Source: Effusibacillus pohliae DSM 22757 (GTDB lineage Bacteria > Bacillota > Bacilli > Tumebacillales > Effusibacillaceae). From it: a stretch of 64,000 nucleotides of DNA. Below the pieces are notes generated by a model. It was not told the DNA's origin. It ran no database searches and worked only from the letters and a program-made list of their open reading frames with translations. The stretch spans positions 1 through 64,000 of the forward strand of contig NZ_AQXL01000117.1 of assembly GCF_000376225.1 (NCBI RefSeq), written 5' to 3'. Of the stretch, positions 1 to 64,000 are shown in pieces; within the stretch, counting starts at the first letter, position 1; the number at the start of each line of letters is the position of its first letter. The position numbers and the translations under genes are program-made.

Positions 1-262
1 AGATAAGAGCGTCATCTTTCCGCCCGCGCTTGCCCAAGTCTACCGTTACAGCCCTTGGCGGCTTTGGATTTCGTTGTGTGTAGGCAACTCATCCGACTGT
101 AACGGCCTCAAATTGGGTTCGTGTACCTCAAGCCGTGCGTTTGCCTCCGGCTTCCTTCAGATTCCGCCTCGCGACGGACACCCTTGCCCTTGGCTACGGT
201 AGGCGCTCGCCAGCCCCCGTTCGGGACTCTCACCCTAGAGATGACGCCCATGCTGGGCGTAC
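1..262 (-). mobile_element. Group II intron, 5' part (runs off the left edge)
   Basis: Read on the minus strand from 262, the sequence starts GTACGCCCAGCATGGGC, one base away from the GUGYG start of group II introns. It continues with blocks I recognise from bacterial group II intron domain I: AGGGTGAGAGTCCCGAAC, CAAGGGTGTCC and GAATCTGAAGGAAGC. Only the first 262 nt lie in the window; the maturase/reverse transcriptase gene and domains V-VI would lie to the left. The 5' end is 4 nt from the terminator hairpin of the LCP gene, the insertion habit of class C introns. Family assignment is by memory of conserved blocks; the exact 5' splice position is uncertain by a few bases. Confidence 0.72.
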
Positions 263-266
263 GACT

Positions 267-300
267 AAAAACAGGCAATCGCCGTGACGATTGCCTGTTT
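267..300 (-). terminator. Intrinsic terminator of the LCP gene
   Basis: Minus strand: stem AAACAGGCAATCG / CGATTGCCTGTTT with a 6-nt loop, followed by TT and then the intron. The insertion appears to have cut the U-tract short. Confidence 0.85.
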
Positions 301-309
301 GCCGTTCCG

Positions 310-1620
310 CTATTGATTCAGTGTCAAGTACTGCCCAAAAATGTAGCCGACCGTTCCATTGCGCAGCTTGACGTTGTACCAGCCGCCCTCTTCGCCCAGC
401 ACAGTGACCTCTTCACCAGGTGAGGCGGAGGCGATCACCGCATGATTCGTGCCAGGCCCCTGGCGAACGTTGACCGGATCGGTCACAGTCGCCGTCCGCT
501 GGCCCGTTTTTTTGCCGCCTGTGCCGGAACCGGCCGCCGCATTCGTCCCCATGCTGCCACCGGAATTCGCCGCATCTCCGCCAGCGGCGGAAGCGTTGGT
601 CGACAAGCCGGAGCCCGCATGGACGGATGAGCCGCCGCTGTTCCCCAAAGCTTCCCGCACAAATTTTTGCACCGCTTTCACATCCGGTTCGAGAATCGAC
701 TCACCGAGATTGTTGTACGTTTCCGTCAACAGGTCGTCCGGCGGGATCTGATAGCTTTTCATCGATGCCGAATCGATCGCCAGCAGGTCGGTGGACAAGC
801 GAGTCAGGTCGCTCACCGTCATGTTCGTCTGCACATAAGGTTCCGCCTGTTTCAACATAGCGGGAAAGCGTACCAAAGTGAGCGGCGTCTTCATCTCGGC
901 CAACACCGCTTTCACCAGCTTGCGCTGCCGTTCGGTCCGGGCAAAGTCGGCCCTCGCATCTCCCCGATACCGCACGTATTGCAGGGCCTCACGTCCGTTC
1001 AGATGCTGCTGGCCCGGTTTTAGGTTGATGTCGTACACGCCGTCATCCACATACTTCATCGGAATCTCAACGTTCATGTCAACGCCGCCGATCGCGTCGA
1101 TCACTCCCTCAAATCCTTTAAAATCGGTCACCACATAGTAATGGATTGGAATCTGCAAAAAGTTTTCCACCGTTTTCACAGCCAGCTCCGGCCCGCCGAT
1201 GGCGAACGCCGCGTTGATTTTACTTTTTCCGTGCCCCGGAACGGTGACGTACGTATCCCGCATGATCGACAGCAGATCGGCATGACCGGTTGCCGGATCG
1301 ATCGACACCAGCATCATCGTGTCGGACCGCGGCGCCGTATCCTTGTCGCGGTTGTCCACCCCAAGCAGCAGGACGTTCACCCGTTCCTTGCCTTCCCATT
1401 TGTCGGTGGATACCGTGTTGCCAATCGGTGTGAAATGATTGTGGTTGGCCCGATCCAAAAACTTCATCACCGCAATCAGGTCGTAGGCAAGCAAGCCGAT
1501 CAGAAACGCGGCCAGCAACAGCAAAATTCTGCGAAGTCCCTTGCCGCGCCGTTTTGGAGCGCGCACCCGGCGGCCGATTGACTCTTGTTGTGCAGGTTGA
1601 TTGGTCTCCCGAATATCCAT
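310..1620 (-). CDS. LCP (LytR-CpsA-Psr) family cell-wall ligase with C-terminal SH3b domain
   Basis: 436 aa. LCP enzymes move teichoic acid or other glycopolymers from undecaprenyl phosphate to peptidoglycan outside the membrane. Residues about 1-30 are basic and cytoplasmic, about 31-50 form one membrane anchor, and about 80-310 are the LCP domain with VLLLGVDNRD, RSDTMM, SIMRDTYV and RYRGDARADFARTERQ, which hold the usual Asp/Arg active-site residues. A Gly/Ser/Ala-rich linker (about 325-370) leads to a bacterial SH3 domain (about 372-436: VNVRQGPG...VGYIFGQYL), likely for wall binding. AAAGGAG lies 8 nt before the ATG. Transcribed alone. The SH3b tail is not present on all LCP proteins. 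Confidence 0.93.
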   Translation of the reverse strand: MDIRETNQPAQQESIGRRVRAPKRRGKGLRRILLLLAAFLIGLLAYDLIAVMKFLDRANHNHFTPIGNTVSTDKWEGKERVNVLLLGVDNRDKDTAPRSDTMMLVSIDPATGHADLLSIMRDTYVTVPGHGKSKINAAFAIGGPELAVKTVENFLQIPIHYYVVTDFKGFEGVIDAIGGVDMNVEIPMKYVDDGVYDINLKPGQQHLNGREALQYVRYRGDARADFARTERQRKLVKAVLAEMKTPLTLVRFPAMLKQAEPYVQTNMTVSDLTRLSTDLLAIDSASMKSYQIPPDDLLTETYNNLGESILEPDVKAVQKFVREALGNSGGSSVHAGSGLSTNASAAGGDAANSGGSMGTNAAAGSGTGGKKTGQRTATVTDPVNVRQGPGTNHAVIASASPGEEVTVLGEEGGWYNVKLRNGTVGYIFGQYLTLNQ

Positions 1621-1803
1621 CCTACCGCTCCTTTATCCTTGCCTCGGCCTTCCGCTCCCGTAGCAGATTTATTGTACCATGCAGTTCCGTTGCCGGGGAA
1701 GATTGCGAAAGTCCCAGATCAACAATCTTTTCCATCCTCCAGGTCCGCCACTGTACGAACCGCTTGCAAACGGCTACAATAAATTGTATTAGGAGGGAAT
1801 CAC

Positions 1804-2562
1804 TTGATCTACACAATTTGGCACAGCATTCGCAGACCTGCTTCCTACAAGCGGCTGACGCAGCAGAAACTGTGGCGGCTGATCCTGACTCTGTTCGTTT
1901 TTTTCACATCGGTCACCGGCGTGAAAGCGCTGATGATGGCGAATTCGATCAACCAGTTTGTATGGTTTATGCAAAATGAGTTTCCCGCCAAGATGCCGCC
2001 GTTCCATTACAATGGAAGCGAGCTGCTGGTTGACGGGCCGACCCCAGTCACATTAACCGCGAAAAACGGGTATTCTGTAATCGTCGACGTTTCGGCTCCC
2101 GTCCCGCGCGATTCGCTTAATCAAATCAACTCGGGCGCTGTTTTCGGAAAAACGGAACTGTACGTCCTCAACCGCGGCGTCCAGCAAAGTTTTTCCTACA
2201 AAAACCAACTGATGTTGCGGAATCCACTGACAAAACACGATATCATCAGGATGGTTCCGTTTTTGAAGCCTCTCTTGCTGATCGCACTGGTCATCGGGTC
2301 ACTTGGCATGATCGGATGGAGCTTTGTCCAGATCACCCTGTTCTCGTTTTTGGCCATGCTGATCGCTTCGCTGCAAAGAATCCGCCTCAGCTACCGGCAG
2401 GCGTGGCTGATCGCGGCATTTTCACTGATACCGGCGTCGCTGATCGATTTGCTCAACTTTTTTCTACAGTCCCACTACCTGTCGCTTGCTTTCTGGGTGG
2501 CCGTGTTGACATACATGCACCATGGAATGGGGAGTTTCAAAAAGGGGGATGGTGTGGAATGA
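1804..2562 (+). CDS. DUF1189 family membrane protein
   Basis: 252 aa with a TTG start behind AGGAGGGAAT. The opening (FWHSI-type motif followed by RLTQQKLWRLI) and layout fit DUF1189: one N-terminal membrane helix (about 24-45), an extracytoplasmic domain of about 100 residues, then three to four C-terminal helices (about 157-240). The family has no firmly established function; some members sit near maltose or cell-envelope genes. Its last codons overlap the CbpB start in an ATGA, so the two are translationally coupled and may work together. Confidence 0.8.
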   Translation: MIYTIWHSIRRPASYKRLTQQKLWRLILTLFVFFTSVTGVKALMMANSINQFVWFMQNEFPAKMPPFHYNGSELLVDGPTPVTLTAKNGYSVIVDVSAPVPRDSLNQINSGAVFGKTELYVLNRGVQQSFSYKNQLMLRNPLTKHDIIRMVPFLKPLLLIALVIGSLGMIGWSFVQITLFSFLAMLIASLQRIRLSYRQAWLIAAFSLIPASLIDLLNFFLQSHYLSLAFWVAVLTYMHHGMGSFKKGDGVE

Positions 2563-3002
2563 CGACCATAAACATGAGAGACAGCCTGCTTCTGCAACAG
2601 GAAATCCGGGAGCTGATCATACCGGCCGACAATGTGGCGCACGTCCAATTGGGCAATTCGTTGGAGCACGCCCTGCTCGTATTGACCAAATCCGGCTATT
2701 CGGCCGTACCGGTGCTCGACCTGCATTTTCGCATCCATGGACTGATCAGTACGACGCTGATTTTCGATACGATCCTCGGGATCGAACGGATCGAACATGA
2801 AAAATTGGGCGATCTCAAAGTGGAACAAATCATGAACCGCAAAGTGCCTCGCCTGAAAGAAAACGACACCTTTTTCCGGGCGCTCGAGCTGTCGATCAAC
2901 AACCCATTCATCTGCATCGAGAACCAGGACGGGGTGTTCGCCGGGATTCTCACCCGCCGATCAATCCTTGCCCTGGTCTACCGGCACTTTCGAAACGTCT
3001 GA
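2559..3002 (+). CDS. cbpB: c-di-AMP-binding CBS protein CbpB/DarB
   Basis: 147 aa, two CBS motifs filling the whole protein. The sequence VAHVQLGNSLEHALLVLTKS followed by GYSAVPVLD closely follows Bacillus YkuL (DarB/CbpB), a stand-alone CBS dimer that binds c-di-AMP and, when free, acts on the stringent-response enzyme Rel and on pyruvate carboxylase. The start is the ATG at 2559, preceded by AAAAGGGGGA and overlapping the DUF1189 stop (ATGA). Upstream in-frame codons lie inside DUF1189 and are not needed. Length equals the Bacillus family. Confidence 0.9.
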   Translation: MTTINMRDSLLLQQEIRELIIPADNVAHVQLGNSLEHALLVLTKSGYSAVPVLDLHFRIHGLISTTLIFDTILGIERIEHEKLGDLKVEQIMNRKVPRLKENDTFFRALELSINNPFICIENQDGVFAGILTRRSILALVYRHFRNV

Positions 3003-3023
3003 TCGGATTGGGCGTACGACAAT

Positions 3024-3060
3024 AACAATGGCGCGGGACACGCTTCCCACGCCATTGTTT
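3024..3060. terminator. Terminator hairpin between cbpB and the L,D-transpeptidase gene
   Basis: AACAATGGCG / CGCCATTGTT with an inner GGGA/TCCC pairing. The right arm ends in TTT on the plus strand. A second GC-rich inverted repeat, GGCAGGCGGC / GCCGCCTGCC (3083-3120), follows and may serve the opposite gene. Confidence 0.7.
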
Positions 3061-3125
3061 GCTGCGGTCACAACTGCCAGGCGGCAGGCGGCCTTCCCGG
3101 CTACCGCCAAGCCGCCTGCCTGATG

Positions 3126-3461
3126 TTACGGCCGAATCGTCACATGCGTCCCCAACGGCACCCGCTTTGCCAGTTCCAGCACGTCCTTGTTGTGCATCCG
3201 GATACAGCCGTGCGACACGCGCTTACCGATCGACGCAGGATCGTTGGTTCCGTGGATGCCGTAATGCCTTTTCGACAGCCCCATCCAAAAAGCACCGAAC
3301 GGCCCGCCTGGATTCGGCACCTTGTTGACGATCATGAATTCGCCCTGTGGCGTTTGGCTCAGCACCCGGCCGATCCCGACCGGATACGTTTTCACCAGTT
3401 CGCTGTCCTGATAGAGATACAATTTTCGTTCCGACATATCAACGGTGATTCGATACGCCAT
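3126..3461 (-). CDS. L,D-transpeptidase (YkuD domain)
   Basis: 111 aa, a bare YkuD catalytic domain with no LysM. The motif [20 protein letters not shown] holds the catalytic Cys and His of L,D-transpeptidases, which make 3-3 cross-links or attach proteins to peptidoglycan. No signal peptide is seen, as in some spore YkuD proteins, so a spore or forespore-side role is possible. I chose the internal ATG (MAYRITVD) because GAAGGGGATG lies just upstream; an in-frame extension to 3539 has no ribosome site and non-conserved sequence. Confidence 0.86.
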
Positions 3462-3545
3462 TTCGCATCCCCTTCGCCGCCTGCATAGCGACACCGTCTC
3501 GCTGTTACAAGGTATGCGAATACCTAGCGGCTGGTGCATGGCCGT

Positions 3546-3761
3546 TCAAAATTCGTTTTCATGCAAACGGATCGTCTCGAAATAGCGGGTGCCGCGTCCC
3601 GGAATGCCAAACGAGAATCCATCCCGGCAACGGTGCACCTGATGCACGCAGTTGGAACAGACGACCATGCCGCATTTCGAACACCACGTGACCCAGTCCA
3701 GTTGCGGCTGCGACTTGCCGCAGCTCGGACACTGCTTCAGCTTGTACAAGGATTGATGCAT
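3546..3761 (-). CDS. Small zinc-ribbon protein, function unknown
   Basis: 71 aa. Holds three CxxC pairs (CPSCG, CSKCG, CSNCVHQVHRC), pointing to one or two structural zinc sites. TAAGGGGGAATCC lies just before the ATG, so it is a translated gene. It sits 12 nt downstream of the PhzF-like gene on the same strand and may share its transcript. I do not recognise the family. Confidence 0.7.
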   Translation of the reverse strand: MHQSLYKLKQCPSCGKSQPQLDWVTWCSKCGMVVCSNCVHQVHRCRDGFSFGIPGRGTRYFETIRLHENEF

Positions 3762-3773
3762 CCGGATTCCCCC

Positions 3774-4661
3774 TTATACGAATTCTCCCTTCGCCACCAT
3801 CACCACATGGCCTCCGACGGACACCTCAATCCCGGCCGCTTTTTCCTCAGCCCGTAGATAGAGCAGAGAAGGCCGTCCGATTTCATACCCCTGTTCGACC
3901 CTCAAATCGATCTGCGTCCGGCCAAAATACCGGTGTTTCACCAAATAACCGGCCAGGTTTCCGTTGGCACTCCCAGTCGCCGGATCTTCCGGCACTCCGA
4001 AATAGTCGCCGAACACCCTGGCGTTTACCTGATTTTGGCTGCTGTACGTCTCCGGACAAAAGACGAGAATCGCTTTCGCTTGCAGCTTGTCGACCAGTGC
4101 AAAATACTCGTCCCGATTGGTGCGGCTCCGCTTGACAGCGTCCAGCGAATTTAACGGAACAATCAGGCTCGGCAGCCCGGTGGACACTTCCTGCACGGGG
4201 AATCGGTGATCGATGTCTTCCTCCTCAATGCTCAGCACTTTCGCGATTCGCTGCGGATCGACCGTTTCGCCAAACACGGGCTGATTTTGTTTCATCCACA
4301 GCAGATCGTTCTCTCCCCCCGCGCCGCCGAATGTCACCGGAATCTGGCCGACCCGCAGGTTTAGCACAATCGTATCGGCCGCCTTCCCGGCAATCTCCCG
4401 TTGAATCACAAAGGCGGTGCCAAGCGTCGGATGGCCGGCGAACGGAACCTCCTCCTCCGGCGTAAAAATCCGCACGTCATATCCGCCGTTTTGCTGTTCG
4501 TCCGACAGGAGAAAGGTCGTCTCCGAATAGTTCATCTCTCTGGCGATTTTCTGCATTTCCGCCGTGGAAAGGCCGCCGGCCCCCCGGAATACGGCCAACT
4601 GATTACCGGCATATTTTGCTTCCGCAAACACATCGACGATAAAAAAGGGCAATCGATGCAT
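3774..4661 (-). CDS. PhzF-family isomerase
   Basis: 295 aa. PhzF proteins have a diaminopimelate-epimerase fold and catalyse isomerisation or cyclisation; PhzF itself acts in phenazine synthesis, but most homologues have unknown substrates. Motifs: FIVDVFAE..YAGNQLAVF at the N-terminus, NYSETTFLL (catalytic Glu), FTPEEEVPFAGHPTLGTA and GVPEDPATGSANGNLAGYL, all family signatures. Start taken as MHRLPFF because AGGAGGAGTGGTGCC precedes that ATG; the ORF can extend 9 codons with no ribosome site. Confidence 0.9.
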   Translation of the reverse strand: MHRLPFFIVDVFAEAKYAGNQLAVFRGAGGLSTAEMQKIAREMNYSETTFLLSDEQQNGGYDVRIFTPEEEVPFAGHPTLGTAFVIQREIAGKAADTIVLNLRVGQIPVTFGGAGGENDLLWMKQNQPVFGETVDPQRIAKVLSIEEEDIDHRFPVQEVSTGLPSLIVPLNSLDAVKRSRTNRDEYFALVDKLQAKAILVFCPETYSSQNQVNARVFGDYFGVPEDPATGSANGNLAGYLVKHRYFGRTQIDLRVEQGYEIGRPSLLYLRAEEKAAGIEVSVGGHVVMVAKGEFV

Positions 4662-4813
4662 GGCACCACTCCTCCTATCCCCCAGCAACTGGCATATTTA
4701 GAAGATTGTACGGCATCACCGCGGGTTACGCAACAAAAAAATATGCCGTACCCATCGGTACGAGCATTTCAATTCCACCGCTACTTTGAAATAGGCGATT
4801 CGGCAGCAATCAG

Positions 4814-5239
4814 TTATCTCTTCCGATACGGGACGGTCGGCACGTACTGCTCTCCCTTGACTTTCGCAATCCAGTCCAGCTCTGCCAGCGCAAGGATTTC
4901 GAAGTTCTCCGCGATATGCTTGTCGCCTTGTTTGCGCCAGCCGTCGATGATCGGATACACCGGGCCGTAAAAACCGTTTATGTACCACATCTCAAAAATC
5001 AGGTCAGGATGCAGCAACCCATGCTTGAAAAACGTCCCGATCATCTCAAAAAATCCGCAGAATCCGGTAAAATGGTCAAAGCCTTCGCTGCCGCGCGGAT
5101 GCCGCTCGACAAACCGTTCGTAAGTGGACACCTGAAATTCGGTCGCCATCCACTTTCTGGCGGCACGCATCCGGTCCGCCTCAAACTGTTGGTACAGTTT
5201 GAGCATCAAATCGGCATCTTGACGGGTCGGTTTGTTCAC
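4814..5239 (-). CDS. Conserved hypothetical protein
   Basis: 141 aa, soluble, helix-rich, rich in Trp/Phe/Tyr (e.g. FTGFCGFFEMIGTFF). No signal peptide or membrane segment. It lies 6 nt downstream of the VOC gene on the same strand, so the two are probably one operon. I do not recognise a family with confidence; DUF4760-like proteins are a loose possibility. Confidence 0.6.
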   Translation of the reverse strand: MNKPTRQDADLMLKLYQQFEADRMRAARKWMATEFQVSTYERFVERHPRGSEGFDHFTGFCGFFEMIGTFFKHGLLHPDLIFEMWYINGFYGPVYPIIDGWRKQGDKHIAENFEILALAELDWIAKVKGEQYVPTVPYRKR

Positions 5240-5245
5240 AGCCGC

Positions 5246-5629
5246 TCACTCCTTCGGTTGGAAAAATTCCAGCCGCTCATTGTCCGGGCCGTAAAAGAAA
5301 CCGACCTTGACGCCGCCCAGAATCGTCCGCGGTTCGTCGTCGATCAGTTCCACGTTCAGTTCTTTCAAACGCTCCCATTCCTTTTCAATATCCGTCACGG
5401 TGAACGCCACATGGTTGACCACGCCTTTCACCGGATAGGTTTCGCCGGTTCCGGCCACCAACTCGATCTGCACGTCCGATTGTCCCGGAAATCCCATGAA
5501 GATCAATTCTACCCGATCGTTCAACTTCTCCCGCTTGATCACTTCCAACCCGATCACATTTTCGTAAAACCGGATCGATCGTTTTGCGTCCGACACCATG
5601 ATACCGACATGTTCGACTTTTTGGATCAT
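5246..5629 (-). CDS. VOC (glyoxalase/bleomycin-resistance fold) protein
   Basis: 127 aa with two beta-alpha-beta-beta-beta modules. Likely metal ligands: H8 (VEHVGIMVSD), E near 54 (IELVAG), H near 73 (VNHVAFTV) and E near 120 (ERLEFFQP). This is the His-Glu-His-Glu pattern of glyoxalase I, methylmalonyl-CoA epimerase and related dioxygenases, so an active metalloenzyme is likely; the substrate cannot be told. GAGGAG lies just before the ATG. Confidence 0.85.
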   Translation of the reverse strand: MIQKVEHVGIMVSDAKRSIRFYENVIGLEVIKREKLNDRVELIFMGFPGQSDVQIELVAGTGETYPVKGVVNHVAFTVTDIEKEWERLKELNVELIDDEPRTILGGVKVGFFYGPDNERLEFFQPKE

Positions 5630-5767
5630 CTGAACTCCTCCTCACAATGGAAAATTGTACTACGTTCTCGCAAAATTCGCCATCCGTCACCCAATTTTTC
5701 CGCTGGCAGCGTCTCTTCGCCGAGATTGGGCATATGCTACAGAAGCCTGATCCGGGAGGGGGTTCTG

Positions 5768-6808
5768 TTGCTTGTTCGCAGCGAAACGTTTGCCAACATG
5801 CGTCCCGCTTTGCTGCGCCTGGAAGATGTCGGACCAGGCGGGCCGTATCGGACGCTTGAGGATCTCGGGCGGTTACGCGCCGTTTTTGAATATCTGTTTG
5901 CGGAACGGGTGCCGTTTCACGTGGCACTCATCCCCCGCTGGAAGAACATCGAATCGGACGGCAGTTGGTATGAAAAAGGAATCGACGATCCATATCCGGA
6001 CGAATACTTGAGAAAGCTCATCGGTCTGCTGCAAACCGCCCAGAAGCAGGGCGCTTTGTTTGGCATGCACGGCTATACCCACCAGTACGGCAACCGGAAA
6101 ATGAAGGATGACAATCAGGATACGGCAACCGGTTTCGAATTTGACATAAAAAATGCGCCGGAAACGAAAACGCCCGCCTATGCGGTCCAGCGGGTCACCA
6201 AAAGTTGGGCCGCGTTTCGGCGTGCCGGCCTCTACCCGCATTTTTGGGAGTCGCCCCATTATACGCACACCCGCCAGCAGGAGCGGATCTTTGAACTGTT
6301 CAGCCGCGTAATCTATCAGCCGGACGTGGAAGGCCGGGCAGCCACAAACGTGTTTATGTCGGAAACGGGCGTTTTTTACATTCCGACACCGCTCGGCTAT
6401 ATCGACGAGCGGAACACGGTCGAGCGGGTCTTGTCCCGACTGGAAGGATTCGACGGGTTAGCCTCCCTGTTTTATCATCCATTTCGCGAATTTCCATTTT
6501 TAGAGCGGGCCACCGGTCAGACCGGGAAACCTGTCTTCCGCAACGGGCTGCCGGTGTTTCAATACCGCCGGGACACACAATCGGATCTGCAGAAGCTGAT
6601 TCACGGGTTCCGGCAACGGGGATTTGACTGGGTGCCGCTGTATTATGTGCTGCCCAAGCAGCGGGTGTCGCCCGGCCAGTCGCAGGTGGTTTTCTATCCG
6701 CTGCCGTTCTGGCCCCGCCCACCCGTGCAGCTGTTGCCAGAACCGATTTGGCCCCTTGGAGCCGGTTGCCTGCTCCCCCAACCAGTGGTGTGGAACACGG
6801 TTGACTGA
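5768..6808 (+). CDS. DUF2334 polysaccharide-deacetylase-like protein
   Basis: 346 aa. Matches the DUF2334 branch of the NodB-like deacetylase fold: LRLEDVGPGGPY near the start (the metal-binding Asp region), FHVALIPRW, GMHGYTHQYG (HG.TH metal motif), FWESPHYTHT and FYHPFREF. Such proteins deacetylate extracellular polysaccharide or act as esterases. The TTG at 5768 follows GGGAGGGGG at a good distance, which decides the start; the open frame extends far upstream but only as antisense to the VOC gene. The C-terminus is proline-rich. No signal peptide is evident. Confidence 0.78.
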   Translation: MLVRSETFANMRPALLRLEDVGPGGPYRTLEDLGRLRAVFEYLFAERVPFHVALIPRWKNIESDGSWYEKGIDDPYPDEYLRKLIGLLQTAQKQGALFGMHGYTHQYGNRKMKDDNQDTATGFEFDIKNAPETKTPAYAVQRVTKSWAAFRRAGLYPHFWESPHYTHTRQQERIFELFSRVIYQPDVEGRAATNVFMSETGVFYIPTPLGYIDERNTVERVLSRLEGFDGLASLFYHPFREFPFLERATGQTGKPVFRNGLPVFQYRRDTQSDLQKLIHGFRQRGFDWVPLYYVLPKQRVSPGQSQVVFYPLPFWPRPPVQLLPEPIWPLGAGCLLPQPVVWNTVD

Positions 6809-6984
6809 GCACTGCGGATTTTCCAGGCTGCAGGGTTTGGCAGGGGCCAGTCCCTGTACGCCCCGCGATCTCAGTCGCCAGCCGATCAGGATCCACGATC
6901 GAAAGAAGGGGATGGCACCCCGTTTCAGTCATCTATAGCGTCCGGACCGCCGGTGAAAAATCGGCTCCCTGGTGGGCCAAGCAA

Positions 6985-7018
6985 AAAAACAGGCCTGGCG
7001 ACGTGCCAAGCCTGGATG
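6985..7018 (-). terminator. Terminator of rocDFA
   Basis: Minus strand: CCAGGCTTGGC / GCCAGGCCTG hairpin followed by a run of seven T. The rest of 6809-7039 shows nothing else. Confidence 0.85.
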
Positions 7019-7039
7019 TGCTGCCTTCCCGCAAACGGA

Positions 7040-8581
7040 TCAAAACCGCTCGGATACCACTTTCGCCTGCATGAACCACAGCAGGTAGTCGCGGCCCCCC
7101 GCTTTCGAGTCGGTGCCCGACATGTTGAAGCCGCCGAACGGGTGGACGCCGACCAGAGCGCCGGTGCATTTCCGGTTGAAGTACAGGTTGCCGCAGTGCA
7201 TATGTCTGCGGGCATATTCCAGATGCTCGCGATTGTTGGTGTAAAGCGATCCGGTCAAGCCGTATTCCGTATTGTTGAAGATGTCAACCGCGTGTTCAAA
7301 GCTGTCTGCCTTGCAGAACGCCACGACCGGCCCGAAAATTTCATCCCGCATGATGCGGGCGTCTTCTTTTACATCGGCAAAAATCGTCGGTTCGATGTAC
7401 CAGCCGTTGCCCTCCGCCCGGCCGCCGCCCAGCATCAGCCGGCCTTCGCCTTGGCCGATTTCGATATAGCTCATGATTTTATTAAACGCCTTCTGGTCGA
7501 TCACCGGGCCGACCGGATAGTTCTGTTCCGGCAGCCCGATCCGCAACTGTTTCGTCTTCTCGACCACTTTCGCCAGCACCTCGTCATACACATCTTTGTG
7601 AATGATCGCTCGCGAGCCGGCGGAACATTTCTGTCCCTGGAACCCGAATGCGGACTGTACGATGCCAATGGCGGCTTCCTCCAGATCGGCCGATGCGTCA
7701 ACGACGACCGCATCCTTGCCTCCCATCTCCGCCACCAGCCGCTTGATCCAGATTTGGCCTTGTGCCGCCTTGGCCGCCCGCTCGTTGATCCGCAGCCCCG
7801 TGTCGCGCGAGCCGGTGAACGAGATGAACCGGGTTTTCGGATGCTCGACCATAAAATCGCCGATTTCCGCCGGATCACCCGGCACATAATTGATGACGCC
7901 CGGCGGCAGACCGATCTCCTCCATCAGCTCGACAAACTTGGCGGCAATGATTGGCGTTTGCGATGCCGGCTTCAGCAATACCGTATTGCCCGTCACAATC
8001 GCGGACACAGTCATCCCCGCCATGATCGCCAGCGGGAAGTTCCACGGCGGGATGATGAGACCGACGCCAAGCGGGATGTAGTACAGACGGTTATCTTCAC
8101 CCGGCAGCGGCACCAACGGCTGCGGACCGCCCAGGCGGATCATCTCGCGTCCGTAAAATTCCAGGAAGTCGATCGCTTCCGCCACGTCTGCATCCGCTTC
8201 CGCCCAGTTTTTCCCCGCTTCATACACGATCCAGGCGGCAAACTCAAACTTGCGCCGGCGCATCACCGCCGCCGCCTTGAACAGATAGCCGGCCCGCGTG
8301 TGCGGGTCCACATGCTGCCAGGTCTTGAACGTTTCCAACGCGACCTGTATCGCTTGATCCACCAACTTTTTGTCCGCCTGCGACTGGATGCCGACCACTT
8401 CATCCAGATTGCCGGGGTTAACCGATTGGTCCCGTTTGTCGGTGAACATTTTCTCCCTGCCGATCACCAACGGGTATACCTTGCCAAACTCCGCTTTCAC
8501 CTTGGCCAGCGCCGCTTCCATCGCCTGCCGGTTGGCCGGATCGGCAAAATCGGTGAACGGTTCGTTGCGAAATTCGATCAT
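7040..8581 (-). CDS. rocA: 1-pyrroline-5-carboxylate dehydrogenase (copy 1, roc operon)
   Basis: 513 aa; Bacillus RocA is about 515. NAD-dependent oxidation of glutamate semialdehyde to glutamate, the last step of arginine/ornithine and proline breakdown. Shows the aldehyde-dehydrogenase core: [23 protein letters not shown], the general-base Glu in [10 protein letters not shown], and the catalytic Cys in [12 protein letters not shown]. Start MIEFRNEP, the family start; the 19-codon extension is not conserved. It is third in rocD-rocF-rocA, 61 nt after rocF, and so controlled by the sigma-54 promoter at 10826. A near-identical second copy lies at 18435. Confidence 0.96.
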
Positions 8582-8642
8582 CGTGTGATTCCTCCATTGA
8601 TTTTTCCGGCTTCTTCTCAAGAATTCCCGTATTTGCACATGA

Positions 8643-9542
8643 TTATAAAACCGTTTCGCCCAGTAGCGAACAGATCATGTCGACCGCCACCCGGGCCGTC
8701 CGGTTCTCCACATCCAAAATCGGGTTCACCTCGACCACGTCAACCGAGGTCAGCACACCGGCAGCAGCCAGCATCTCCATCGCGAGATGACCCTCGCGAT
8801 ACGTGACGCCGCCGAGCACCGGCGTGCCGACTCCCGGCGCTTCCCGCGGGTCAAACGCGTCCAGATCGAGGCTCAAATGCACACCGTCCGTTCCCTCGGA
8901 TGCGATCCGAATCGCCTGTTCCATGACGGCCGACATGCCCATTTTGTCGATCTCGTGCATGGTGAAGACGGAAACACCCGTCTGCTTGATGAGCAGCCTC
9001 TCCTCCGGATCGAGCGAACGGGCGCCGACGATCACCACATTTTTTGCCTCCAATTTCGGCGAGAACCCAGCCACGCCGGTCAGTTCCGGATGGCCCAGGC
9101 CGAGCGCGACTGCCAGCGGCATACCGTGGATGTTGCCGGAAGGCGTCGTTTCCTCCGTATTCATGTCGCCGTGTGCGTCAAACCAGATCACGCCCAATTT
9201 TTCGACCGCTTTCGCGACACCGGCAACGCTGCCGATCGCGATCGAATGATCGCCGCCGAGAATGATCGGGAAACGGTCCGCTTGCATTTCGCTCTCCACC
9301 CATCGCGCCAGTTCGTTCGATACGGTGACAATTTCCGGCATGTACTTCAGTTTTGTGTTGGTGACGCGGTGCGATTCGGGAGTCGGCACGTTCACATTCC
9401 CCAAATCGACCACCTCATACCCGAGCCTGGCCATCCGCTGATGCAAGTTGGCATAGCGAATCGCCGACGCTCCCATATCAACTCCCCGCCGGCCTTGTCC
9501 CAGATCGAGCGGGACTCCTATGATCGATACCGTTTTTTTCAT
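8643..9542 (-). CDS. rocF: Arginase
   Basis: 299 aa. Hydrolyses arginine to ornithine and urea using a two-Mn centre. Ureohydrolase motifs are intact: [20 protein letters not shown], and [18 protein letters not shown]. Start at MKKTVSIIG behind GGGAGGTAACTTGC; 9 in-frame codons upstream overlap the end of rocD. 5 nt separate it from rocD, so the two are one transcript. Confidence 0.96.
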
Positions 9543-9547
9543 GCAAG

Positions 9548-10777
9548 TTACCTCCCGGTTGCCGGACACAGCACTTTGCGAATCCGTTCAAACGCCCAAT
9601 CCAGTTCGTCCTTGGTGATGACCAGCGGCGGCGCAAATCGGATCGTCGTTTCGTGCGTCTCCTTGCACAGCACCCCGAGTTCCTTCAGTTGTTCGCAATA
9701 CGGGCGGGCCTTGCCGGTCAATTCGACGCCGATGAACAGCCCTTTGCCGCGGATTTCGCGAATGTCCGGATTTTGAATCGTTCGCAGCTTTTCCGCAAAA
9801 TAGTTGCCCAACTCCAACGAACGGTTGACCAGATCCTCCTCTTCGATCACTTCCAGCGCCGCCACCGCCACCGCACAGCCGAGCGGATTGCCCCCGAACG
9901 TGGAACCGTGCGATCCGGGTTCGAACACGGCGAGAATCTCCTTGTCGGCTGCCACCGCGGAAATCGGGAAGACGCCTCCGCCAAGCGCTTTGCCCATGAT
10001 GTACATGTCGGGCACCACGTTTTCCCAGTCACACGCAAACAGCTTCCCGGTGCGGCCAAAGCCCGTTTGGATCTCATCGGCCAGCAGAAGCACGTTGTTT
10101 TTCTCGCAAAGCCGTTTCGCTTCCCGCAAGAACCCTTCCGGCGGAATCACAATACCCGCTTCCCCCTGGATCGGCTCGACCAAAAAGGCGGCCGTGTTCG
10201 GGGTGATCGCCCGCTTCAACGCCTCGATGTCCCCATACGGAGTGACCTTGAACCCCGGCGTGAACGGCCCAAATCCCCGCCTGTACTCGTTGGTGGAGGA
10301 AAAAGAGGTGATGGTGATCGTCCGGCCGTGGAAATTTCCTTCGCAGACGATGATTTCCGCCTGGTTTTCCGGCACTTTTTTGACTTGATACGCCCAGCGC
10401 CGGGCCGCCTTGATCGCCGTTTCGACCGCTTCCGCCCCGGTGTTCATTGGTAGCACCATATCTTTGCCGGTCAGCCGGGCCACCTTTTCGTAGAACCGCC
10501 CCAGCTGGTCGTTGTAAAAAGCGCGGGACGTCAGCGTCACCCGATCTGCCTGCTCTTTCAAAGCCTGAATGATTTTCGGATGTCGGTGTCCCTGGTTCAC
10601 GGCGGAATACGCGCTCAGCATATCCATGTAGCGGTTTCCTTCCGGATCTTCCACCCATACCCGCTCCGCCTTGGCAATCACAATCGGCAACGGATGATAG
10701 TTTTTCGCCCCGTAACGTTCTTCCCGTTCGATCACATCAGCAGAACTGAAAATTGCTCCTTCTGCAGCTGGCAACAT
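9548..10777 (-). CDS. rocD: Ornithine aminotransferase
   Basis: 409 aa, class III PLP aminotransferase. Converts ornithine and 2-oxoglutarate to glutamate semialdehyde and glutamate. Family features: [31 protein letters not shown] (Asp that contacts the PLP ring) and the Lys of [11 protein letters not shown] preceded by GGGAGGTTGCTTGC. First gene of rocDFA, with a sigma-54 promoter 49 nt upstream. Confidence 0.96.
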
Positions 10778-10825
10778 GCAAGCAACCTCCCATCGGTTGA
10801 TGAAAATCTTCCTGTTATGTCTGTC

Positions 10826-10841
10826 TGCAATTTTGATGCCA
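10826..10841 (-). promoter_or_regulatory. Sigma-54 (-24/-12) promoter of rocDFA
   Basis: Minus strand TGGCATCAAAATTGCA: GG and GC elements with the required 10-nt spacing, 15 of 16 positions fitting TGGCACGNNNNTTGCW closely. The start site would fall about 40 nt before the rocD ATG. Confidence 0.85.
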
Positions 10842-10928
10842 ACGCTAGATTCAGCGGAAATTGGGCGGGTTGCACCGCTCGTTCAGAACAAATTTTTTGC
10901 ACGTAATCTTACTTTTGCATCCATCACG

Positions 10929-10948
10929 CAAAAAATATTTGCAGTTCC
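10929..10948. promoter_or_regulatory. Candidate RocR upstream activating site
   Basis: GCAAAAAATATTTGC (arms GCAAA/TTTGC) followed by CAGTTCC, about 90 nt upstream of the -24/-12 element. The string TTTGCAGTTCC recurs at 16789 ahead of the rocE-like pseudogene, suggesting a shared activator. Position between rocD and rocR suits both operon activation and rocR autoregulation. The exact RocR site is inferred. Confidence 0.5.
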
Positions 10949-10991
10949 AAATGAAAATCGAGTACCATTTTGAATGGAAGGTGGGAATTCA

Positions 10992-12365
10992 ATGAACCGA
11001 TTGCTGAAAATCTACGAGCATCTGCTGGAAGAGTTGGACGAAGGCGTGCACGTGGTGGACGAAACGGGGAAGACAATCATCTACAACCGCAAAATGGCGG
11101 GGATCGAATCGATGCAAAAGGAAGATGTGCTGAACAAAAATCTGCTGGATGTGTTCAAGTTTCCGGACAACCAGCACAGCACCCTGCTGCAGGCGCTGCA
11201 CGAGGGGAAATCGAGCAAGAACGTCAAGCAGACCTACTTTAACTTCAAGGGCAATGAAATTACGACCGTCAACAACACGTTCCCGATTTTTCACGAGAAC
11301 AAGATTATCGGGGCGGTCGAAATTGCGAAAGACGTCACCAAAATGGAACGGATGCTCCGCGAAAACATCCTGAAAAAAGGCACCCGCTATACATTCGACA
11401 GCATCATCGGCAACAGCGACAACTTTCTGGAAGTGATCGAAAACGCGAAACGGGCCGCCCGTACCTCCTCATCCATCCTGATCGTGGGCGAAACTGGAAC
11501 CGGGAAGGAACTGTTTGCGCAAAGCATTCACAATGAAAGTTCCCGCGCAGCCGGACCGTTTATTTCGCAAAACTGCGCCGCTTTGCCGGACACGCTGATC
11601 GAAAGCCTGCTGTTTGGCACAAAGCGCGGCGCTTTCACCGGTTCGGTCGACCGGCCCGGTCTGTTTGAACAGGCGGAAGGCGGCACCCTGCTGCTGGACG
11701 AAATCAACTCCCTCAGCCTGGGGCTGCAGGCCAAATTGTTGCGTGTGATTCAGGAAAGAACGGTGAGGCGGATCGGCGACACGAAGGAAAAGGAAATCGA
11801 CGTGCGGATTATCGCGACGATCAACGAGGATCCGATCGACATGATCGCCAACAACCGGTTGCGCAAAGACTTGTACTATCGGCTCAGCGTGGTCACGTTG
11901 TTTGTGCCGCCGTTGCGGGAACGGAAACAGGACATCCCGCTGCTGGTAGACCATTTTATCGGCAAATACAACCGGCTGTTTCAAATGGACGTCCGGTCGG
12001 CGAGCGAGCAGGTGATGGATTTGTTCGATTCCTACGACTGGCCCGGAAATGTCCGTGAACTGGAACATGTGATCGAAGGCGCAATGAACCTGATGGGCAA
12101 CGAACCGGTCATCACGTTCGACCATCTGCCCGGTCATCTGCGCCGCAGAGTGAACTTGCAGCCGGACAAAGCCGGGTCCGCGCAGGGCTTGCCGGGAACC
12201 GATGGCGAAGCGCCAAGCCTGCAAAAGGCGATCCGCCAGTACGAAGCGCAATATATCAGGCAGGTGCTGGCCAAACACAACGGCAACATCACCCGCGCCG
12301 CCCAGGAATTAAACATCAGCCGGCAAAATCTGCAATACCGGTTGCGTAAATACAAGATTCGGTGA
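10992..12365 (+). CDS. rocR: Sigma-54-dependent activator of arginine catabolism, RocR type
   Basis: 457 aa. N-terminal PAS-like sensor domain (about 1-115), central AAA+ domain (about 135-370) and C-terminal Fis-type helix-turn-helix (about 415-455: NGNITRAAQELNISRQNLQYRLRKY). Walker A GETGTGKE and Walker B GGTLLLDEI are intact; the sigma-54 contact loop reads GAFTGS instead of GAFTGA, a conservative change. Divergent from rocDFA and so almost surely its activator. Start set at the second Met because GGAAGGTGGGAATTCA lies directly before it. Confidence 0.92.
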   Translation: MNRLLKIYEHLLEELDEGVHVVDETGKTIIYNRKMAGIESMQKEDVLNKNLLDVFKFPDNQHSTLLQALHEGKSSKNVKQTYFNFKGNEITTVNNTFPIFHENKIIGAVEIAKDVTKMERMLRENILKKGTRYTFDSIIGNSDNFLEVIENAKRAARTSSSILIVGETGTGKELFAQSIHNESSRAAGPFISQNCAALPDTLIESLLFGTKRGAFTGSVDRPGLFEQAEGGTLLLDEINSLSLGLQAKLLRVIQERTVRRIGDTKEKEIDVRIIATINEDPIDMIANNRLRKDLYYRLSVVTLFVPPLRERKQDIPLLVDHFIGKYNRLFQMDVRSASEQVMDLFDSYDWPGNVRELEHVIEGAMNLMGNEPVITFDHLPGHLRRRVNLQPDKAGSAQGLPGTDGEAPSLQKAIRQYEAQYIRQVLAKHNGNITRAAQELNISRQNLQYRLRKYKIR

Positions 12366-12467
12366 GCCGGAATCGTTCTTCACCAATTCCTCCCAAAACA
12401 CGAGTTCTGGTACCACATACTATACCTATCAATTTTATGGTAGACTAAATTTGGAGGGACTTTCCCT

Positions 12468-12496
12468 CTCCTTTCACCTCCAAGGAAAGGAGGTGA
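12468..12496 (+). promoter_or_regulatory. Two alternative hairpins over a Shine-Dalgarno site
   Basis: The strong ribosome site AAAGGAGGTGA (12486-12496) can pair in two ways: CTCCTTTC (12468) with GAAAGGAG (12485), or TCACCTCC (12474) with GGAGGTGA (12489). Both are perfect 8-bp stems and exclude each other; each hides the site for the tiny ORF at 12503. Confidence 0.6.
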
Positions 12497-12502
12497 TGTG
12501 GG

Positions 12503-12634
12503 ATGAGTTGGCATACTTTTGCCGAGCTTTTGGCAGCCGCAGGGGCCTTCTTGAAAGGACTCGCGCTGGCTATCAAAGCTCTAAACAAAGGCAAAGGCCC
12601 CCGATCCGGCAAAGATCGCGGGGGCCAACACTAA
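12503..12634 (+). CDS. Tiny amphipathic peptide ORF, possible toxin-like small protein
   Basis: 43 aa (MSWHTFAELLAAAGAFLKGL then ALAIKALNKGKG and a basic tail). The first 27 residues make a hydrophobic/amphipathic helix; the tail is Lys/Arg/Gly-rich. It has one of the strongest ribosome sites in the window, 9 nt from the ATG but masked by hairpins, and a strong hairpin (12596-12626) over its last codons. This layout resembles type I toxin mRNAs, in which translation is held back by structure. I do not recognise the peptide, and no antisense antitoxin promoter is evident, so the toxin idea is inference. Confidence 0.45.
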   Translation: MSWHTFAELLAAAGAFLKGLALAIKALNKGKGPRSGKDRGGQH

Positions 12635-12640
12635 TCTCCA

Positions 12641-12666
12641 CAGGAGGGGGCTTTAGCTCCCTCCTG
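12641..12666 (+). terminator. Terminator-like hairpin after the tiny ORF
   Basis: CAGGAGGG / CCCTCCTG with an inner AGCTTTAGCT-type fold, followed by CTATTTCC. The T-run is weak. Confidence 0.5.
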
Positions 12667-12778
12667 CTATTTCCTAAGGATATTCTAACATACAGAGACT
12701 TATGCGTCCATGCTGTTTTACCCCGCCGGATGCATCCGGAACCGGCAGGGAAGGACAGTCGGCTTCCGGTCACAAGCT

Positions 12779-14290
12779 TTAGCGCGCACGATTTCGCAGC
12801 GCGGTTTTTAGGATTTTGCCTACAGCATTTCGCGGAAGTGCATCAATGAATTCGATGTATTTGGGAATTTTAAATTTCGGCAACCGTTCGGCACAAAATG
12901 CCAGTACCTCTTGCTCGTTCAAGTTCGTTCCAGGTACCTTGACAATAAACGCTTTAGGTACCTCTCCCCATGTATCATCAACCACCCCGATCACCGCAAC
13001 TTCGGCGACGTTCGGCAAAGCGGCAATGACAGCCTCCAATTCTGCCGAATAGATGTTTTCTCCGCCACTAATGATCATGTCTTTTAACCGGTCGATGACA
13101 TACAAAAATCCCTTTTCATCCAGCTTGCCAAGATCCCCCGTATGCAGCCATCCGTCTTTGATCGTCTTTTCGGTTGCCTCAGGATTCCTCCAATACCCGG
13201 AAAAAACCTGTGGGCCTTTGCATACAATTTCACCAATTTTTCCAGCCGGCAAGTCCGCTCCGCTCACTGGATCCACAATTTTGACAGTACCGTGAAACAC
13301 CGATTTTCCCATCGAAGCGCAGTTGTCCAGTCCCATCTCATGCGTCCAGAATGTAACGGCTCCGGAATATTCTGTGATTCCATAAACTTGTTCCACTTTG
13401 ATCCCCAACCGATAGTAGGTACGGATCACGGTTTCCGGGACCGGGGAGGCACCGCAGATAATGGATCGAATTGATGATTTATCAAAAGAGCCCAACTGCG
13501 GAACTTGTAACATGACCTGTAGCATCACCGGTACCGACATCATTAAATTGATTTTCTCATCCTGCACGGTTTGCCAGACTTGTATGGGGTTAAAATCCGG
13601 CATGAAACAGATAGTATTGCCTGTATGCACGCAGGTAACCAGCGGAATCACCCCCCCAATATGAAACGCGGGCGTCATCGAAAGAAAACGATCCCCGTAC
13701 CGCCAATCGATGGTTCGTACCGTTCCAACTGATGTGGAAAAAAAGTTATTGTGGGAAAGAATGGCTCCTTTCGGTTTTCCGGTGGTTCCCGAAGTGTACA
13801 TGATGACAGCAGGCTGCTCGCCTTTTATATCCACATCCGGTTCCCTGGTAGGTCTGCCCGTCAAACTGGCTTCAAATTTGATATGTTTGCCTGCGGTATC
13901 CCCCACTTGAACAAACGTGTGAACCGATTGGACAGCCGAAAGTTGCTCCACCACCCCGGAAAAACCGGAATCGTAAATTAGAACGGAAATTTCGCAGTTT
14001 TCCAGTATATAGTCGATCTCTGAGGGATGCAGTCGCCAATTGATCGGCACTGTGATCACACCGATCTTGGCGGCTGCATAGAAAGCGATCAGGAATGAAT
14101 CATGGTTTTTGCACAAAAGGCCGATTCGATCCCCAATCCGGCAGTTTCGCTCTAACAGGAATGCTGCGAATTGATTGACCCGCACATTCAGCTGCTCGTA
14201 CGTGAACCGCTTTTCGCCGCACACCACCGCTTCCAGATTGGGTGACAGATAGGCTCGATGGGACAGAATTTCGCCGATTGTCGCTTCCAT
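12779..14290 (-). CDS. Acyl-CoA synthetase (AMP-forming, fatty-acid/short-chain acid type)
   Basis: 503 aa ANL-superfamily ligase: carboxylic acid + ATP + CoA to acyl-CoA. P-loop IMYTSGTTGKPKGAILSH, VYGITEYSG, the A8 motif GWLHTGDLGKLDEKGFLYVIDR, and the catalytic Lys in LPRNAVGKILKTAL. ATG 14290 chosen (GGGAGGTACCTGTG upstream) over the adjoining GTG at 14293. It forms a cassette with an acyl-CoA dehydrogenase and a TetR regulator, suggesting beta-oxidation of an unusual or branched acid; the chain length cannot be read. Confidence 0.88.
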   Translation of the reverse strand: MEATIGEILSHRAYLSPNLEAVVCGEKRFTYEQLNVRVNQFAAFLLERNCRIGDRIGLLCKNHDSFLIAFYAAAKIGVITVPINWRLHPSEIDYILENCEISVLIYDSGFSGVVEQLSAVQSVHTFVQVGDTAGKHIKFEASLTGRPTREPDVDIKGEQPAVIMYTSGTTGKPKGAILSHNNFFSTSVGTVRTIDWRYGDRFLSMTPAFHIGGVIPLVTCVHTGNTICFMPDFNPIQVWQTVQDEKINLMMSVPVMLQVMLQVPQLGSFDKSSIRSIICGASPVPETVIRTYYRLGIKVEQVYGITEYSGAVTFWTHEMGLDNCASMGKSVFHGTVKIVDPVSGADLPAGKIGEIVCKGPQVFSGYWRNPEATEKTIKDGWLHTGDLGKLDEKGFLYVIDRLKDMIISGGENIYSAELEAVIAALPNVAEVAVIGVVDDTWGEVPKAFIVKVPGTNLNEQEVLAFCAERLPKFKIPKYIEFIDALPRNAVGKILKTALRNRAR

Positions 14291-14321
14291 CACAGGTACC
14301 TCCCAGGTCCAACATGAATTA

Positions 14322-15917
14322 TCATTGAATTTCCGCTAACGCAACCTCCTGGTACGTTCTAAAGAAGTCGGCGCAAAATGTTTCCCAATCTTCAGCCGCC
14401 TGGATCGACTGGTCATCCGGGTGGCCAAGAACCGGGCGTTTCATCAGCTTTGTGAGTGCCTCTGACAATTGTTTGATTTTATCGGCGGGCGCTCCCGCCA
14501 AATTGTTGGCAACAAATTCTTGCGGTGCATACCAGGAAGCGGCTTTTTGCAGATCCCGGAAAATTTGCGTCAATAACACATTTTTCGGGCCTTCCCACAA
14601 TTCGTTCACCATCGCGTCACGCAAGAGTCTCGGCAAGGCGGAGAAATCTTCCATCACTCCGTGTCCGCCAAGAATGGATATCGCCTTTCGCACCACATCC
14701 ACCGTCTCCTGCGCTGTACAAATCTTTTGCAGGAGAACCAGTTCTCGAAAATCGAATCGGCGTTTCCGGATCTCGAGGGGTTCATCGGATGCCAATCCGG
14801 GTTGATTCCTTTTGCCCAAGCGAAGGAACAGATCATAAATCTTGAAAGCTCCTGCGGTCGTTCGTTCGGCCGCATGTTTGAGGTACCTCAACTGGCGTGC
14901 TACCAACGGATACTGTTCAATTTTTCTTCCGAACACATCCCGGAATTCACTGTACATCTGCGCTTCTCTGGCCGCCCGCAGCATGAAAGCGGAACTGGCC
15001 GAGCCAATGGACAAACGGGAAAGGGTCAAAACGATCCCGACAGCCGTTGCCACACCTCGATCGAGCGGCCCGATCGGGTAGGCAACCGCACCGTCATAAT
15101 GAATTTCCGCCGTCGGCAGTTCACAAGTTCCCATTTTCCACTTGATTCGGTTGATCGCATACCCGTTTCGCCGCTCCCGGTCTTTGTCACCGGGCAACCA
15201 CGACGGCACGATAAAGGTGCCCACGTGTTCACTCCCTGACACTTTTGCGGTGACTACCGAATAGTCAGCATGGATCGCGGAGCAGAAAAACTTGGTCCCG
15301 TACAGTCGGTAAAAACGTCCATCGGGAACCGCGGCCACAAGATTGGCTGGGATGTCCGACCCCCCCTGGATTTCCGACATGAACTGGGCACCAATCCCAA
15401 AGTCTCCGTTAATCCCATTTTTACAATGCAGCAAAATGGAGTCGAGCTCCGCGATCCCATGACCGTGAAAATGTTCAATCAGAGCGATCAACCCATCGGT
15501 ACATGCGATAGGGCAGGTAACGCCAAATTCGCCCAACTCATGAATCAATAGGCGTTTTGTGAAACTTTCCCAAGAAGTAACCCGATCCGAGAAGAGCCCT
15601 TCAGAAAAAATTTCCTTTTCCAGCACAAGGCTCTCATGCGGCCTGACAATCCGGTCAATGCGATGATTAAAAGCGTCATAGTGGAGAATCGTCGGATGGA
15701 CATCCGGGCGGGCGATCCGCTCGGTCATTTTCCGCCAGCGGAAGGAAACTTTCGGCGAGAATGCAAGAAGTTTTTCATGCAGGCTTTCCCACTCCGCTCC
15801 CGCGTATTTTCGGACCGCTTTTTGCAGGAAAAAGTCGTCGCGGTAAAAATCAAACGCCTCCCGTTTCTCCAAAAAAGCATCGAATGAGTAGGGATTCTGC
15901 CAGCTTGACAGCGTCAT
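14322..15917 (-). CDS. Acyl-CoA dehydrogenase family protein (AidB/large type)
   Basis: 531 aa, longer than classic acyl-CoA dehydrogenases (about 380). Core motifs: AQFMSEIQGGSDIPANL (substrate/FAD loop), GTKFFCSAIHADYSVVTAK, RLSIGSASSAFMLRAAREAQ followed by YSEFRDVFGRKIEQYPLV, and ILGGHGVMEDFSALPRLLRDA. The N-terminal 100 residues and about 90 C-terminal ones are extra, as in AidB and ACAD10/11-like proteins. It introduces an alpha-beta double bond into acyl-CoA using FAD. 31 nt upstream of the CoA ligase on the same strand. Confidence 0.85.
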   Translation of the reverse strand: MTLSSWQNPYSFDAFLEKREAFDFYRDDFFLQKAVRKYAGAEWESLHEKLLAFSPKVSFRWRKMTERIARPDVHPTILHYDAFNHRIDRIVRPHESLVLEKEIFSEGLFSDRVTSWESFTKRLLIHELGEFGVTCPIACTDGLIALIEHFHGHGIAELDSILLHCKNGINGDFGIGAQFMSEIQGGSDIPANLVAAVPDGRFYRLYGTKFFCSAIHADYSVVTAKVSGSEHVGTFIVPSWLPGDKDRERRNGYAINRIKWKMGTCELPTAEIHYDGAVAYPIGPLDRGVATAVGIVLTLSRLSIGSASSAFMLRAAREAQMYSEFRDVFGRKIEQYPLVARQLRYLKHAAERTTAGAFKIYDLFLRLGKRNQPGLASDEPLEIRKRRFDFRELVLLQKICTAQETVDVVRKAISILGGHGVMEDFSALPRLLRDAMVNELWEGPKNVLLTQIFRDLQKAASWYAPQEFVANNLAGAPADKIKQLSEALTKLMKRPVLGHPDDQSIQAAEDWETFCADFFRTYQEVALAEIQ

Positions 15918-15969
15918 CGATCCTCTCTCCTTTCATTATGTAAGCCATTCTCCGACAGATGAATGGAAT

Positions 15970-16572
15970 TCACCAAAGAAGCGGGTGTTTAGCAATCTGC
16001 CGGAGCAAGTTCTTTAAGCGATCCGCCTGATCTTCCAAGGTCCACTCTTCAAGTCCGAGGATGAAAAACAGACTATTGGTGGCGCCGCTGCCTACCAACT
16101 CCCAAGCGGTTCTTCTCGCATCGATGGATTCCAATATCTCCCCCAGTTGCTGACCTTCACGGATGATTTGTTCCAGGTAAGCCACATAACTTCTGTACGT
16201 TTGCTGCAAGACCGCCTGCACATTCGGATCTTTCACTTCGGACACCGCTTGAAACAGGACTTTTAGTTCATTGGGATGGGTTCGTTGCTCCCGAATATAA
16301 GAAATGCCGATGTTCCACAGGCGATCCAAAGAAGATGGGAATTGTCGGCAAATGTGATCCCATCGGTGAATGATCTTTTCCGACACAGTCTTCAGAATGG
16401 CGAGAAATAAATCTTTTTTGCTTTCGTAGTGGTGATAGATCAATGTTTCGGAGATTTGGGCATGTCGCGCGATTTCGCTAGTTGTCGCCGATTGATAATT
16501 GAATTGGGCAAAAACCTCGGTTGCAGCCTGCAAAATTTGCTTTGCACGTTCCTCAGCAGATAAACGAGACAT
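15970..16572 (-). CDS. TetR/AcrR-family repressor of the acyl-CoA cassette
   Basis: 200 aa from the ATG behind GGGGGATCAT. N-terminal TetR HTH (about 8-55: ILQAATEVFAQFNYQSATTSEIARH then ETLIYHHYESKKDLFLAIL), C-terminal all-helical ligand domain like FadR/YsiA regulators, which sense acyl-CoA. Its promoter holds a perfect palindrome at 16597, so it likely controls itself and the ligase/dehydrogenase genes downstream on the same strand. Confidence 0.88.
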   Translation of the reverse strand: MSRLSAEERAKQILQAATEVFAQFNYQSATTSEIARHAQISETLIYHHYESKKDLFLAILKTVSEKIIHRWDHICRQFPSSLDRLWNIGISYIREQRTHPNELKVLFQAVSEVKDPNVQAVLQQTYRSYVAYLEQIIREGQQLGEILESIDARRTAWELVGSGATNSLFFILGLEEWTLEDQADRLKNLLRQIAKHPLLW

Positions 16573-16596
16573 ATGATCCCCCGCCACACATTTCTT

Positions 16597-16610
16597 AGTA
16601 AGTACTTACT
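16597..16610. promoter_or_regulatory. TetR-type operator
   Basis: AGTAAGTACTTACT, a perfect 14-bp palindrome 25 nt upstream of the TetR start and overlapping a TATATTTTA-rich promoter stretch. The classic place for an autoregulatory TetR site. Confidence 0.7.
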
Positions 16611-16788
16611 TATATTTTATGGATCGCAGCTGTCGTTGTCAATATTCTGCCAGTTCGGCAGTACCGACAAGGCATCGATCAACGGGCGTCTCAATTCGCC
16701 ATCCACCAGATAGCGTTTGTGACTCACAGTGTGCTGCCTAGCAAAACGCAAAATCTGTTTGCACATTCCTTATTTGTTGCACGATGTC

Positions 16789-16804
16789 TTTGCAGTTCCG
16801 CAAA
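16789..16804. promoter_or_regulatory. Candidate RocR activating site upstream of the permease relic
   Basis: TTTGCAGTTCCGCAAA: perfect arms TTTGC/GCAAA around a 6-nt centre, about 130 nt upstream of a -24/-12 promoter. It shares TTTGCAGTTCC with the rocD-rocR intergenic site. The rest of 16612-16931 has no gene that I can see. Confidence 0.55.
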
Positions 16805-16931
16805 AATTTTGTACACCTGTCTCCAGTTATTCTATCAACCAGCCCGTTTTAGGGACGATTCACTGATTGCTGCATCGTATGGTTCCTGATTCACGCCAGC
16901 GATTCGCATGTTTTTTGCGCTTTTCCCGGAT

Positions 16932-16947
16932 TGGCACGATTGTTGCT
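16932..16947 (+). promoter_or_regulatory. Sigma-54 promoter, perfect consensus
   Basis: TGGCACGATTGTTGCT, an exact match to TGGCACGNNNNTTGCW. It points into the rocE-like pseudogene only 19 nt downstream, so the normal leader, ribosome site and start codon have been deleted. Confidence 0.88.
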
Positions 16948-16965
16948 TACATTCTGAAATAGAAC

Positions 16966-18185
16966 GCGATCGGCACGGGATTGTTCCTCGGTTCCGGTTA
17001 CACGATCAACCAGGCGGGTCCAGGTGGGGCGGTGCTGGCGTACCTGGTCGGCGGATTTGTCATGTACCTGGTCATGCTTTGTCTGGTAGAACTGGCGGTT
17101 GCCATGCCGGTGTCCGGTTCGTTTCAGACGTACGCAACCAGGTACATCGGACCGGCCACCGGATTTACGGTCGGCTGGCTGTATTGGCTAAGCTGGCCCG
17201 TCACGCTCGGGTTGGAACTGACTTCCTCCGGCATGCTGATGCAGCGCTGGTTCCCGGACATCCCCGTCTGGGTATGGTGCCTGGTGTTTGGCATCGCCCT
17301 GTTTCCGCTCAACGCGTTGTCGGTGAAAGCATTTGGGGAAGCGGAGTTCTGGTTCGCAGGCATCAAGGTGCTGGTGATTCTGCTGTTTATCGTGCTCGGC
17401 GGAGCGGCGATGTTCCGTCTGATCCCGCTAAAAGACGGCCAGCCCGCGCCTTTGCTCAGCCATTTTACGGGGGACGGGATCCGGAAACGACGATCCCCAA
17501 ATCGATCCGCAATACGGTATGGCGGACGATCGTATTCTTCATCCTGGCGATCTTTGTGCTGGCCGGCTTGATTCCCTGGCAGCAGGCCGGCGTAATTGAA
17601 AGCCCGTTTGTCCACGTGTTTGACAACATCTGCATTCCATATGCGGCCGATATTATGAATTTCATTATTCTTACCGCCATGTTGTCTGTGGCCAACTCCG
17701 GGACGTATGCGGCCACCCGTATCCTGTGGTCGATGGCAAAGGATGAAATGGCACCGACAGTTTTCGGCAAAGTAAACCAAAAAGGCGTCCCGATGAACGC
17801 CCTGGCATTTGGTGCATTATCGCTGCTGACCAGCGTGATTGCTGCCGAAACCGTTTACCTGTGGCTGATCTCGATCGCCGGCATGGCCGCCATCTCCGGG
17901 TGGATTGCGATTACGCTCAGCCAGTACCTGTTGCGAAAGCGCTTTCTGGCGAAAGGCGGCAAGCTGGAAGATTTGAAGTTCCGGACTCCGCTTTATCCGC
18001 TTGTCCCGCTGCTGGGGTTGGCGCTCAACCTGATCACTGTGAGTAGTCTCGCCTTCGTGCCGGACCAGCGAATGGGCTTGAACTGCGGCATTCCGTTTGC
18101 CGCCGCCTGTTACTTGTACTATCATCTGATCGTGAAAAAGCGGGAAAACCAAAAAACTGTTGTACGCCCGGAAACCGCCGGTTGA
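16966..18185 (+). pseudogene. Amino-acid permease (RocE/RocC-like), broken
   Basis: APC-family permease relic. The first frame begins at codon [20 protein letters not shown], i.e. about 20 N-terminal residues and the start codon are missing and an in-frame TAG lies just upstream. It runs to FTGDG near 17475, where the frame jumps to [16 protein letters not shown]. The helix normally in between (the FSFQGTELIGIAAGE-type block, roughly 40-50 residues) is absent, so this is a deletion, not just a frameshift. The remaining C-terminal half (helices 6-12) is clean. The sigma-54 promoter suggests it was the RocR-regulated arginine/ornithine permease. Confidence 0.88.
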
Positions 18186-18223
18186 TCAGCCGTTTCCGCG
18201 GGCACCAACCCCTTGCCGGCACA

Positions 18224-18255
18224 AAGGCTGCCTCGCTACCACAAGGCAGCCTTTT
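18224..18255 (+). terminator. Terminator after the permease relic
   Basis: AAGGCTGCCT / AGGCAGCCTT followed by TTTT. Confidence 0.8.
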
Positions 18256-18372
18256 CCAATCTCCTATTTTCCAAACAAACAGATTGGAATCCCCCTCCCC
18301 CCGCCGACGGCAGGCTGACGGAGCAAGCCCCGCAGGATGTCCGCCATCCCTAACATGGACCAGGATACAAGA

Positions 18373-18403
18373 ATCCCGTACCCTGTGAAAGGGGGTACGG
18401 GAT
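18373..18403 (-). terminator. Terminator after the second P5C dehydrogenase
   Basis: ATCCCGTACCC / GGGTACGGGAT hairpin. On the minus strand it is followed by TCTTGT, a weak U-run. Confidence 0.65.
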
Positions 18404-18434
18404 CGTTTGGTTTGGTATGGGATACGTTGACTGC

Positions 18435-19976
18435 TTAGAACCGCTCGGACACGACTTTCGCCTGCGTGAACAGCAGCAGGTAGTCGCGGCCGCCCGCTTT
18501 CGAGTCGGTGCCCGACATGTTGAATCCGCCGAACGGGTGCACACCGACCAGCGCGCCGGTGCACTTGCGGTTGAAGTAGAGATTGCCGCAGTGCATATGT
18601 TTGCGCGCGTATTCCAGATGCTCCCGGTCATTGCTGTACAGCGACCCGGTCAAGCCGTACTCGGTGTTGTTGAACACTTCGATCGCTTTTTCAAAGCTGT
18701 CCGCTTTATAGAACGCGAGCACCGGTCCGAAGATCTCTTCCAGCATGATGCGGGCGTCTTCCTTCACATCGGCAATGATCGTCGGCTGGATGTAATAGCC
18801 GTTCCCTTCCGCCTTGCCGCCGCCGAGCACCAGGCGACCTTCGCCCTTGCCGATCTCGATGTATTCGAGAATCTTGTTGTAGGCGTTCTCGTCGATCACC
18901 GGACCGATCGGATAGTTTTCTTCCGGCAGACCGATCTGCAGCGCTTTCGTTTTTTCCACTACTTTCTCGAGCACCGCGTCGTACACGTCCTTATGTACGA
19001 TCGCGCGGGAGCCGGCCGAACATTTTTGTCCTTGGAAACCGAACGCCGATTGCACAATGCCGACAGCCGCTTCTTCGATATCGGCCGACGCGTCGACGAC
19101 GACCGCATCCTTGCCGCCCATTTCCGCCACCAGCCGCTTGATCCAGATTTGACCTTCCGCCGTTTTCGCGATCCGTTCATTGATCCGCAAGCCCACGTCA
19201 CGCGATCCCGTGAACGAAACGAAGCGGGTTTTCGGATGCTCCACGAGAAAATCGCCGATTTCCGATCCGGAACCCGGAACAAAATTGATGACACCCGGCG
19301 GCAGACCGATCTCTTCCATCAGTTCCACAAACTTGGCCGCGATGATCGGCGACGTGGAAGCCGGCTTCAGCAGCACGGTGTTCCCGGCAACGATCGCGGC
19401 GGTGGTCATCCCCACCATGATCGCCAGCGGGAAGTTCCACGGCGGGATAATGATGCCGACCCCAAGCGGGATGTAGTACAAGCGATTGTCTTCGCCCGGC
19501 AGTGGCACCAACGGTTGCGGACCGCCCAAGCGGATCATCTCGCGCCCGTAGAACTCCATAAAGTCGATCGCTTCGGCCACGTCGGCATCCGCTTCCGCCC
19601 AGTTTTTGCCCACTTCATAGACCATCCAGGCGGCAAACTCAAACTTGCGGCGGCGCATCACAGCCGCTGCCTTGAACAGATAGCCGGCGCGCGTCTCGGG
19701 ATCGACGTATTGCCAGGTCTTGAACGTTTCCAGCGCCACCTGGATCGCCTTTTCCGCCAGATTCCTGTCCGCTTGCGACTGGATGCCGACCACTTCGTCC
19801 AGATTGCCCGGGTTGATCGACTTCACTTTTTTCTCCGTAAAAATCTTCTCGCCGCCGATGACCAGCGGATACTCCTTGCCAAGCTCCGACTTCACCTTGG
19901 CCAGTGCGGCCTGCATCGCCTGCTTGTTTGCCGGATCGGCAAAATTGGTGAACGGTTCGTTGCGGAATTCGATCAT
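18435..19976 (-). CDS. putC: 1-pyrroline-5-carboxylate dehydrogenase (copy 2, put operon)
   Basis: 513 aa, same length as the copy at 7040 and nearly identical in long stretches (e.g. the region around [20 protein letters not shown] and the C-terminal 40 residues), so a paralogue by duplication. Catalytic Cys ([11 protein letters not shown]) and Glu (AEMGGKDA) are intact. Second gene of putB-putC, 20 nt after proline dehydrogenase; it completes proline to glutamate. Start at MIEFRNEP behind GGGAGGATGCAGGAAC. It could equally be named rocA2; the put assignment rests on the operon. Confidence 0.94.
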
Positions 19977-19996
19977 GTTCCTGCATCCTCCCAACG

Positions 19997-20905
19997 TTAT
20001 TTTTTCAACATCGACTTCAAAACAAACGCCACGTTGGCGGGACGTTCCGCCAGACGGCGCATGAAGTAGCCGTACCAGTCGTTGCCGTAAGGCACATACA
20101 CGCGCATCGTGTAGCCTTCGTTCGCCAGCTGCTGCTGCAGTTGCACGCGAATCCCGTATAGCATCTGGAATTCAAACTGAGAGTTCGGGATGTTGTGTTG
20201 TTTCACAAACCGTTTCACGTGCTCGATGACTTTTTCGTCATGGGTCGCGATCGCCGCATAATTGCCGTACAGCAGGTGTTTTTCGATCAGTTTAATGAAG
20301 TTGCGGTCGACATCCTCTTTGTTGGGAAACGCAACCTCCGGCGATTCCTTGTACGCCCCTTTGACCAGACGGAGATTCGGCTTGAACTGGTCCAAATCGT
20401 CGAGATCCGCCTCGCTTTTGTAGAGGTACGCCTGAATCACAAGGCCGACCGTTGCGCCATACTCCCGCCGCAACTCCTTAAAAATCTCGATCGTGACCTC
20501 GTTGTGTGCGTAATCTTCCATATCGATCCGCACAAAATTATCATATTGTTTCGCGCGGTCGAGAATACGCCGCATGTTGTCCATGCACAGTTCTTTCGAA
20601 ATATCGAGTCCCAGTTGCGTCAGCTTGAGGGACAGGTTGGACCGCACCCCCGCTCTGTGAATCGCATCGAGCGTACGGATGCAGTAATCGGCCGACTCAA
20701 TCGCCTCCTCGCGGCTGAACACAAACTCACCCAGATGGTCGAGCGTTGCGACAATCCCTTGCGCATTCAGTTCGCGTACGACGGCGATTGCCGAGTCGAT
20801 CGTCTCGCCCGCCACAAACCGGCTGGCGCCGAAGCGGAGTCCGTATTTTTTCGCCGCCCGGTTGGCCGTCCGGTTCTTCGACAAAAACAGCAACGTATTG
20901 CGCAT
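19997..20905 (-). CDS. putB: Proline dehydrogenase
   Basis: 302 aa, monofunctional PRODH (Bacillus PutB about 303). FAD-dependent proline to P5C at the membrane face. Barrel motifs: VTVDHLGEF-like [68 protein letters not shown] and [23 protein letters not shown] place the start at [11 protein letters not shown] (TTTGGAG, 8 nt spacing). Longer starts at 20941/20950 fall only about 0-10 nt from the predicted sigma-54 start site and would lack a ribosome site on the mRNA. Confidence 0.92.
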
Positions 20906-20961
20906 CAGTTGCTCCAAACCAAAATCCCCTTTCTTGCCCATGTTTCTCACCCTTATGTGTA

Positions 20962-20977
20962 AGCAATATTCGTGCCA
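20962..20977 (-). promoter_or_regulatory. Sigma-54 promoter of putBC
   Basis: Minus strand TGGCACGAATATTGCT, exact -24/-12 consensus. Predicted start near 20951, giving a leader of about 45 nt to the chosen putB start. Confidence 0.9.
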
Positions 20978-21018
20978 ACCAAATATCCGGCTTGGAATGC
21001 GGCTTGGACAAAATCAAC

Positions 21019-21067
21019 TTGAACACATTTGTTTAACATCCGGATACACAGTTGTTCAACATTGAAC
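21019..21067. promoter_or_regulatory. Candidate PutR activating sites
   Basis: Two palindromes built on TTGAACA half-sites: TTGAACACATTTGTTTAA (21019-21036, one mismatch) and GTTCAACATTGAAC (21054-21067, perfect arms). They lie 45-105 nt upstream of the putB -24/-12 element and abut the putR promoter, fitting both activation and autoregulation. Confidence 0.55.
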
Positions 21068-21071
21068 ATAT

Positions 21072-21100
21072 TTGAACATTTTTGTCTCATCTTGTACAAT
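21072..21100 (+). promoter_or_regulatory. Sigma-A promoter of putR
   Basis: TTGAAC, 17-nt spacer, TACAAT. The -35 is itself a TTGAACA half-site. Confidence 0.75.
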
Positions 21101-21157
21101 ACGCTTGACAAGCGGCACAGCTCAAATCCACTACGACTGAAAACGGGGGATCTCGCA

Positions 21158-22537
21158 ATGCCACTTTCCCGAACCGAGTGTATCCTGCAAACCTTGCTTG
21201 ATACAGTCAACGAAGCGATCACCATCGTCGACGAGGACGGCACCGTCACCCATTGGAACCGGGCGGCGGAAGAATTGTACAACATCCCGGCAGCCGCCAT
21301 CGTCGGCAGGAACATCGCCGATTTTCGCTGGAACTCGTTAATGATCGCCCAGATCCTGCAGGAAGGGCGGCCGATCCGGCAAGCCTACCATGAACCGCGC
21401 CCGGGGACGCACGTCCTGGTCAACACTTCGCCGGTTGTCGCAGACGGCCGGATCATCGGCGCCATCTCCTCCGAGCAGGATGTCACCAAACTCGTCCGGC
21501 TCGGCAACGAGTTGTTCGCGACGACTTCCCAATTGCGAACGCTCGAGGAAAAAATGACACAGTATGCACCGACCGACGATCCGTTTCATCCGATCAAAGG
21601 AAACGGTCCGACCATTTCTCGCACGATCCGGATCGCCCGCCGCGTCGCTCCGACCGATGCGACCGTCTTGATCTCCGGCGAATCGGGTGTCGGCAAGGAA
21701 CTGTTCGCTCACGCCATCCACCGGGCCAGCCGCCGTTCCGGCAAACCGTTTGTCGCCATCAATTGCGGGGCCATTCCGGCTGCTCTGTTTGAAAGCGAGC
21801 TGTTCGGGTACCAGTCCGGCGCGTTCACCGGAGCGGACCGTAAAGGCAAGCCGGGAAAAATGGAACTCGCCGACGGCGGCACCCTGTTTCTCGACGAGAT
21901 TGGCGAACTGCCGCTCGACATGCAGGTCAAATTGCTGCGCGCACTGCAGGAACGGCAATTTTACCGCGTCGGCGGCACCGAACCGGTGCAAGTCGATGTC
22001 CGCATCATTGCGGCCACCAACCGTAATCTGGAAGAGCGAGTCGCGCAAGGTTCCTTCCGAGAAGATCTGTACTACCGGTTGAATGTCGTCGCACTCGAGA
22101 TCCCTCCCTTGCGGGAGCGCATCGAGGACATCCCAGAACTCGTGCAGTTGTTTACAAAGGAAATCGCCCTTCAATACGGAAAACCGGTTCCACAATACGA
22201 TCCGGAAGTGGTCGTCAGCCTGATGCACTATCCGTGGCCGGGGAATATCCGGCAGCTTCGCAACGTGATCGAGCGGCTGGTGATTCTCACCGAAGGCAGC
22301 CGCATCCGGCGGGAGCATCTGCCGTCCTCGATCCGGGCACCGCGCCTCGACGCCGATATTCCCCCTACAGCCGCACCCGATTTTGACCAAGGGGAAACAA
22401 CGGAACCCGAGTCGGAATTGCAACAGATTCGGAGCGCGTTGCGAACCACCTACGGCAATAAGGCAGCGGCGGCAAAATTGCTCGGCATCTCGCGCGGTAC
22501 TCTGTACAACAAGCTGCGCAAGTACGGGCTGCGGTAA
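21158..22537 (+). CDS. putR: Sigma-54-dependent activator of proline catabolism (PutR-like)
   Basis: 459 aa. PAS domain (about 1-110), AAA+ (about 140-375) and Fis-type HTH (about 415-458: [27 protein letters not shown]). All working motifs present: Walker [15 protein letters not shown] loop, Walker [14 protein letters not shown] and the [11 protein letters not shown] sensor. Divergent from putBC. Start at MPLSRTE behind GGGGGATCTCGCA; in-frame codons further up belong to the operator/promoter. Confidence 0.9.
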
Positions 22538-22664
22538 GGGAGCGAGCCGCTCTCCTGCGGCCGCCGATGGAGTCGACGATTGCGGACCCCGTCCGATGAT
22601 TGGCCCGTCTGTCACCCGACCGCGGCCGCAGCACCCTGCCCCACGGCCCAACTTCGGGCAGCGG
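22538..22664. other. Convergent spacer with a long inverted repeat
   Basis: CTGCGGCCGC (22555-22564) and GCGGCCGCAG (22622-22631) can close a long hairpin between the converging putR and livF genes. No U-tract; probably a weak bidirectional stop. Confidence 0.4.
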
Positions 22665-23384
22665 TTACACACTTGCCAGATACGCTTTGACGATCCGGTC
22701 GTCTTCCCGCAGTTTTTCCGCGCGGTCCTGCATCGTGATGCGGCCGGTTTCGATCACATAGCCGGTGTGCGCCAGTTTCAGTGCCGCTTTCGCATTTTGC
22801 TCGACCAGCAGAACGGTCGTCCCCTGTTCATTGATCTGTTTAATAATTTTCATAATCCCCTGCACGACGATCGGTGCCAGTCCCATCGACGGCTCATCCA
22901 GCATAAGCAGCTTCGGGTCGCTCATCAGCGCCCGGCCGATCGCCAGCATCTGCTGTTCGCCGCCGGACAGTGTCCCCGCCTTCTGCTTGTGCCGCTCTTT
23001 CAGCCGCGGAAACAGCTCAAACACCTGTTCCATCGTCCGTTTGATGAACTTCGGGTCTTTCCGTTTTGTAAAGCTGCCCAGCTCCAGATTTTCCGTGACG
23101 GTCATCCCGCCAAAAATCCGGCGGCCCTCCGGCACGTGCACGATCCCAAGCTCCACAATCTGGTGCGGCAACAGCTTGCTGATATCTTGCCCCATAAACC
23201 GGATGCTGCCACTGCGGGCGCGAACCAGTCCGGAGATCGTTTTCAGCGTCGTGCTTTTGCCCGCCCCGTTGCTGCCGAGCAGCGCGACGATCTCCCCCTG
23301 CCGCACCGTCAGGTCGATGCCTTTGAGTGCCTGGATCTTGCCGTAATAGGCATCCACCTGGGAGAGTTCCAGCAATACACTCAC
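22665..23384 (-). CDS. livF: Branched-chain amino-acid ABC transporter ATPase LivF
   Basis: 239 aa. Walker A GSNGAGKST, signature LSGGEQQMLAIGRAL, Walker B LLMLDEPSMGLAP. Matches the LivF type (VLLELSQVDAYYGKIQALKGI start; VPEGRRIFGGMTV). Overlaps livG by 4 nt. Last gene of livKHMGF. Confidence 0.94.
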   Translation of the reverse strand: MSVLLELSQVDAYYGKIQALKGIDLTVRQGEIVALLGSNGAGKSTTLKTISGLVRARSGSIRFMGQDISKLLPHQIVELGIVHVPEGRRIFGGMTVTENLELGSFTKRKDPKFIKRTMEQVFELFPRLKERHKQKAGTLSGGEQQMLAIGRALMSDPKLLMLDEPSMGLAPIVVQGIMKIIKQINEQGTTVLLVEQNAKAALKLAHTGYVIETGRITMQDRAEKLREDDRIVKAYLASV

Positions 23385-24154
23385 ACCGCATCCTCCTCCT
23401 TCCCGAGGTAGGCTTCGATCACCAGCGGATTGTTCAACACATCGGCAGGTGATCCTTCCGCAATCTTCTGTCCGTAATTCAACACCAGAATCCGTTCCGA
23501 CACCTGATTGACCAGTCCCATGTCATGTTCGATCAACACCACTGTCAGATCGAACTCCTCCCGAATCCGTTGAATCAGCCGGACCAGCTCCAGTTTCTCG
23601 CTGTGGTTCAATCCGGCAGCCGGCTCGTCCAGCAACAGAAGCTTCGGTTTTGTCGCCAGCGCCCTGGCGATTTCCACATGCCGCTGGATGCCGTACGGCA
23701 GATTTTTTGCCAATCGCCCGGCATATTGCTTGATTCCGACAAACTCCATGCAGGACTCGGCGACCGAGCGGATCAGCTCTTCTTCCCGCTTTTGCGCCGG
23801 TGTCCGGAACAGGGCGCCAAATACTCCCTGCGACGTTTTGCTGTGCATGCCGCTCATCACGTTTTCCAGTACCGACAGGTTGGGGAACAGCCGCAAATTT
23901 TGAAACGTGCGGGCCATTCCCAGCTTGGTGATCTGGCTCGGCTTTTTGCCGACGATGCGGACGCCGTTGAATTGGATATCACCGCTGGTCGGCTTGTAAA
24001 AACCGGTGATCATATTGAACAGGGAGGTTTTGCCGGCTCCGTTTGGTCCGATCACGCTGATGATCGTCCGCTCCGGAATTTCAAAGCTGAGGTCGTTGAC
24101 CGCCGTCAGGCCGCCGAACCGTAACGTCAGATGCTCCACTTTAAGCAGAGACAT
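23381..24154 (-). CDS. livG: Branched-chain amino-acid ABC transporter ATPase LivG
   Basis: 257 aa. Walker A GPNGAGKTS, LivG-type ARTFQNLRLFPNLSVLENVMSG, and LLLDEPAAGLNHSE. The signature region reads LPYGIQRHVEIARAL, the degenerate LSGGQ typical of LivG. Overlaps livM by 14 nt. Confidence 0.94.
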   Translation of the reverse strand: MSLLKVEHLTLRFGGLTAVNDLSFEIPERTIISVIGPNGAGKTSLFNMITGFYKPTSGDIQFNGVRIVGKKPSQITKLGMARTFQNLRLFPNLSVLENVMSGMHSKTSQGVFGALFRTPAQKREEELIRSVAESCMEFVGIKQYAGRLAKNLPYGIQRHVEIARALATKPKLLLLDEPAAGLNHSEKLELVRLIQRIREEFDLTVVLIEHDMGLVNQVSERILVLNYGQKIAEGSPADVLNNPLVIEAYLGKEEDAV

Positions 24155-25109
24155 TGGATCCTCCCCTTTCCGGTTGCTCGATCAGGATATCCTTGCGGAC
24201 AGGCCACAAGCCTTGCGGGCGGAACAGCATCATCAAGACCAGCGCCACCCCGAACAACAAGAACCGCCAGTCGGAAAAATTGCGCATCGCTTCCGGCAGC
24301 AGGATGACCAGCACCGCCCCCAGCACAACGCCGGGCAAACGGCCAAGTCCGCCGAGGACGATCGCCAGCAGGATCATCACCGACTGCATGAAGTTGAAAC
24401 TTTCCGGTGCGATCGCCGACATTTTGACGGCGAACAGCGATCCGGCAAACCCGCCGAACACCGCCCCGATCGCATACGCCAGCAGTTTCAGCCGCACGCG
24501 GTCGATGCCCATCGCTTCCGCCGCATCTTCATCTTCCCGGATGTACTGCCACGCCCGGCCGATCCGCGAGTGCCCCAGCCGGTAGACTGCAAACAGCGTA
24601 ACGATGGCAAGCACCAGCATCGCATAGTAAAAATCGGTGATCGTCGATAGCGTATAGCCGCCGATTTGCGGCCGCGGAATGCCGAAAATGCCGGACGCGG
24701 AGCCGGTGATCTGTAGATTTTTGGCGGAAATGCGGATGATCTCGCCAAACCCGAGGGTGACGATCGCCAGGTAGTCGCTGCGCAGCCGGAGTGTCGGCGC
24801 GCCGATGATGACGCCCGCCAAACCGGCCAGAATGCCCGCCAGCAAAAATGTCACCCAAAACGATAGCTTGTACTGCGTCATCAGAATTCCAGTGGTATAG
24901 GCACCCACCGCAAAAAAGGCGGAATACCCGAGATCCAGCAATCCGGCGTAACCGACCACCACATTCAAACCAAGCGCCAGCACGATGTAAAACAGAGCCA
25001 TCGTGGCGACGTCCATCCAGTAGTTGTTGCTAAAAACCGGAAACAGCAGCGCGATCGCGGCCAATCCGGCAAGCGCAAAGCGATTGGCCTGTTGCTTGTT
25101 GTTTCGCAT
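24141..25109 (-). CDS. livM: Branched-chain amino-acid ABC permease LivM
   Basis: 322 aa, 8-10 membrane helices. LivM hallmarks: GLNVVVGYAGLLDLGYSAFFAVGAYT, LRLRSDYLAIVTLGFGEIIRI, and the EAA-like loop YIREDEDAAEAMGIDRVRLKL. One nucleotide gap to livH. Confidence 0.93.
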   Translation of the reverse strand: MRNNKQQANRFALAGLAAIALLFPVFSNNYWMDVATMALFYIVLALGLNVVVGYAGLLDLGYSAFFAVGAYTTGILMTQYKLSFWVTFLLAGILAGLAGVIIGAPTLRLRSDYLAIVTLGFGEIIRISAKNLQITGSASGIFGIPRPQIGGYTLSTITDFYYAMLVLAIVTLFAVYRLGHSRIGRAWQYIREDEDAAEAMGIDRVRLKLLAYAIGAVFGGFAGSLFAVKMSAIAPESFNFMQSVMILLAIVLGGLGRLPGVVLGAVLVILLPEAMRNFSDWRFLLFGVALVLMMLFRPQGLWPVRKDILIEQPERGGSNVSA

Positions 25110-25110
25110 C

Positions 25111-26004
25111 CTACATCCTCTCCGTCACTTTTTCGCCGAGCAACCCGGTCGGCTTCAAAGTCAGAATGAGAATCAAAATCGCAAACGCAAACACATCTTT
25201 CCATTCGCCACCGGCGTAAACCGTGCCGAACGTCTCCAGCACCCCCAGCACCAGCCCGCCGAGCATCGCTCCCGGGATGCTGCCGATGCCGCCGATCACC
25301 GCTGCTGTAAATGCTTTCAAACCGACGATAAATCCCATCAAAAAGTTGATCTGACCGTAATAAAGCCCCGCCATCATGCCAGCCGCGGCCGCCAACGCCG
25401 AACCGATAAAAAACGTCAGGCTAATGATCCGGTGCACCGGAATCCCCATCAGCGAAGTGGCTGTCTGGTCGATCGCAATGGCGCGCATCGCCTTGCCGTA
25501 CAATGTGCCGTTCACAAACCACTGCAAGCCGACCATCAACAGGACCGAAATCAGGATCAGCCCGATCTGAGAATACGTGATGGTGGCTCCGGCCAACTGG
25601 AACCCGGAGATCGGAAGCTGTGCCGGGAACACCTTGAAACTCGGACCGTAGGACAGCATCACCCCATTTTCCAGGACCAGCGATACACCGACCGCCGTAA
25701 TCAAAATGGTCAGCCGGGACGAGGACAGCAGCGGCCGGTAAGCGACCCGCTCAATCCCGATCCCGAGCAACCCGGTCACCAGCATCGCCGCCAGAAACGC
25801 CGCCGCGATGCCGAGCACTCCCGTTTCGCCCGTAAAAAGCGACAACACGGTAAAGCCGGCGAACGCACCCACCATGTACAGATCACCGTGTGCAAAATTC
25901 AAAAGTTTAATGATTCCATACACCATCGAATACCCGAGGGCGATCAAACTGTAAAACGAGCCGACCACAATGGCGTTCGCCAACTGCTGGATGAAAATAT
26001 CCAT
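25111..26004 (-). CDS. livH: Branched-chain amino-acid ABC permease LivH
   Basis: 297 aa, about 8 membrane helices. Motifs SFYSLIALGYSMVYGIIKLLNFAHGDLYMVGAF (LivH N-terminus) and MRAIAIDQTATSLMGIPVHRI. AAAGGAG is followed by two tandem ATGs; I chose the second (7-nt spacing). The ORF can extend 6 codons to 26022. Confidence 0.93.
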   Translation of the reverse strand: MDIFIQQLANAIVVGSFYSLIALGYSMVYGIIKLLNFAHGDLYMVGAFAGFTVLSLFTGETGVLGIAAAFLAAMLVTGLLGIGIERVAYRPLLSSSRLTILITAVGVSLVLENGVMLSYGPSFKVFPAQLPISGFQLAGATITYSQIGLILISVLLMVGLQWFVNGTLYGKAMRAIAIDQTATSLMGIPVHRIISLTFFIGSALAAAAGMMAGLYYGQINFLMGFIVGLKAFTAAVIGGIGSIPGAMLGGLVLGVLETFGTVYAGGEWKDVFAFAILILILTLKPTGLLGEKVTERM

Positions 26005-26038
26005 CATTCCACTCCTTTCCATGCCCGTCCCTTCAGTA

Positions 26039-26066
26039 AGAATCCCGGGCTAATCCCCGGGATTCT
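26039..26066 (-). terminator. Hairpin between livK and livH
   Basis: AGAATCCCGGG / CCCGGGATTCT. Likely a partial terminator or stabiliser that keeps the binding protein more abundant than the permease, as is common after solute-binding genes. Confidence 0.65.
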
Positions 26067-26081
26067 CGCTGTCTGAAACCG

Positions 26082-27239
26082 TTATTGCGGAAGTGCAAAC
26101 TTACCGTCTTTCACTTGAATCACGATGAAGTTCGATTTTTCCAACGTGCCATCCGGCTTGAACGACAGGTCGCCGCCGAACGTTTTGAAGCCTTTCGTCT
26201 CTTGCAGAGCTTTCACGATCGCCGCTTTGTCGGTCGAGTTGGCGCGGGTAATCGCGTCGGCCAGCAGGCGCATACCGTCATAGGAGAGAGCCGAGTAAGG
26301 GCCCGGTTCTTCCTTGAATTTCGCCTTGTACGAGTCAATGAACGATTTCGCACCGGGGATGAATTCCGGCGTCGGGCTGGTCGTGACAAACGTTCCTTCC
26401 GCCGCCTGTTTGCCGGCAATGTCAATCAGCGTCTTGTCGTTTGCTCCGTCACCCACGCCGATCGCACCCGGAACGCCCAACTGCTTGAACTGTTTGATCA
26501 ACAGTCCGCCGGCCGCATAGTACGCGGTCCAATAGGTGGCGTCCGGTTTGGCCGCTTTGAGTTTGGTCAGCAGCGAGGTGAAATCTTTCTCGTCAGGATT
26601 GACCGCTTCAAACGCGACCACTTCCCCGCCTTTTTGCTGCACGGCCTGCTTGGTGCTTTCCGCCAGATCCTTGGCGAAAGCGGAGTTGTCATGGACGATC
26701 GCGATCCGTTTTGCCTTCAGCTGGTTGACCATGTAGTCGGCCGCTTTGTCCGCCTGATGGAGCGTCGTTCCGTTGATCAAAAAGATTTCCTTATAGCCTT
26801 GCGCCGGGATTTTTGCCGAGTTGGCAGCGGTTACAACCATCGGGATGCCCGCGTTGTGATAGACGCCGGACGCCGGCAGCGTAGCCCCGGAACAATAGCC
26901 GCCAACAACCGCCACCACGCCTTGCGACACGAGCTTGTTGGCAGCTGCAGTCGCCGTTTGCGGGTCGCATGCATCGTCTGCAAACACCAATTTGATCTGT
27001 TTGCCGTTGATGCCGCCTTTCGCGTTGATTTCATCGGCTGCCAGTTGGATCGCCTGGTTGATGTCCTTGCCCATTTTCGCTTCCGAACCGGTAGTCGGCG
27101 ATTGCACGCCGATCAAAATCTCGCTGCCGGAAGCGCCTCCCTGCCCGGACGATCCGGAAGAACCGCCCGCTCCGCACGCCGTCAATGCAAAAAGCGATGC
27201 GGCGGACAGTCCAATCCCAATTTTCCTCCACACCTTCAT
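26082..27239 (-). CDS. livK: Amino-acid-binding lipoprotein LivK/LivJ type
   Basis: 385 aa, type I periplasmic-binding fold tethered to the membrane: signal peptide KVWRKIGIGLSAASLFALTAC with a lipobox (LTAC), a Gly/Ser linker, then ILIGVQSPTTGSEAKMGKDI, INGKQIKLVFADDACDPQTA and YWTAYYAAGGLLIKQ. It captures a branched-chain or related amino acid for LivHMGF. Start at MKVWRK behind AAGGGGGTCTTACAGAA. Confidence 0.93.
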   Translation of the reverse strand: MKVWRKIGIGLSAASLFALTACGAGGSSGSSGQGGASGSEILIGVQSPTTGSEAKMGKDINQAIQLAADEINAKGGINGKQIKLVFADDACDPQTATAAANKLVSQGVVAVVGGYCSGATLPASGVYHNAGIPMVVTAANSAKIPAQGYKEIFLINGTTLHQADKAADYMVNQLKAKRIAIVHDNSAFAKDLAESTKQAVQQKGGEVVAFEAVNPDEKDFTSLLTKLKAAKPDATYWTAYYAAGGLLIKQFKQLGVPGAIGVGDGANDKTLIDIAGKQAAEGTFVTTSPTPEFIPGAKSFIDSYKAKFKEEPGPYSALSYDGMRLLADAITRANSTDKAAIVKALQETKGFKTFGGDLSFKPDGTLEKSNFIVIQVKDGKFALPQ

Positions 27240-27354
27240 TTCTGTAAGACCCCCTTTGATCATGGATGATTTACTCCGCGTTAGCCGCTTAGACGCAGGC
27301 ACATCTAACTACCGATTGTTTGGTAGTAGACGAAACGGTGAATAGGTGTTTAAA

Positions 27355-27383
27355 ATTAGACATATCAGCGATAATGTGTCCAA
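27355..27383 (-). promoter_or_regulatory. Sigma-A promoter of the liv operon
   Basis: Minus strand TTGGAC, 17 nt, TCTAAT. The start would lie about 110 nt before livK. Confidence 0.65.
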
Positions 27384-27394
27384 ATCTTGAACAC
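27376..27394. promoter_or_regulatory. Palindromic operator over the liv -35 box
   Basis: GTGTCCAAATCTTGAACAC: arms GTGTYCAA/TTGRACAC around ATC, one mismatch. It covers the -35 of the liv promoter (27378-27383), so a protein bound here would block it. Half-sites resemble the TTGAACA boxes at the putBC locus. Confidence 0.6.
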
Positions 27395-27500
27395 CCACGC
27401 CATAATTCTACACTACCTGACTCAGTTTCGACAACACCCAATTTGCGTATTTATACAAAAACTTGAATAATAGAGATAGCCTTTGGGGTGGGAGTGTATG

Positions 27501-28826
27501 ATGGATAGCCAATCTCGAAAGATCAAAGCATTCTTCGACGTTTTGCTCGATTCGGTCAACGATGCGGTGACCGGCGTGGACCGGGACGGAACGGTGCTCT
27601 ACTGGAACAATGTGGCGGAACGGCTCTACGGCATCCCGAAAGAGCAGATTATCGGGAAGCCGATCGGGAACTTTTTTCAGAAAGGTTCGCTGATGCTGTT
27701 TCAGGTGATGGAGACCGGCTGTCCGGTCTACCAGGTGTACCATCGTCCGCGGCCCGACAAGCATGTGTTTATCAATGCCGTCCCGATCTACGATGAAAAT
27801 GGGGAACTGTTGGGAGCGGTCGCGATCGAGCAGGACATCACGCACACGGTAAAATTAAGCGAGGAACTGTACAATCGGCCGGACAGCCCGATTGACGCAC
27901 CCCCCGGCCGGCAGTTGGTGCATCGCAGCCGGTCGATGCAGCAAATTTTACAGTTTTTAACACACACTTCCAAACAGTCGTTCTCGATTCTGCTGACCGG
28001 CGAAGCGGGTGTCGGCAAGCAAACGCTGGCGGCTCTCGCTCACCGGACCGGCAACAAGTCCGGCCCGTTTATCGCCATCAACTGCGATTCCATTCCGAGC
28101 GGCCTGCTGGACGCCGAACTGTTTGGCTACCAAGGGGGAACGTTTGGCGGCGAAGACGAACGGCCGGGAAAATTGGAACTGGCGGCCGGCGGAACCGTGT
28201 ATCTGAAAAATGTGCATGCCCTGCCGCTGCCGACCCAATCCAAGCTGTCGCAAGCGCTTGGCGAAGGCCACTTTTTCCGGACCGGCGGGATGAATCCGAT
28301 TCCTTTGCGCTGCCAAATCGTCGCCTCTTCCGTGCCGGAAGTTGAAGAACTGGTGGCGAAGGGCGTTTTTTTGCAAGAACTGTTTTACCGGTTTCATACG
28401 TTTGCGGTTCCCGCGCTGGCGGAGCGAAAAGAGGATTTGCCGGAGCTTTGCCATCTGTTTCTCAGCAAATCGGCACAAACCGTCGGAAAACCGGTCCCCC
28501 GCCTGAGTTCGGAAGTGATGGCGGCATTGACCACTTACGATTGGCCGGGAAATCTGCCGCAGCTCCGGAATGTGATGGAGTATCTGGCAATCGTGGCGGA
28601 CGGTAGGGAAGTGACGCTGGAGCACCTGCCGCCGGCGATCCGGCTGACCACTTTGTCCCAGTTGGCGGAAGACGCGTTGCCGCTGTCCGCTCTCTCGGAG
28701 GAGATGGAACGGGCCAAAATCGAGGACGCACTCAGGAAAACGGGCGGCAACAAAGCGGGAGCGGCCCGGCTGTTGGGCATCTCGCGCGGCGCTTTGTACT
28801 ACAAGATCAAACAATACGGATTATAG
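27501..28826 (+). CDS. PutR-like regulator with an inactivated AAA+ domain
   Basis: 441 aa. PAS (about 1-105), AAA+ (about 130-360) and Fis-type HTH (about 400-440: TGGNKAGAARLLGISRGALYYKIKQYGL) as in PutR. Walker A GEAGVGKQ survives, but the sigma-54 loop reads GGTFGG in place of GAFTGA, and Walker B reads GGTVYLKNVHAL where [12 protein letters not shown] is expected: both acidic catalytic residues are gone. It should not remodel sigma-54 holoenzyme. Divergent from the liv operon, it is more likely a ligand-responsive repressor acting at 27376. ATG 27501 chosen for spacing from GGGAG; 27498 is possible. Confidence 0.82.
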   Translation: MDSQSRKIKAFFDVLLDSVNDAVTGVDRDGTVLYWNNVAERLYGIPKEQIIGKPIGNFFQKGSLMLFQVMETGCPVYQVYHRPRPDKHVFINAVPIYDENGELLGAVAIEQDITHTVKLSEELYNRPDSPIDAPPGRQLVHRSRSMQQILQFLTHTSKQSFSILLTGEAGVGKQTLAALAHRTGNKSGPFIAINCDSIPSGLLDAELFGYQGGTFGGEDERPGKLELAAGGTVYLKNVHALPLPTQSKLSQALGEGHFFRTGGMNPIPLRCQIVASSVPEVEELVAKGVFLQELFYRFHTFAVPALAERKEDLPELCHLFLSKSAQTVGKPVPRLSSEVMAALTTYDWPGNLPQLRNVMEYLAIVADGREVTLEHLPPAIRLTTLSQLAEDALPLSALSEEMERAKIEDALRKTGGNKAGAARLLGISRGALYYKIKQYGL

Positions 28827-28841
28827 AAACGGGGGTTGCGC

Positions 28842-29768
28842 ATGCCAAACCGGCCTTTTTTTCCGCCTTATCTGGCGCTTGTCATCGGCATTTTATCGAT
28901 TTCCTCGTCGGCCATCTTCGTTAAATTGTCCGCTTCGTCGCCCGGACTGACGGCCGCGTACCGGCTGTTTTTTACGGTGATGCTGATGATCCCGTTCATG
29001 GTGGCCAGGCGGAATGCGTTCCGGCAATCGCTCACCGGCCTGACGGGGCGAGACTACCTGCTTTGTGCGGTGTCCGGCGTGATGCTCTCGTTTCACTTCA
29101 TCTACTGGTTCATGTCGTTCCAGTACACGTCTGTCGCCAGTTCGGTGGTGCTGGTGTCGCTGCAGCCGCTGTTTACGTTCGCCGGATCGATCTGGGTTTT
29201 TAAAGAACAGCTTTCGAGGAATGCCTGGCTGGGCGGGCTGTTGGCGATCATCGGCTCGGTCATTATCGGCTGGGGGGATTTCACGTCCGGGCCGAACGTC
29301 CTGTTCGGCGATTTCTTGGCGCTTCTTTCGGCGTTTCTGGTATCGGTGTACTGGCTGATCGGACAACATGTCCGGGCCCGGGCCGATTCCGCCGCCTACA
29401 CGTTTCTGGTGTACGGGATCAGCACAGTCACATTATTCGCTTATGTGCTGATTCACGATGAACAGCTGCTCTCGCCGCCGCCGCTCGACTGGCTGTGGTT
29501 TTTGTGCCTGGCCGTGTTTCCGACGCTTCTGGGCCATTCGATCTTCAACTGGGTGATCCGCTGGATCCCCGCCTCGATTTTGTCCGTCGGGATTCTGGGG
29601 GAAGCGGTCGGTTCCTCTATCCTCGCCTATTTCGTGTTTGGCGAGACGGTGTCGCTGCAGCAGGTGGCAGGCGGCATCCTGCTGCTGGCCGGGATCGTGC
29701 TCTGCACTACGCACCATCAACCGACGCCTCAGCCGCCCGCGCTCGGGACTGCGGAAGGGCACAAGTAA
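28842..29768 (+). CDS. EamA/DMT-family transporter
   Basis: 308 aa with ten predicted membrane helices in two EamA repeats (about 8-140 and 155-290: FGDFLALLSAFLVSVYWLIG; SVGILGEAVGSSILAYFVFGE). Drug/metabolite exporters of this type often export amino acids. ATG 28842 behind GGGGGTTGCGC. 16 nt after the regulator gene, so probably co-transcribed. Confidence 0.85.
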   Translation: MPNRPFFPPYLALVIGILSISSSAIFVKLSASSPGLTAAYRLFFTVMLMIPFMVARRNAFRQSLTGLTGRDYLLCAVSGVMLSFHFIYWFMSFQYTSVASSVVLVSLQPLFTFAGSIWVFKEQLSRNAWLGGLLAIIGSVIIGWGDFTSGPNVLFGDFLALLSAFLVSVYWLIGQHVRARADSAAYTFLVYGISTVTLFAYVLIHDEQLLSPPPLDWLWFLCLAVFPTLLGHSIFNWVIRWIPASILSVGILGEAVGSSILAYFVFGETVSLQQVAGGILLLAGIVLCTTHHQPTPQPPALGTAEGHK

Positions 29769-29801
29769 CCCCCTCTTCGCCTGAAAAAGAAAGAGGGGGT
29801 T
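29767..29801. terminator. Terminator hairpin after the EamA gene
   Basis: AACCCCCTCTT / AAGAGGGGGTT, 13-nt loop. Serves the converging end of the globin relic as well. Confidence 0.7.
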
Positions 29802-29807
29802 GCAGAG

Positions 29808-29990
29808 TCACTTGTACAACACATCGTCCTTGAGCGATTCAATATGGCTCAACACCTGGTCAATGTCGCGCTGATCGACGCCAAAATGCGCCAGCGCGTC
29901 CTGCAAATGTTTGGCGACCGCCGCAAAATGCTCCGGATGCAGATTCATCCCCTCATGTTGGGGTCTCAACCGTAGCTTAGCAGGAATTTT
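29808..29990 (-). pseudogene. Truncated haemoglobin (group I), C-terminal relic
   Basis: Minus strand frame reading HEGMNLHPEHFAAVAKHL followed by QDALAHFGVDQRDIDQVLSH and IESLKDDVLYK, then stop. This looks like the last two helices of a 2/2 globin (the H.GMNLT..HFD.V..HL..AL...GV motif). About 60 of roughly 120 residues remain; the haem-binding half and start codon are missing and the frame ends in a GCAGGAA/TTCCTGC hairpin (29980-30000). A short ATG-initiated 46-aa ORF (29946-29948 start) exists but is not a working globin. Confidence 0.55.
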
Positions 29991-30098
29991 TCCTGCATGC
30001 GGGCCTCTTGTAAGACTTGGTTACATTGACTGTTGTGGCGGTCCCTTCTCCGTTCTACAATCGGGTACAAGAACATATCGGAGAGGGGAAGACCGGCT

Positions 30099-30413
30099 AT
30101 GGGGAAAAAAGTGATTGAAACGATTCTCGATCCTGCTCTGGTGGAGTCTGTCGTCCGCTCGCTCACGCGCATGCAAATCGAAAACTACAACATTACAAAT
30201 GTGAAAGAATTCAGTTTGTTTGGTGTTTCCCCCTTCCCCAAACAGATTCGAATGCCGTTTCAAACCCACATCAAAGCAAAACTGCAACTCATTGTGGAAG
30301 AAGAGCAGGTGGAGAATGCGGTCAAAAGGATTCTTTCACTCACTTACACAGGCAATAAAGAGAAGGACAGGATTCTGGTGTCAGAACATTTCCCACCTAG
30401 CCGTTTGGGATGA
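30099..30413 (+). CDS. PII-like signalling protein
   Basis: 104 aa, one ferredoxin-like PII domain: KVIETILDPALVESVVRSL, a short T-loop region FSLFGVSPFPKQIRM, and a C-terminal EEQVENAVKRILSLTYTGNKEKDRILV. It lacks the classical uridylylation Tyr and full T-loop, so it belongs with the PII-like nucleotide-binding proteins rather than GlnB/GlnK. GGAGAGGGGAA lies upstream of the ATG. No partner transporter is next to it, and its target cannot be told. Confidence 0.7.
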   Translation: MGKKVIETILDPALVESVVRSLTRMQIENYNITNVKEFSLFGVSPFPKQIRMPFQTHIKAKLQLIVEEEQVENAVKRILSLTYTGNKEKDRILVSEHFPPSRLG

Positions 30414-30463
30414 AAAACGGTTCCCTCCTGTGGCTGCCCGTTTCTGAAAACGGCACTCCGCGA

Positions 30464-30493
30464 TTGACGCGCACCGCGCCGTCCTGCTACTAT
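30464..30493 (+). promoter_or_regulatory. Sigma-A promoter of the glycine-riboswitch operon
   Basis: TTGACG, 18 nt, TACTAT, 55 nt upstream of the aptamer. Confidence 0.7.
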
Positions 30494-30548
30494 AGGAAAA
30501 AATCGATCCAGCCGGATGAAAGTTGCGGGTGACACCGCAACCGGACGA

Positions 30549-30625
30549 ACCTCTGGAGAGACCCTGCCAGGGCGCCGAAGGGGCAAGCGATCATCGCGAA
30601 ACTCTCAGGCAAAAGGACAGAGGAA
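30549..30625 (+). ncRNA. Glycine riboswitch (single aptamer seen)
   Basis: Conserved blocks in order: CTCTGGAGAGACC, GGCGCCGAAGGGGCAAGC, AAACTCTCAGGCAAAAGGACAGAGG. These are the core of the gcvT-type glycine aptamer with P1 CCTCTGG/CAGAGG. Only one complete aptamer is visible, not the usual tandem. It is followed by a hairpin AACCGC/GCGGTT (30638-30656) and then a terminator, so it probably controls transcription of the two genes below. Confidence 0.9.
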
Positions 30626-30677
30626 GCGCGGGACGCCAACCGCTTTTGGGCGGTTGTGATTGCAGTGCGGCTTCCCT

Positions 30678-30705
30678 GACCATTCTCCCGAATGGTCTTT
30701 TTTTT
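30678..30705 (+). terminator. Riboswitch expression-platform terminator
   Basis: GACCATTC / GAATGGTC followed by eight T, 26 nt before the UPF0237 gene. Confidence 0.88.
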
Positions 30706-30730
30706 GATCGAGAAAAAAGGAGAGAAACCG

Positions 30731-31006
30731 ATGGAACAACGGGCATTGATCACGGTGGTGGGGATCGACCGGATCGGCATCATTGCGGCCGTCACCACCG
30801 CCTTGGCGGACAACCGGGTGAACATTGTGGATATCAGGCAGACGATCGTCGGTGAATTTTTTACGATGATCATGGTGGTCGATTTGCAGCAAGCCGTCCG
30901 CTCGCTGCAGGAATTGCAAAGCTGCCTCGATGAGGTGGGGCTGCGGCTTGGCGTGAAAATCACGGTGCAGAGCGAAGAACTCTTTCGCTCGATGCACCGG
31001 ATCTGA
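30731..31006 (+). CDS. ACT-domain protein UPF0237
   Basis: 91 aa, a single ACT domain (ALITVVGIDRIGIIAAVTTALADNRVNIVDIRQT). ACT domains bind amino acids; this family is always found beside UPF0210 and is a likely regulatory subunit. GGAGAGAAACC precedes the ATG. First gene behind the glycine riboswitch, so glycine (or serine) is the obvious candidate ligand. Confidence 0.9.
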   Translation: MEQRALITVVGIDRIGIIAAVTTALADNRVNIVDIRQTIVGEFFTMIMVVDLQQAVRSLQELQSCLDEVGLRLGVKITVQSEELFRSMHRI

Positions 31007-31018
31007 GGAGGTGGCGGC

Positions 31019-32383
31019 ATGAGCTATACGGAAAGCGAAGTGTTGGAAACGATCCGCATGGTGGAAACGGAACACCTCGACATCCGGACCGTGACTCTGG
31101 GAGTCCATCTCGACGACTGCCGGGCGGACACCCTGTCCGCCACCAAAACCCGTGTGCGGGACAAACTGCTGCGCCACGCATCGCGGCTTGTCCCGGTGGT
31201 ACACGGGATTGAACGGGAGATCGGCATCCCGATCGTCAACAAACGGATTGCGGTCACACCGATTGCTCATGCGCTGCCCGGTTTTGACAAGGACGGGTAT
31301 GTGGAAATTGCCGTCGAGTTGGACGAGGTGGCGGAAGAACTGGGAATCGATTTTCTCGGGGGCTATTCGGCTCTGGTCCACAAGGGCATGACACCCTCGG
31401 CGCAGGCGTTGATCGATTCCCTGCCGGATGCTTTATCGCAGACAAACCGGGTGTGCGCCTCGGTGGCGGTGGCATCGACCAAAGCCGGCATTAACATGGA
31501 CGCAGTGTACCGGATGGGGTGCACGATCAAGCATGTCGCCGAACGGACGGCAGACCGGAGCGGGATCGGAGCGGCCAAACTGGTCGTGTTCTGCAACCCG
31601 GTGGACGACAATCCGTTCATGGCCGGGGCCTTCCACGGCTTTGGCGAACCGGATGCGGTGATCAACGTCGGCGTGAGCGGGCCGGGGGTCGTGCTGTCGG
31701 CGTTAGAGCGGCTGGAAAAAAGAGCCGATTTTGGTATGATCGCAGAGACGATCAAACGGACGGCATTCAAGATCACGCGGGTCGGCGAACTGGTGGGGCG
31801 CAAAACGGCCGCGGCGCTTGGCGTGCCGTTTGGCATCGTCGATCTGTCGCTCGCGCCGACCAACGCGATGGGGGACAGCGTAGCGCAGATTCTGGAGGCG
31901 ATGGGCCTGGAACGGTGCGGTGCGCACGGCACCACCGCCGCCTTGGCTCTGCTCAACGATGCGGTAAAAAAAGGCGGCGCGATGGCCACTTCGTATCCCG
32001 GCGGGCTGTCGGGCGCTTTTATCCCGGTCTCGGAGGACAACGGGATGATCGCTGCCGTCGAAGCGGGCGCACTCAGCCTGGCCAAATTGGAAGCGATGAC
32101 CTGCGTCTGCTCGGTCGGGCTCGATATGATCGCGGTGCCCGGCGAGACAACCGCCGAAACGCTGGCCGGGCTGATCGCCGATGAGATGGCGATTGGCATG
32201 ATGAACAAAAAAACGACGGCCGTCCGTGTCATCCCCGTTCCGGGGGCCGTGGCAGGGCAAATGGCGGAATTCGGCGGATTGCTGGGCCGCGCGCCGGTAA
32301 TGGAGATCAATCGGTTCTCATCGGCGGAATTTGCCCGGCGCGGCGGCCGCATTCCGGCCCCCATCCAATCGCTGATGAACTAG
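31019..32383 (+). CDS. UPF0210 (PFL family, DUF711) protein
   Basis: 454 aa, soluble, rich in Gly/Ala. Conserved blocks: [50 protein letters not shown], and [28 protein letters not shown]. The family resembles pyruvate-formate-lyase structurally by name only; its reaction is not established to my knowledge. GAGGAGGTGGCGGC before the ATG, 12 nt after UPF0237. Operon and riboswitch together tie it to glycine handling. Confidence 0.9.
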
Positions 32384-32405
32384 CGGGGCGGACCAATGTC
32401 ACAAA

Positions 32406-32431
32406 AGCGGCATGCGAAGAAGCATGCCGCT
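32406..32431. terminator. Bidirectional terminator
   Basis: AGCGGCATGC / GCATGCCGCT; on the minus strand followed by TTTTGT, ending the cba operon. Confidence 0.8.
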
Positions 32432-32445
32432 CACATTTCGGCCGT

Positions 32446-34095
32446 TTACCAGGTTTTGATACCGGGTGCTCCCGGCGGCGGATTTTGGATCATCTCGAAA
32501 ATCGGGTAACCATAGGCGACGAGAATCAGGACCACCGCCACCGGCACCCAAACCCGCCAGCGTTCGAGAATCGCCGGCGTCGCCTCCGCTTCCTCCGCCA
32601 CTTCGCCGATCGGGTATTCCTCCTCCCCCTTCGGCGCCTTGAAGGTCAGATAGAAGACGATGGCAATTTGCAGCATGGCGGCCACCAGCAGGATACCGCC
32701 CCCGATCGCGGTCAATTTGTGCCACGGCAGCCAACTGAGAGCGGTCGGATCGTTCATGTAGGTCGTTCCCGCCGTCCGCCGCGGTCCTCCCAACAACCCG
32801 AGCGTGTGCATCGAGCCCGACATAAACAGCATGCCGATCGACCACAAAAAGCCCTGCAATTTCCCCAGATCGTTCAGCACCGGCGTCAATTTGCGGCCGG
32901 TCAGATGCGGAATCAGCCAGTAACTGACGGAAAAAAACGTGAGCGCCACCGTCGTGCCGACCGTCAAATGAAAATGGCCGGTCACCCAAATGGTGTTATG
33001 CACCACCGCATTCAGCTGGTTGCTGGCGTTGATGATGCCTCCGATCCCCGCTGGAACGAACCAGACCATCGCCAGAAACATCGAAAAGAAGCGGGCGTCG
33101 CGAAACGGCAGATGGCGGAACCAGCCGAACAGCCCCTTCGCCCCTTTGGCCCGTCCGGCCGTCTCAAATGTGGCAAACATCGTGAACGCCGTGATCATGG
33201 AAGGAATCGCGATCGACAGGGTCAACGCCACATGCAGAAATTTCCATTTTTCATCGATTCCCGGTTCCATCAGCTGATGGTGAAACCCGATCGGCGACGA
33301 CAGCACCACAAAAATCACAAACACCATGCGCGTGATCGCGTCACTGAACACCTTGCCGCCGATGATCTTCGGCATCACCACATACCAGGTGATGTAGGCG
33401 GGCAGCAGCCAAAAATAGACCAGTGGATGCCCAAACAGCCAGAACAGCGTGCGGCTGAGCACCACATTCACCGTATCGACCCATCCGAACGCCCAAGGGA
33501 TCAGTTGCAGCACGACCTCGGCCGCAACGCCGACCGAACAGATCTGCCAGAGGATCATCGTCGCCACTGCCGCGAACATAAACAGCGGAGAATGTTGGCC
33601 CGGATGAGCCCGGCGCCAAGCCCGGTAGCAAGCGAACATCCCCCAACCTGCCACCCAACTGCCAACCACCAGCAGAGCGGCGCCTACATAGAACCAGGGA
33701 GAGGCTTTCATCGGCGCATAAAACGTGTACAGCACGCTGGCCTGGTTGGTCAGGATGGTGACAACCCCCATCAACGTCCCGGCCAGCATCATCCAAAACC
33801 CGGTCCATCCCAGCCGGCGGGCGGCGGGGGTCAGCGATCCGCCATTCGTCCTGGCAATCCCCGAAAACAGAAAACCGACAATGAAAAATGTGGTAAAGAC
33901 AAGTGCCATCAGCACGCCGTGGGCGGTCAAAATCTGGTAATAGGTGAGCCACGAAGGCATCGTGATCACACCGCCGCGGTCCATTCCCTGCAGCGCTCCA
34001 AAAATGGCAGCCAGCCCAAACGCGGCAAAGGCGACCAAAACGTAGGCGAGGCTCAGTCTCGACGATCGCTCGTCCACTCTAGTCATCGGTGTCAC
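32446..34095 (-). CDS. cbaA: ba3-type cytochrome c oxidase subunit I
   Basis: 549 aa, about 13 membrane helices. Haem-copper core: low-spin haem His in LTAHGVLMALVF, high-spin/CuB motif LFGHPLVYFWLLPAYI with the His-Tyr pair, SSPIGFHHQLMEP (CuB His-His), and GHFHLTVGT (haem ligands). The sequence and size fit the B-type (ba3) oxidases rather than aa3. Terminal O2 reductase and proton pump. GTG 34095 is chosen (AAAGGAG, 9 nt); the ORF can start 10 codons earlier without a ribosome site. Third gene of cbaD-cbaB-cbaA. Confidence 0.94.
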   Translation of the reverse strand: MTPMTRVDERSSRLSLAYVLVAFAAFGLAAIFGALQGMDRGGVITMPSWLTYYQILTAHGVLMALVFTTFFIVGFLFSGIARTNGGSLTPAARRLGWTGFWMMLAGTLMGVVTILTNQASVLYTFYAPMKASPWFYVGAALLVVGSWVAGWGMFACYRAWRRAHPGQHSPLFMFAAVATMILWQICSVGVAAEVVLQLIPWAFGWVDTVNVVLSRTLFWLFGHPLVYFWLLPAYITWYVVMPKIIGGKVFSDAITRMVFVIFVVLSSPIGFHHQLMEPGIDEKWKFLHVALTLSIAIPSMITAFTMFATFETAGRAKGAKGLFGWFRHLPFRDARFFSMFLAMVWFVPAGIGGIINASNQLNAVVHNTIWVTGHFHLTVGTTVALTFFSVSYWLIPHLTGRKLTPVLNDLGKLQGFLWSIGMLFMSGSMHTLGLLGGPRRTAGTTYMNDPTALSWLPWHKLTAIGGGILLVAAMLQIAIVFYLTFKAPKGEEEYPIGEVAEEAEATPAILERWRVWVPVAVVLILVAYGYPIFEMIQNPPPGAPGIKTW

Positions 34096-34114
34096 GGCTG
34101 CACACTCCTTTCCT

Positions 34115-34582
34115 CTATTTGACAATCACTTTGCCCATCATCATATGGTGGCCGGCTCCGCAATACTCGTTGCACAAAATCAGATACTCGCCCGGCTTGT
34201 TGAACGTCTGCGTCACTTTATTCACATGGCCCGGTTCCACCATCATGTTCACGTTGGTGCCCGGAATTTCAAAACCGTGCACCACATCCTTGCTCGTGCT
34301 GATAAAAGTTACCTTGGAACCGGCAGGCACTTCGATTTGCGGCGGGTTAAATCCGAACACGAAAGCGGTCATCACAGCCTCATACTCGTTGTCCCCCACC
34401 TTGTGCACCCCCGGTTTGTCAAACGGCGGTGTCGCGTCCACCTGTTTTGGATCGATGGTTTGCATGTGGCTGGGCGGGTGCATGCCCATCGCAAACGCAT
34501 TGACAAACAGGGCCACAATAAACGAAACCACAATTACGCCGCCGACCAGCAGCCAAATTTTTTCATAACGATGGATGTGCAT
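34115..34582 (-). CDS. cbaB: ba3-type cytochrome c oxidase subunit II (CuA)
   Basis: 155 aa. One N-terminal membrane helix (about 10-32) and a cupredoxin domain with the full CuA set: VVHGFEI (His), LCNEYCGAGHHMM (Cys-x3-Cys, His, Met). Accepts electrons from cytochrome c or similar donor. Much shorter than aa3 subunit II (no second helix, no cytochrome c domain), as in Thermus ba3. Confidence 0.94.
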   Translation of the reverse strand: MHIHRYEKIWLLVGGVIVVSFIVALFVNAFAMGMHPPSHMQTIDPKQVDATPPFDKPGVHKVGDNEYEAVMTAFVFGFNPPQIEVPAGSKVTFISTSKDVVHGFEIPGTNVNMMVEPGHVNKVTQTFNKPGEYLILCNEYCGAGHHMMMGKVIVK

Positions 34583-34614
34583 CGGTTTTCACCCTTTCTG
34601 CCTCTCCAGATCGG

Positions 34615-34782
34615 TCAGTTGCGGCTGAGATACAGGGAAAATACCCCCAGCCAGCTGAGCACAATCAGCCCACCCAGCACCAGCACCGCTACCAACGTGC
34701 CGTTCAAGGCGGTTTCCTCCGGTTGCTTCCGGCTTGTCGCGTGGACAGACTGCTCATTGAATTCTGGCGATGGATACGACAT
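34615..34782 (-). CDS. cbaD: Cytochrome c oxidase subunit IIa-like small membrane protein
   Basis: 55 aa, one C-terminal membrane helix (GTLVAVLVLGGLIVLSWLGVF), the size and place of subunit IIa of ba3 oxidases. GGAAAGGAGGAGCC precedes the ATG. The longer open frame upstream runs through a tandem repeat and is not coding. First gene of the cba operon. Confidence 0.8.
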   Translation of the reverse strand: MSYPSPEFNEQSVHATSRKQPEETALNGTLVAVLVLGGLIVLSWLGVFSLYLSRN

Positions 34783-34798
34783 ACAGGCTCCTCCTTTC

Positions 34799-34906
34799 CA
34801 TAGCGCGATCCGGCAGCTTGACTGCCGTGACGCGACTTGTGCCCTTTGGGTGCATAGCGCGATCCGGCAGCTTGACTGCCGTGACGCGACTTGTGCCCTT
34901 TGGGTG
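34799..34906. repeat. Two tandem copies of a 54-bp structured repeat
   Basis: The 54-bp unit from CATAGCGCGATCC to CCCTTTGGGTG occurs twice without change (34799-34852 and 34853-34906). Each has a CGGCAG/CTGCCG hairpin flanked by CGCGA repeats and a second hairpin TGTGCCC-TTT-GGGTGCA. It lies in the leader of the cba operon. A diverged third copy is at 36436. Confidence 0.85.
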
Positions 34907-34959
34907 CAAGGGCTGCCTCTTCTAGGTTTGAGTATAGTTTCACAAGCGGCTGCGAACCA

Positions 34960-34975
34960 TCGGGGAGTTCCCTGA
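34960..34975. promoter_or_regulatory. Candidate NreC-like operator upstream of cbaDBA
   Basis: TCGGGGAGTTCCCTGA, one of four copies of TCRGGGARYTCCCTGA. A weaker copy TTGGCAAACTCCCTGA lies at 34982-34997, 22 bp centre to centre (two helical turns), so two dimers could bind the same face. Confidence 0.65.
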
Positions 34976-35030
34976 TCCGAATTGGCAAACTCCCTGATCT
35001 TCGCCAACCCGGTGTCACAGCGGCCCTCGA

Positions 35031-36326
35031 TCAGATGCGAAACGACGCGATCAATCTCTCCAACTGCCCGGCTGATTCCCGCAGCATATTCGCCGTGGCC
35101 GCCGTTTGCTGCAGGAACGCGGTCTGTTCCTGTACGGATGCAAACACATCCTGTGCGCCGCTGCAGGTGTCTCCGGAAATGTCCGCAACATGCTCGGCGA
35201 TGGCAAGTGTCTTTTCGACCGCGTCCATCTGAACTTTCGTCAATTCGCCAATCGACGCAACCGAATCCACCACCCGTTGCACCGACAGCCGCATTTGTTC
35301 AATCGCCTGCAGCGTCTCCTCGCTTTTCTCCGATTCTTCCACCACCATCCGAGTCTGTCGAGACATTCGTTCGACGACGTGCCCCACCTGGGCTTGCATG
35401 CTCTGAATCAACCGGGAGATCTCCTCTACGGAGGCCCGGCTTTGTTCCGCCAGCTTGCGCACTTCGTCGGCCACCACGGCGAATCCTCGGCCATGCTCGC
35501 CGGCCCTTGCCGCCTCAATCGAAGCGTTGAGAGCCAGCAGATTGGTCTGTTCGGCAATTTTGCCAACCACTTCGATAATATTCCCGATTTCGCCCGCGTT
35601 TTGGGCGAGACTGTCCGCCACCTCCATCGTCTCCCGGTTTGTCTGGGCGATGTTGCGCAGCCCTTCCACCTGTGCGCGAACCACGGCGGATCCGGACTGC
35701 AATGTTTCTACCAGTTGGCCGCATAATCGGTTGGATTGCACCACATGTTCGTCAACCTGTTCCGTCACCTCCCGTGCCTGCGAAATGGCAGCGGTGGTTT
35801 CCACCGCCAGTTCCGATTGTCGCTCGGCGCCGCTGGCGATTTTCTGCATGGTGATGGCGATCCTCTCGACATTGTGGGCGGCCGTTTCCGATGCGGCGGT
35901 TATTTCTTTTACGCTTTCCTGCGTTTTTTGGAAATTGCCGTCGATGTTGTGAACCATCGCCCGCAGGTTTTGCAGCATCTGGTTAAAAGCGACGCCCAAC
36001 GCCCGCAGTTCGTCATCCGATCTGGACACCTCGACCTGCCATCGCAAATCGCCCGTCGCTGCCTGTCGGGCCACCGTTTCCAATGAAACCAGCGGCTTGG
36101 TGATCACCTTGGCGGCCCAATACCCCAGGATGCCCGACCAGACAATCCCCAACAGCAGGGTGCCTGCAACGAACAGTTCCTCGGGCATATCGGGAGCGAT
36201 CCAATCCTTCAGCACAAAGATAAAAAATCCGGATGTCAGATAGGTCACCAGCGCCAGCACGACAATGCCGAAGACGATTTTTTTGGTGAGGCTGAATCTG
36301 TAGACGGATTGCTGTTTCTCCAACAC
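35031..36326 (-). CDS. Methyl-accepting chemotaxis protein with minimal outer domain
   Basis: 431 aa. Two membrane helices (about 16-38 and 52-70) with only about 12 residues outside, HAMP (about 72-125), then a full signalling domain with the conserved tip [38 protein letters not shown]. Without a ligand-binding outer domain it probably senses redox, energy or membrane state. GTG start behind GGGAGGAGGAGC. Flanked on both sides by NreC-like palindromes. Confidence 0.93.
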
Positions 36327-36387
36327 GCTCCTCCTCCCGGTCGTTCGTATACGCCGTCAGTATATCGTGCGGGATGCAAAAATGGGA

Positions 36388-36403
36388 TCAGGGAATTCCC
36401 TGA
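36388..36403. promoter_or_regulatory. Candidate NreC-like operator upstream of the chemoreceptor
   Basis: TCAGGGAATTCCCTGA, a perfect 16-bp palindrome 62 nt upstream of the chemoreceptor start. The best match to the four-copy motif. Confidence 0.7.
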
Positions 36404-36435
36404 TTGCTCCGTGTGCAATCCCGGACTTCACCCAG

Positions 36436-36488
36436 CAAAGCGAGACCCGGCGCTTTATCGCCTCGGCGAGACTTGTGCCCCCTGGGTG
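36436..36488. repeat. Third, diverged copy of the structured repeat
   Basis: 53 bp from CAAAGCGAGACCC to CCCTGGGTG. The second hairpin (TGTGCCC-CCT-GGGTGCA) is conserved; the first has changed to GGCG/CGCC and both flanking pentamers changed together from CGCGA to CGAGA. Confidence 0.75.
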
Positions 36489-36569
36489 CAAAGTAACGCT
36501 GCACTTCACAGCTTACTCCGAGTAATTTGCTGGGGCCCAAGCCTGCGTCGTCCTGATCAAAAATCGAAA

Positions 36570-36596
36570 GGGTGTGCACGATTCCGGTGCTCACCC
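36570..36596 (-). terminator. Terminator of the cupredoxin gene
   Basis: Minus strand GGGTGAGCAC / GTGCACACCC followed by TTTCGATTTTT. Confidence 0.75.
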
Positions 36597-36605
36597 CTCC
36601 TCCTG

Positions 36606-37034
36606 CTATTTCACCACGATTGTGGCTTTCATCGATTCGTGCTTATCGGTCGGCCCGCAAATCTGGGTGCAATAGACTTGATATTCACCCGGCTTGTCGG
36701 GCGTCCATTCCACCACTTTTTCTCCGGCCGTCATCGTGTCGACCTTTACGTTGGTATTCTGAATCGCGAATGCGTGGGCTCCCTCTTTCACTGAGAAGCT
36801 GAGTTTTACCTTGTCCCCCGCTTTGATCTCCGGCTGGCTGACGTCGATCTTCCAATTGGAAGCCTGCAGTTTGACCTCTTTCGCGTTACCGGCAGTCGAA
36901 CTGTTGGATGAGGGTTGGGAATTCTTGGGAACTGACGAATCGGACGACGGACCGGAAGTGTTGCCGCTCCCGCAACCGGCCACCAACCCAAACGAGACAG
37001 CTGCTATGCCTATGATCTTTACCATTTTTTTCAT
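36606..37034 (-). CDS. Cupredoxin lipoprotein with a CuA-like site
   Basis: 142 aa. Lipoprotein signal (MKKMVKIIGIAAVSFGLVAGC), a Ser/Asn-rich linker (about 22-50), then a cupredoxin fold with HAFAI (His) and VYCTQICGPTDKHESM (Cys-x3-Cys, His, Met), the ligand set of a CuA centre as in oxidase subunit II. It lacks any membrane helix beyond the lipid anchor. It may pass electrons to the neighbouring ba3 oxidase or to a nitrogen-oxide reductase, or carry copper. Confidence 0.85.
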   Translation of the reverse strand: MKKMVKIIGIAAVSFGLVAGCGSGNTSGPSSDSSVPKNSQPSSNSSTAGNAKEVKLQASNWKIDVSQPEIKAGDKVKLSFSVKEGAHAFAIQNTNVKVDTMTAGEKVVEWTPDKPGEYQVYCTQICGPTDKHESMKATIVVK

Positions 37035-37119
37035 GATGCTTCCTCCTTGCTCTGTTCTTCACACTGATCCCTACAGGAATCATGGTAGACCCTTTTCAAC
37101 GGTTGAACCGTGACAAATC

Positions 37120-37145
37120 TCACACAATTTGCAAACGTTGTGTGA
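37120..37145. promoter_or_regulatory. Inverted repeat upstream of the cupredoxin gene
   Basis: TCACACAA, 10 nt, TTGTGTGA: perfect 8-bp arms between the response-regulator stop and the cupredoxin start. Could be a Crp/Fnr- or Rex-like operator; the spacing (10 nt) is longer than either consensus, so the binder is unknown. Confidence 0.45.
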
Positions 37146-37162
37146 CAGCGTCACCCAAGAGA

Positions 37163-37819
37163 CTATTCAAAATCCAGCAGACCTTTTTTCACCGCATACC
37201 GCACCAGTTCCGGGCGGGTTTTCAGATGCAGCTTTTCCATGATCTTCATTTTGTGGGTTTCCACCGTCTTGACGGACACCACCAACTGTTCCGCAATCTC
37301 CTTGTTCGAGTATCCCTTGGCGATCAGCGCCAGAATCTCCCGCTCCCGGTCGGTCAGCACGTGAAAGCCGTCCACATCGTCCCCTTTTTGCACCCGCTGC
37401 AAAAATTCCTGGATCAGCGCCTTGGCGGCCGACGGGTACAGATAGGCCTCTCCCCGGTGGACGGTCCGGATCGCGTTGATCAGATCGACATCAGGAGCAC
37501 TTTTTAAAATGTACCCGGAGGCGCCGGCCTGCAGCACGCGGAACAGATATTCCTCATCATCATGCATGGTCAGGACGAGGATCTCGATCCCCGGCGCCGC
37601 CTGTTTCAGCCGCTCCGTGGCGATCAGCCCGTTCTCTCCCGGTGGCATGCTCAAATCCATCAATACCACGTGCGGTTGCAACTGCAACGCCTTGTCCACC
37701 GCTTCTTTGCCGTCCGCCGCCGTACCGACAACTTCCATGTCACTCTGGGCATTGATCAGCATCGACAGGCCGGATCTCACAATCGCGTGATCATCCGCGA
37801 TAAGAACCTGGATCGACAT
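37163..37819 (-). CDS. nreC: NarL/FixJ response regulator, NreC-like
   Basis: 218 aa. Receiver (about 1-120: IADDHAIVRSGL, phospho-acceptor Asp in HVVLMDLSMP, Lys in SGYILKS) and LuxR-type HTH (about 150-210: LTDREREILALIAKGYSNKEIAEQLVVSVKTVETHKMKIM). Overlaps the kinase gene by 29 nt. Closest in context to NreC, which with NreB and NreA controls nitrate/nitrite respiration in staphylococci; orthology is inferred. Confidence 0.85.
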   Translation of the reverse strand: MSIQVLIADDHAIVRSGLSMLINAQSDMEVVGTAADGKEAVDKALQLQPHVVLMDLSMPPGENGLIATERLKQAAPGIEILVLTMHDDEEYLFRVLQAGASGYILKSAPDVDLINAIRTVHRGEAYLYPSAAKALIQEFLQRVQKGDDVDGFHVLTDREREILALIAKGYSNKEIAEQLVVSVKTVETHKMKIMEKLHLKTRPELVRYAVKKGLLDFE

Positions 37820-38885
37820 GCAACGGTTCCCCCTCTTCCGTCAATGGTATAACCACATGGATCGCGGTTCCCTCACCGGGGGCGGATCGGATCTGCAACG
37901 AGCCGCCAAGCAGATGGGCCCGTTCGCGCATTCCGTACAGACCGAGACCGGTTCCCTGCACGCGGATTTCATTTGGATCAAATCCGCACCCGTCATCCGC
38001 CACCTCCAGTTCAATCCGGTCGCCGGTGTCCTCGAGCCGAATGTCGATCCGGTCGGCGTCGGCGTATTTGGCCGCATTGGTCATTGCCTCCTGGCAGATT
38101 CGGTACAGCGCTGTCTCCACGGAAGAAGCGTAGCGCCGTCTGGGGCCAACTACCGACAGGCGGGTGTTGATCCCAAACGTCTGTTCATACCGCTTCACGT
38201 ACGATCGGATGGCGGGCACCAGCCCAAGGTCGTCCAACGCCGCCGGCCGCAACTCCACCGCCATATTCCTGACTTCTTCCAACGCCCGTGCGGTGGCTAG
38301 CTGCACTTCCAGCAGATGCTCTTTCACCGGTTCCGCCAGATCCAACTGGTTGACCACTTTCAGCCCCACCAGAATGCTGTACAGCGCCTGCCCTACTCCG
38401 TCATGCAGATCGCGCGACACCCGTTTGCGCTCCTCCTCCTGCGCCTGAATCACATAATTGGTCATCATTCGCTGAAACCGTTCCCGTTCCATCCGTTGCT
38501 GTTCCGACATGTCACGCAAAATCACGATCAGCGCATTCCCCTCCCGGTCGCCCAGCCGGGTCGAACTGGCGACGACCGGATACTCCCGACCGTCTTTCGT
38601 GCGGATTTTCATCTCGAACGCCGGCAAGTTCAATTGCTTCCCGAAACAATCGACGCAGGTAGCCTCTGCCGTGCAAGTCGCCATACCCCTGCAAATCTCG
38701 CAAAAATGAACCTTGCCCGTGAGTTCCTCCAGACTCCAGCCGGTCATTTTGGACGCGGCCGGATTCGCCCCACTCACATAGCCCTTGTGGTCGATGATGA
38801 AAATCGCGTCCGTCACGTTTTCAAAAATCGACTGCAAGAATGAAGTTGTGGCATCGGCTGTTTTCCCCTCGGTACCCCAAGCCAT
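37791..38885 (-). CDS. nreB: Cysteine-rich PAS sensor histidine kinase, NreB-like
   Basis: 364 aa, no membrane segment, so cytoplasmic. PAS domain (about 15-130) with five cysteines at 62, 65, 71, 77 and 80 (FCEIC...C...CVDC), then a HisKA_3 kinase: phospho-His 161 in RDLHDGVGQAL, N-box RICQEAMTNAAKYADA, G-boxes VADDGCGFD and GTGLGLYGMRERA. NreB senses O2 through a PAS-bound Fe-S cluster held by four Cys; the cluster here has a different spacing and an extra Cys. ATG 38885 chosen for spacing from AGAGGGGAAG. Confidence 0.87.
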   Translation of the reverse strand: MAWGTEGKTADATTSFLQSIFENVTDAIFIIDHKGYVSGANPAASKMTGWSLEELTGKVHFCEICRGMATCTAEATCVDCFGKQLNLPAFEMKIRTKDGREYPVVASSTRLGDREGNALIVILRDMSEQQRMERERFQRMMTNYVIQAQEEERKRVSRDLHDGVGQALYSILVGLKVVNQLDLAEPVKEHLLEVQLATARALEEVRNMAVELRPAALDDLGLVPAIRSYVKRYEQTFGINTRLSVVGPRRRYASSVETALYRICQEAMTNAAKYADADRIDIRLEDTGDRIELEVADDGCGFDPNEIRVQGTGLGLYGMRERAHLLGGSLQIRSAPGEGTAIHVVIPLTEEGEPLHVDPGSYRG

Positions 38886-38915
38886 CGGCAACTTCCCCTC
38901 TGCTCGTTTTCTTCA

Positions 38916-40040
38916 TTATACCGGAGGTTGCCTCACCAAATGATTGAACTTTTTGTAAAAATTTGGCGGACGATATGTGCAGCAAGGTTCGCTGGCGAGA
39001 TAGTCCCCCGTCACCGCAAAAGCGCGCGCCCTGGATCCGCCGCACACATATCGGAACGGACACACACCGCATTTCCCCCGGTAGAGGTCGGGATTCCGCA
39101 ACTGTTGAAAAATGGGCGACTCCCGATAGATCTTCGGTAGTGACTGCGAACGTACATTACCGGCCTTCACGGGCAGGAAGCCGCTCGGATACACGTCGCC
39201 CAGATGGGAGATGAAGACCAGTCCGTTGCCGTCGTTCACTCCGTATCGCGGACGCCCGATTCCGTCAGCCCCTTCTTTCCCGTGTGAAATCCCGAGCCAT
39301 TTTTGATCGGGCACCGGTTCCCCTTCCGCCGTTCGCCGCTGCAAGACGACGCGGCGGTAATGCGGGGCGGCCGTTGTCTTGATGTCATACGGAGCGGTTT
39401 TTGACAGGTCATACAGCCAATCAAACACCTTTTCATGCTGTTCGGGCGTAATCATGTCCTCCGGTTTCCCCCGGCCGGTCGGAACGAGGAAAAAAACGCT
39501 CCACAACACGGCGTTCAAACGAGTGACAAGCAGCGCCAGGCGCCCCAAATCATGCAGGTTGTAGCGGCTGACGGTGGTGTTGATTTGTAGAGGCAGTCCC
39601 AGTTCATGCAACCAGTTGATCGCCGCAAGGGTCGAGTCAAACGATCCCTCCACACCGCGGAAAGCGTCGTGAATCGCAGCGTTCGACCCGTCGAGGGAAA
39701 ACGCCCAGCGGGACAGGCCCGCTTCCTTCGCTTTTCGAATCGCTTCCCGCGTCACGTTTCGGGTGGCACTAGGTGTCATCGAGATCTTCAGGCCCTGTTT
39801 GACGCCGTACGCGATCAGGTCAAATACATCCGGCCGCAACAGCGGATCCCCGCCAGTGAAAACCACAGTGGGATGGCCGAACTCCCGGATATGGTCGAGC
39901 AGCCGGAATCCCTCCTCGGTGCTCAACTGCCGGGGATCCGGCTTCGGTTGCGCTTCCGCCCGGCAGTGTATACAGGCCAGTTCACATGCCCGTGTAACTT
40001 CCCAAATCACAAGAAACGGCGATTCATCGAATGGCCGCAT
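38916..40040 (-). CDS. Radical SAM/SPASM protein (haem-biosynthesis-like, TIGR04053 type)
   Basis: 374 aa. Radical SAM motif CELACIHCRAEA (Cys-x3-Cys-x2-Cys) near residue 20, GGDPLLRP, and a C-terminal SPASM-like cluster site CGVCPFRYVCGGSRARAFA...CC. It resembles AhbC/AhbD/NirJ-type proteins of siroheme-dependent haem and haem d1 synthesis and a related family of unknown reaction. Overlaps the GAF gene by 17 nt, so both belong to one operon. Confidence 0.83.
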   Translation of the reverse strand: MRPFDESPFLVIWEVTRACELACIHCRAEAQPKPDPRQLSTEEGFRLLDHIREFGHPTVVFTGGDPLLRPDVFDLIAYGVKQGLKISMTPSATRNVTREAIRKAKEAGLSRWAFSLDGSNAAIHDAFRGVEGSFDSTLAAINWLHELGLPLQINTTVSRYNLHDLGRLALLVTRLNAVLWSVFFLVPTGRGKPEDMITPEQHEKVFDWLYDLSKTAPYDIKTTAAPHYRRVVLQRRTAEGEPVPDQKWLGISHGKEGADGIGRPRYGVNDGNGLVFISHLGDVYPSGFLPVKAGNVRSQSLPKIYRESPIFQQLRNPDLYRGKCGVCPFRYVCGGSRARAFAVTGDYLASEPCCTYRPPNFYKKFNHLVRQPPV

Positions 40041-40485
40041 CTCCGTCCCCCCTCCATCGCAGCAAGGTGCCGAGTTGTTCCGCCATATGGCCGACCAATT
40101 CGACCACCTCCGGCGGAAAGTCGCGGGGATGCCTGCAGCCGACGAGCAACACGCCCCGGATGTGCTCCTTGGCGATGACCGGAACGCAGACGATCGCTTT
40201 CAGATTTTCCGCCAGCAAAATCGGATACTGCCACGGATCGTCGACGCTTCGCGGAGAAAAAGAGGTGATGACCAGGGGGCGGCCTGACCTCATCACTTGC
40301 CCGGCCTCCCCTTTTCCGGGCGGCAACGCAATCCGCTTGTATCGTCCATTCCGGCTTCCGGAAGCATGTTTCCAACGTATCAATGGTTCTTTCGGATCCA
40401 TCCACGCAAGCGCAGCAAACTCGGTATTTGTCAAGCGCCGAAGCTCGTCGAGGCTCGCCTGAAGGCCCCCCTGTAGGCTTTCCAT
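40024..40485 (-). CDS. GAF-domain protein, possible nitrate sensor NreA
   Basis: 153 aa, a single GAF domain (GQVMRSGRPLVITSFSP; AIVCVPVIAKEHIRGVLLVGCR). In staphylococci NreA is a small GAF protein that binds nitrate and restrains NreB. Size, domain and the nearby NreBC-like genes make an NreA role plausible, but the gene lies one gene away and there is no direct evidence of nitrate binding. Carries an NreC-like palindrome 78 nt upstream. TTTGGGGGC before the ATG. Confidence 0.65.
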   Translation of the reverse strand: MESLQGGLQASLDELRRLTNTEFAALAWMDPKEPLIRWKHASGSRNGRYKRIALPPGKGEAGQVMRSGRPLVITSFSPRSVDDPWQYPILLAENLKAIVCVPVIAKEHIRGVLLVGCRHPRDFPPEVVELVGHMAEQLGTLLRWRGDGDAAIR

Positions 40486-40562
40486 GGCCGCATGCCCCCA
40501 AATCCATCAAAATTGCCTGGTCTGTACCCCCCCAGTATAACGAAATCCCATCCGACCTGTTA

Positions 40563-40578
40563 TCGGGGAATTCCCTGA
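40563..40578. promoter_or_regulatory. Candidate NreC-like operator upstream of the GAF/radical SAM operon
   Basis: TCGGGGAATTCCCTGA, 15 of 16 positions identical to the palindrome at 36388. Confidence 0.7.
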
Positions 40579-40898
40579 GTTTCAGCCACAACTCCCCCGA
40601 TCTGGGAAAGAACCCGCTTTCAAAATCCCAGTCGGCCAATCGCGGCCCCTCCCCTGAACCGTTTTTCCCGGTGGGACTCCTGCAGGTGGTCCCGCCTACC
40701 GAATTTTCATATCCCGGCTTCGATAGACGATGTAACTTCGACGAAAATAAGCAAGCGGAACGCTCCAGACATGCACCACGCTTTTGCTTTCCAGGTAGGC
40801 AAGAAACCGCAGCACCGGTTCTTTCACCTCGCTGCGAGACTATGATCACGCCACACATCCGGTTTCAGCAAAAAGGAAGCATGTTGTAGAATGATCAG

Positions 40899-40931
40899 AA
40901 AACCCTCACACCGCCCGCGTGAGGGTTTTTT
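40899..40931. terminator. Bidirectional terminator next to uspA
   Basis: AACCCTCAC / GTGAGGGTT flanked by A- and T-runs on both sides; ends the UspA transcript. Confidence 0.88.
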
Positions 40932-40953
40932 CCGGAAAAATGCGGTCGTAGCT

Positions 40954-41388
40954 TTAGCGTACAACCAGCACAGAACAAGGTGCACGATGCAGCACTTTGG
41001 CGCTCACACTGCCCAGCAGCACCGAGGCAACCGCGCCATGCCCGCTGCTTCCCAGCACAATCAGGTCAAAAGCTCCGTCTTTCGCCACTTCGCAAATTTC
41101 GTTCGCCGGATTCCCGGTCACCGTCAGATAGTTGACCCGCTCGCGGTCAGGGAACCGGCTCCATGTCTGGTATGCGACCGTTTCCTTGGGGTCGTTGGTT
41201 TCCGCTTGTTCGTAGGTGTAAAATACGCCGCCTTCGCCAGCCGGGATGACATACGGCAGACATACGTGCAACACGGTAAACCGGGTATCCGGCATCTGCC
41301 GGTAAGCGCCAATCGCCCAATCCACCGCTTTTTGCGAATCATCGGAACCGTCGACCGCCAGCAGCACGCGTTGAAACATACGCCTCAC
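40954..41388 (-). CDS. Universal stress protein UspA family
   Basis: 144 aa. MFQRVLLAVDGSDDSQKAVDWA start and the ATP-binding loop GSSGHGAVASVLLGSVSAKVLHRAPCSVLVV, so an ATP-binding Usp. Such proteins often serve anaerobic or starvation survival. An NreC-like palindrome lies 60 nt upstream, placing it in the same probable regulon. Confidence 0.93.
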   Translation of the reverse strand: MRRMFQRVLLAVDGSDDSQKAVDWAIGAYRQMPDTRFTVLHVCLPYVIPAGEGGVFYTYEQAETNDPKETVAYQTWSRFPDRERVNYLTVTGNPANEICEVAKDGAFDLIVLGSSGHGAVASVLLGSVSAKVLHRAPCSVLVVR

Positions 41389-41448
41389 TCCCCTTCCGTC
41401 TTCTGTTCCCTTCGCTTCCAGTGTACCGGTTCATACGTTGACCGTCTG

Positions 41449-41464
41449 TCGGGGAACTCCCTGA
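41449..41464. promoter_or_regulatory. Candidate NreC-like operator upstream of uspA
   Basis: TCGGGGAACTCCCTGA, fourth copy of the motif. The remainder of 41389-41717 holds only this site and the terminator at 41648. Confidence 0.65.
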
Positions 41465-41647
41465 TTTTGCCGGGAAAAAATCCCCATCTGTCTAAACTGC
41501 TGGATCGTCGGGCACAAAGGGGTAATATCAGACGCAAACAATCTCAATTTTCGCTTCAATTCGGAAATTTGATCAGTTAACCGGTTATTGATGCTACTGC
41601 CGCAATCGACTGTTGCGGCAAGATACAGCGTTTCGCAATCGGGCGTG

Positions 41648-41674
41648 AAAAAGGCTGAGGCGCGCCCCTCAGCC
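41648..41674 (-). terminator. Terminator of the cupin-hemerythrin gene
   Basis: Minus strand GGCTGAGG / CCTCAGCC followed by TTTTT. Confidence 0.88.
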
Positions 41675-41717
41675 TCTCCAGTTGGCAAACCGGAATTGGT
41701 TCCTCTTGAGTTTCTCC

Positions 41718-42647
41718 TCAACGCTTCGCTTCGACAATTCGCAGCAGCTCTTCCTTCTCCTGCTGGCTGAGAATTGTTTCCGCCATCGGGAACAGAACGT
41801 TTTCCTCCTTCAGGAAGTGCTCAAACAAAATTTGGCATCCCCGAACCAGCGGAGCCGTAACCGCTTGCAACCGCTCAGGCGTCCATGGCCCTTCCGGTTG
41901 TCCCGCCTGGCGTTCAAATTCGGCCAACATCCGCTTCGCCTCGCTGTGTTCATATTCCATCACCGCAATCGGCCCCGTTTCCGTTCCGATATGGCGGCCG
42001 AGGAGCGGAAACAACCCCTGTTCCTCCTTTTCCGAGTGAATCTCCAGTTCCCGCCTGAAATGACCTTCCCACCCAACCAGTTGCTGAATTGCGGCAGCCG
42101 CTTGTTCATCCGCGCTTTCCGCAAGTTGCTGGGCTTTCTGCACCAGTTGTTCCATCTGTTGCCGCAGCGGGGGGTGCTCATTGAACAGTTGCTGAATGGC
42201 TGCGCAATACGATGCCTGTGTTTTTGCACCGCCGACATGTCCCATGCAGCCGCCGTTTTGCTGTATCATGGCCGATACCTCCTGTGTCCTGTTAGTAAAT
42301 TGGCACGGCTTTTCCGGATTGGGCGTCTTGTATACGAGAACGACCGAATCCTGCAAAGCCGCAAGCTGGTGATCGAGACCGGCCGGCAACGTGATGCTCA
42401 TTCCTTGCGACAGGCGATACACCTGTTCTTCTCCGGAATCGCGAACGCCAAAATCGATCTCCCCCTGGTGGACAAAAACGGTGATGGCCACGCTCGACCG
42501 GTGCCAGGCGACGGCATGTTCCCGCCGCATGCGGATCATCACCAGTTTCAAGTCCGGGGTGTCCAGCAACTGTTTGAAAGAAGGCTTGCGCTCCTCCCAT
42601 TCGATGTGCCGGTTGATGTCGATCACCAACGGTTCTGTGACCAGCAT
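41718..42647 (-). CDS. Cupin-hemerythrin fusion protein
   Basis: 309 aa. N-terminal cupin (about 20-115: VAWHRSSVAITVFVHQGEIDF, LPAGLDHQLAALQDS) joined to a hemerythrin-like four-helix domain (about 150-309) with His/Glu ligands HPPLRQQ, HFRRELEIHSEKEEQGLFPLL, VMEYEHSEAKRML and FEHFLKEENVLFPMAE. The second half resembles ScdA/YtfE-type di-iron proteins that repair nitrosative damage. AGGAGGGGATTCGCC precedes MLVTEPL. An excellent internal ribosome site before an in-frame ATG at 42269 could yield the hemerythrin domain alone. Confidence 0.82.
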   Translation of the reverse strand: MLVTEPLVIDINRHIEWEERKPSFKQLLDTPDLKLVMIRMRREHAVAWHRSSVAITVFVHQGEIDFGVRDSGEEQVYRLSQGMSITLPAGLDHQLAALQDSVVLVYKTPNPEKPCQFTNRTQEVSAMIQQNGGCMGHVGGAKTQASYCAAIQQLFNEHPPLRQQMEQLVQKAQQLAESADEQAAAAIQQLVGWEGHFRRELEIHSEKEEQGLFPLLGRHIGTETGPIAVMEYEHSEAKRMLAEFERQAGQPEGPWTPERLQAVTAPLVRGCQILFEHFLKEENVLFPMAETILSQQEKEELLRIVEAKR

Positions 42648-42703
42648 GGCGAATCCCCTCCTCTTTGTTGTCTCCACCATACGATGAATCGGCTGTACAC
42701 GCA

Positions 42704-42717
42704 GTGACGAAAATCAC
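42704..42717 (+). promoter_or_regulatory. FNR/Crp-like site upstream of ywiC
   Basis: GTGACGAAAATCAC: GTGA-N6-TCAC, the core of TGTGA-N6-TCACA with the outer bases missing. It lies between the divergent cupin-hemerythrin and ywiC genes. Confidence 0.5.
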
Positions 42718-42807
42718 GCCGGGCTTGTGATCGTTGTCATGCCTGTCTCTCAACATCCGTTGTATGATAAAAGCGGCTGATTATACCCCAAAGTAAAGGT
42801 GATTCGG

Positions 42808-43560
42808 ATGAAAATCGTGCTGCCTCGTGAACATGGGGCTTGGGGAATGCTGCTCGCGCCCTGGCTGGTGGGTGCTAGCCACGGAGGGTGGCAGGCGTCC
42901 CATGTGTGGTTGCTGCTTGCCATGTTGGCCGCCTATTTGGCGACCTACCCGCTGCTGATGTGGATCAAAAATCCCCGGCGTAACGGGCACATGAAGCGCT
43001 GGGCGGCGGGGTACGTAGTTGCTGCCGGATGCTTCTCCCTCCCGTTGCTGTGGCGATTTCCGGCCCTCCTGGCATTGGCCGCGCCTGCCTGTCTGCTGCT
43101 GGCGGTCAACATCCGCTTTGCAAAACGCAAAAGAGAACGGCAACTGCTGAATGATCTGGCGGCGATCTGCGGGTTGTCGTTGGGAGCGATGGCTTCCTAC
43201 TTTGTCGGGCGGCAGGTGTTCGATTTCACCGCGTTTGCGCTTTGGCTTTCCTGTGTGCTGCTGTTCTTTGGCAGTGCCCTGTACGTTAAGAGCTTGATCC
43301 GCGAACGGGGGAACCGCAAAATCAAAATCGCCTGCAACCTCTATCACACAATGCTTGTGCTGCTGCCGCTTTTGGCTAACGGGCTGTACCCGGCAGCGCT
43401 GCCGGTCGGCATGTGGGCGGCCGCTTATGCGTTCGCCGCCGGACGGGCCTGGCTCACCCGCTTTGATTCGGTCATGCGGCCTCTGGCGGTGGGACTCATC
43501 GAGATCGCCAACACCGTCTGGTTTGTGCTGGTTGTGTCGCTTCTCCCGCATATCCCGTAA
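42808..43560 (+). CDS. ywiC: YwiC-like membrane protein
   Basis: 250 aa, about seven membrane helices, starting LPREHGAWGMLLAPWLVG, the signature of the YwiC family. In Bacillus subtilis ywiC lies in the anaerobic narK-fnr-arfM region and is FNR-regulated; the function is not known. UbiA-like topology has been suggested by its length and loops, but I see no clear catalytic Asp motif. TAAAGGTGATTCGG precedes the ATG. Confidence 0.82.
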   Translation: MKIVLPREHGAWGMLLAPWLVGASHGGWQASHVWLLLAMLAAYLATYPLLMWIKNPRRNGHMKRWAAGYVVAAGCFSLPLLWRFPALLALAAPACLLLAVNIRFAKRKRERQLLNDLAAICGLSLGAMASYFVGRQVFDFTAFALWLSCVLLFFGSALYVKSLIRERGNRKIKIACNLYHTMLVLLPLLANGLYPAALPVGMWAAAYAFAAGRAWLTRFDSVMRPLAVGLIEIANTVWFVLVVSLLPHIP

Positions 43561-43599
43561 AATCGGGCGATGGCAGAAGCTCGCACGCTTGCATCACCT

Positions 43600-43615
43600 T
43601 GTGAGAAAAATCACA
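43600..43615 (+). promoter_or_regulatory. Perfect FNR/Crp box
   Basis: TGTGAGAAAAATCACA, exact TGTGA-N6-TCACA. It stands just ahead of the nitric-oxide-reductase relic. Confidence 0.75.
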
Positions 43616-43637
43616 TTACCGGTTGACCATTGTCACG

Positions 43638-44114
43638 CTCCTTCGTTTCCTCGGAACGAAGATCCGCAAGCTGGCCCGCCCACTACTATGTCGAAAGGAA
43701 CGGATTTTACGGATTCGATGTGTCGAAGCTGCTTCCGTTTCATGTGGCGAAAGGCTACCATCTGCAACTGGCAATTTTTTGGATTGCAACCTCCTGGCTG
43801 GCGATGGGGATTTACGTGGCGCCGCTTGTCTGGCCGTGAACCGAAGGGCCAGGGAATACTGGTTGATCTCCTGTCCTGGGCGCTCAACATCGGTCTCGCC
43901 GGTATGATCCTGATCACCTTGCAACCGGTAGGTTTTCTGCAATTGCAAAAAGCCTACACAGATGGATTCTGGGCGGCGCGCCAGTTTACATTCTACTAGC
44001 AAAATTGTTCACCTGCTCCTCTGGCAGCGAGTGATCCCCGATTCGATCTTCCTGCTGAGCGTTATTGCGCTGGTCTTCCTGGTCCTGAAAGGAATGCGGA
44101 CCTGCGCCCTGTGA
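43638..44114 (+). pseudogene. Quinol-dependent nitric oxide reductase (norZ/qNorB), heavily deleted
   Basis: Three pieces in different frames: SERRSASWPAHYYVERNGFYGF followed by KLLPFHVAKGYHLQLAIFWI up to near 43835; then GREPKGQGILVDLLSWALNIG to 43999; then HLLLWQRVIPDSIFLLSVIALVFLVLKG to 44114. These match the start of the catalytic membrane domain and the last helix of qNOR. Most of the roughly 750-residue protein, including the haem-copper centre, is missing. The upstream FNR box suggests it was oxygen-regulated. Confidence 0.72.
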
Positions 44115-44263
44115 GCAAAGAATAGTGAGCCAACGGACATTCACATCATGGTAAAAATCTGCCCCGGCTGCTGCATGCCACGCATGGTTCTGCGACAATC
44201 AGCCACATGCTTGGCAGGCGTCCGGGGTCTGTTGTTGCACGATCCAAAAAAAAAAGATTTGTG

Positions 44264-44974
44264 TCATAACCGTTTTCTCCACAGCAACAGCAGCCCAAAA
44301 ACCGCCAGCACAAGAGATCCCGCTTGCACCGTCGACATCCCCATCCACTGCCGGTTGGGAAAGTCAAGAAACGAGACCAATATCCCAATCACACCCACAC
44401 CAAAAAGAGACCAGCCCAAACGCTGTACTGTCGGAACCGATCTCCTGCGAATCCCCATCCCCAGCAGGACAAGCGCCAGTCCCCGGTAAAAATGCAACGG
44501 ATGATACGCATGGTTTCCGGCCATAACCCCCCAAGGAAGCAAGGTCGGTTTTCCGAGATCCACCATCAGGAGTTGAGACACGCCAAGGCCGATCAAAATT
44601 CCTGGTACAAATGCGTTTAGCAATTGCAGAAAATTTGTTTCGGAAACCAGCTTCGCCCGCCACATCTTCCATCCCACAAACAGGCCCCCGGCAATCCACC
44701 CCACCAACGCCATGTACGGTGCAGGAACAGCCATAATTGCCCGAAACGAATCTTGAAACAACAGAACCGGGTCAAACAAAATCTGGCCAAATCGCTGCAC
44801 GAACCATCCGATCAACAAACCGGTCCATACTAAATCCACAACCAGCTTGCCGTTACTTCCAACGCGGTCCACATCGCGACGCAAGATTGGCGTCGCTAAG
44901 AAAAAACTTGCCACAAGGGCAAGCAAATGGATTGGAATCGTCAAGATTCCGAGTTGGAGTGCCGTATCCAGCAT
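44264..44974 (-). CDS. Multi-spanning membrane protein, Lgt-like
   Basis: 236 aa, seven predicted helices. The layout and the segment AGNHAYHPLHFYRGLALVLLG recall prolipoprotein diacylglyceryl transferase (Lgt), but the catalytic signature is too diverged to assign that activity. 9 nt after tlpA in the same operon as the HesB-like selenoprotein gene; such Lgt-like/TlpA pairs are probably linked to thiol or sulfur redox outside the membrane. ATG 44974 chosen over GTG 44983 for ribosome-site spacing. Confidence 0.6.
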   Translation of the reverse strand: MLDTALQLGILTIPIHLLALVASFFLATPILRRDVDRVGSNGKLVVDLVWTGLLIGWFVQRFGQILFDPVLLFQDSFRAIMAVPAPYMALVGWIAGGLFVGWKMWRAKLVSETNFLQLLNAFVPGILIGLGVSQLLMVDLGKPTLLPWGVMAGNHAYHPLHFYRGLALVLLGMGIRRRSVPTVQRLGWSLFGVGVIGILVSFLDFPNRQWMGMSTVQAGSLVLAVFGLLLLWRKRL

Positions 44975-44983
44975 GTTCAACAC

Positions 44984-45568
44984 CTATTTTTTTAATAATT
45001 TTTGAATCGCGCGCTCCATGGTGGATTCATTCATCATGCCTTGAAAGCGATCCACAACGATTCCTTTCGGGTCAATGGTTACCGTTGTCGGAATCCCGAC
45101 AGCTTGATAAAGTTCTGCCACCTTTGCTTTGTCATCGAGCAAATTTTGATATTTGACGTGAAATTCCTTCAGAAACTTTTTCGGTCCTTCCGGATCCTGT
45201 TCGCTCGTGGTCATGTTCACGCCAAGGAAAATCACCTTGTCTCCGTACTGTTCCGATTTTTTTACAAGGTCCGGCATTTCGGCGCGACATGGCGGACACC
45301 AGGAAGCCCAGAAGTTGACCAATATCGGTTTTCCCCGAAAATCGCTCAATTTTACAGTCTTTCCGTTCATATCAGTCAATGTAAAATCGGGGGCCTGGTA
45401 GCCGGGAAGCGGAAGTTCCGCCTTTTGTTCCGTACTCGGTTGACCAGTTGCGGCGGTTCCCGCTGAACTGTTGGGTGCTGTCGTATTTGAACCCGCGTTC
45501 CCGAAAATCGCGCATATGGCCAATCCCACAATGACCAATGCACCAACACCTATTTGCCAATTTTTCAT
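44984..45568 (-). CDS. TlpA/ResA-type membrane-anchored thioredoxin
   Basis: 194 aa. N-terminal membrane anchor (about 3-22), Ser/Thr-rich linker, then an AhpC-TSA/TlpA fold with FRGKPILVNFWASWCPPCRAEMP (active site WCPPC) and GIPTTVTIDPKG (cis-Pro). Reduces or oxidises thiols on the outer face, e.g. apocytochrome c or a sulfur carrier. GGGAGGCCACC lies before the ATG. Confidence 0.9.
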   Translation of the reverse strand: MKNWQIGVGALVIVGLAICAIFGNAGSNTTAPNSSAGTAATGQPSTEQKAELPLPGYQAPDFTLTDMNGKTVKLSDFRGKPILVNFWASWCPPCRAEMPDLVKKSEQYGDKVIFLGVNMTTSEQDPEGPKKFLKEFHVKYQNLLDDKAKVAELYQAVGIPTTVTIDPKGIVVDRFQGMMNESTMERAIQKLLKK

Positions 45569-45694
45569 GGTGGCCTCCCAGCAACAGGTTTGTATCTCGT
45601 ATACCGGCACGGAAGCGAGGATCGGGCCGATGCAGTGGATCCAACCTGCGAAAAAAGCCCATCTCCACTAGCATAAATCCTAACCAATGGCACT

Positions 45695-45979
45695 TCAACA
45701 AATTGAATCTCTATAAATTTGGAACCCTTTTCCGAACCAAGAATCTTTATAATTAATTTTTAGCCCTTCCATATAGGAAGCTAATCCTGAATTATAAACG
45801 AATTGAATTCCGTCTACTTCCACTTTTTGATCGTGTTCGTTTGTTGACTCCTCCAGAGCCATGCCGTAAGTCGGTCCGCCTCAGCCAACGCCCGCGATAT
45901 ACAATCGGATCATCTGTCCTTTGGGAAAATTGAGTATTTCTTTCAATTTCGCAACCGCTTCAGGAGTGACTTGCAGCAT
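45695..45979 (-). CDS. HesB-like selenoprotein (in-frame UGA = Sec 33)
   Basis: 95 codons including the stop; 94 residues if UGA is read. MLQVTPEAVAKLKEILNFPK...LYIAGVG-UGA-GGPTYGMALEES then KVEVDGIQFVYNSGLASYME, KINYKDSWFGKGFQIYRDSIC, stop. The part after UGA is full, family-like HesB/IscA sequence, and UGA stands where A-type Fe-S carriers have their first conserved Cys (AG.GC.GP). A hairpin at 45845 fits the bacterial SECIS. HesB-like selenoproteins are a known family. If UGA is a stop, only 32 residues are made. Ahead of tlpA, with a CstR-type operator upstream. Whether the genome has selA/B/C is not visible here. Confidence 0.8.
45845..45861 (-). promoter_or_regulatory. SECIS-like hairpin after the UGA codon
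   Basis: Minus strand UGGCUC-UGGAG-GAGUCA: six pairs (one G-U), 5-nt loop with G in its second position, loop starting 26 nt after the UGA. This fits the bacterial SECIS rule of a small G-containing apical loop about 16-37 nt downstream. Confidence 0.65.
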
Positions 45980-46012
45980 TATATTCTCTACCCTTCTTCT
46001 GAGATTGGGCAA

Positions 46013-46030
46013 AATACCCCTATAGGTATT
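46013..46030. promoter_or_regulatory. CstR-type operator upstream of the HesB-like gene
   Basis: ATACCCCTATAGGTAT (arms ATACC/GGTAT, 6-nt centre), 35 nt before the selenoprotein start. Same architecture as the sites at 52896 and 53360. Confidence 0.7.
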
Positions 46031-46073
46031 ATGGTAGTGTTTCACATCTGCTTTGTCAAGCTTTTCCTGGTTC

Positions 46074-46451
46074 TCAAAAGAGCAGCAGGATTGCAATAAT
46101 CACCAACAAAAAAGAATCAAGAAGCACCAAACACGCAAAGATCACAAACATGATTGCGCGAGGCGATTGAAACGTTTCCTCATTTATCTTTTTACGATTG
46201 ACAAAAAAATTTCGGGTCGCAAATCCAAATACAAGTCCGCCGAGCACCACCGATCCTATGCCGACAAATGCCGCAATCGTATTCGCCAAATGAGTGAAGG
46301 GTGTGGAACGGAAAACCACTCCAGCCGCCAAAAATCCAAGTCCCACAATGGTGATACTGGTTCGGATCCAGGCGAGAAAAGTTCGTTCATTCGCAAGATG
46401 TTGCTGCACATATTTGGAATCCACTGTTTTTTTCCGTTCTTCATTCATCAT
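46074..46451 (-). CDS. DUF202 (YidH-type) membrane protein
   Basis: 125 aa, three membrane helices. Starts with the family block HLANERTFLAWIRTSITIVGLGF. Function unknown. AGAAAGG lies 9 nt before the chosen ATG. Confidence 0.85.
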   Translation of the reverse strand: MMNEERKKTVDSKYVQQHLANERTFLAWIRTSITIVGLGFLAAGVVFRSTPFTHLANTIAAFVGIGSVVLGGLVFGFATRNFFVNRKKINEETFQSPRAIMFVIFACLVLLDSFLLVIIAILLLF

Positions 46452-46543
46452 GTCTTTCAACCTTTCTCCATATTTCTCCAGCTTTAAACAACACGATTTG
46501 GATACGTTATATAACGAATCCCCAGCTGATGCGAGGTGAAAAG

Positions 46544-47624
46544 ATGAAAAACAAATGGACCGCCTTATTCATTTCTTTTATCCTGTACTTGATTCTATTC
46601 GGCCATTTCGCTCCCGTTCGGGCCAATACCGCGAATTCCAAAGCATCTTTCGTGATTCATGAAGTGCATAGTGGAGAAACACTCTATTCCATTTCGGGGC
46701 GTTACGGGCAATCGATTCAAAACATCCGACAGATAAACGGTCTCACAACGGATCGGATTGTTCCAGGGCAATCCCTATTAATCCCAGGCCACACGTTTTT
46801 GGTGATGAAAGGCGATTCGCTTTGGAAAATCGCTGACCGACATGGAATCTCTGTAGATGAACTCATAAAAGCAAACCGAATTGGCGATCCAAACCGTCTT
46901 CAGTCTGAAACAAAACTGCCAGAAACAACTTGATCCGGAGTATTGAACGTCTGGTCACCTCGCAACCATTCAAAGGTGTAAATATTGACTTTGAACAAAT
47001 AAAACCGGTTGACCGCGATGCATTTAACCAATTTATAAAAGAGCTGTCCGGTCGGCTAAAACCTTCCGGATTCACGATTTCCATTGCAGTACCCGCCAAA
47101 CAGGGGGATCGATCGCCGGAATATCTTGCCGCCTACGATTATGCCACATTGGGAGCGACAGCCGATCATGTATTTCTGATGACATATGACTGGCATTGGC
47201 CCGGCGGACCGCCCGGCCGATCGCTCCGATCGACCAGGTACGCGCTACTCTGGATTATGCCGTCAAAACGGTTCCAAAACAAAAACTGTTTCTCGGTATT
47301 GCCATGTACGCCTATGATTGGACCTATTTTCCTGACGGCAAAACGAAAGGAACCGCCTACTCCCAGAACAGGGCGATTCAGATCGCTACACAACATTGGG
47401 CTCCTGTTCAATATGATGGGCGGTCGGCATCCCCCCATTTTGTTTATACCGATTCTTCCGGTCATAAACATGAGGTTTGGTTCGAAGATGCCCGTAGCAT
47501 TATCAAAAAATACCGGCTTGTTCATGAATACGGCATCCGGGGTATGGGCGGATGGAAACTGGGACTTTCCTTTCCGCAAGCGGAAGAAATGCTTCCCCGC
47601 ATGTTTTCAATCGTGAAACCTTGA
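46544..47624 (+). pseudogene. SleL/YaaH-type spore cortex N-acetylglucosaminidase, broken
   Basis: Signal peptide (KNKWTALFISFILYLILFGHF), two LysM domains (VHSGETLYSISGRYGQ; VMKGDSLWKIADRHGI), then a stop at 46931. The GH18 domain resumes in another frame at PFKGVNIDFEQIK (catalytic Glu of DxxDxE), having lost roughly 150-170 residues, and shifts frame again near 47215 (WPGGPPG to PIAPIDQVRATL) before ending GMGGWKLGLSFPQAEEML. So one deletion plus one frameshift. Cortex lysis must rely on other enzymes elsewhere. Confidence 0.85.
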
Positions 47625-47713
47625 CAAGACACATTCTTTGTAATGACCGGGGCTCGATACGGCCCCGGTACCATTTTGATGGGCAGCCATTGTGCACGTC
47701 TGTGTCTCCGCTT

Positions 47714-48283
47714 TTATTTCCGTACTACCAGAATGTAATGGAAATCGGTTGGAAACAGGCTCTTTACAATTTCGAATCCCGCTGTCTCCATCGCTTTTCT
47801 CATATCGGTAGAGTGGATTCGATGATGGAGAGGCGGACCTTGTTCCATCGGTTTCTTTTCCCATTCCAGGCAAAAACATGTACCGTTTTTTTTCAAGACG
47901 CGTTGGATTTCCTCCAAACCTTTTGAAAGAGGTTCCACCTCGTGCAAAACAAACGAGGCGATCACCCGATCGACGGAGGAGTCCGGCAAAGGAATATTTT
48001 CGATTTTCCCTTCGACCGGTTCGACATTTTCAATATGCAGTTCTTCCAGTTTGGACTTGAGAACGGAAAGCATTTTGGGTTCGATATCCAACGCATAGAC
48101 TTTGTTGTCCGTCATGTTTGCTGCCGGCAATGTGAAATATCCGGTGCCCGCCCCCAAATCGAGAACCACATCGTCTCTGCCAATCGCCGACAATTGCAAT
48201 AGCTGGTCGGGCGGGAGAGCTTTTCTTCGTTCAGGGTTGTCCAACATTTCCATTTTTTCTGGATCAAAACGTCTCTCACTCAT
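47714..48283 (-). CDS. SAM-dependent methyltransferase (UbiE-like)
   Basis: 189 aa, class I fold: motif I VVLDLGAGTGYFTLPAA, VYALDIEPKML, IENIPLPDSSVDRVIASFVLHEV. Substrate not readable. GGGAGGGGATCTCACC before the ATG; the ORF's extra 10 codons are not needed. 48 nt downstream of cstR on the same strand, so possibly in its regulon. Confidence 0.85.
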   Translation of the reverse strand: MSERRFDPEKMEMLDNPERRKALPPDQLLQLSAIGRDDVVLDLGAGTGYFTLPAANMTDNKVYALDIEPKMLSVLKSKLEELHIENVEPVEGKIENIPLPDSSVDRVIASFVLHEVEPLSKGLEEIQRVLKKNGTCFCLEWEKKPMEQGPPLHHRIHSTDMRKAMETAGFEIVKSLFPTDFHYILVVRK

Positions 48284-48331
48284 GGTGAGATCCCCTCCCA
48301 TTCTAGGCCCCATTTCAGGCTCGATGATTCG

Positions 48332-48601
48332 CTACCGGCTCTTGACGAGCAGATCGACAGCCTCTTTGATCACTTCATCAGGATTTTGTCCGTTTTTTAG
48401 CTCTTCACGAATGCATTGCTCCAAATTGCTTGCCACAATCAGTCCAATGACGCGATCGACGGCCGAACGGATCGCTTGCAATTGTGTGACGACATCCTTG
48501 CATTCCTTGTTTTGTTCCATCATGGCGTGAACGCCTCGAATCTGCCCTTCGATCCGCCGCAGGCGGTTTTTGACCGAATCATTGTAATCCAATGCAGTCA
48601 T
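48332..48601 (-). CDS. cstR: CsoR-family persulfide sensor, CstR type
   Basis: 89 aa all-helical CsoR-family repressor (VKNRLRRIEGQIRGVHAMMEQNKECKDVVTQLQAIRSAVDRVIGLI). The two reactive Cys are present (KECKDV and LEQCIREE), but the His that CsoR uses to bind copper is Asn here (SNLEQC). Cys pair without the His is the CstR pattern: it senses sulfane sulfur by forming polysulfide links and then frees sulfur-detoxification operons. The nearby TusA/rhodanese/PDO genes support this. Confidence 0.9.
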   Translation of the reverse strand: MTALDYNDSVKNRLRRIEGQIRGVHAMMEQNKECKDVVTQLQAIRSAVDRVIGLIVASNLEQCIREELKNGQNPDEVIKEAVDLLVKSR

Positions 48602-48625
48602 CCCCTTTTTCTTTTACTTCTAACC

Positions 48626-48641
48626 ATACCCCCATGCGTAA
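48626..48641. promoter_or_regulatory. Degenerate CstR site in the cstR promoter
   Basis: ATACCCCCATGCGTAA: ATACC-N6-CGTAA, a half-matching copy 25 nt upstream of cstR. Possible weak autoregulation. Confidence 0.4.
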
Positions 48642-48673
48642 AAAATTGCAACGATACTTGAGGACATGCAAAC

Positions 48674-48696
48674 GACGCCCGTATCATACGGGCGTC
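48674..48696 (-). terminator. Terminator hairpin after the sulfur operon
   Basis: GACGCCCGTA-N3-TACGGGCGTC followed by GTTTGC on the minus strand. Confidence 0.65.
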
Positions 48697-48703
48697 AGTC
48701 AAC

Positions 48704-48846
48704 TCAACCTTCGAGATACGACCGGATGCTCGCTTCAGGTTGAAATCCGACCAACGGCCTTGCGGGTTTACCTTCCTTGAAAAGAATCAGGGTGGGCAAC
48801 CCCATCACCATATACCGCTGCGGCAAACCCGGCTGATCGTCAGTTG
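48704..48846 (-). pseudogene. Thioredoxin C-terminal relic
   Basis: Minus frame DDQPGLPQRYMVMGLPTLIL then FKEGKPARPLVGFQPEASIR and SYLEG, stop. This is the second half of a thioredoxin (cis-Pro motif MGLPTLILFK.G). The WCGPC half is gone and the frame abuts the end of the DUF302 gene, so a deletion fused them. No start codon. Confidence 0.75.
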
Positions 48847-49226
48847 CAAGCTTCGTTTACAGCCTCAATCAGGGTATCTTCCACGCGTTTTGCAATCTCT
48901 TGCAGAGCCGGATCATCAACAAGATCAACCAGGACGGTCGGTTTGGGCAAACCGATTTTCGTTGTCCCGTTCTCATGGTAGACCACAATTTTGCAGGGAA
49001 GGAAATATCCCATCAAACCATTCTGAGAAAGCACCCGCGCCGCTTCCACCGGATTGCAGACCTCAAGCACCCTGTAGGGCTGGGTAAAATCGATTCCTTT
49101 TTCCTGCAGTTTGGCGGTGATGTCAAACTGCCACAATACACCGAACTTGCGGCTTTTCAGGCTTTCTTCGACCGCGGCGACCGCTTCGTCGACGCTCTTG
49201 TTCGTTTCGACCGTGTAATGAAACAC
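48840..49226 (-). CDS. DUF302 family protein
   Basis: 128 aa. Family blocks: SVDEAVAAVEESLKSRKFGVLWQFD, YRVLEVCNPVEAARVLSQN, GYFLPCKIVVYHENGTTKIGLPKP. DUF302 proteins are small, dimeric and often occur with sulfur and anaerobic genes; function unknown. GTG 49226 chosen behind GGGGAGGCGAACAAG. 17 nt after tusA. Confidence 0.85.
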   Translation of the reverse strand: MFHYTVETNKSVDEAVAAVEESLKSRKFGVLWQFDITAKLQEKGIDFTQPYRVLEVCNPVEAARVLSQNGLMGYFLPCKIVVYHENGTTKIGLPKPTVLVDLVDDPALQEIAKRVEDTLIEAVNEACN

Positions 49227-49243
49227 CTTGTTCGCCTCCCCGC

Positions 49244-49474
49244 TCACTGTCCTTTCTTGACAAAGAAACGGAACACGCCGTTGTCTTCTTCCATTTTGAC
49301 CAGTTCGTGTTTCGTCTGTTTCACCCATCCTTGAAAATCGTTAACCGACCCTTTGTCGGTTGCCTGCAGCTCCATGATTTGCCCGGGTTGCATGCTGTCG
49401 ATCGCTTTTTTCGCTTTTACGATCGGCATCGGGCACGATAAACCCTTTGCGTCAACCACAACATCTGCCTGCAT
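49244..49474 (-). CDS. tusA: TusA/SirA-family sulfur carrier
   Basis: 76 aa. Active Cys in DAKGLSCPMPIVKAKKAID. Carries persulfide sulfur between sulfurtransferases. 29 nt after the rhodanese-PDO gene, in the CstR-type sulfur cluster. Confidence 0.93.
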   Translation of the reverse strand: MQADVVVDAKGLSCPMPIVKAKKAIDSMQPGQIMELQATDKGSVNDFQGWVKQTKHELVKMEEDNGVFRFFVKKGQ

Positions 49475-49503
49475 GTTTCATTCCTCCTCGTCAAAATTTG
49501 TTT

Positions 49504-50634
49504 TCAACTGTGATGAATGGCGCAACGATTCGGTCCGATTTCGAGCTCTGTTGCCTTATCCGGCGTGACTTCGACGGTTCCCCGGTTGATTTCCACGATT
49601 TCCTCATAGTTCGGAGGCGTTGCTCCAACCGTTCCGGCCACTTTTTCGGTGAACACTTCCCGGTCCTGCGTCCGCATAATTTCATTGCTTCTGCGGATGT
49701 CACCCAGTGTCGCCCCCACATAGCCGTTTTCGTTGATTTCCTGAATATCGGCATAGTGAGTCGGCAACACAATGATATCATCCGACAACGCGGCGATTTT
49801 CCTGAACACGGTGTCATACAGCGCCTGCGCCCATTCGCGGGCTTTGCCACCGAGGTCGGGCCGCCCGAGCCCACCTACGAAAATGGTGTCGCCCGACAGC
49901 AAATATTTGTCGTTCACCAGGAACGACACGCTTCCCGGCGTGTGGCCCGGGGTCGGAATGGCCAGGACTTTGACGTGAACCGCTCCGAAGTTGATTTCGT
50001 TGTGTTTTTCCAGTGGTTCGAACGGCACGTCGGAGCCTTGCATTTCGCTTGAGGAGATATAGTACGTTGCCCCTGTCTTGTCGGCCAGTTCCCGGCCCCC
50101 GGAAATATGATCTGCATGCAGATGCGTATCCATCACGTGCACAATCCTTACGTTTTCTTGCTCGGCAAGCCGGGTGTATTCTTCCACGTGCCGGTTGGGA
50201 TCCACCACCATTGCCTGCCCTTCCGAGATCACCATGTACGACAGACAACCTTTCGCCAGTCGGTTGATTTGAATCAGCTTCATGTTTTCGTCGACCGCAA
50301 TGGTAACCGGATGGTAAAACTGGCTCCACTCCAGCATGCCTTCGCCCAGGTAACTGACCTGGTACCCTTTTTCGTCCAACATCTCGGCCACCATTTCGGC
50401 AGCGCCGCCTTTCGCGCAAATCACGACGATTTCCGTATCTTTCGGAAGATCCTCGTAATTTTTGGGATCGTCATCCAAAAAATCGAAGTACGGAATGTTT
50501 ACCGATTGAATGTTTTTTGCTTCTATTTTCCAATCGTGATATTCGTCCGGGTTCCGTACATCGAGAATAAACACCCGTTTTCCGCTGTTGATTTTGTCAT
50601 GCAACTGTTTCGCGTTGATTCGGGTGACCGCCAT
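49504..50634 (-). CDS. cstB: Rhodanese-persulfide dioxygenase fusion (CstB-like)
   Basis: 376 aa. N-terminal rhodanese (about 1-105) with active loop CAKGGAA, then an ETHE1-type metallo-beta-lactamase domain: THLHADHISGG, PTPGHTPGSV, SGDTIFVGGLGRPDLGG, and LPTHYADIQEINENGYVGATLGDI. It would oxidise glutathione- or low-molecular-weight thiol persulfide to sulfite and pass sulfur through the rhodanese. Domain order is Rhd-PDO, opposite to staphylococcal CstB, so it is a functional analogue rather than an orthologue. The symbol is given on role. Confidence 0.87.
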   Translation of the reverse strand: MAVTRINAKQLHDKINSGKRVFILDVRNPDEYHDWKIEAKNIQSVNIPYFDFLDDDPKNYEDLPKDTEIVVICAKGGAAEMVAEMLDEKGYQVSYLGEGMLEWSQFYHPVTIAVDENMKLIQINRLAKGCLSYMVISEGQAMVVDPNRHVEEYTRLAEQENVRIVHVMDTHLHADHISGGRELADKTGATYYISSSEMQGSDVPFEPLEKHNEINFGAVHVKVLAIPTPGHTPGSVSFLVNDKYLLSGDTIFVGGLGRPDLGGKAREWAQALYDTVFRKIAALSDDIIVLPTHYADIQEINENGYVGATLGDIRRSNEIMRTQDREVFTEKVAGTVGATPPNYEEIVEINRGTVEVTPDKATELEIGPNRCAIHHS

Positions 50635-50669
50635 GATCCAATATCATCCTTTCCTGTTACTGTCCTATA

Positions 50670-51254
50670 TTATGAACGTTTTTCAACGGGTCCCGTCCAT
50701 TCGGACATACCGGGGACTACGTTCTTGACATTTGGGAAACCTTTTTCGCTTAAAATTTGGCAAGCGATATCACTGCGGGTTCCTGTTCGGCAGACAACAT
50801 GGATTTCCTGATCCGCGAACTTTTTCAATTCGCCGATTGTTTCTTCCAGTTTCCCAAACGGAACCGAGATGGCCCCCGGAATGTGGCCAAACGCATACTC
50901 GGCAGGTTCCCGCACATCCACAATGACCGGATTGTCGGTCAGCCGTTGCAGCAGTTCCTCATTTGAAACCACATGCGGGTACCTCTTCTCTGGTTTCAAT
51001 TCGCTCGGATCGGATTTGCGAATATAGTGTTTAAAGACACCTTCTTCCTTGATTGTGCCAACGAACTGGTGTCCCGTTCGCTCCGCCCAACTCTTTATGT
51101 CAGAAACGGATCCCGGGTCGGTTGCCACAACTTCCAACACCTGACCGGGTTCGATCTCTTCAATCGCCTTCTTTGTCCGGACAATCGGCATGGGACACGA
51201 CAGCCCCTTACAGTCGACCGATTTATCCGCCATCAACGAGTTCGTCGTATTCAC
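50670..51254 (-). CDS. cstA: TusA-rhodanese fusion (CstA-like)
   Basis: 194 aa. N-terminal TusA domain (about 8-82, Cys in DCKGLSCPMPIV) and C-terminal rhodanese (about 95-190, active loop CRTGTRS). Staphylococcal CstA has the same two activities in a longer protein. Moves persulfide sulfur between carriers. GTG start behind AAGGGGGAACCCGCG. Confidence 0.87.
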   Translation of the reverse strand: MNTTNSLMADKSVDCKGLSCPMPIVRTKKAIEEIEPGQVLEVVATDPGSVSDIKSWAERTGHQFVGTIKEEGVFKHYIRKSDPSELKPEKRYPHVVSNEELLQRLTDNPVIVDVREPAEYAFGHIPGAISVPFGKLEETIGELKKFADQEIHVVCRTGTRSDIACQILSEKGFPNVKNVVPGMSEWTGPVEKRS

Positions 51255-51267
51255 CGCGGGTTCCCCC

Positions 51268-52050
51268 TTATTTCAGCAAAATATCAGCCCAAATTTTGAT
51301 TGCTGTTGCTACGATCAATACCGCCAAAATCCCCTGTAAAATTTTGGTGTTGACTCGGGTGCTCAGCTTGGCACCGAGGGGTGCCGCCAAAATGCTGGCG
51401 ACCACCATGATGACCGATGGCCAAAACAGCACGTCGCCCGCCATAATTTTTCCCACCGTTGAACCGATTGACGATATGAACGTAATCGCCAGTGAGGAAG
51501 CGATCGTCATACGGGTCGGGATCTTTAGGACCAAAAGCATGATCGGGACCAGTATGAAAGCCCCGGCCGCCCCGACAATCCCGGAAGCGACGCCAACCAC
51601 AAAAGCGGAGATGACCGCAATCGTCCGGTTGAACTGCACCTGTTCAAGCGGGATCTCGTCCAATCCTTTTTTCGGGACGAACATCATGATGGCCGCAATC
51701 GTTGCAAGCAGAGCATAGACAAAATTAATCGTCGCTCCCGACAGAAACTTTCCGCCGTATCCCCCAACAAAGCTGCCGATGATGATGGAAATCCCCATGT
51801 AGGCGACCAATTTGTAGTTGATCACCTTTTCCTTTCGAAGCGCCAGAACGCCGGATATCGTGGCAAAGAAAACCTGTACGGCGCTGATCCCGGACACCTC
51901 GTGCGCCGTATAAGCGGCCACTCCGACAGCCGGAGGAACATACAGCAGCAACGGATATTTGATAATGGATCCTCCAATCCCCACAAGGCCCGAAATAAAT
52001 GAGCCGACAAAACCGATCAGAAACAAAGTGGCTACCAAACCAACCGTCAT
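51268..52050 (-). CDS. tauE: TauE/SafE-family sulfite or sulfonate exporter
   Basis: 260 aa, eight or so membrane helices in two repeats (GFVGSFISGLVGIGGSIIKYP; VVGVASGIVGAAGAFILVPIM). In CstR regulons this family is thought to export the sulfite made by the dioxygenase. 13 nt before the TusA-rhodanese gene. Confidence 0.88.
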   Translation of the reverse strand: MTVGLVATLFLIGFVGSFISGLVGIGGSIIKYPLLLYVPPAVGVAAYTAHEVSGISAVQVFFATISGVLALRKEKVINYKLVAYMGISIIIGSFVGGYGGKFLSGATINFVYALLATIAAIMMFVPKKGLDEIPLEQVQFNRTIAVISAFVVGVASGIVGAAGAFILVPIMLLVLKIPTRMTIASSLAITFISSIGSTVGKIMAGDVLFWPSVIMVVASILAAPLGAKLSTRVNTKILQGILAVLIVATAIKIWADILLK

Positions 52051-52123
52051 ACCTATCCTCCCCTTTTTCTGCTGTAATGTTGCTGGGAGCCGGCTCCAAG
52101 GGGAGGTCGGCTCCTTCGGGTGA

Positions 52124-52519
52124 TCAGAAGGTGACGGTTACGTCGGCATCGTAAGCAAAATCCAGGAATGTTACCGCGCCGCCCACTTCGACCCCGTCAA
52201 TGAAATCCTCTTTTTTCATGCCTGTGACATCCATCGTCATTTGGCATGCGATCAGTTTGACGCCGGATTCTTTTGCGATTTCAACCAGTTCCGGAATGGA
52301 CGGAACATTGGCGCGCTTGAATCCTTCCATGTAATGTTCTTTTCCGGCACCCATCGTCAGCATGTTGGCTGCATCCTTGTGAATGATCGCCAACGCCTCA
52401 AAGGTGAAAAAGATCGCCACTTCCGCCTCGGTCGCCGCCGCAGCGGTTGCGATATTCAACACTTTGTAGGCGGTCTCCAATCCGCCGTTTGATGCGATGA
52501 TTGCTACACGTCTTGCCAT
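52124..52519 (-). CDS. DsrE-family (DsrE2-like) sulfur-relay protein
   Basis: 131 aa, DsrE/F fold: IIASNGGLETAYKVLNIATA, AIFFTFEALAIIHKD, LIACQMTMDVTGMKKEDFID with the reactive Cys in ACQMTMD. Peroxiredoxin-like and DsrE2 members pair with rhodanese and TusA as a sulfur relay. AAAAGGAGAGATGG precedes the ATG. Confidence 0.88.
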   Translation of the reverse strand: MARRVAIIASNGGLETAYKVLNIATAAAATEAEVAIFFTFEALAIIHKDAANMLTMGAGKEHYMEGFKRANVPSIPELVEIAKESGVKLIACQMTMDVTGMKKEDFIDGVEVGGAVTFLDFAYDADVTVTF

Positions 52520-52550
52520 TTTCCATCTCTCCTTTTCAGAATGAATCTCA

Positions 52551-52880
52551 TTACAATGAAACTTCAATGTCGCCTTGCCAGGCGTTCATTCCACCCAACA
52601 TGTTTTTCACGTTCCGGTATCCGCGGCTCATCAAATATTCGCAAGCCTTGGCGCTCCGGTTGCCGCTTCTGCAAACCAGGATCGTTTCCTTGTCCGGATC
52701 GATCTCATGCAACCGGTCCGGCAGTTCGGCCAAACGAATGTGTTTTGCTCCTGGAATTTTGCCCCGTGCCACTTCCTGGTGCTCGCGAACATCAATGATG
52801 TTCAATTGTTCTCCGCGTTTCAGCCTCTCGTTCACGTCGTGGGGCAAGATGTTGATCACTCTCGCGGCAGTTTGGTACAT
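52551..52880 (-). CDS. Single-domain rhodanese
   Basis: 109 aa. Active loop CRSGNRSA, preceded by INIIDVREHQEVARGKIPGAKHIRL. First gene of the downstream sulfur operon, directly behind a CstR-type operator 16 nt upstream of its start. Confidence 0.93.
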   Translation of the reverse strand: MYQTAARVINILPHDVNERLKRGEQLNIIDVREHQEVARGKIPGAKHIRLAELPDRLHEIDPDKETILVCRSGNRSAKACEYLMSRGYRNVKNMLGGMNAWQGDIEVSL

Positions 52881-52895
52881 GTTTTCACCCCCATA

Positions 52896-52911
52896 ATACC
52901 CATATGGGTAT
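52896..52911. promoter_or_regulatory. CstR-type operator, perfect palindrome
   Basis: ATACCCATATGGGTAT, 16 bp, between the two rhodanese genes. Confidence 0.8.
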
Positions 52912-52962
52912 ATATTTTTTAAAAGAAGCAGTTCCGGACGGAACGCCTCTCCTTTTTTGTGC

Positions 52963-53340
52963 TCATTCGGTTAACCCTTTATGCCATCCCATGATTCCAT
53001 GTTTTAGATGGCCGATCCTTGTGAACCCGTGTTTTTTTAAAATCTTCGCTGCCTGCATGCTCCGCATGCCGCTCCGGCAAGCCAGAATCACAGTCTTCTC
53101 CGGGTCAATTTCGCCCAAGCGATTCTTCAGTTCGCTCAGGGGCACATTTTTGAATCCCCTGATATGCCCTTGCCGGTATTCGTGTTTTTCCCGGACATCA
53201 AGAAAAATATGTTCTGCGGGACGTTTTAAAAGCTCCACCACCTCCTCCGCCGAAAGGTTCCTGAGTCCCTTGACCGGCATCAGCCGGCTGGCCAGGAACC
53301 AAAAAATGAGAGCGACAACCAGGTATTGCACCCATTCCAA
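52963..53340 (-). CDS. Membrane-anchored rhodanese
   Basis: 125 aa. N-terminal membrane helix (WVQYLVVALIFWFLASRL), rhodanese loop CRSGMRSM. Start is hard to fix: GGAGGTGATC overlaps the GTG at 53352, so the TTG at 53340 with the ribosome site intact is preferred. Confidence 0.85.
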   Translation of the reverse strand: MEWVQYLVVALIFWFLASRLMPVKGLRNLSAEEVVELLKRPAEHIFLDVREKHEYRQGHIRGFKNVPLSELKNRLGEIDPEKTVILACRSGMRSMQAAKILKKHGFTRIGHLKHGIMGWHKGLTE

Positions 53341-53359
53341 GTCAATGATCACCTCCTTT

Positions 53360-53391
53360 ATACCCCTGATGGTATATACCCTGGTAGGTAT
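53360..53391. promoter_or_regulatory. Tandem CstR-type operators
   Basis: ATACCCCTGATGGTAT (53360-53375) directly followed by ATACCCTGGTAGGTAT (53376-53391). Two adjacent sites between divergent genes, so the CcoG-like gene may share this control. Confidence 0.75.
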
Positions 53392-53527
53392 TATAAACGC
53401 GGCGCGATCGTTTTGTCAACACATCCTACGGGTACATGAAAACCGGACAACTTGCAGTCACTTCCCATATGCTGATTGAGGTTCGCCAAGAAATTGCAAT
53501 TACCGGGAATAAGGAAGTGAAGGCAAC

Positions 53528-54444
53528 ATGCAAATCAAACGGATTCACCCGCTGACGCGCCCGGCCGTATTCGTTGCTTTTTTCCTGGTACCGGTTTTGG
53601 ACATATTCCGAATTGATGTACCGACGCTCCATTTTTATGTGTTCCGAAAAAAATTCACAATACAGGATGACGGCTACATTCTGCTGTTGGCCGTTTTGTT
53701 TCTGGTATTTGCGGTGGCATTTGGCGCAAAATTATCGCACCGGTTTTTTCTGCACGTACATGTGCCCACACAATACGCTGGCAGGGTTTCTCATCCGGCT
53801 CGGGCGAACATACAAAGGCATCGACTGGCTTCTGGCCTCATTGCTCGCACCCGTTGTCGCGTTTTTTTTTGCTGTCCTATTTTGTGGATCCCGATTCGCT
53901 CCGGCATTCCCTCATATCGCTTGAACCCGCTTCTCTATTCGGTGTCTATCTGATTTTTGCAGTCAGCCTGTTCCTGCTGTTTGGAGTGTTTCGCTACCGG
54001 TTCTGCCGAAGCGCGTGCCCTTACGGATTTTTCCAAATGGTGTTCCGAGATCCAGCCGCGTTGCAATCAAGCAACCGATGGGGAAGACGATTGCCCTTGT
54101 TGCTGTTGGCTTTGAACTTCGCTCTGCTCGTCTGCTTCGCACTGGCGCATCCAGGGTTCGACGTACGGATCACCCGTCTGGCGGAACAACAGAATGGTGT
54201 CTATCTTTACATCGGCAGAATCGAAATTGAAAATTTGCAACGGCGAACCAATACGTACCGGTTATGGTTGATAGACTTACCACCTGGATCGAACGTCCAC
54301 CTGCAACAACAATTGTCCGTGCCCGGTGAAACCATCCGGCAGGTGCCGCTGGTGATCTTCCAACCGTCCAAACCACCATCTGCCCCGATTTTGAACATTC
54401 AAAATCTCCAGGGCCGCCGTGCACGGAAACCGGTCAACAGGTAG
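53528..54444 (+). pseudogene. CcoG/RdxA-like membrane protein in three frames
   Basis: Good start (GGAAGTGAAGG, ATG). Frame 1 gives MQIKRIHPLTRPAVF...FGAKLSHRFF; frame 2 CTYMCPHNTLAGFLIRLGRTYKG...VVAFF; frame 3 LLSYFVDPDSLRHSL...FCRSACPYGFFQMV and a C-terminal Ig-like domain. Joined, it is about 300 aa with the two CxxxCP motifs of CcoG/NapH but without the usual ferredoxin clusters. Each break lies in a T-tract (T6 at 53744-53749, T9 at 53862-53870) and each needs removal of one T. It may be a pseudogene, a sequencing error, or read by slippage. Confidence 0.7.
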
Positions 54445-54508
54445 AAAAATCGGCGGTCGATTGAAATCGCCGCCGCTATTCAACCAATACCGCAACCGCG
54501 TCACTTTG

Positions 54509-55201
54509 CTAGATGCGAAGCTGTTTCTCCAACCGATCGAGATCGAGCAGCAAATAATGATCCGGCGTGGTTTCTGCCGCTTGCGCTTTTTTCAACTGGC
54601 TGAGTGTGCGGCTGACCGTTTCCCGTGAAGTGCCGATCATATTCGCCAACTCCTGATTGGTCAGCGGTACGTCGACGCGGATCCAAGGGCCGTCCGGGAC
54701 GCCGTGCAGACGGGCAAGCCGGATCAAAAGCGTTACGATCCTGCCGAACGTATCATGCAGCACCATCTCTTCCAGACGGTCCTGCAACTCGATGATTTTG
54801 CCCTCCATTACAGCCATCATCTTCAGACACAACTGGGGATTGGATTCCAAAAGCAAGCGGAAGCGGGCCATCGGCAGTACCAGCAAAACCCCTTTTTCCA
54901 GCATCGCGGAGTGGGCGGGATATACCGTCTGCCGGAAAAAACCGATATGCGGGAACATGTCCCCGGCGTCCAGCACATTGACGATCTGTTCCCGCCCCTG
55001 TTCATCCGTCCGGTAGATTTTCACCTTGCCGCTCGCAATAAAATAGATATGCTCCAGCGGCTCGCCTTGCATGAACACCACCATCCGTTCCGCAAGCGTG
55101 CGCCGGATCAGCAACCGGCCGATTTTGCCCAGCTCTTCCTCCGACAGGTCGCAAAACAAAGCGATTTTCCGCAACAGGTCCAGCGAATTGTGAACTGGCA
55201 A
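54509..55201 (-). CDS. Crp/Fnr-family regulator
   Basis: 230 aa. cAMP-binding-like domain (about 15-130: MVVFMQGEPLEHIYFIASGKVKIYR; IVNVLDAGDMFPH) and HTH (about 165-215: LTNQELANMIGTSRETVSRTLSQLKK). The HTH core ETVSRTL matches FNR/CRP-type recognition of TGTGA, so it is a candidate for the FNR boxes at 42704 and 43600. It lacks the N-terminal Cys of Fe-S FNR proteins. TTG start behind GAGGAG. Confidence 0.9.
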   Translation of the reverse strand: MPVHNSLDLLRKIALFCDLSEEELGKIGRLLIRRTLAERMVVFMQGEPLEHIYFIASGKVKIYRTDEQGREQIVNVLDAGDMFPHIGFFRQTVYPAHSAMLEKGVLLVLPMARFRLLLESNPQLCLKMMAVMEGKIIELQDRLEEMVLHDTFGRIVTLLIRLARLHGVPDGPWIRVDVPLTNQELANMIGTSRETVSRTLSQLKKAQAAETTPDHYLLLDLDRLEKQLRI

Positions 55202-55434
55202 ACCGCATTCTCCTCACGTTTTCATTTGGTAAGCAACCCACTCTTTTTATGTATTGTACCGGAAACCAACCAACCTGTCAGGAAGACCGGGCAACCAATT
55301 TGTATCAATCTTTTGAAATACCCTCACATCTGTTGAACGTAGAGACGTCTGTTGTTCCCCGCGATCGTTCAGACATATCTGGCATTGACTCCCGCAACCT
55401 ATTGCAGGAAGATAGGAACAAGGGGGAAGCGGCG

Positions 55435-55641
55435 ATGGTGATAGAACTGTGCGAAACCAATGAGGCACGTGAACTGATCGGGCAAATCCGGGCGTCCCAT
55501 CCGACGGCCGACATCGTTGTTCACCCTTGCCTCAACCGCTGCAACGCTTGCCTCCTGGCCCTGTTCGCGTTTGTGGACGGCGAATTGCTGGAGGCGTATT
55601 CGCCGGAACAGTTGCTGGACAAAATCAAGGCTTGCCGATAA
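55435..55641 (+). CDS. DUF1450 (YuzB-like) protein
   Basis: 68 aa. VIELCETNEARE and VHPCLNRCNACLLALFAFVDGELLE hold four cysteines (C6, C32, C36, C39), as in the YuzB family; likely a metal or Fe-S site, unproven. AAGGGGGAAGCGGCG before the ATG. Confidence 0.82.
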   Translation: MVIELCETNEARELIGQIRASHPTADIVVHPCLNRCNACLLALFAFVDGELLEAYSPEQLLDKIKACR

Positions 55642-55660
55642 CCGGAAAGGAAGTGTACGA

Positions 55661-56182
55661 ATGGACGTTTTGTCAGCGATTGAGAAACGCCGGGAAATCA
55701 CCCATTTTAAGCCGGATCCGATTCCATCGGAGTTACTCGACAAACTGATGCGCGCTGCCTATCTGGCCCCGAGCGGCAACAACCTGCCTTCGCGGGAATT
55801 TATTCTCGTCACCGATCGGAAAACGCTGCGGACACTGGCCGCCACCACCCCTTACATGAAATGGCTGGAACAAAGCGCAGCCGCCGTGGTGATCGTGTCC
55901 GACCCGCAACTCAGCAAATACTGGCTGCAAGATGCGTCGATCGCCGGCGGTTTTCTCTGGTTGACAGCCGTCTCGCTCGGACTGGGGGCAGCATGGGGGG
56001 CGGTCTATCATTCGGAAGACCCGCAGGAGTCGGAGCGTCGGGAATGCTACGCCCGCAGCCAGTTGAGTATCCCCGACCATTTGCGGGTGGTCGCGATCAT
56101 CGGCCTGGGCTGGCCGGCAGCTGAACCCGGCCCGAAACAGATGTATCCTTTGGAACGGGTGGTGCATCGGGAACGTTATTAA
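55661..56182 (+). CDS. Nitroreductase-family FMN protein
   Basis: 173 aa. EKRREITHFKPDPIP start, LAPSGNNLPSREFILVTD (FMN-binding Ser/Asn), GFLWLTAVSLGLGAAWGAVY and VAIIGLGWPA. Reduces quinones or nitro compounds with NAD(P)H; substrate unknown. Nineteen nt after the DUF1450 gene, so one operon. Confidence 0.88.
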   Translation: MDVLSAIEKRREITHFKPDPIPSELLDKLMRAAYLAPSGNNLPSREFILVTDRKTLRTLAATTPYMKWLEQSAAAVVIVSDPQLSKYWLQDASIAGGFLWLTAVSLGLGAAWGAVYHSEDPQESERRECYARSQLSIPDHLRVVAIIGLGWPAAEPGPKQMYPLERVVHRERY

Positions 56183-56379
56183 GCCTGGCCACCTGCCCCG
56201 CCGTGGTGCCGCTGGTTGACAATCTGTTGGCTGTCGAGCATTCACCCGTCGGCGTACCAGCTGATCGTGTTGGGACTGCTCCTCATGCAGCCGCCCATTT
56301 GCCGGAAGTGTGGTTGCTGCGGGGACCCCAGCGAAGTACCCGGAGTCGGCTGCGAAGCGCAGCGTCACTTCGCTGGGTG

Positions 56380-56411
56380 AAAAAAAGCACCTGCCACCAC
56401 GGCAGGTGCTT
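56380..56411 (-). terminator. Terminator of the siroheme reductase gene
   Basis: Minus strand AAGCACCTGCC / GGCAGGTGCTT, then TTTTT. The rest of 56183-56448 shows nothing. Confidence 0.9.
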
Positions 56412-56448
56412 CTTCCGGCAGATGCTTTCCTTGTCGAAGAGCAGCCGG

Positions 56449-58059
56449 TTATACCGCCACCCCAAAAAATTGGTTCAACTGTTCCTGGAACGCCGCGACG
56501 CCTACGCGCTTTACGAACGCGTGGAACGATTCGCCGTCCCGCCTGTTTTCCTTGAAGAACGTCACCAGATGGGCGATCGCTTTGGCCACCTGATCCCCCG
56601 GGATGCGACCCTTCAGCTTCGTGTTGAACGCCGCATCGGGTCCCAGCACGCCGCCGATGGAAAGGTCAAACGCGTCGACCATTTTGCCGTCGATCTTCGT
56701 CAACGACCCTTGCAGCCCGATGTCGGCGATCTGCTGCTGGCCGCAGGAGTTCGGGCAACCGTTGACGTGAATCCGCACCGGCGTGTCCAGTTCCACATGT
56801 TCGTCCAGATATTCCGCGATCATCCGCATGCGTTCCTTCGTTTCCACCAGCGCCAGGTTGCAGAATTCGTTGCCGGTGCAAGACACCGCATAGGCCATGA
56901 ACGGTTTCGGGAACGGCGTCAGGCGCTCCAGCAGCTTCTCTTGCAACAATTCGTCGACCTTCTCGTCCGGAATGTTGGCCAAAATGATATTTTGCGAGTT
57001 GCAGGTACGGATCGATCCATCCCCATACTTGTCCGCCAGCCGCGCCAGTTCCTCCATTTCGTCCGCGTTGAGGCGGCCGACCGGCACGGACAGCCCGACA
57101 TAGTTCAGCCCCGGCTGCTTTTGCTTGTGCACACCGTAGAAATACCCGGCGTTCCAGCCCAGCGTCATGTCCTTGCCGCGCGACGGCAGCGGGCCGGTCA
57201 GCTTCAACAGTTCCTCTTTGAACTTCTCGGCACCCCAGTCGGCCACCAGGAACTTCAACCGGGCATGATGCCGCTTTTCGCGATAGCCGTAGTCGCGGAA
57301 AATCGTGGTGACGGCAACCGCCACCTTCAGCACGTCTTCCGGCCGCACAAAAATGTCCAATTTTTGCGCCATGTGCGGTTTCGCGGACAACCCGCCGCCG
57401 ACCATCACATGGAACCCTTTTACTTCTTCTCCGTCGATTTCCTTGATCGCCGGGGTAAAAGCCAGGTCGTTGATCTCCGCATGCCCGGCGTTATACATGT
57501 TGCCGGAAATCGAAATTTTGTATTTCCGCGGCAGATTGGAAAACTCCCGGTTCTTGTGAAAATACCGGAACACCTGCTCGACGATCGGGCTCGTATCGAT
57601 CAGCTCGTCCGGGTCGATCCCCGACAGCGGATTGCCGACGATCGTCCGCGGGCAGTCACCGCACGCTTCAATCGGCGTCAGGCCGACCGCGTCCAGGCGC
57701 TCGTAAATATCCGGCAGGCTTTGCACCGTCAGCCAGTGAAACTGGATGGCCTGACGGGTGGTCACGTCCATCAGGTTGCGGCCGTAATCCCGCGAAATGC
57801 CGGCCAGCGTGCGGGCCTGGTCGGAATTCAGAATCCCGCCGGGAATTTTCACGCGCATCATGAAATACCCGTCTGTTTTCGGCTTTTGCGCATAGACGCC
57901 GGCCCATTTCAGCAGCGCGAGGTCGTCCTCCGTAACCGCTTCAAACCCTTCTTCCGCAAACCGTTTCAGATCATCCAGAATATCTAGTCCGTCTTTTTCC
58001 AGCTTGTAGAGTTCAAACTTGTTCAATTTTGACGGATCCTTCGCCCACACCCGTTCCAC
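56449..58059 (-). CDS. Ferredoxin-dependent nitrite/sulfite reductase
   Basis: 536 aa. Two NiR/SiR half-repeats (about 20-280 and 290-520) and the siroheme-[4Fe-4S] ligands SCTGNEFCNLALVE and HVNGCPNSCGQQQIADIG. Six-electron reduction of nitrite to ammonia or sulfite to sulfide. Substrate is not certain from sequence; the sulfur-rich region upstream and a CymR-like palindrome favour sulfite, the nitrate genes favour nitrite. GTG start behind AAGGAGG. Confidence 0.9.
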   Translation of the reverse strand: MERVWAKDPSKLNKFELYKLEKDGLDILDDLKRFAEEGFEAVTEDDLALLKWAGVYAQKPKTDGYFMMRVKIPGGILNSDQARTLAGISRDYGRNLMDVTTRQAIQFHWLTVQSLPDIYERLDAVGLTPIEACGDCPRTIVGNPLSGIDPDELIDTSPIVEQVFRYFHKNREFSNLPRKYKISISGNMYNAGHAEINDLAFTPAIKEIDGEEVKGFHVMVGGGLSAKPHMAQKLDIFVRPEDVLKVAVAVTTIFRDYGYREKRHHARLKFLVADWGAEKFKEELLKLTGPLPSRGKDMTLGWNAGYFYGVHKQKQPGLNYVGLSVPVGRLNADEMEELARLADKYGDGSIRTCNSQNIILANIPDEKVDELLQEKLLERLTPFPKPFMAYAVSCTGNEFCNLALVETKERMRMIAEYLDEHVELDTPVRIHVNGCPNSCGQQQIADIGLQGSLTKIDGKMVDAFDLSIGGVLGPDAAFNTKLKGRIPGDQVAKAIAHLVTFFKENRRDGESFHAFVKRVGVAAFQEQLNQFFGVAV

Positions 58060-58076
58060 CGTCTAATCCTCCTTAT

Positions 58077-58095
58077 TCCTACAAAAATAGTAGGA
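58077..58095. promoter_or_regulatory. Inverted repeat in the reductase promoter
   Basis: TCCTAC-N7-GTAGGA, 18 nt before the GTG start. Resembles Rrf2-type (CymR/IscR-like) boxes; assignment is inference. Confidence 0.45.
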
Positions 58096-58193
58096 TATAA
58101 ACTGTTTATTTCCTATCATACAACCGTCTTGCGGAAATGTCCAGGGAATTTTGCGGATGGGCTTGTCATATGTTGTGACGAGGGGGGATCGGC

Positions 58194-58520
58194 ATGGGGT
58201 TTGTCTCGACGATGATCCTGGACTTCTGCGTCGCTTTGGGAATGGTGCTGGGCGGCTCGCTGGTCGGAGGGGTCGGTGCACTGCTGACACATTACCCGCC
58301 GATGAAGGCGATGCTCGATCTGGCGGAACAATTGAAAATCTGGGCGTTGGTGGCGGCCGTCGGCGGATCGGTCGATACATTAAAAATCATCGGGGATGGC
58401 GTGTGGGGCTTCCAGTTTAGCCCGGTCGTCAAGCAATTTGCGTATCTGATCGCATCGTTTCTCGGCTGCCAGGTGGGGTATTATCTGGTGAAATGGATCG
58501 TCACGGAAAGGGCCGCCTGA
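58194..58520 (+). CDS. ytrH: Sporulation membrane protein YtrH
   Basis: 108 aa, three membrane helices (FCVALGMVLGGSLVGGVGALL; LVAAVGGSVDTLKII; FAYLIASFLGCQVGYYLVKW). YtrH is made in the mother cell under sigma-E and is needed for good spores. GGGGGGATCGGC before the ATG. Confidence 0.88.
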   Translation: MGFVSTMILDFCVALGMVLGGSLVGGVGALLTHYPPMKAMLDLAEQLKIWALVAAVGGSVDTLKIIGDGVWGFQFSPVVKQFAYLIASFLGCQVGYYLVKWIVTERAA

Positions 58521-58975
58521 TGCAGCGGATCGGCGTGTTTCTGGTGGGGATTGTGGTGGGAGCGGCCGGTACGCTGGCAGCGAAAGGCCATGACCTGGAC
58601 CTTCTGTATCTGCAAATGAACAAACTGCGGGGCGAAAACAACCAGTTACAAGAGGAAATCGACTCGCTGAAAAAAGACCTGATCAACAAACAGCGGCAGA
58701 GCATCCGCAGAGTGCGCAAGATCGAAGTGACCGTCAAAGCGCCCGACGAGTTCACCAAACTGGCGATCAGCAAATATGTGAAAGATCACACGCGGCCGCT
58801 CTTGGGCCAGGAATTGACTTATCTGGAGGCACATCCAACTATGGTGAAGGGGCTGATCGATGGACGGGTCGTGTCTTTGCAAAATCAGCCGTATTCCCTG
58901 CGCGTCGAGTTGGTTGTGATCGGCGAAACGCTTTCGATATGGGTAGAGGGAATCAAGCAACCGGCGAGCTCTTGA
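58520..58975 (+). CDS. ytrI: Sporulation protein YtrI
   Basis: 151 aa. Membrane anchor (IGVFLVGIVVGAAGTLAAKG), coiled coil (about 25-55: MNKLRGENNQLQEEIDSLKKDL), and a C-terminal globular domain. Partner of YtrH; its ATG overlaps the ytrH stop (TGATG), so translation is coupled. The 3' end overlaps the small GerP-like gene on the other strand by 23 nt. Confidence 0.86.
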   Translation: MQRIGVFLVGIVVGAAGTLAAKGHDLDLLYLQMNKLRGENNQLQEEIDSLKKDLINKQRQSIRRVRKIEVTVKAPDEFTKLAISKYVKDHTRPLLGQELTYLEAHPTMVKGLIDGRVVSLQNQPYSLRVELVVIGETLSIWVEGIKQPASS

Positions 58976-59126
58976 TCCCCTCTTTCGTGTCCTCTGTTTC
59001 GTCATCCCATTCGTCCGCCTGATCCCAATCCAAATCCGGATCATGCTGCACATACCCGATACTGACCACACTTGTGCCTTGCAGGGAACCGATTTTCAAC
59101 ACCTGGATGTTGTAGGTCACATTCAC
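58953..59126 (-). CDS. Small GerP-family spore protein (GerPB/GerPD-like)
   Basis: 57 aa. MNVTYNIQVLKIGSLQGTSV followed by VSIGYVQHD: the (I)xxLKIxSLxxxSVxxIG pattern of the GerPB/PD/PE group. Acidic tail (DLDWDQADEWDDETED). GTG start overlaps the stop of the GerPC-like gene. GerP proteins lie in the spore coat and let germinants reach their receptors. Confidence 0.7.
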   Translation of the reverse strand: MNVTYNIQVLKIGSLQGTSVVSIGYVQHDPDLDWDQADEWDDETEDTKEGIKSSPVA

Positions 59127-59536
59127 GGATGCAAATCCTCCAGATAGCGCAGCCTCCGCTCAAATGACGCAGCCAACTCTTCCAGCGACTGCAACCGTTG
59201 TTCGACCGACTCCCACCGTTGTTCCCAGGTAAGCAGTTTGTCTGTCACCTCCTGCATGCTCCGCTCCAGATCCTGAATCCGCAGTTTGGTCGGCCGCTTC
59301 GCTTCTCCTTGCACTTCGTCGCCAGTTGCCTGAATTCGTTTATCCATTTCGTTTCCCATATGAACCCCCAAATCCAAAATTCCGTTTTGAATGCTGTCAA
59401 CCGTCAGATTTTCGATATGGTATTCGATCGTTCCAAACCGCGGCTGCTCCCGCAGTTGTTTCAGTTCTTCCTCAATCTGACGGAGCCGTTCCTTCAGTTC
59501 CAGGATTTCGTTATGCCACGGCAGATAGATAACGAT
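59123..59536 (-). CDS. gerPC: GerPC-like coiled-coil spore protein, no standard start codon
   Basis: About 137 aa in one clean frame: IYLPWHNEILELKERLRQIE (coiled coil), EQPRFGTIEYHIENLTVDSI then LDLGVHM, and a second coiled coil (about 80-135, EVTDKLLTWEQRWESVEQRLQ). Matches the GerPC plan. There is no ATG, GTG or TTG between the upstream stop and residue 54; the ribosome site GGGAGGGG is followed by ATC GTT ATC. Either ATC (59536 or 59530) is used, or there is a base error. Shorter than Bacillus GerPC (about 205). Confidence 0.68.
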   Translation of the reverse strand: MVIYLPWHNEILELKERLRQIEEELKQLREQPRFGTIEYHIENLTVDSIQNGILDLGVHMGNEMDKRIQATGDEVQGEAKRPTKLRIQDLERSMQEVTDKLLTWEQRWESVEQRLQSLEELAASFERRLRYLEDLHP

Positions 59537-59545
59537 CCCCTCCCG

Positions 59546-60085
59546 CTATTCAAAATCGATGGGAATCGGGCTGCCACCGGTTTCCCCTCTCGGTCCGGCA
59601 TCCTTGATCATGTGCACCTCGAGCAGTCCCTGCCGATAAAACGCCCGCACCTTGCGCGGCAGCACGCGAACCGGCAGCGTAATTTCCCGTTCGAACGAGC
59701 GCGGTCTTTCCGACAGGATGAACTGGTCATCCGGAATGCCGGAATACCGGACCCGGGGATTCCCTTTCACCACCAGCCGGTTGGGTTCGACGACCAGCTT
59801 GACATCGCTGCTTTTTTCCAGTCCCGGCACCTCCAAAACGGCGATCAGTTCACTGCGCGTCTGGTACAGATCGACTCGCGGATAGTCGCCGCCCGTCATC
59901 TGAAACAGATTCTGGAACGGATTGGCCGCATTGGAGTCCCCTTTGATGCCGGGAATTCCAGGGATGTTGGGAAGATGCATGTGGGAAGGCATCAAATTTT
60001 TCATAAAATCCTCGCCGAACATCTTCTGCAGCTGCTCCCCCATCTTCCCCAACTGGCGCAACGAATCGAACGGATTCTGATTCAT
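59546..60085 (-). CDS. Hsp20/alpha-crystallin-family small heat-shock protein
   Basis: 179 aa. Met/Pro/Gly-rich N-terminal arm (about 1-65), alpha-crystallin domain (about 75-165: RVDLYQTRSELIAVLEVPGLEKSS; FEREITLPVRVLPRKVRAFYRQGLLEVHMIK). Its place among GerP-like genes suggests a spore-coat-associated Hsp20 such as CotP; AGGAGGTGAGCGGA before the ATG. Confidence 0.88.
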   Translation of the reverse strand: MNQNPFDSLRQLGKMGEQLQKMFGEDFMKNLMPSHMHLPNIPGIPGIKGDSNAANPFQNLFQMTGGDYPRVDLYQTRSELIAVLEVPGLEKSSDVKLVVEPNRLVVKGNPRVRYSGIPDDQFILSERPRSFEREITLPVRVLPRKVRAFYRQGLLEVHMIKDAGPRGETGGSPIPIDFE

Positions 60086-60261
60086 TCCGCTCACCTCCTG
60101 TCATTACCGTATGCAGGCAACCACCCATTGGTGAAGATTACGGAGAAAAACGTGGAAGGCTGGTTGCAATGTGAAAAACTAAAAAAAGAGGCAGCGCACT
60201 GCCCCGTCCGTAGTCGTTTGCGTGGACGCTCACCTTTCGGCCTGTAAACCTTCTGATTACG

Positions 60262-60687
60262 CTACCAATAAAATCCAGGATTCCCGAACCCATACGGCCG
60301 ATAAGGTACCCCTGGCCCGTATCCTGGCTGATACCCGAACCCATATCCGGGTGCGCCATACCCAAAACCGGATCCCGGCCCGTATCCCGGGGTTCCATAT
60401 CCCCAGTGCGGGGCTCCATAGCCGCGAAACCCTCGCAGCCCAAACAATGCGGCAAAAGGCAACAACCAGAACACCTGCTGTCCCTTCAATTTTTCCGGTT
60501 TATCAGCTGTCACCGCCCGCATCTTGGCACACTTCGCCTTTGCCTTTGGCGGCGTGCCCGGGAGCATCTCCAGCAAAACACCATGCGGCGTTACTTCTCT
60601 GACCATCCCTTGATAGCTTCGATTTCCTTTGCAACTGATGCAGACCATTTGCCCCAATAACCCGTTTGCCTCTTGAACTGAAACCAC
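60262..60687 (-). CDS. LSm-like domain protein with Gly/Tyr-rich tail (spore coat-like)
   Basis: 141 aa. N-terminal 45 residues (LLGQMVCISCKGNRSYQGMV then VREVTPHGVLLEML) have the G..V.V...N..Y.G.V..V...GV.L spacing of Sm/Hfq-type beta barrels. A basic stretch and a short hydrophobic segment (FWLLPFAALFGL) lead to about 50 residues of GYG/PGYG repeats typical of insoluble spore-coat proteins. GTG chosen behind GGGAGG. No named family recognised. Confidence 0.65.
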   Translation of the reverse strand: MVSVQEANGLLGQMVCISCKGNRSYQGMVREVTPHGVLLEMLPGTPPKAKAKCAKMRAVTADKPEKLKGQQVFWLLPFAALFGLRGFRGYGAPHWGYGTPGYGPGSGFGYGAPGYGFGYQPGYGPGVPYRPYGFGNPGFYW

Positions 60688-60766
60688 TTCATGACCTCCC
60701 TTATGCTTCCACAGTCCACGATCATGGCACACGCAGCACATTCCGCTGCCGTCCCATTTCCAGGAT

Positions 60767-60976
60767 TCACTCCGTTCTCCCCGAACGGTGGAGCAGATTT
60801 CCAATCACCAGAAACATCAGCAGCACATAGATGATGAGAAACACGACCACCCAAGGGGTGAAGCGGCCGAACGCACCGTCTTCGCCCACCCGCCGCAGCA
60901 CGAGCAACATCAGCAACACAAAGACAATCAAAAATGCGATGATCCAGTGGAGGTGTCGGCCGATTTTTGCATGCAT
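60767..60976 (-). CDS. Small two-helix membrane protein
   Basis: 69 aa, two helices that repeat each other (FLIVFVLLMLLVLRR and FLIIYVLLMFLVIGN). The second half, DGAFGRFTPWVVVFLIIYVLLMFL, resembles YjcZ-type sporulation peptides. AAAAGGGGGAATCCG before the ATG. Function unknown. Confidence 0.65.
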   Translation of the reverse strand: MHAKIGRHLHWIIAFLIVFVLLMLLVLRRVGEDGAFGRFTPWVVVFLIIYVLLMFLVIGNLLHRSGRTE

Positions 60977-61183
60977 CGGATTCCCCCTTTTTTCCCCGAT
61001 TGCTTCACTGTACGCAATTTGCAGCGGCCGTGGAACGGCCTGTGTCCCAAAAACGCGAATTTCATGTTGCAAAAACGATGCTCCCGTCCACAAATCCGCG
61101 GTCTTCCTAAGCCAGTTGCCCGTTGCCTGCGTTCCGTTTCCCGCATTATTTGAAGTAGACCATGTAAAGGAGGGGGGTTGGCG

Positions 61184-61501
61184 GTGTCAGTCAATCTGCG
61201 GCAACACGCAATGACATTGGTCGGTCGGCCGGTGATCGCCCACCATGTGAACGGAACAGTGTATCGCGGCATTCTCCATTCCGTAACCGACGACGGGATC
61301 TACATCCGCCCGCTTTCGGGCACGCGGTACGTTTCCGGCAAAACGAAAGACCGGCGGTTCTGTTATGCGGATAACAGAAAACAAGAAACGCTCCATCCGG
61401 AACCGGTCTTCTGGTGGTGGTGGTTCATTCCCTGGGCGGCGCTGGTAGCGCTGGCGGCGATCACGGCCGCGGCGGCTGCCACATGGCCCTGGTGGTGGTA
61501 A
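61184..61501 (+). CDS. LSm-like domain protein with Trp-rich membrane tail
   Basis: 105 aa. N-terminal 45 residues (LVGRPVIAHHVNGTVYRGIL then HSVTDDGIYIRPLSG) fit the same G-V-NG-Y-G-V-GI pattern as the protein at 60262. The C-terminus is a Trp/Ala-rich hydrophobic helix (FWWWWFIPWAALVALAAITA). GTG start with AAGGAGG. Unknown family; paired architecture with 60262 is notable. Confidence 0.6.
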   Translation: MSVNLRQHAMTLVGRPVIAHHVNGTVYRGILHSVTDDGIYIRPLSGTRYVSGKTKDRRFCYADNRKQETLHPEPVFWWWWFIPWAALVALAAITAAAAATWPWWW

Positions 61502-61559
61502 CAGGCGTGGGGCAGGTGACTGCCCTTTTTTTTCGATTCGAACAAAGGGGATGAATACG

Positions 61560-62033
61560 ATGCACAAGATTCGGACGCTCCGGTTTCGCCAACGGGAACC
61601 GAAGGATGACCGGTTTATCATCGATCTCACGTTGGCTGTAATGGGCAACGTGTTTGAACAATCGGTTGGCGCCCCGCTGACCGAAGACACCATACGCCAA
61701 CACCTGAAAAGCGATGAAACGATTCTGATCATCGAACGGGGCGGCAAACCGGTCGGATACACCAGCTACAAGATTTACAAGCCTGGCCGGATGTACTGGA
61801 GTTCGCTGATTCTTTCTCCGGATCACCAGAGCAGGGGACTGGGCAGGCAAGTGGTGCGGCATGTCGAAAAAGTGGCATTGGCAAACGGTGTTCGGCGGAT
61901 CGAAGGGCATGTCCAGACCGACAACCGCCGGGCAATCTCCTTCTGGCTGAAAAACGGTTTTTCGATCACCGGCATGCCGGTCCAGGGAACCCTCGCCATC
62001 GAGAAAAGATTACCACCAAACCGCAGCGGCTGA
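61560..62033 (+). CDS. GNAT-family N-acetyltransferase
   Basis: 157 aa. Acetyl-CoA motif SPDHQSRGLGRQVVRHVEKVAL followed by RRIEGHVQTDNRRAISFWLKNGF. Substrate unknown. ATG 61560 chosen for AAGGGG spacing; an ATG 9 nt earlier is too close. Confidence 0.88.
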   Translation: MHKIRTLRFRQREPKDDRFIIDLTLAVMGNVFEQSVGAPLTEDTIRQHLKSDETILIIERGGKPVGYTSYKIYKPGRMYWSSLILSPDHQSRGLGRQVVRHVEKVALANGVRRIEGHVQTDNRRAISFWLKNGFSITGMPVQGTLAIEKRLPPNRSG

Positions 62034-62099
62034 CTCGCTGAAAAAGGGGCAGCCGCTTCCCCTGCACTACAGGGAATATGTGGTTCCCCGGAAAATGGA

Positions 62100-62789
62100 T
62101 CAGCACCGTTTGGTGCGTTTGCCATCCCGCAACTGTTTGCACAAATGAAACTCCACCAGCTCGGCGATTTTCCGGTGTCCCTCATCATTCGGATGAATCG
62201 GCCTGCGGAACGGCAGCATCAGGTCTTCCAAACGTCCATTGCGGTACCGGTTGATGTATAAATGTTCCTTGCCTTTAAACGCTGCATAGATGTCGACCAG
62301 CGTAAAATGGTATTTGGCTGCACATTTGTGAATCACCCGGTTTAGCTGTTCAACCGCTTCGACAGCGATCGGCGAATTGGGTACCGGATTGTAGACGGTC
62401 GGAACCAAGACGTACGGGATACGTTGGGATTTGATCGAACGGCACAGGTGATCCATATACATGGAGAATTCATTGAGACTGCGGCGGATCACAGCTTCCC
62501 GTTGCGAACCAAGACAAATCGAATAATAGCGCCTACGCAAATCGTTTCCTCCAACCAGCAGCGTCAAGACGTTAGTTGTTTCCCATACCGCCGGCGGAAT
62601 CCAGAAACGTACAGCCTGCAACAGATCACTGGCGGTCCAGCCGTTTCGCGCGACCACGAGGGTCCGCTCCGCCAGTGACAGACGACGAACCGTGGAGCTG
62701 ATCTGACTGACAAACGTCCGATCCCGTTCGGTTGCCTCGTGCCCGAACGTGATCGAGTCTCCAAGAGCCAAATAGACGTTGCGCGCCAA
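62100..62789 (-). CDS. SGNH/GDSL-family hydrolase
   Basis: 229 aa. Block I YLALGDSITFGHEA (catalytic Ser), block III VGGNDLR (Gly/Asn), and block V PIHPNDEGHRKIAE (Asp/His). Esterase or lipase, possibly on spore-coat or wall polymers. No signal peptide. TTG start behind GGGGGAGCCATCTC. Confidence 0.88.
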   Translation of the reverse strand: MARNVYLALGDSITFGHEATERDRTFVSQISSTVRRLSLAERTLVVARNGWTASDLLQAVRFWIPPAVWETTNVLTLLVGGNDLRRRYYSICLGSQREAVIRRSLNEFSMYMDHLCRSIKSQRIPYVLVPTVYNPVPNSPIAVEAVEQLNRVIHKCAAKYHFTLVDIYAAFKGKEHLYINRYRNGRLEDLMLPFRRPIHPNDEGHRKIAELVEFHLCKQLRDGKRTKRC

Positions 62790-62847
62790 GAGATGGCTCC
62801 CCCTTCTTCAGACTGTACCCCAGCTTCAGCAGTCAATAAGTGAAAGT

Positions 62848-62875
62848 AAAAAAGCGGCCAAAATCGGCCGCTTTC
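62848..62875 (-). terminator. Terminator of the YjcZ-like gene
   Basis: Minus strand AAAGCGGCCG / GGCCGCTTTTTT. Confidence 0.85.
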
Positions 62876-62911
62876 GGAACAAGCTGCCGGCAGGCTCGCA
62901 GCCGGGCACGA

Positions 62912-63040
62912 TCAATACATCGGACCGGGTGCTGCAGCCGCTGCGGGACCCGGATACCCGGGAACAAGCAGGAAGAACAGCACAAAGATGATCAGGAACA
63001 CCACCGCCCAACGAGTGTAGCCTCCAAAAGCACCGTACAT
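62912..63040 (-). CDS. YjcZ-family-like sporulation peptide
   Basis: 42 aa: MYGAFGGYTRWAVVFLIIFV then LFFLLVPGYPG, AAAAAPGPMY. The (G)FGG...ALIVVLFILL-type opening and single helix are the YjcZ/YhcO-like small sporulation family; the Pro/Ala tail is extra. Strong ribosome site AAGGGGGGAATCGA. Confidence 0.72.
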   Translation of the reverse strand: MYGAFGGYTRWAVVFLIIFVLFFLLVPGYPGPAAAAAPGPMY

Positions 63041-63256
63041 TCGATTCCCCCCTTTCCACATGCTTTACAGTATGTGGGGCGGAGGCGTTCGGAAGCGGTA
63101 TTTGCCCCGGGATATGCGCCCGATTCTTTCTCTGCAATCGAAAACACGTTCTTTTTCCGCAGCAGCATGCGGAGATCAGACCAGGCGCAATCGCACCTTG
63201 TCCTGAATAAAATGGATCGAACACCAATCTCCCATTCTTTTGTAGAGGAGCCTGCC

Positions 63257-63505
63257 ATGCCCGAGATTCGTAGGTATTTCGACGAACCATTTTTCACGCT
63301 GCTTCCTTCGCCGCCTTTGGGAATGCTCGATCCCTGTTATGCCAGGTGGCTGGAAGTGAACCGCCTCGTATCTGAACGCGCCGCGATTTGCAAGCGCTGC
63401 GGAGCTGCCTCGCTGGAATGCCATTACGCCCGTGAGCGTTATTTTGAGGCAGCCAGGCAATATGCGTTTTGCCTGGATGACACATGGGGGCTGGAAGAAT
63501 TTTAA
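63257..63505 (+). CDS. Small hypothetical protein with paired cysteines
   Basis: 82 aa. One CxxC (CKRCGAASLECH) with a further Cys and His, suggesting a small metal site. GAGGAGCCTGCC before the ATG decides the start; the frame further upstream is antisense to the YjcZ-like gene. Not recognised. Confidence 0.6.
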   Translation: MPEIRRYFDEPFFTLLPSPPLGMLDPCYARWLEVNRLVSERAAICKRCGAASLECHYARERYFEAARQYAFCLDDTWGLEEF

Positions 63506-63521
63506 AACCAAGCGTCAAAAC

Positions 63522-63555
63522 AAGAACCCTTCCCTGTTCGACAGGAAGGGTTCTT
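63522..63555. terminator. Bidirectional terminator
   Basis: AAGAACCCTTCC / GGAAGGGTTCTT; overlaps the gerPB stop codon by two bases. Confidence 0.85.
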
Positions 63556-63784
63556 ACGATGGCAGAGATTCAGGTGCCGCTTGATTGCCTACTTCCGTGA
63601 TCACTCCTGGTTCAAGCGGCGGTTGCGGTGCAGGCATCGCCGGCGCCGCCGGAACCGCCTCAGTCGTTTCGTACGATTCCGAATAGGAGCGGATCATTCC
63701 GCTGCTCCCGATTTGGATGATCGACGCTCCGCCTATGCTGTTTATCGTGAACGTTCCAATGTGGATGGTCTGTACGATCTTCAT
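63554..63784 (-). CDS. gerPB: GerPB-like spore germination protein
   Basis: 76 aa. IVQTIHIGTFTINSIGGASI followed by IQIGSSGMIRSYSESYETTE: the GerPB motif (xxINSIxxxSxxQIGSxG). Pro/Ala-rich tail. ATG with GTGGGGCGGCG upstream. 17 nt after the GerPA/PF-like gene. Confidence 0.8.
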   Translation of the reverse strand: MKIVQTIHIGTFTINSIGGASIIQIGSSGMIRSYSESYETTEAVPAAPAMPAPQPPLEPGVITEVGNQAAPESLPS

Positions 63785-63801
63785 AAAACGCCGCCCCACT
63801 A

Positions 63802-64000
63802 TTAAAGTCCTACCATATTTTCATCCACAAGATCCTGGTCGTTCGTGTTGGTCGAGCTGATTACGTTATAAGTAGATGGAAAATCACCCGTATTGAAGGA
63901 ACCGGATCCGGCGTACGTCTTGGTTGCCGTTTTCGGTGCAATAATTCCGACATCGCCGATGTGAACCACCCCGCCGCTGCCCACGCTGATCACTTTCAGC
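63802..64000 (-). CDS. GerPA/GerPF-like spore germination protein (5' end beyond the window)
   Basis: At least 65 residues: VISVGSGGVVHIGDVGIIAP then TKTYAGSGSFNTGDFPSTYN, VISSTNTNDQDLVDENMVGL. The GSGSFNTGD...SxTNTxDxDxxDxN core is shared by GerPA and GerPF. Reading continues past 64000; the true start is not visible. Confidence 0.85.
   Translation of the reverse strand, partial: LKVISVGSGGVVHIGDVGIIAPKTATKTYAGSGSFNTGDFPSTYNVISSTNTNDQDLVDENMVGL

Follow-up and report, generated by a model that had tools for sequence, protein, structure and literature searches.

HesB-like selenoproteins were found by sequence in 2006 (PMC1794560), the one from Methanococcus maripaludis has been labelled with 75Se (as reported in PMC11097638), and a 2026 review lists them under the motif UxGP (PMC13188914); in about twenty years they have not been assigned a function. 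CstR regulons have been described as the cst operon of Staphylococcus aureus and the cst-like operon of Enterococcus faecalis (PMC5480029, PMC9405070). An earlier note on the DNA described here held that HesB-like selenoproteins are known and that placing one behind a CstR-type operator looks new. This agrees with the literature as we found it: the 2006 description exists, and our search, which was thin on subscription journals, turned up no paper linking a CstR regulon with HesB or a HesB-like selenoprotein.

The window, a stretch of 64,000 nucleotides from Effusibacillus pohliae DSM 22757, carries a gene, here called Sec-HesB, that almost certainly encodes a selenoprotein, judging from its sequence. 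Its features and the genes that follow it are:

45695..45979, minus strand: Sec-HesB gene of 94 codons, from an ATG at 45979 to an ordinary TGA stop (45695-45697)
45881..45883, minus strand: in-frame UGA (Sec33) in place of the first Cys conserved in the A-type fold, as located by orthologues and phmmer alignment
45845..45861, minus strand: SECIS-like hairpin UGGCUC-UGGAG-GAGUCA, 6 pairs, starting 19 nt after the UGA
46014..46029, no strand assigned: CstR-type operator ATACCCCTATAGGTAT; the genome has four such sites, and the operator precedes Sec-HesB elsewhere too
46031..46059, minus strand: promoter-like site TTGACA-17-TACCAT, 10 of 12 matches (a consensus match only), abutting the operator
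44984..45568, minus strand: TlpA/ResA-like membrane-anchored thioredoxin (WCPPC), by profile matches
44264..44983, minus strand: membrane protein, resembling Lgt in short motifs only, with a homologue beside TlpA in genome G009 (locus L208)

Translated with TGA as U, the gene runs on the minus strand from 45979 to 45695, its coding part ending at 45698; the plus strand of 45695-45979 contains three TGA and two other stops. The earlier note had the reading frame right and gave no strand. The peptide, MLQVTPEAVAKLKEILNFPKGQMIRLYIAGVGUGGPTYGMALEES...FQIYRDSIC, has Sec at residue 33 of 94, and the 61 codons of family sequence said to follow the UGA are there. Directly behind the codon for the C-terminal Cys comes a TGA, as it does in several relatives; others have TAA or TAG. 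We read it as an ordinary stop; a second Sec after Cys94 is the less simple reading, given the TAA or TAG of other members.

The TlpA-like gene comes next, as had been proposed, and we found nothing resembling a terminator on the minus strand between the two genes, which are probably cotranscribed. The third gene does encode a membrane protein, and "Lgt-like" rests on short motifs only, with no Pfam or NCBIfam model matching 44264..44983. In G009 (L208) the persulfide cluster contains both TlpA and Lgt-like genes, and it is plausible from gene order that both belong to the same unit as Sec-HesB here. On the plus strand at 46529-47624 lie a LysM gene and then glycosidase-like fragments spread over different frames, which looks like a broken gene or frameshifts in the assembly.

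The pattern ATACC-N6-GGTAT has four sites in the 3.36-Mb genome, all inside 7.4 kb (46014, 52896, 53360, and 53376), and the reversed control pattern has one. The first of them, ATACCCCTATAGGTAT, stands 34 nt before the Sec-HesB start codon, where the earlier note had placed an operator; the other three lie ahead of the rhodanese genes with which a persulfide cluster begins:

48332..48601, minus strand: CstR-like repressor of the CsoR family (Cys...Asn-x3-Cys), PF02583
48840..49328, minus strand: DUF302 protein, start uncertain
49244..49474, minus strand: TusA, by profile search
49504..50634, minus strand: persulfide-dioxygenase-like metallo-beta-lactamase with rhodanese domain (CstB-like)
50670..51254, minus strand: TusA-rhodanese fusion (CstA-like)
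51268..52050, minus strand: TauE exporter
52124..52519, minus strand: DsrE-like protein
52551..52880, minus strand: rhodanese, by reading frame and rhodanese motif CRSGNR
52963..53352, minus strand: membrane-anchored rhodanese
52896..52911, no strand assigned: operator ATACCCATATGGGTAT, by genome pattern search
53360..53391, no strand assigned: tandem operators ATACCCCTGATGGTAT and ATACCCTGGTAGGTAT, by genome pattern search

The repressor has two Cys and lacks the His ligand, an operator is common to Sec-HesB and the persulfide genes, and Sec-HesB very probably belongs to a CstR-type persulfide regulon. The connection between selenium and persulfides drawn in the earlier note has held up, the operator being confined to the persulfide cluster and recurring in several Bacillota families and the repressor having the CstR-type Asn. 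For Sec-HesB itself, the reading as a persulfide stress gene rests on the company it keeps, and we infer the binding of CstR.

In the same taxonomic order, the operator stands 26 to 72 nt ahead of Sec-HesB in three genomes (G004, G006, and G011). Six genomes from other families of the class have it upstream of the gene (G671, G715, G571, G561, G494, and G449), and elsewhere in the phylum it precedes Sec-HesB in G347, G369, and L070. Four further Sec-HesB genes lie near or inside persulfide clusters, two of them in the same order (G002 and G003) and two in other families of the class (G425, 27 nt after a DUF302 gene, and G553, 22 nt after a rhodanese gene). In G715 (L262), a gene for a thioredoxin of the cytosolic type (WCGPC) starts about 50 nt beyond Sec-HesB, both under one operator; G449 has the operator at Sec-HesB, with no persulfide genes close to it. 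Of the chalcogen residues, Sec alone is present in every linked member, and the proteins of G011, G425, and G553 have Sec and no Cys at all.

Counted over distinct loci, which were gathered by similarity and are not fully independent, the operator is found just upstream at 13 of 129 Sec-HesB/A-type loci compared with 0 of 44 Cys A-type loci, and the reversed pattern at none. By itself the contrast between Sec and Cys loci is modest (Fisher p = 0.04); more weight lies on the low chance expectation, which we estimate from genome counts at about 0.03 operator sites for the 129 upstream stretches. On the tree the link requires seven changes and does not form one clade, so it does not reflect one inherited event. 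Nor is it general: in a wide scan covering 85,000 species, most Sec-HesB loci had neither operator nor persulfide genes, and this includes the Sec-HesB genes of Fictibacillus, Romboutsia, and Fusibacter. We therefore rejected a family-wide regulon in favor of one limited to certain lineages, and a persulfide role cannot be that of the whole family. In the 16 genomes that we reached through these loci, the operator was often no commoner than the control pattern, and distant operators there were therefore not taken as evidence.

We imagine that the CstR-like repressor from the neighboring persulfide cluster probably holds Sec-HesB off at ATACC-N6-GGTAT until persulfides or polysulfides oxidize its cysteines, so that Sec-HesB would be made alongside the TauE, TusA, rhodanese, and persulfide-dioxygenase-like proteins. 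During translation, the hairpin just after UGA codon 33 would guide SelB, and Sec would be inserted at the first Cys position of the family. The selenol of Sec33 may then take sulfane sulfur, which could be passed on or be reduced by a thiol partner, either a TusA/DsrE relay or a thioredoxin. Induction by persulfide and the chemistry of the protein are, like CstR binding, what we infer. The choice of a selenol sulfur acceptor follows from the sulfane-sulfur genes around Sec-HesB and from the thioredoxin after it (in G715, and the TlpA-like one here). Taken as a whole, a selenoprotein under CstR control whose Sec receives sulfane sulfur for transfer to thiol partners is, we think with good though not full confidence, the best explanation. 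The acceptor role of Sec33 is a tentative assignment, a little under an even chance. Somewhat more speculative is a selenium-based persulfide enzyme of several Bacillota lineages, in which an Fe-S-carrier fold would have lost cluster binding, retained one Sec, and turned into a CstR-controlled sulfane-sulfur acceptor or persulfide reductase. A mechanism using a Cys pair through the C-terminal Cys is weakened by the members that lack that Cys; in most members, it could serve as half of a Sec-Cys pair or in cluster binding.

The protein itself bears on what else it might do. It matches PF01521 at 39.3 bits (cut-off 26.3), and in the phmmer alignment Sec33 falls on the first Cys of two A-type proteins of known structure, HI1723 and AQ_1857; the minus-strand frame thus bears out the claim that UGA occupies the first conserved Cys of a HesB/IscA-type protein. 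The AlphaFold2 model (mean pLDDT 89.5) has the IscA fold, and SufA was matched as well. Sec-HesB has the A-type fold and a UxGP motif, with Sec in place of the first conserved Cys, and falls short of the cut-offs of two curated NCBIfam models, TIGR01911 (40.1 versus 66.35 bits) and NF038090 (56.3 versus 85 bits), and in the tree it forms its own clade. It is therefore HesB-like in the broad sense only, a distinct subgroup.

A serious rival, if an unlikely one, keeps the same gene and regulon and makes the protein an Fe-S carrier or repair factor, holding a cluster on the Sec and C-terminal Cys of two subunits and replacing damaged clusters under persulfide stress. The fold suits this (TM-score of 0.84 to Escherichia coli IscA), and what makes it serious is that Cys94 lies near the position of the family's CGC and that most members keep a terminal Cys. 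Against it, the Cys-x42-44-Cys-Gly-Cys of A-type carriers is absent, leaving Sec33 and the single Cys94; the linked proteins of G011, G425, and G553, having no other Cys, argue against ordinary Fe-S carriage; and another A-type protein of the same genome has the full CGC set. A noncatalytic A-type regulator or scaffold of sulfur metabolism, like DsrR of Allochromatium, is improbable: DsrR (2k4z) is among the nearest folds to the model (TM-score of 0.80), but a costly Sec machinery and a codon invariant in orthologues point to a reactive selenol.

The CstR-like repressor, whose gene lies at 48332-48601, has two Cys, with Asn where copper sensors have their ligand His; the fingerprint is NLEQCI, compared with HTRGCV in the other CsoR of the genome, which has the His. 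The nearest PDB sequences, 7mq1-7mq3, are deposited as CsoR, and 7mq1 has the same Asn-x3-Cys; we take all three to be pneumococcal CstR. It is very improbable that the operator is instead the site of a copper or other CsoR-type sensor, tying Sec-HesB to metals and not to persulfides. CsoR-family operators do resemble one another, and the best NCBIfam match of the repressor is RicR, at 55.7 bits versus a cut-off of 175. However, the Asn replaces the ligand His, which is found in the separate CsoR, and all neighbors of the operator are sulfur genes. G002 has a second CstR-like gene (L318:6812-7069) with the operator upstream and a UGA replacing an Arg codon. We considered it as a Sec-containing sensor and rejected this, since the UGA stands for Arg; it is probably a broken copy.

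The genome has all that selenocysteine decoding calls for, as the earlier note had suggested checking: selA, adjoined by selD; selB, at 402 bits in a profile search; and tRNA-Sec (selC) with anticodon TCA (UCA in RNA), located, like the A-type paralogues, by family searches. The hairpin just 3′ of the UGA has a G near the start of its loop, in keeping with a predicted bacterial SECIS. The 6-bp stem and 5-nt loop stand as first described; the 26 nt given as the distance to its start is instead that to the loop, which lies about 25 to 26 nt past the UGA, the stem beginning at 19 nt. Only 1.5% of synonymous recodings of the same peptide fold as well. Across 22 Sec loci, which are partly related and not independent, the combined p is about 7e-15 against such recodings, and at most of them the hairpin is stronger than nearly all recodings. 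Across Sec-HesB loci it is conserved: the stem pairs interchange among G-C, G-U, and A-U, and the loop reads UGGA, a loop that the ErpA-like Sec gene of this genome carries on another stem.

UGA occupies the Sec codon in seven genomes (G000, G002, G003, G004, G005, G006, and G011), G002, G003, G004, G006, and G011 carrying orthologues and G005 a more distant gene. In genus g353 the codon is Cys in G680 and UGA in G599 and G644. Relatives with neither Cys nor UGA, which the earlier note would have counted against it, were not what we saw, orthologues having UGA and the related G680 gene Cys. Over five genomes, E. pohliae included, pN/pS is 0.40 before the UGA and 0.28 after it, so purifying selection acts on the protein sequence encoded beyond it. 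That the UGA is a true stop with decayed sequence behind it, as an annotation program would imply by ending the protein at residue 32 (the fragment the earlier note expected), has a negligible chance and is for practical purposes refuted by the codon and frame kept across families, the low ratio after the UGA, the hairpin, and the full Sec machinery.

The genome contains five A-type (PF01521) genes: C108:10854-11153 (L183), Sec-HesB on C117, C129:48104 (L187), C129:52060 (L184), and C131:106226 (L185). In four of the five, UGA takes the place of the first conserved Cys codon, one of these being ErpA-like with its CGC ligands kept; the fifth (LGGCS motif) is the only one with Cys there. The ErpA-like gene of G004, from the same genus, has Cys. 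In G007 (L036), a HesB-family gene has an in-frame UGA and selB was not found above the cut-off, which would fit an assembly gap, a damaged selB, or a lost ability to decode Sec.

Both the selenoprotein and its regulon are well supported, and Sec-HesB is of a gene class often truncated at the UGA by routine annotation. The regulon link makes the function of one branch of HesB-like selenoproteins testable, predicting when the protein is made (persulfide or sulfide stress), which repressor controls it, and what its Sec reacts with. If a selenium-based persulfide enzyme is indeed what it is, that branch gains a role, and selenium is added to a defense pathway so far described with sulfur chemistry alone.

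Among described proteins, Sec-HesB shares its fold and the position of the first ligand with IscA, SufA, and ErpA, but lacks their C-terminal CGC ligands. DsrR of Allochromatium vinosum (2k4z) likewise combines an A-type fold with a sulfur-metabolism setting; DsrR presumably has neither Cys nor Sec at the cluster positions, whereas Sec is invariant in Sec-HesB. With the HesB-like selenoprotein family (TIGR01911), Sec-HesB shares the A-type fold, the U-x-G-P motif, and a Sec in place of the first Cys, and it differs from that family in scoring below the cut-offs, in forming its own clade, and in standing under a CstR-type operator. Like the cst operons of S. aureus and E. faecalis, this locus joins a CstR-type repressor to persulfide dioxygenase, TusA/rhodanese, and TauE genes; unlike those operons, which are described without a selenoprotein (PMC5480029, PMC9405070), it adds Sec-HesB, DUF302, DsrE, and a TlpA-like gene.
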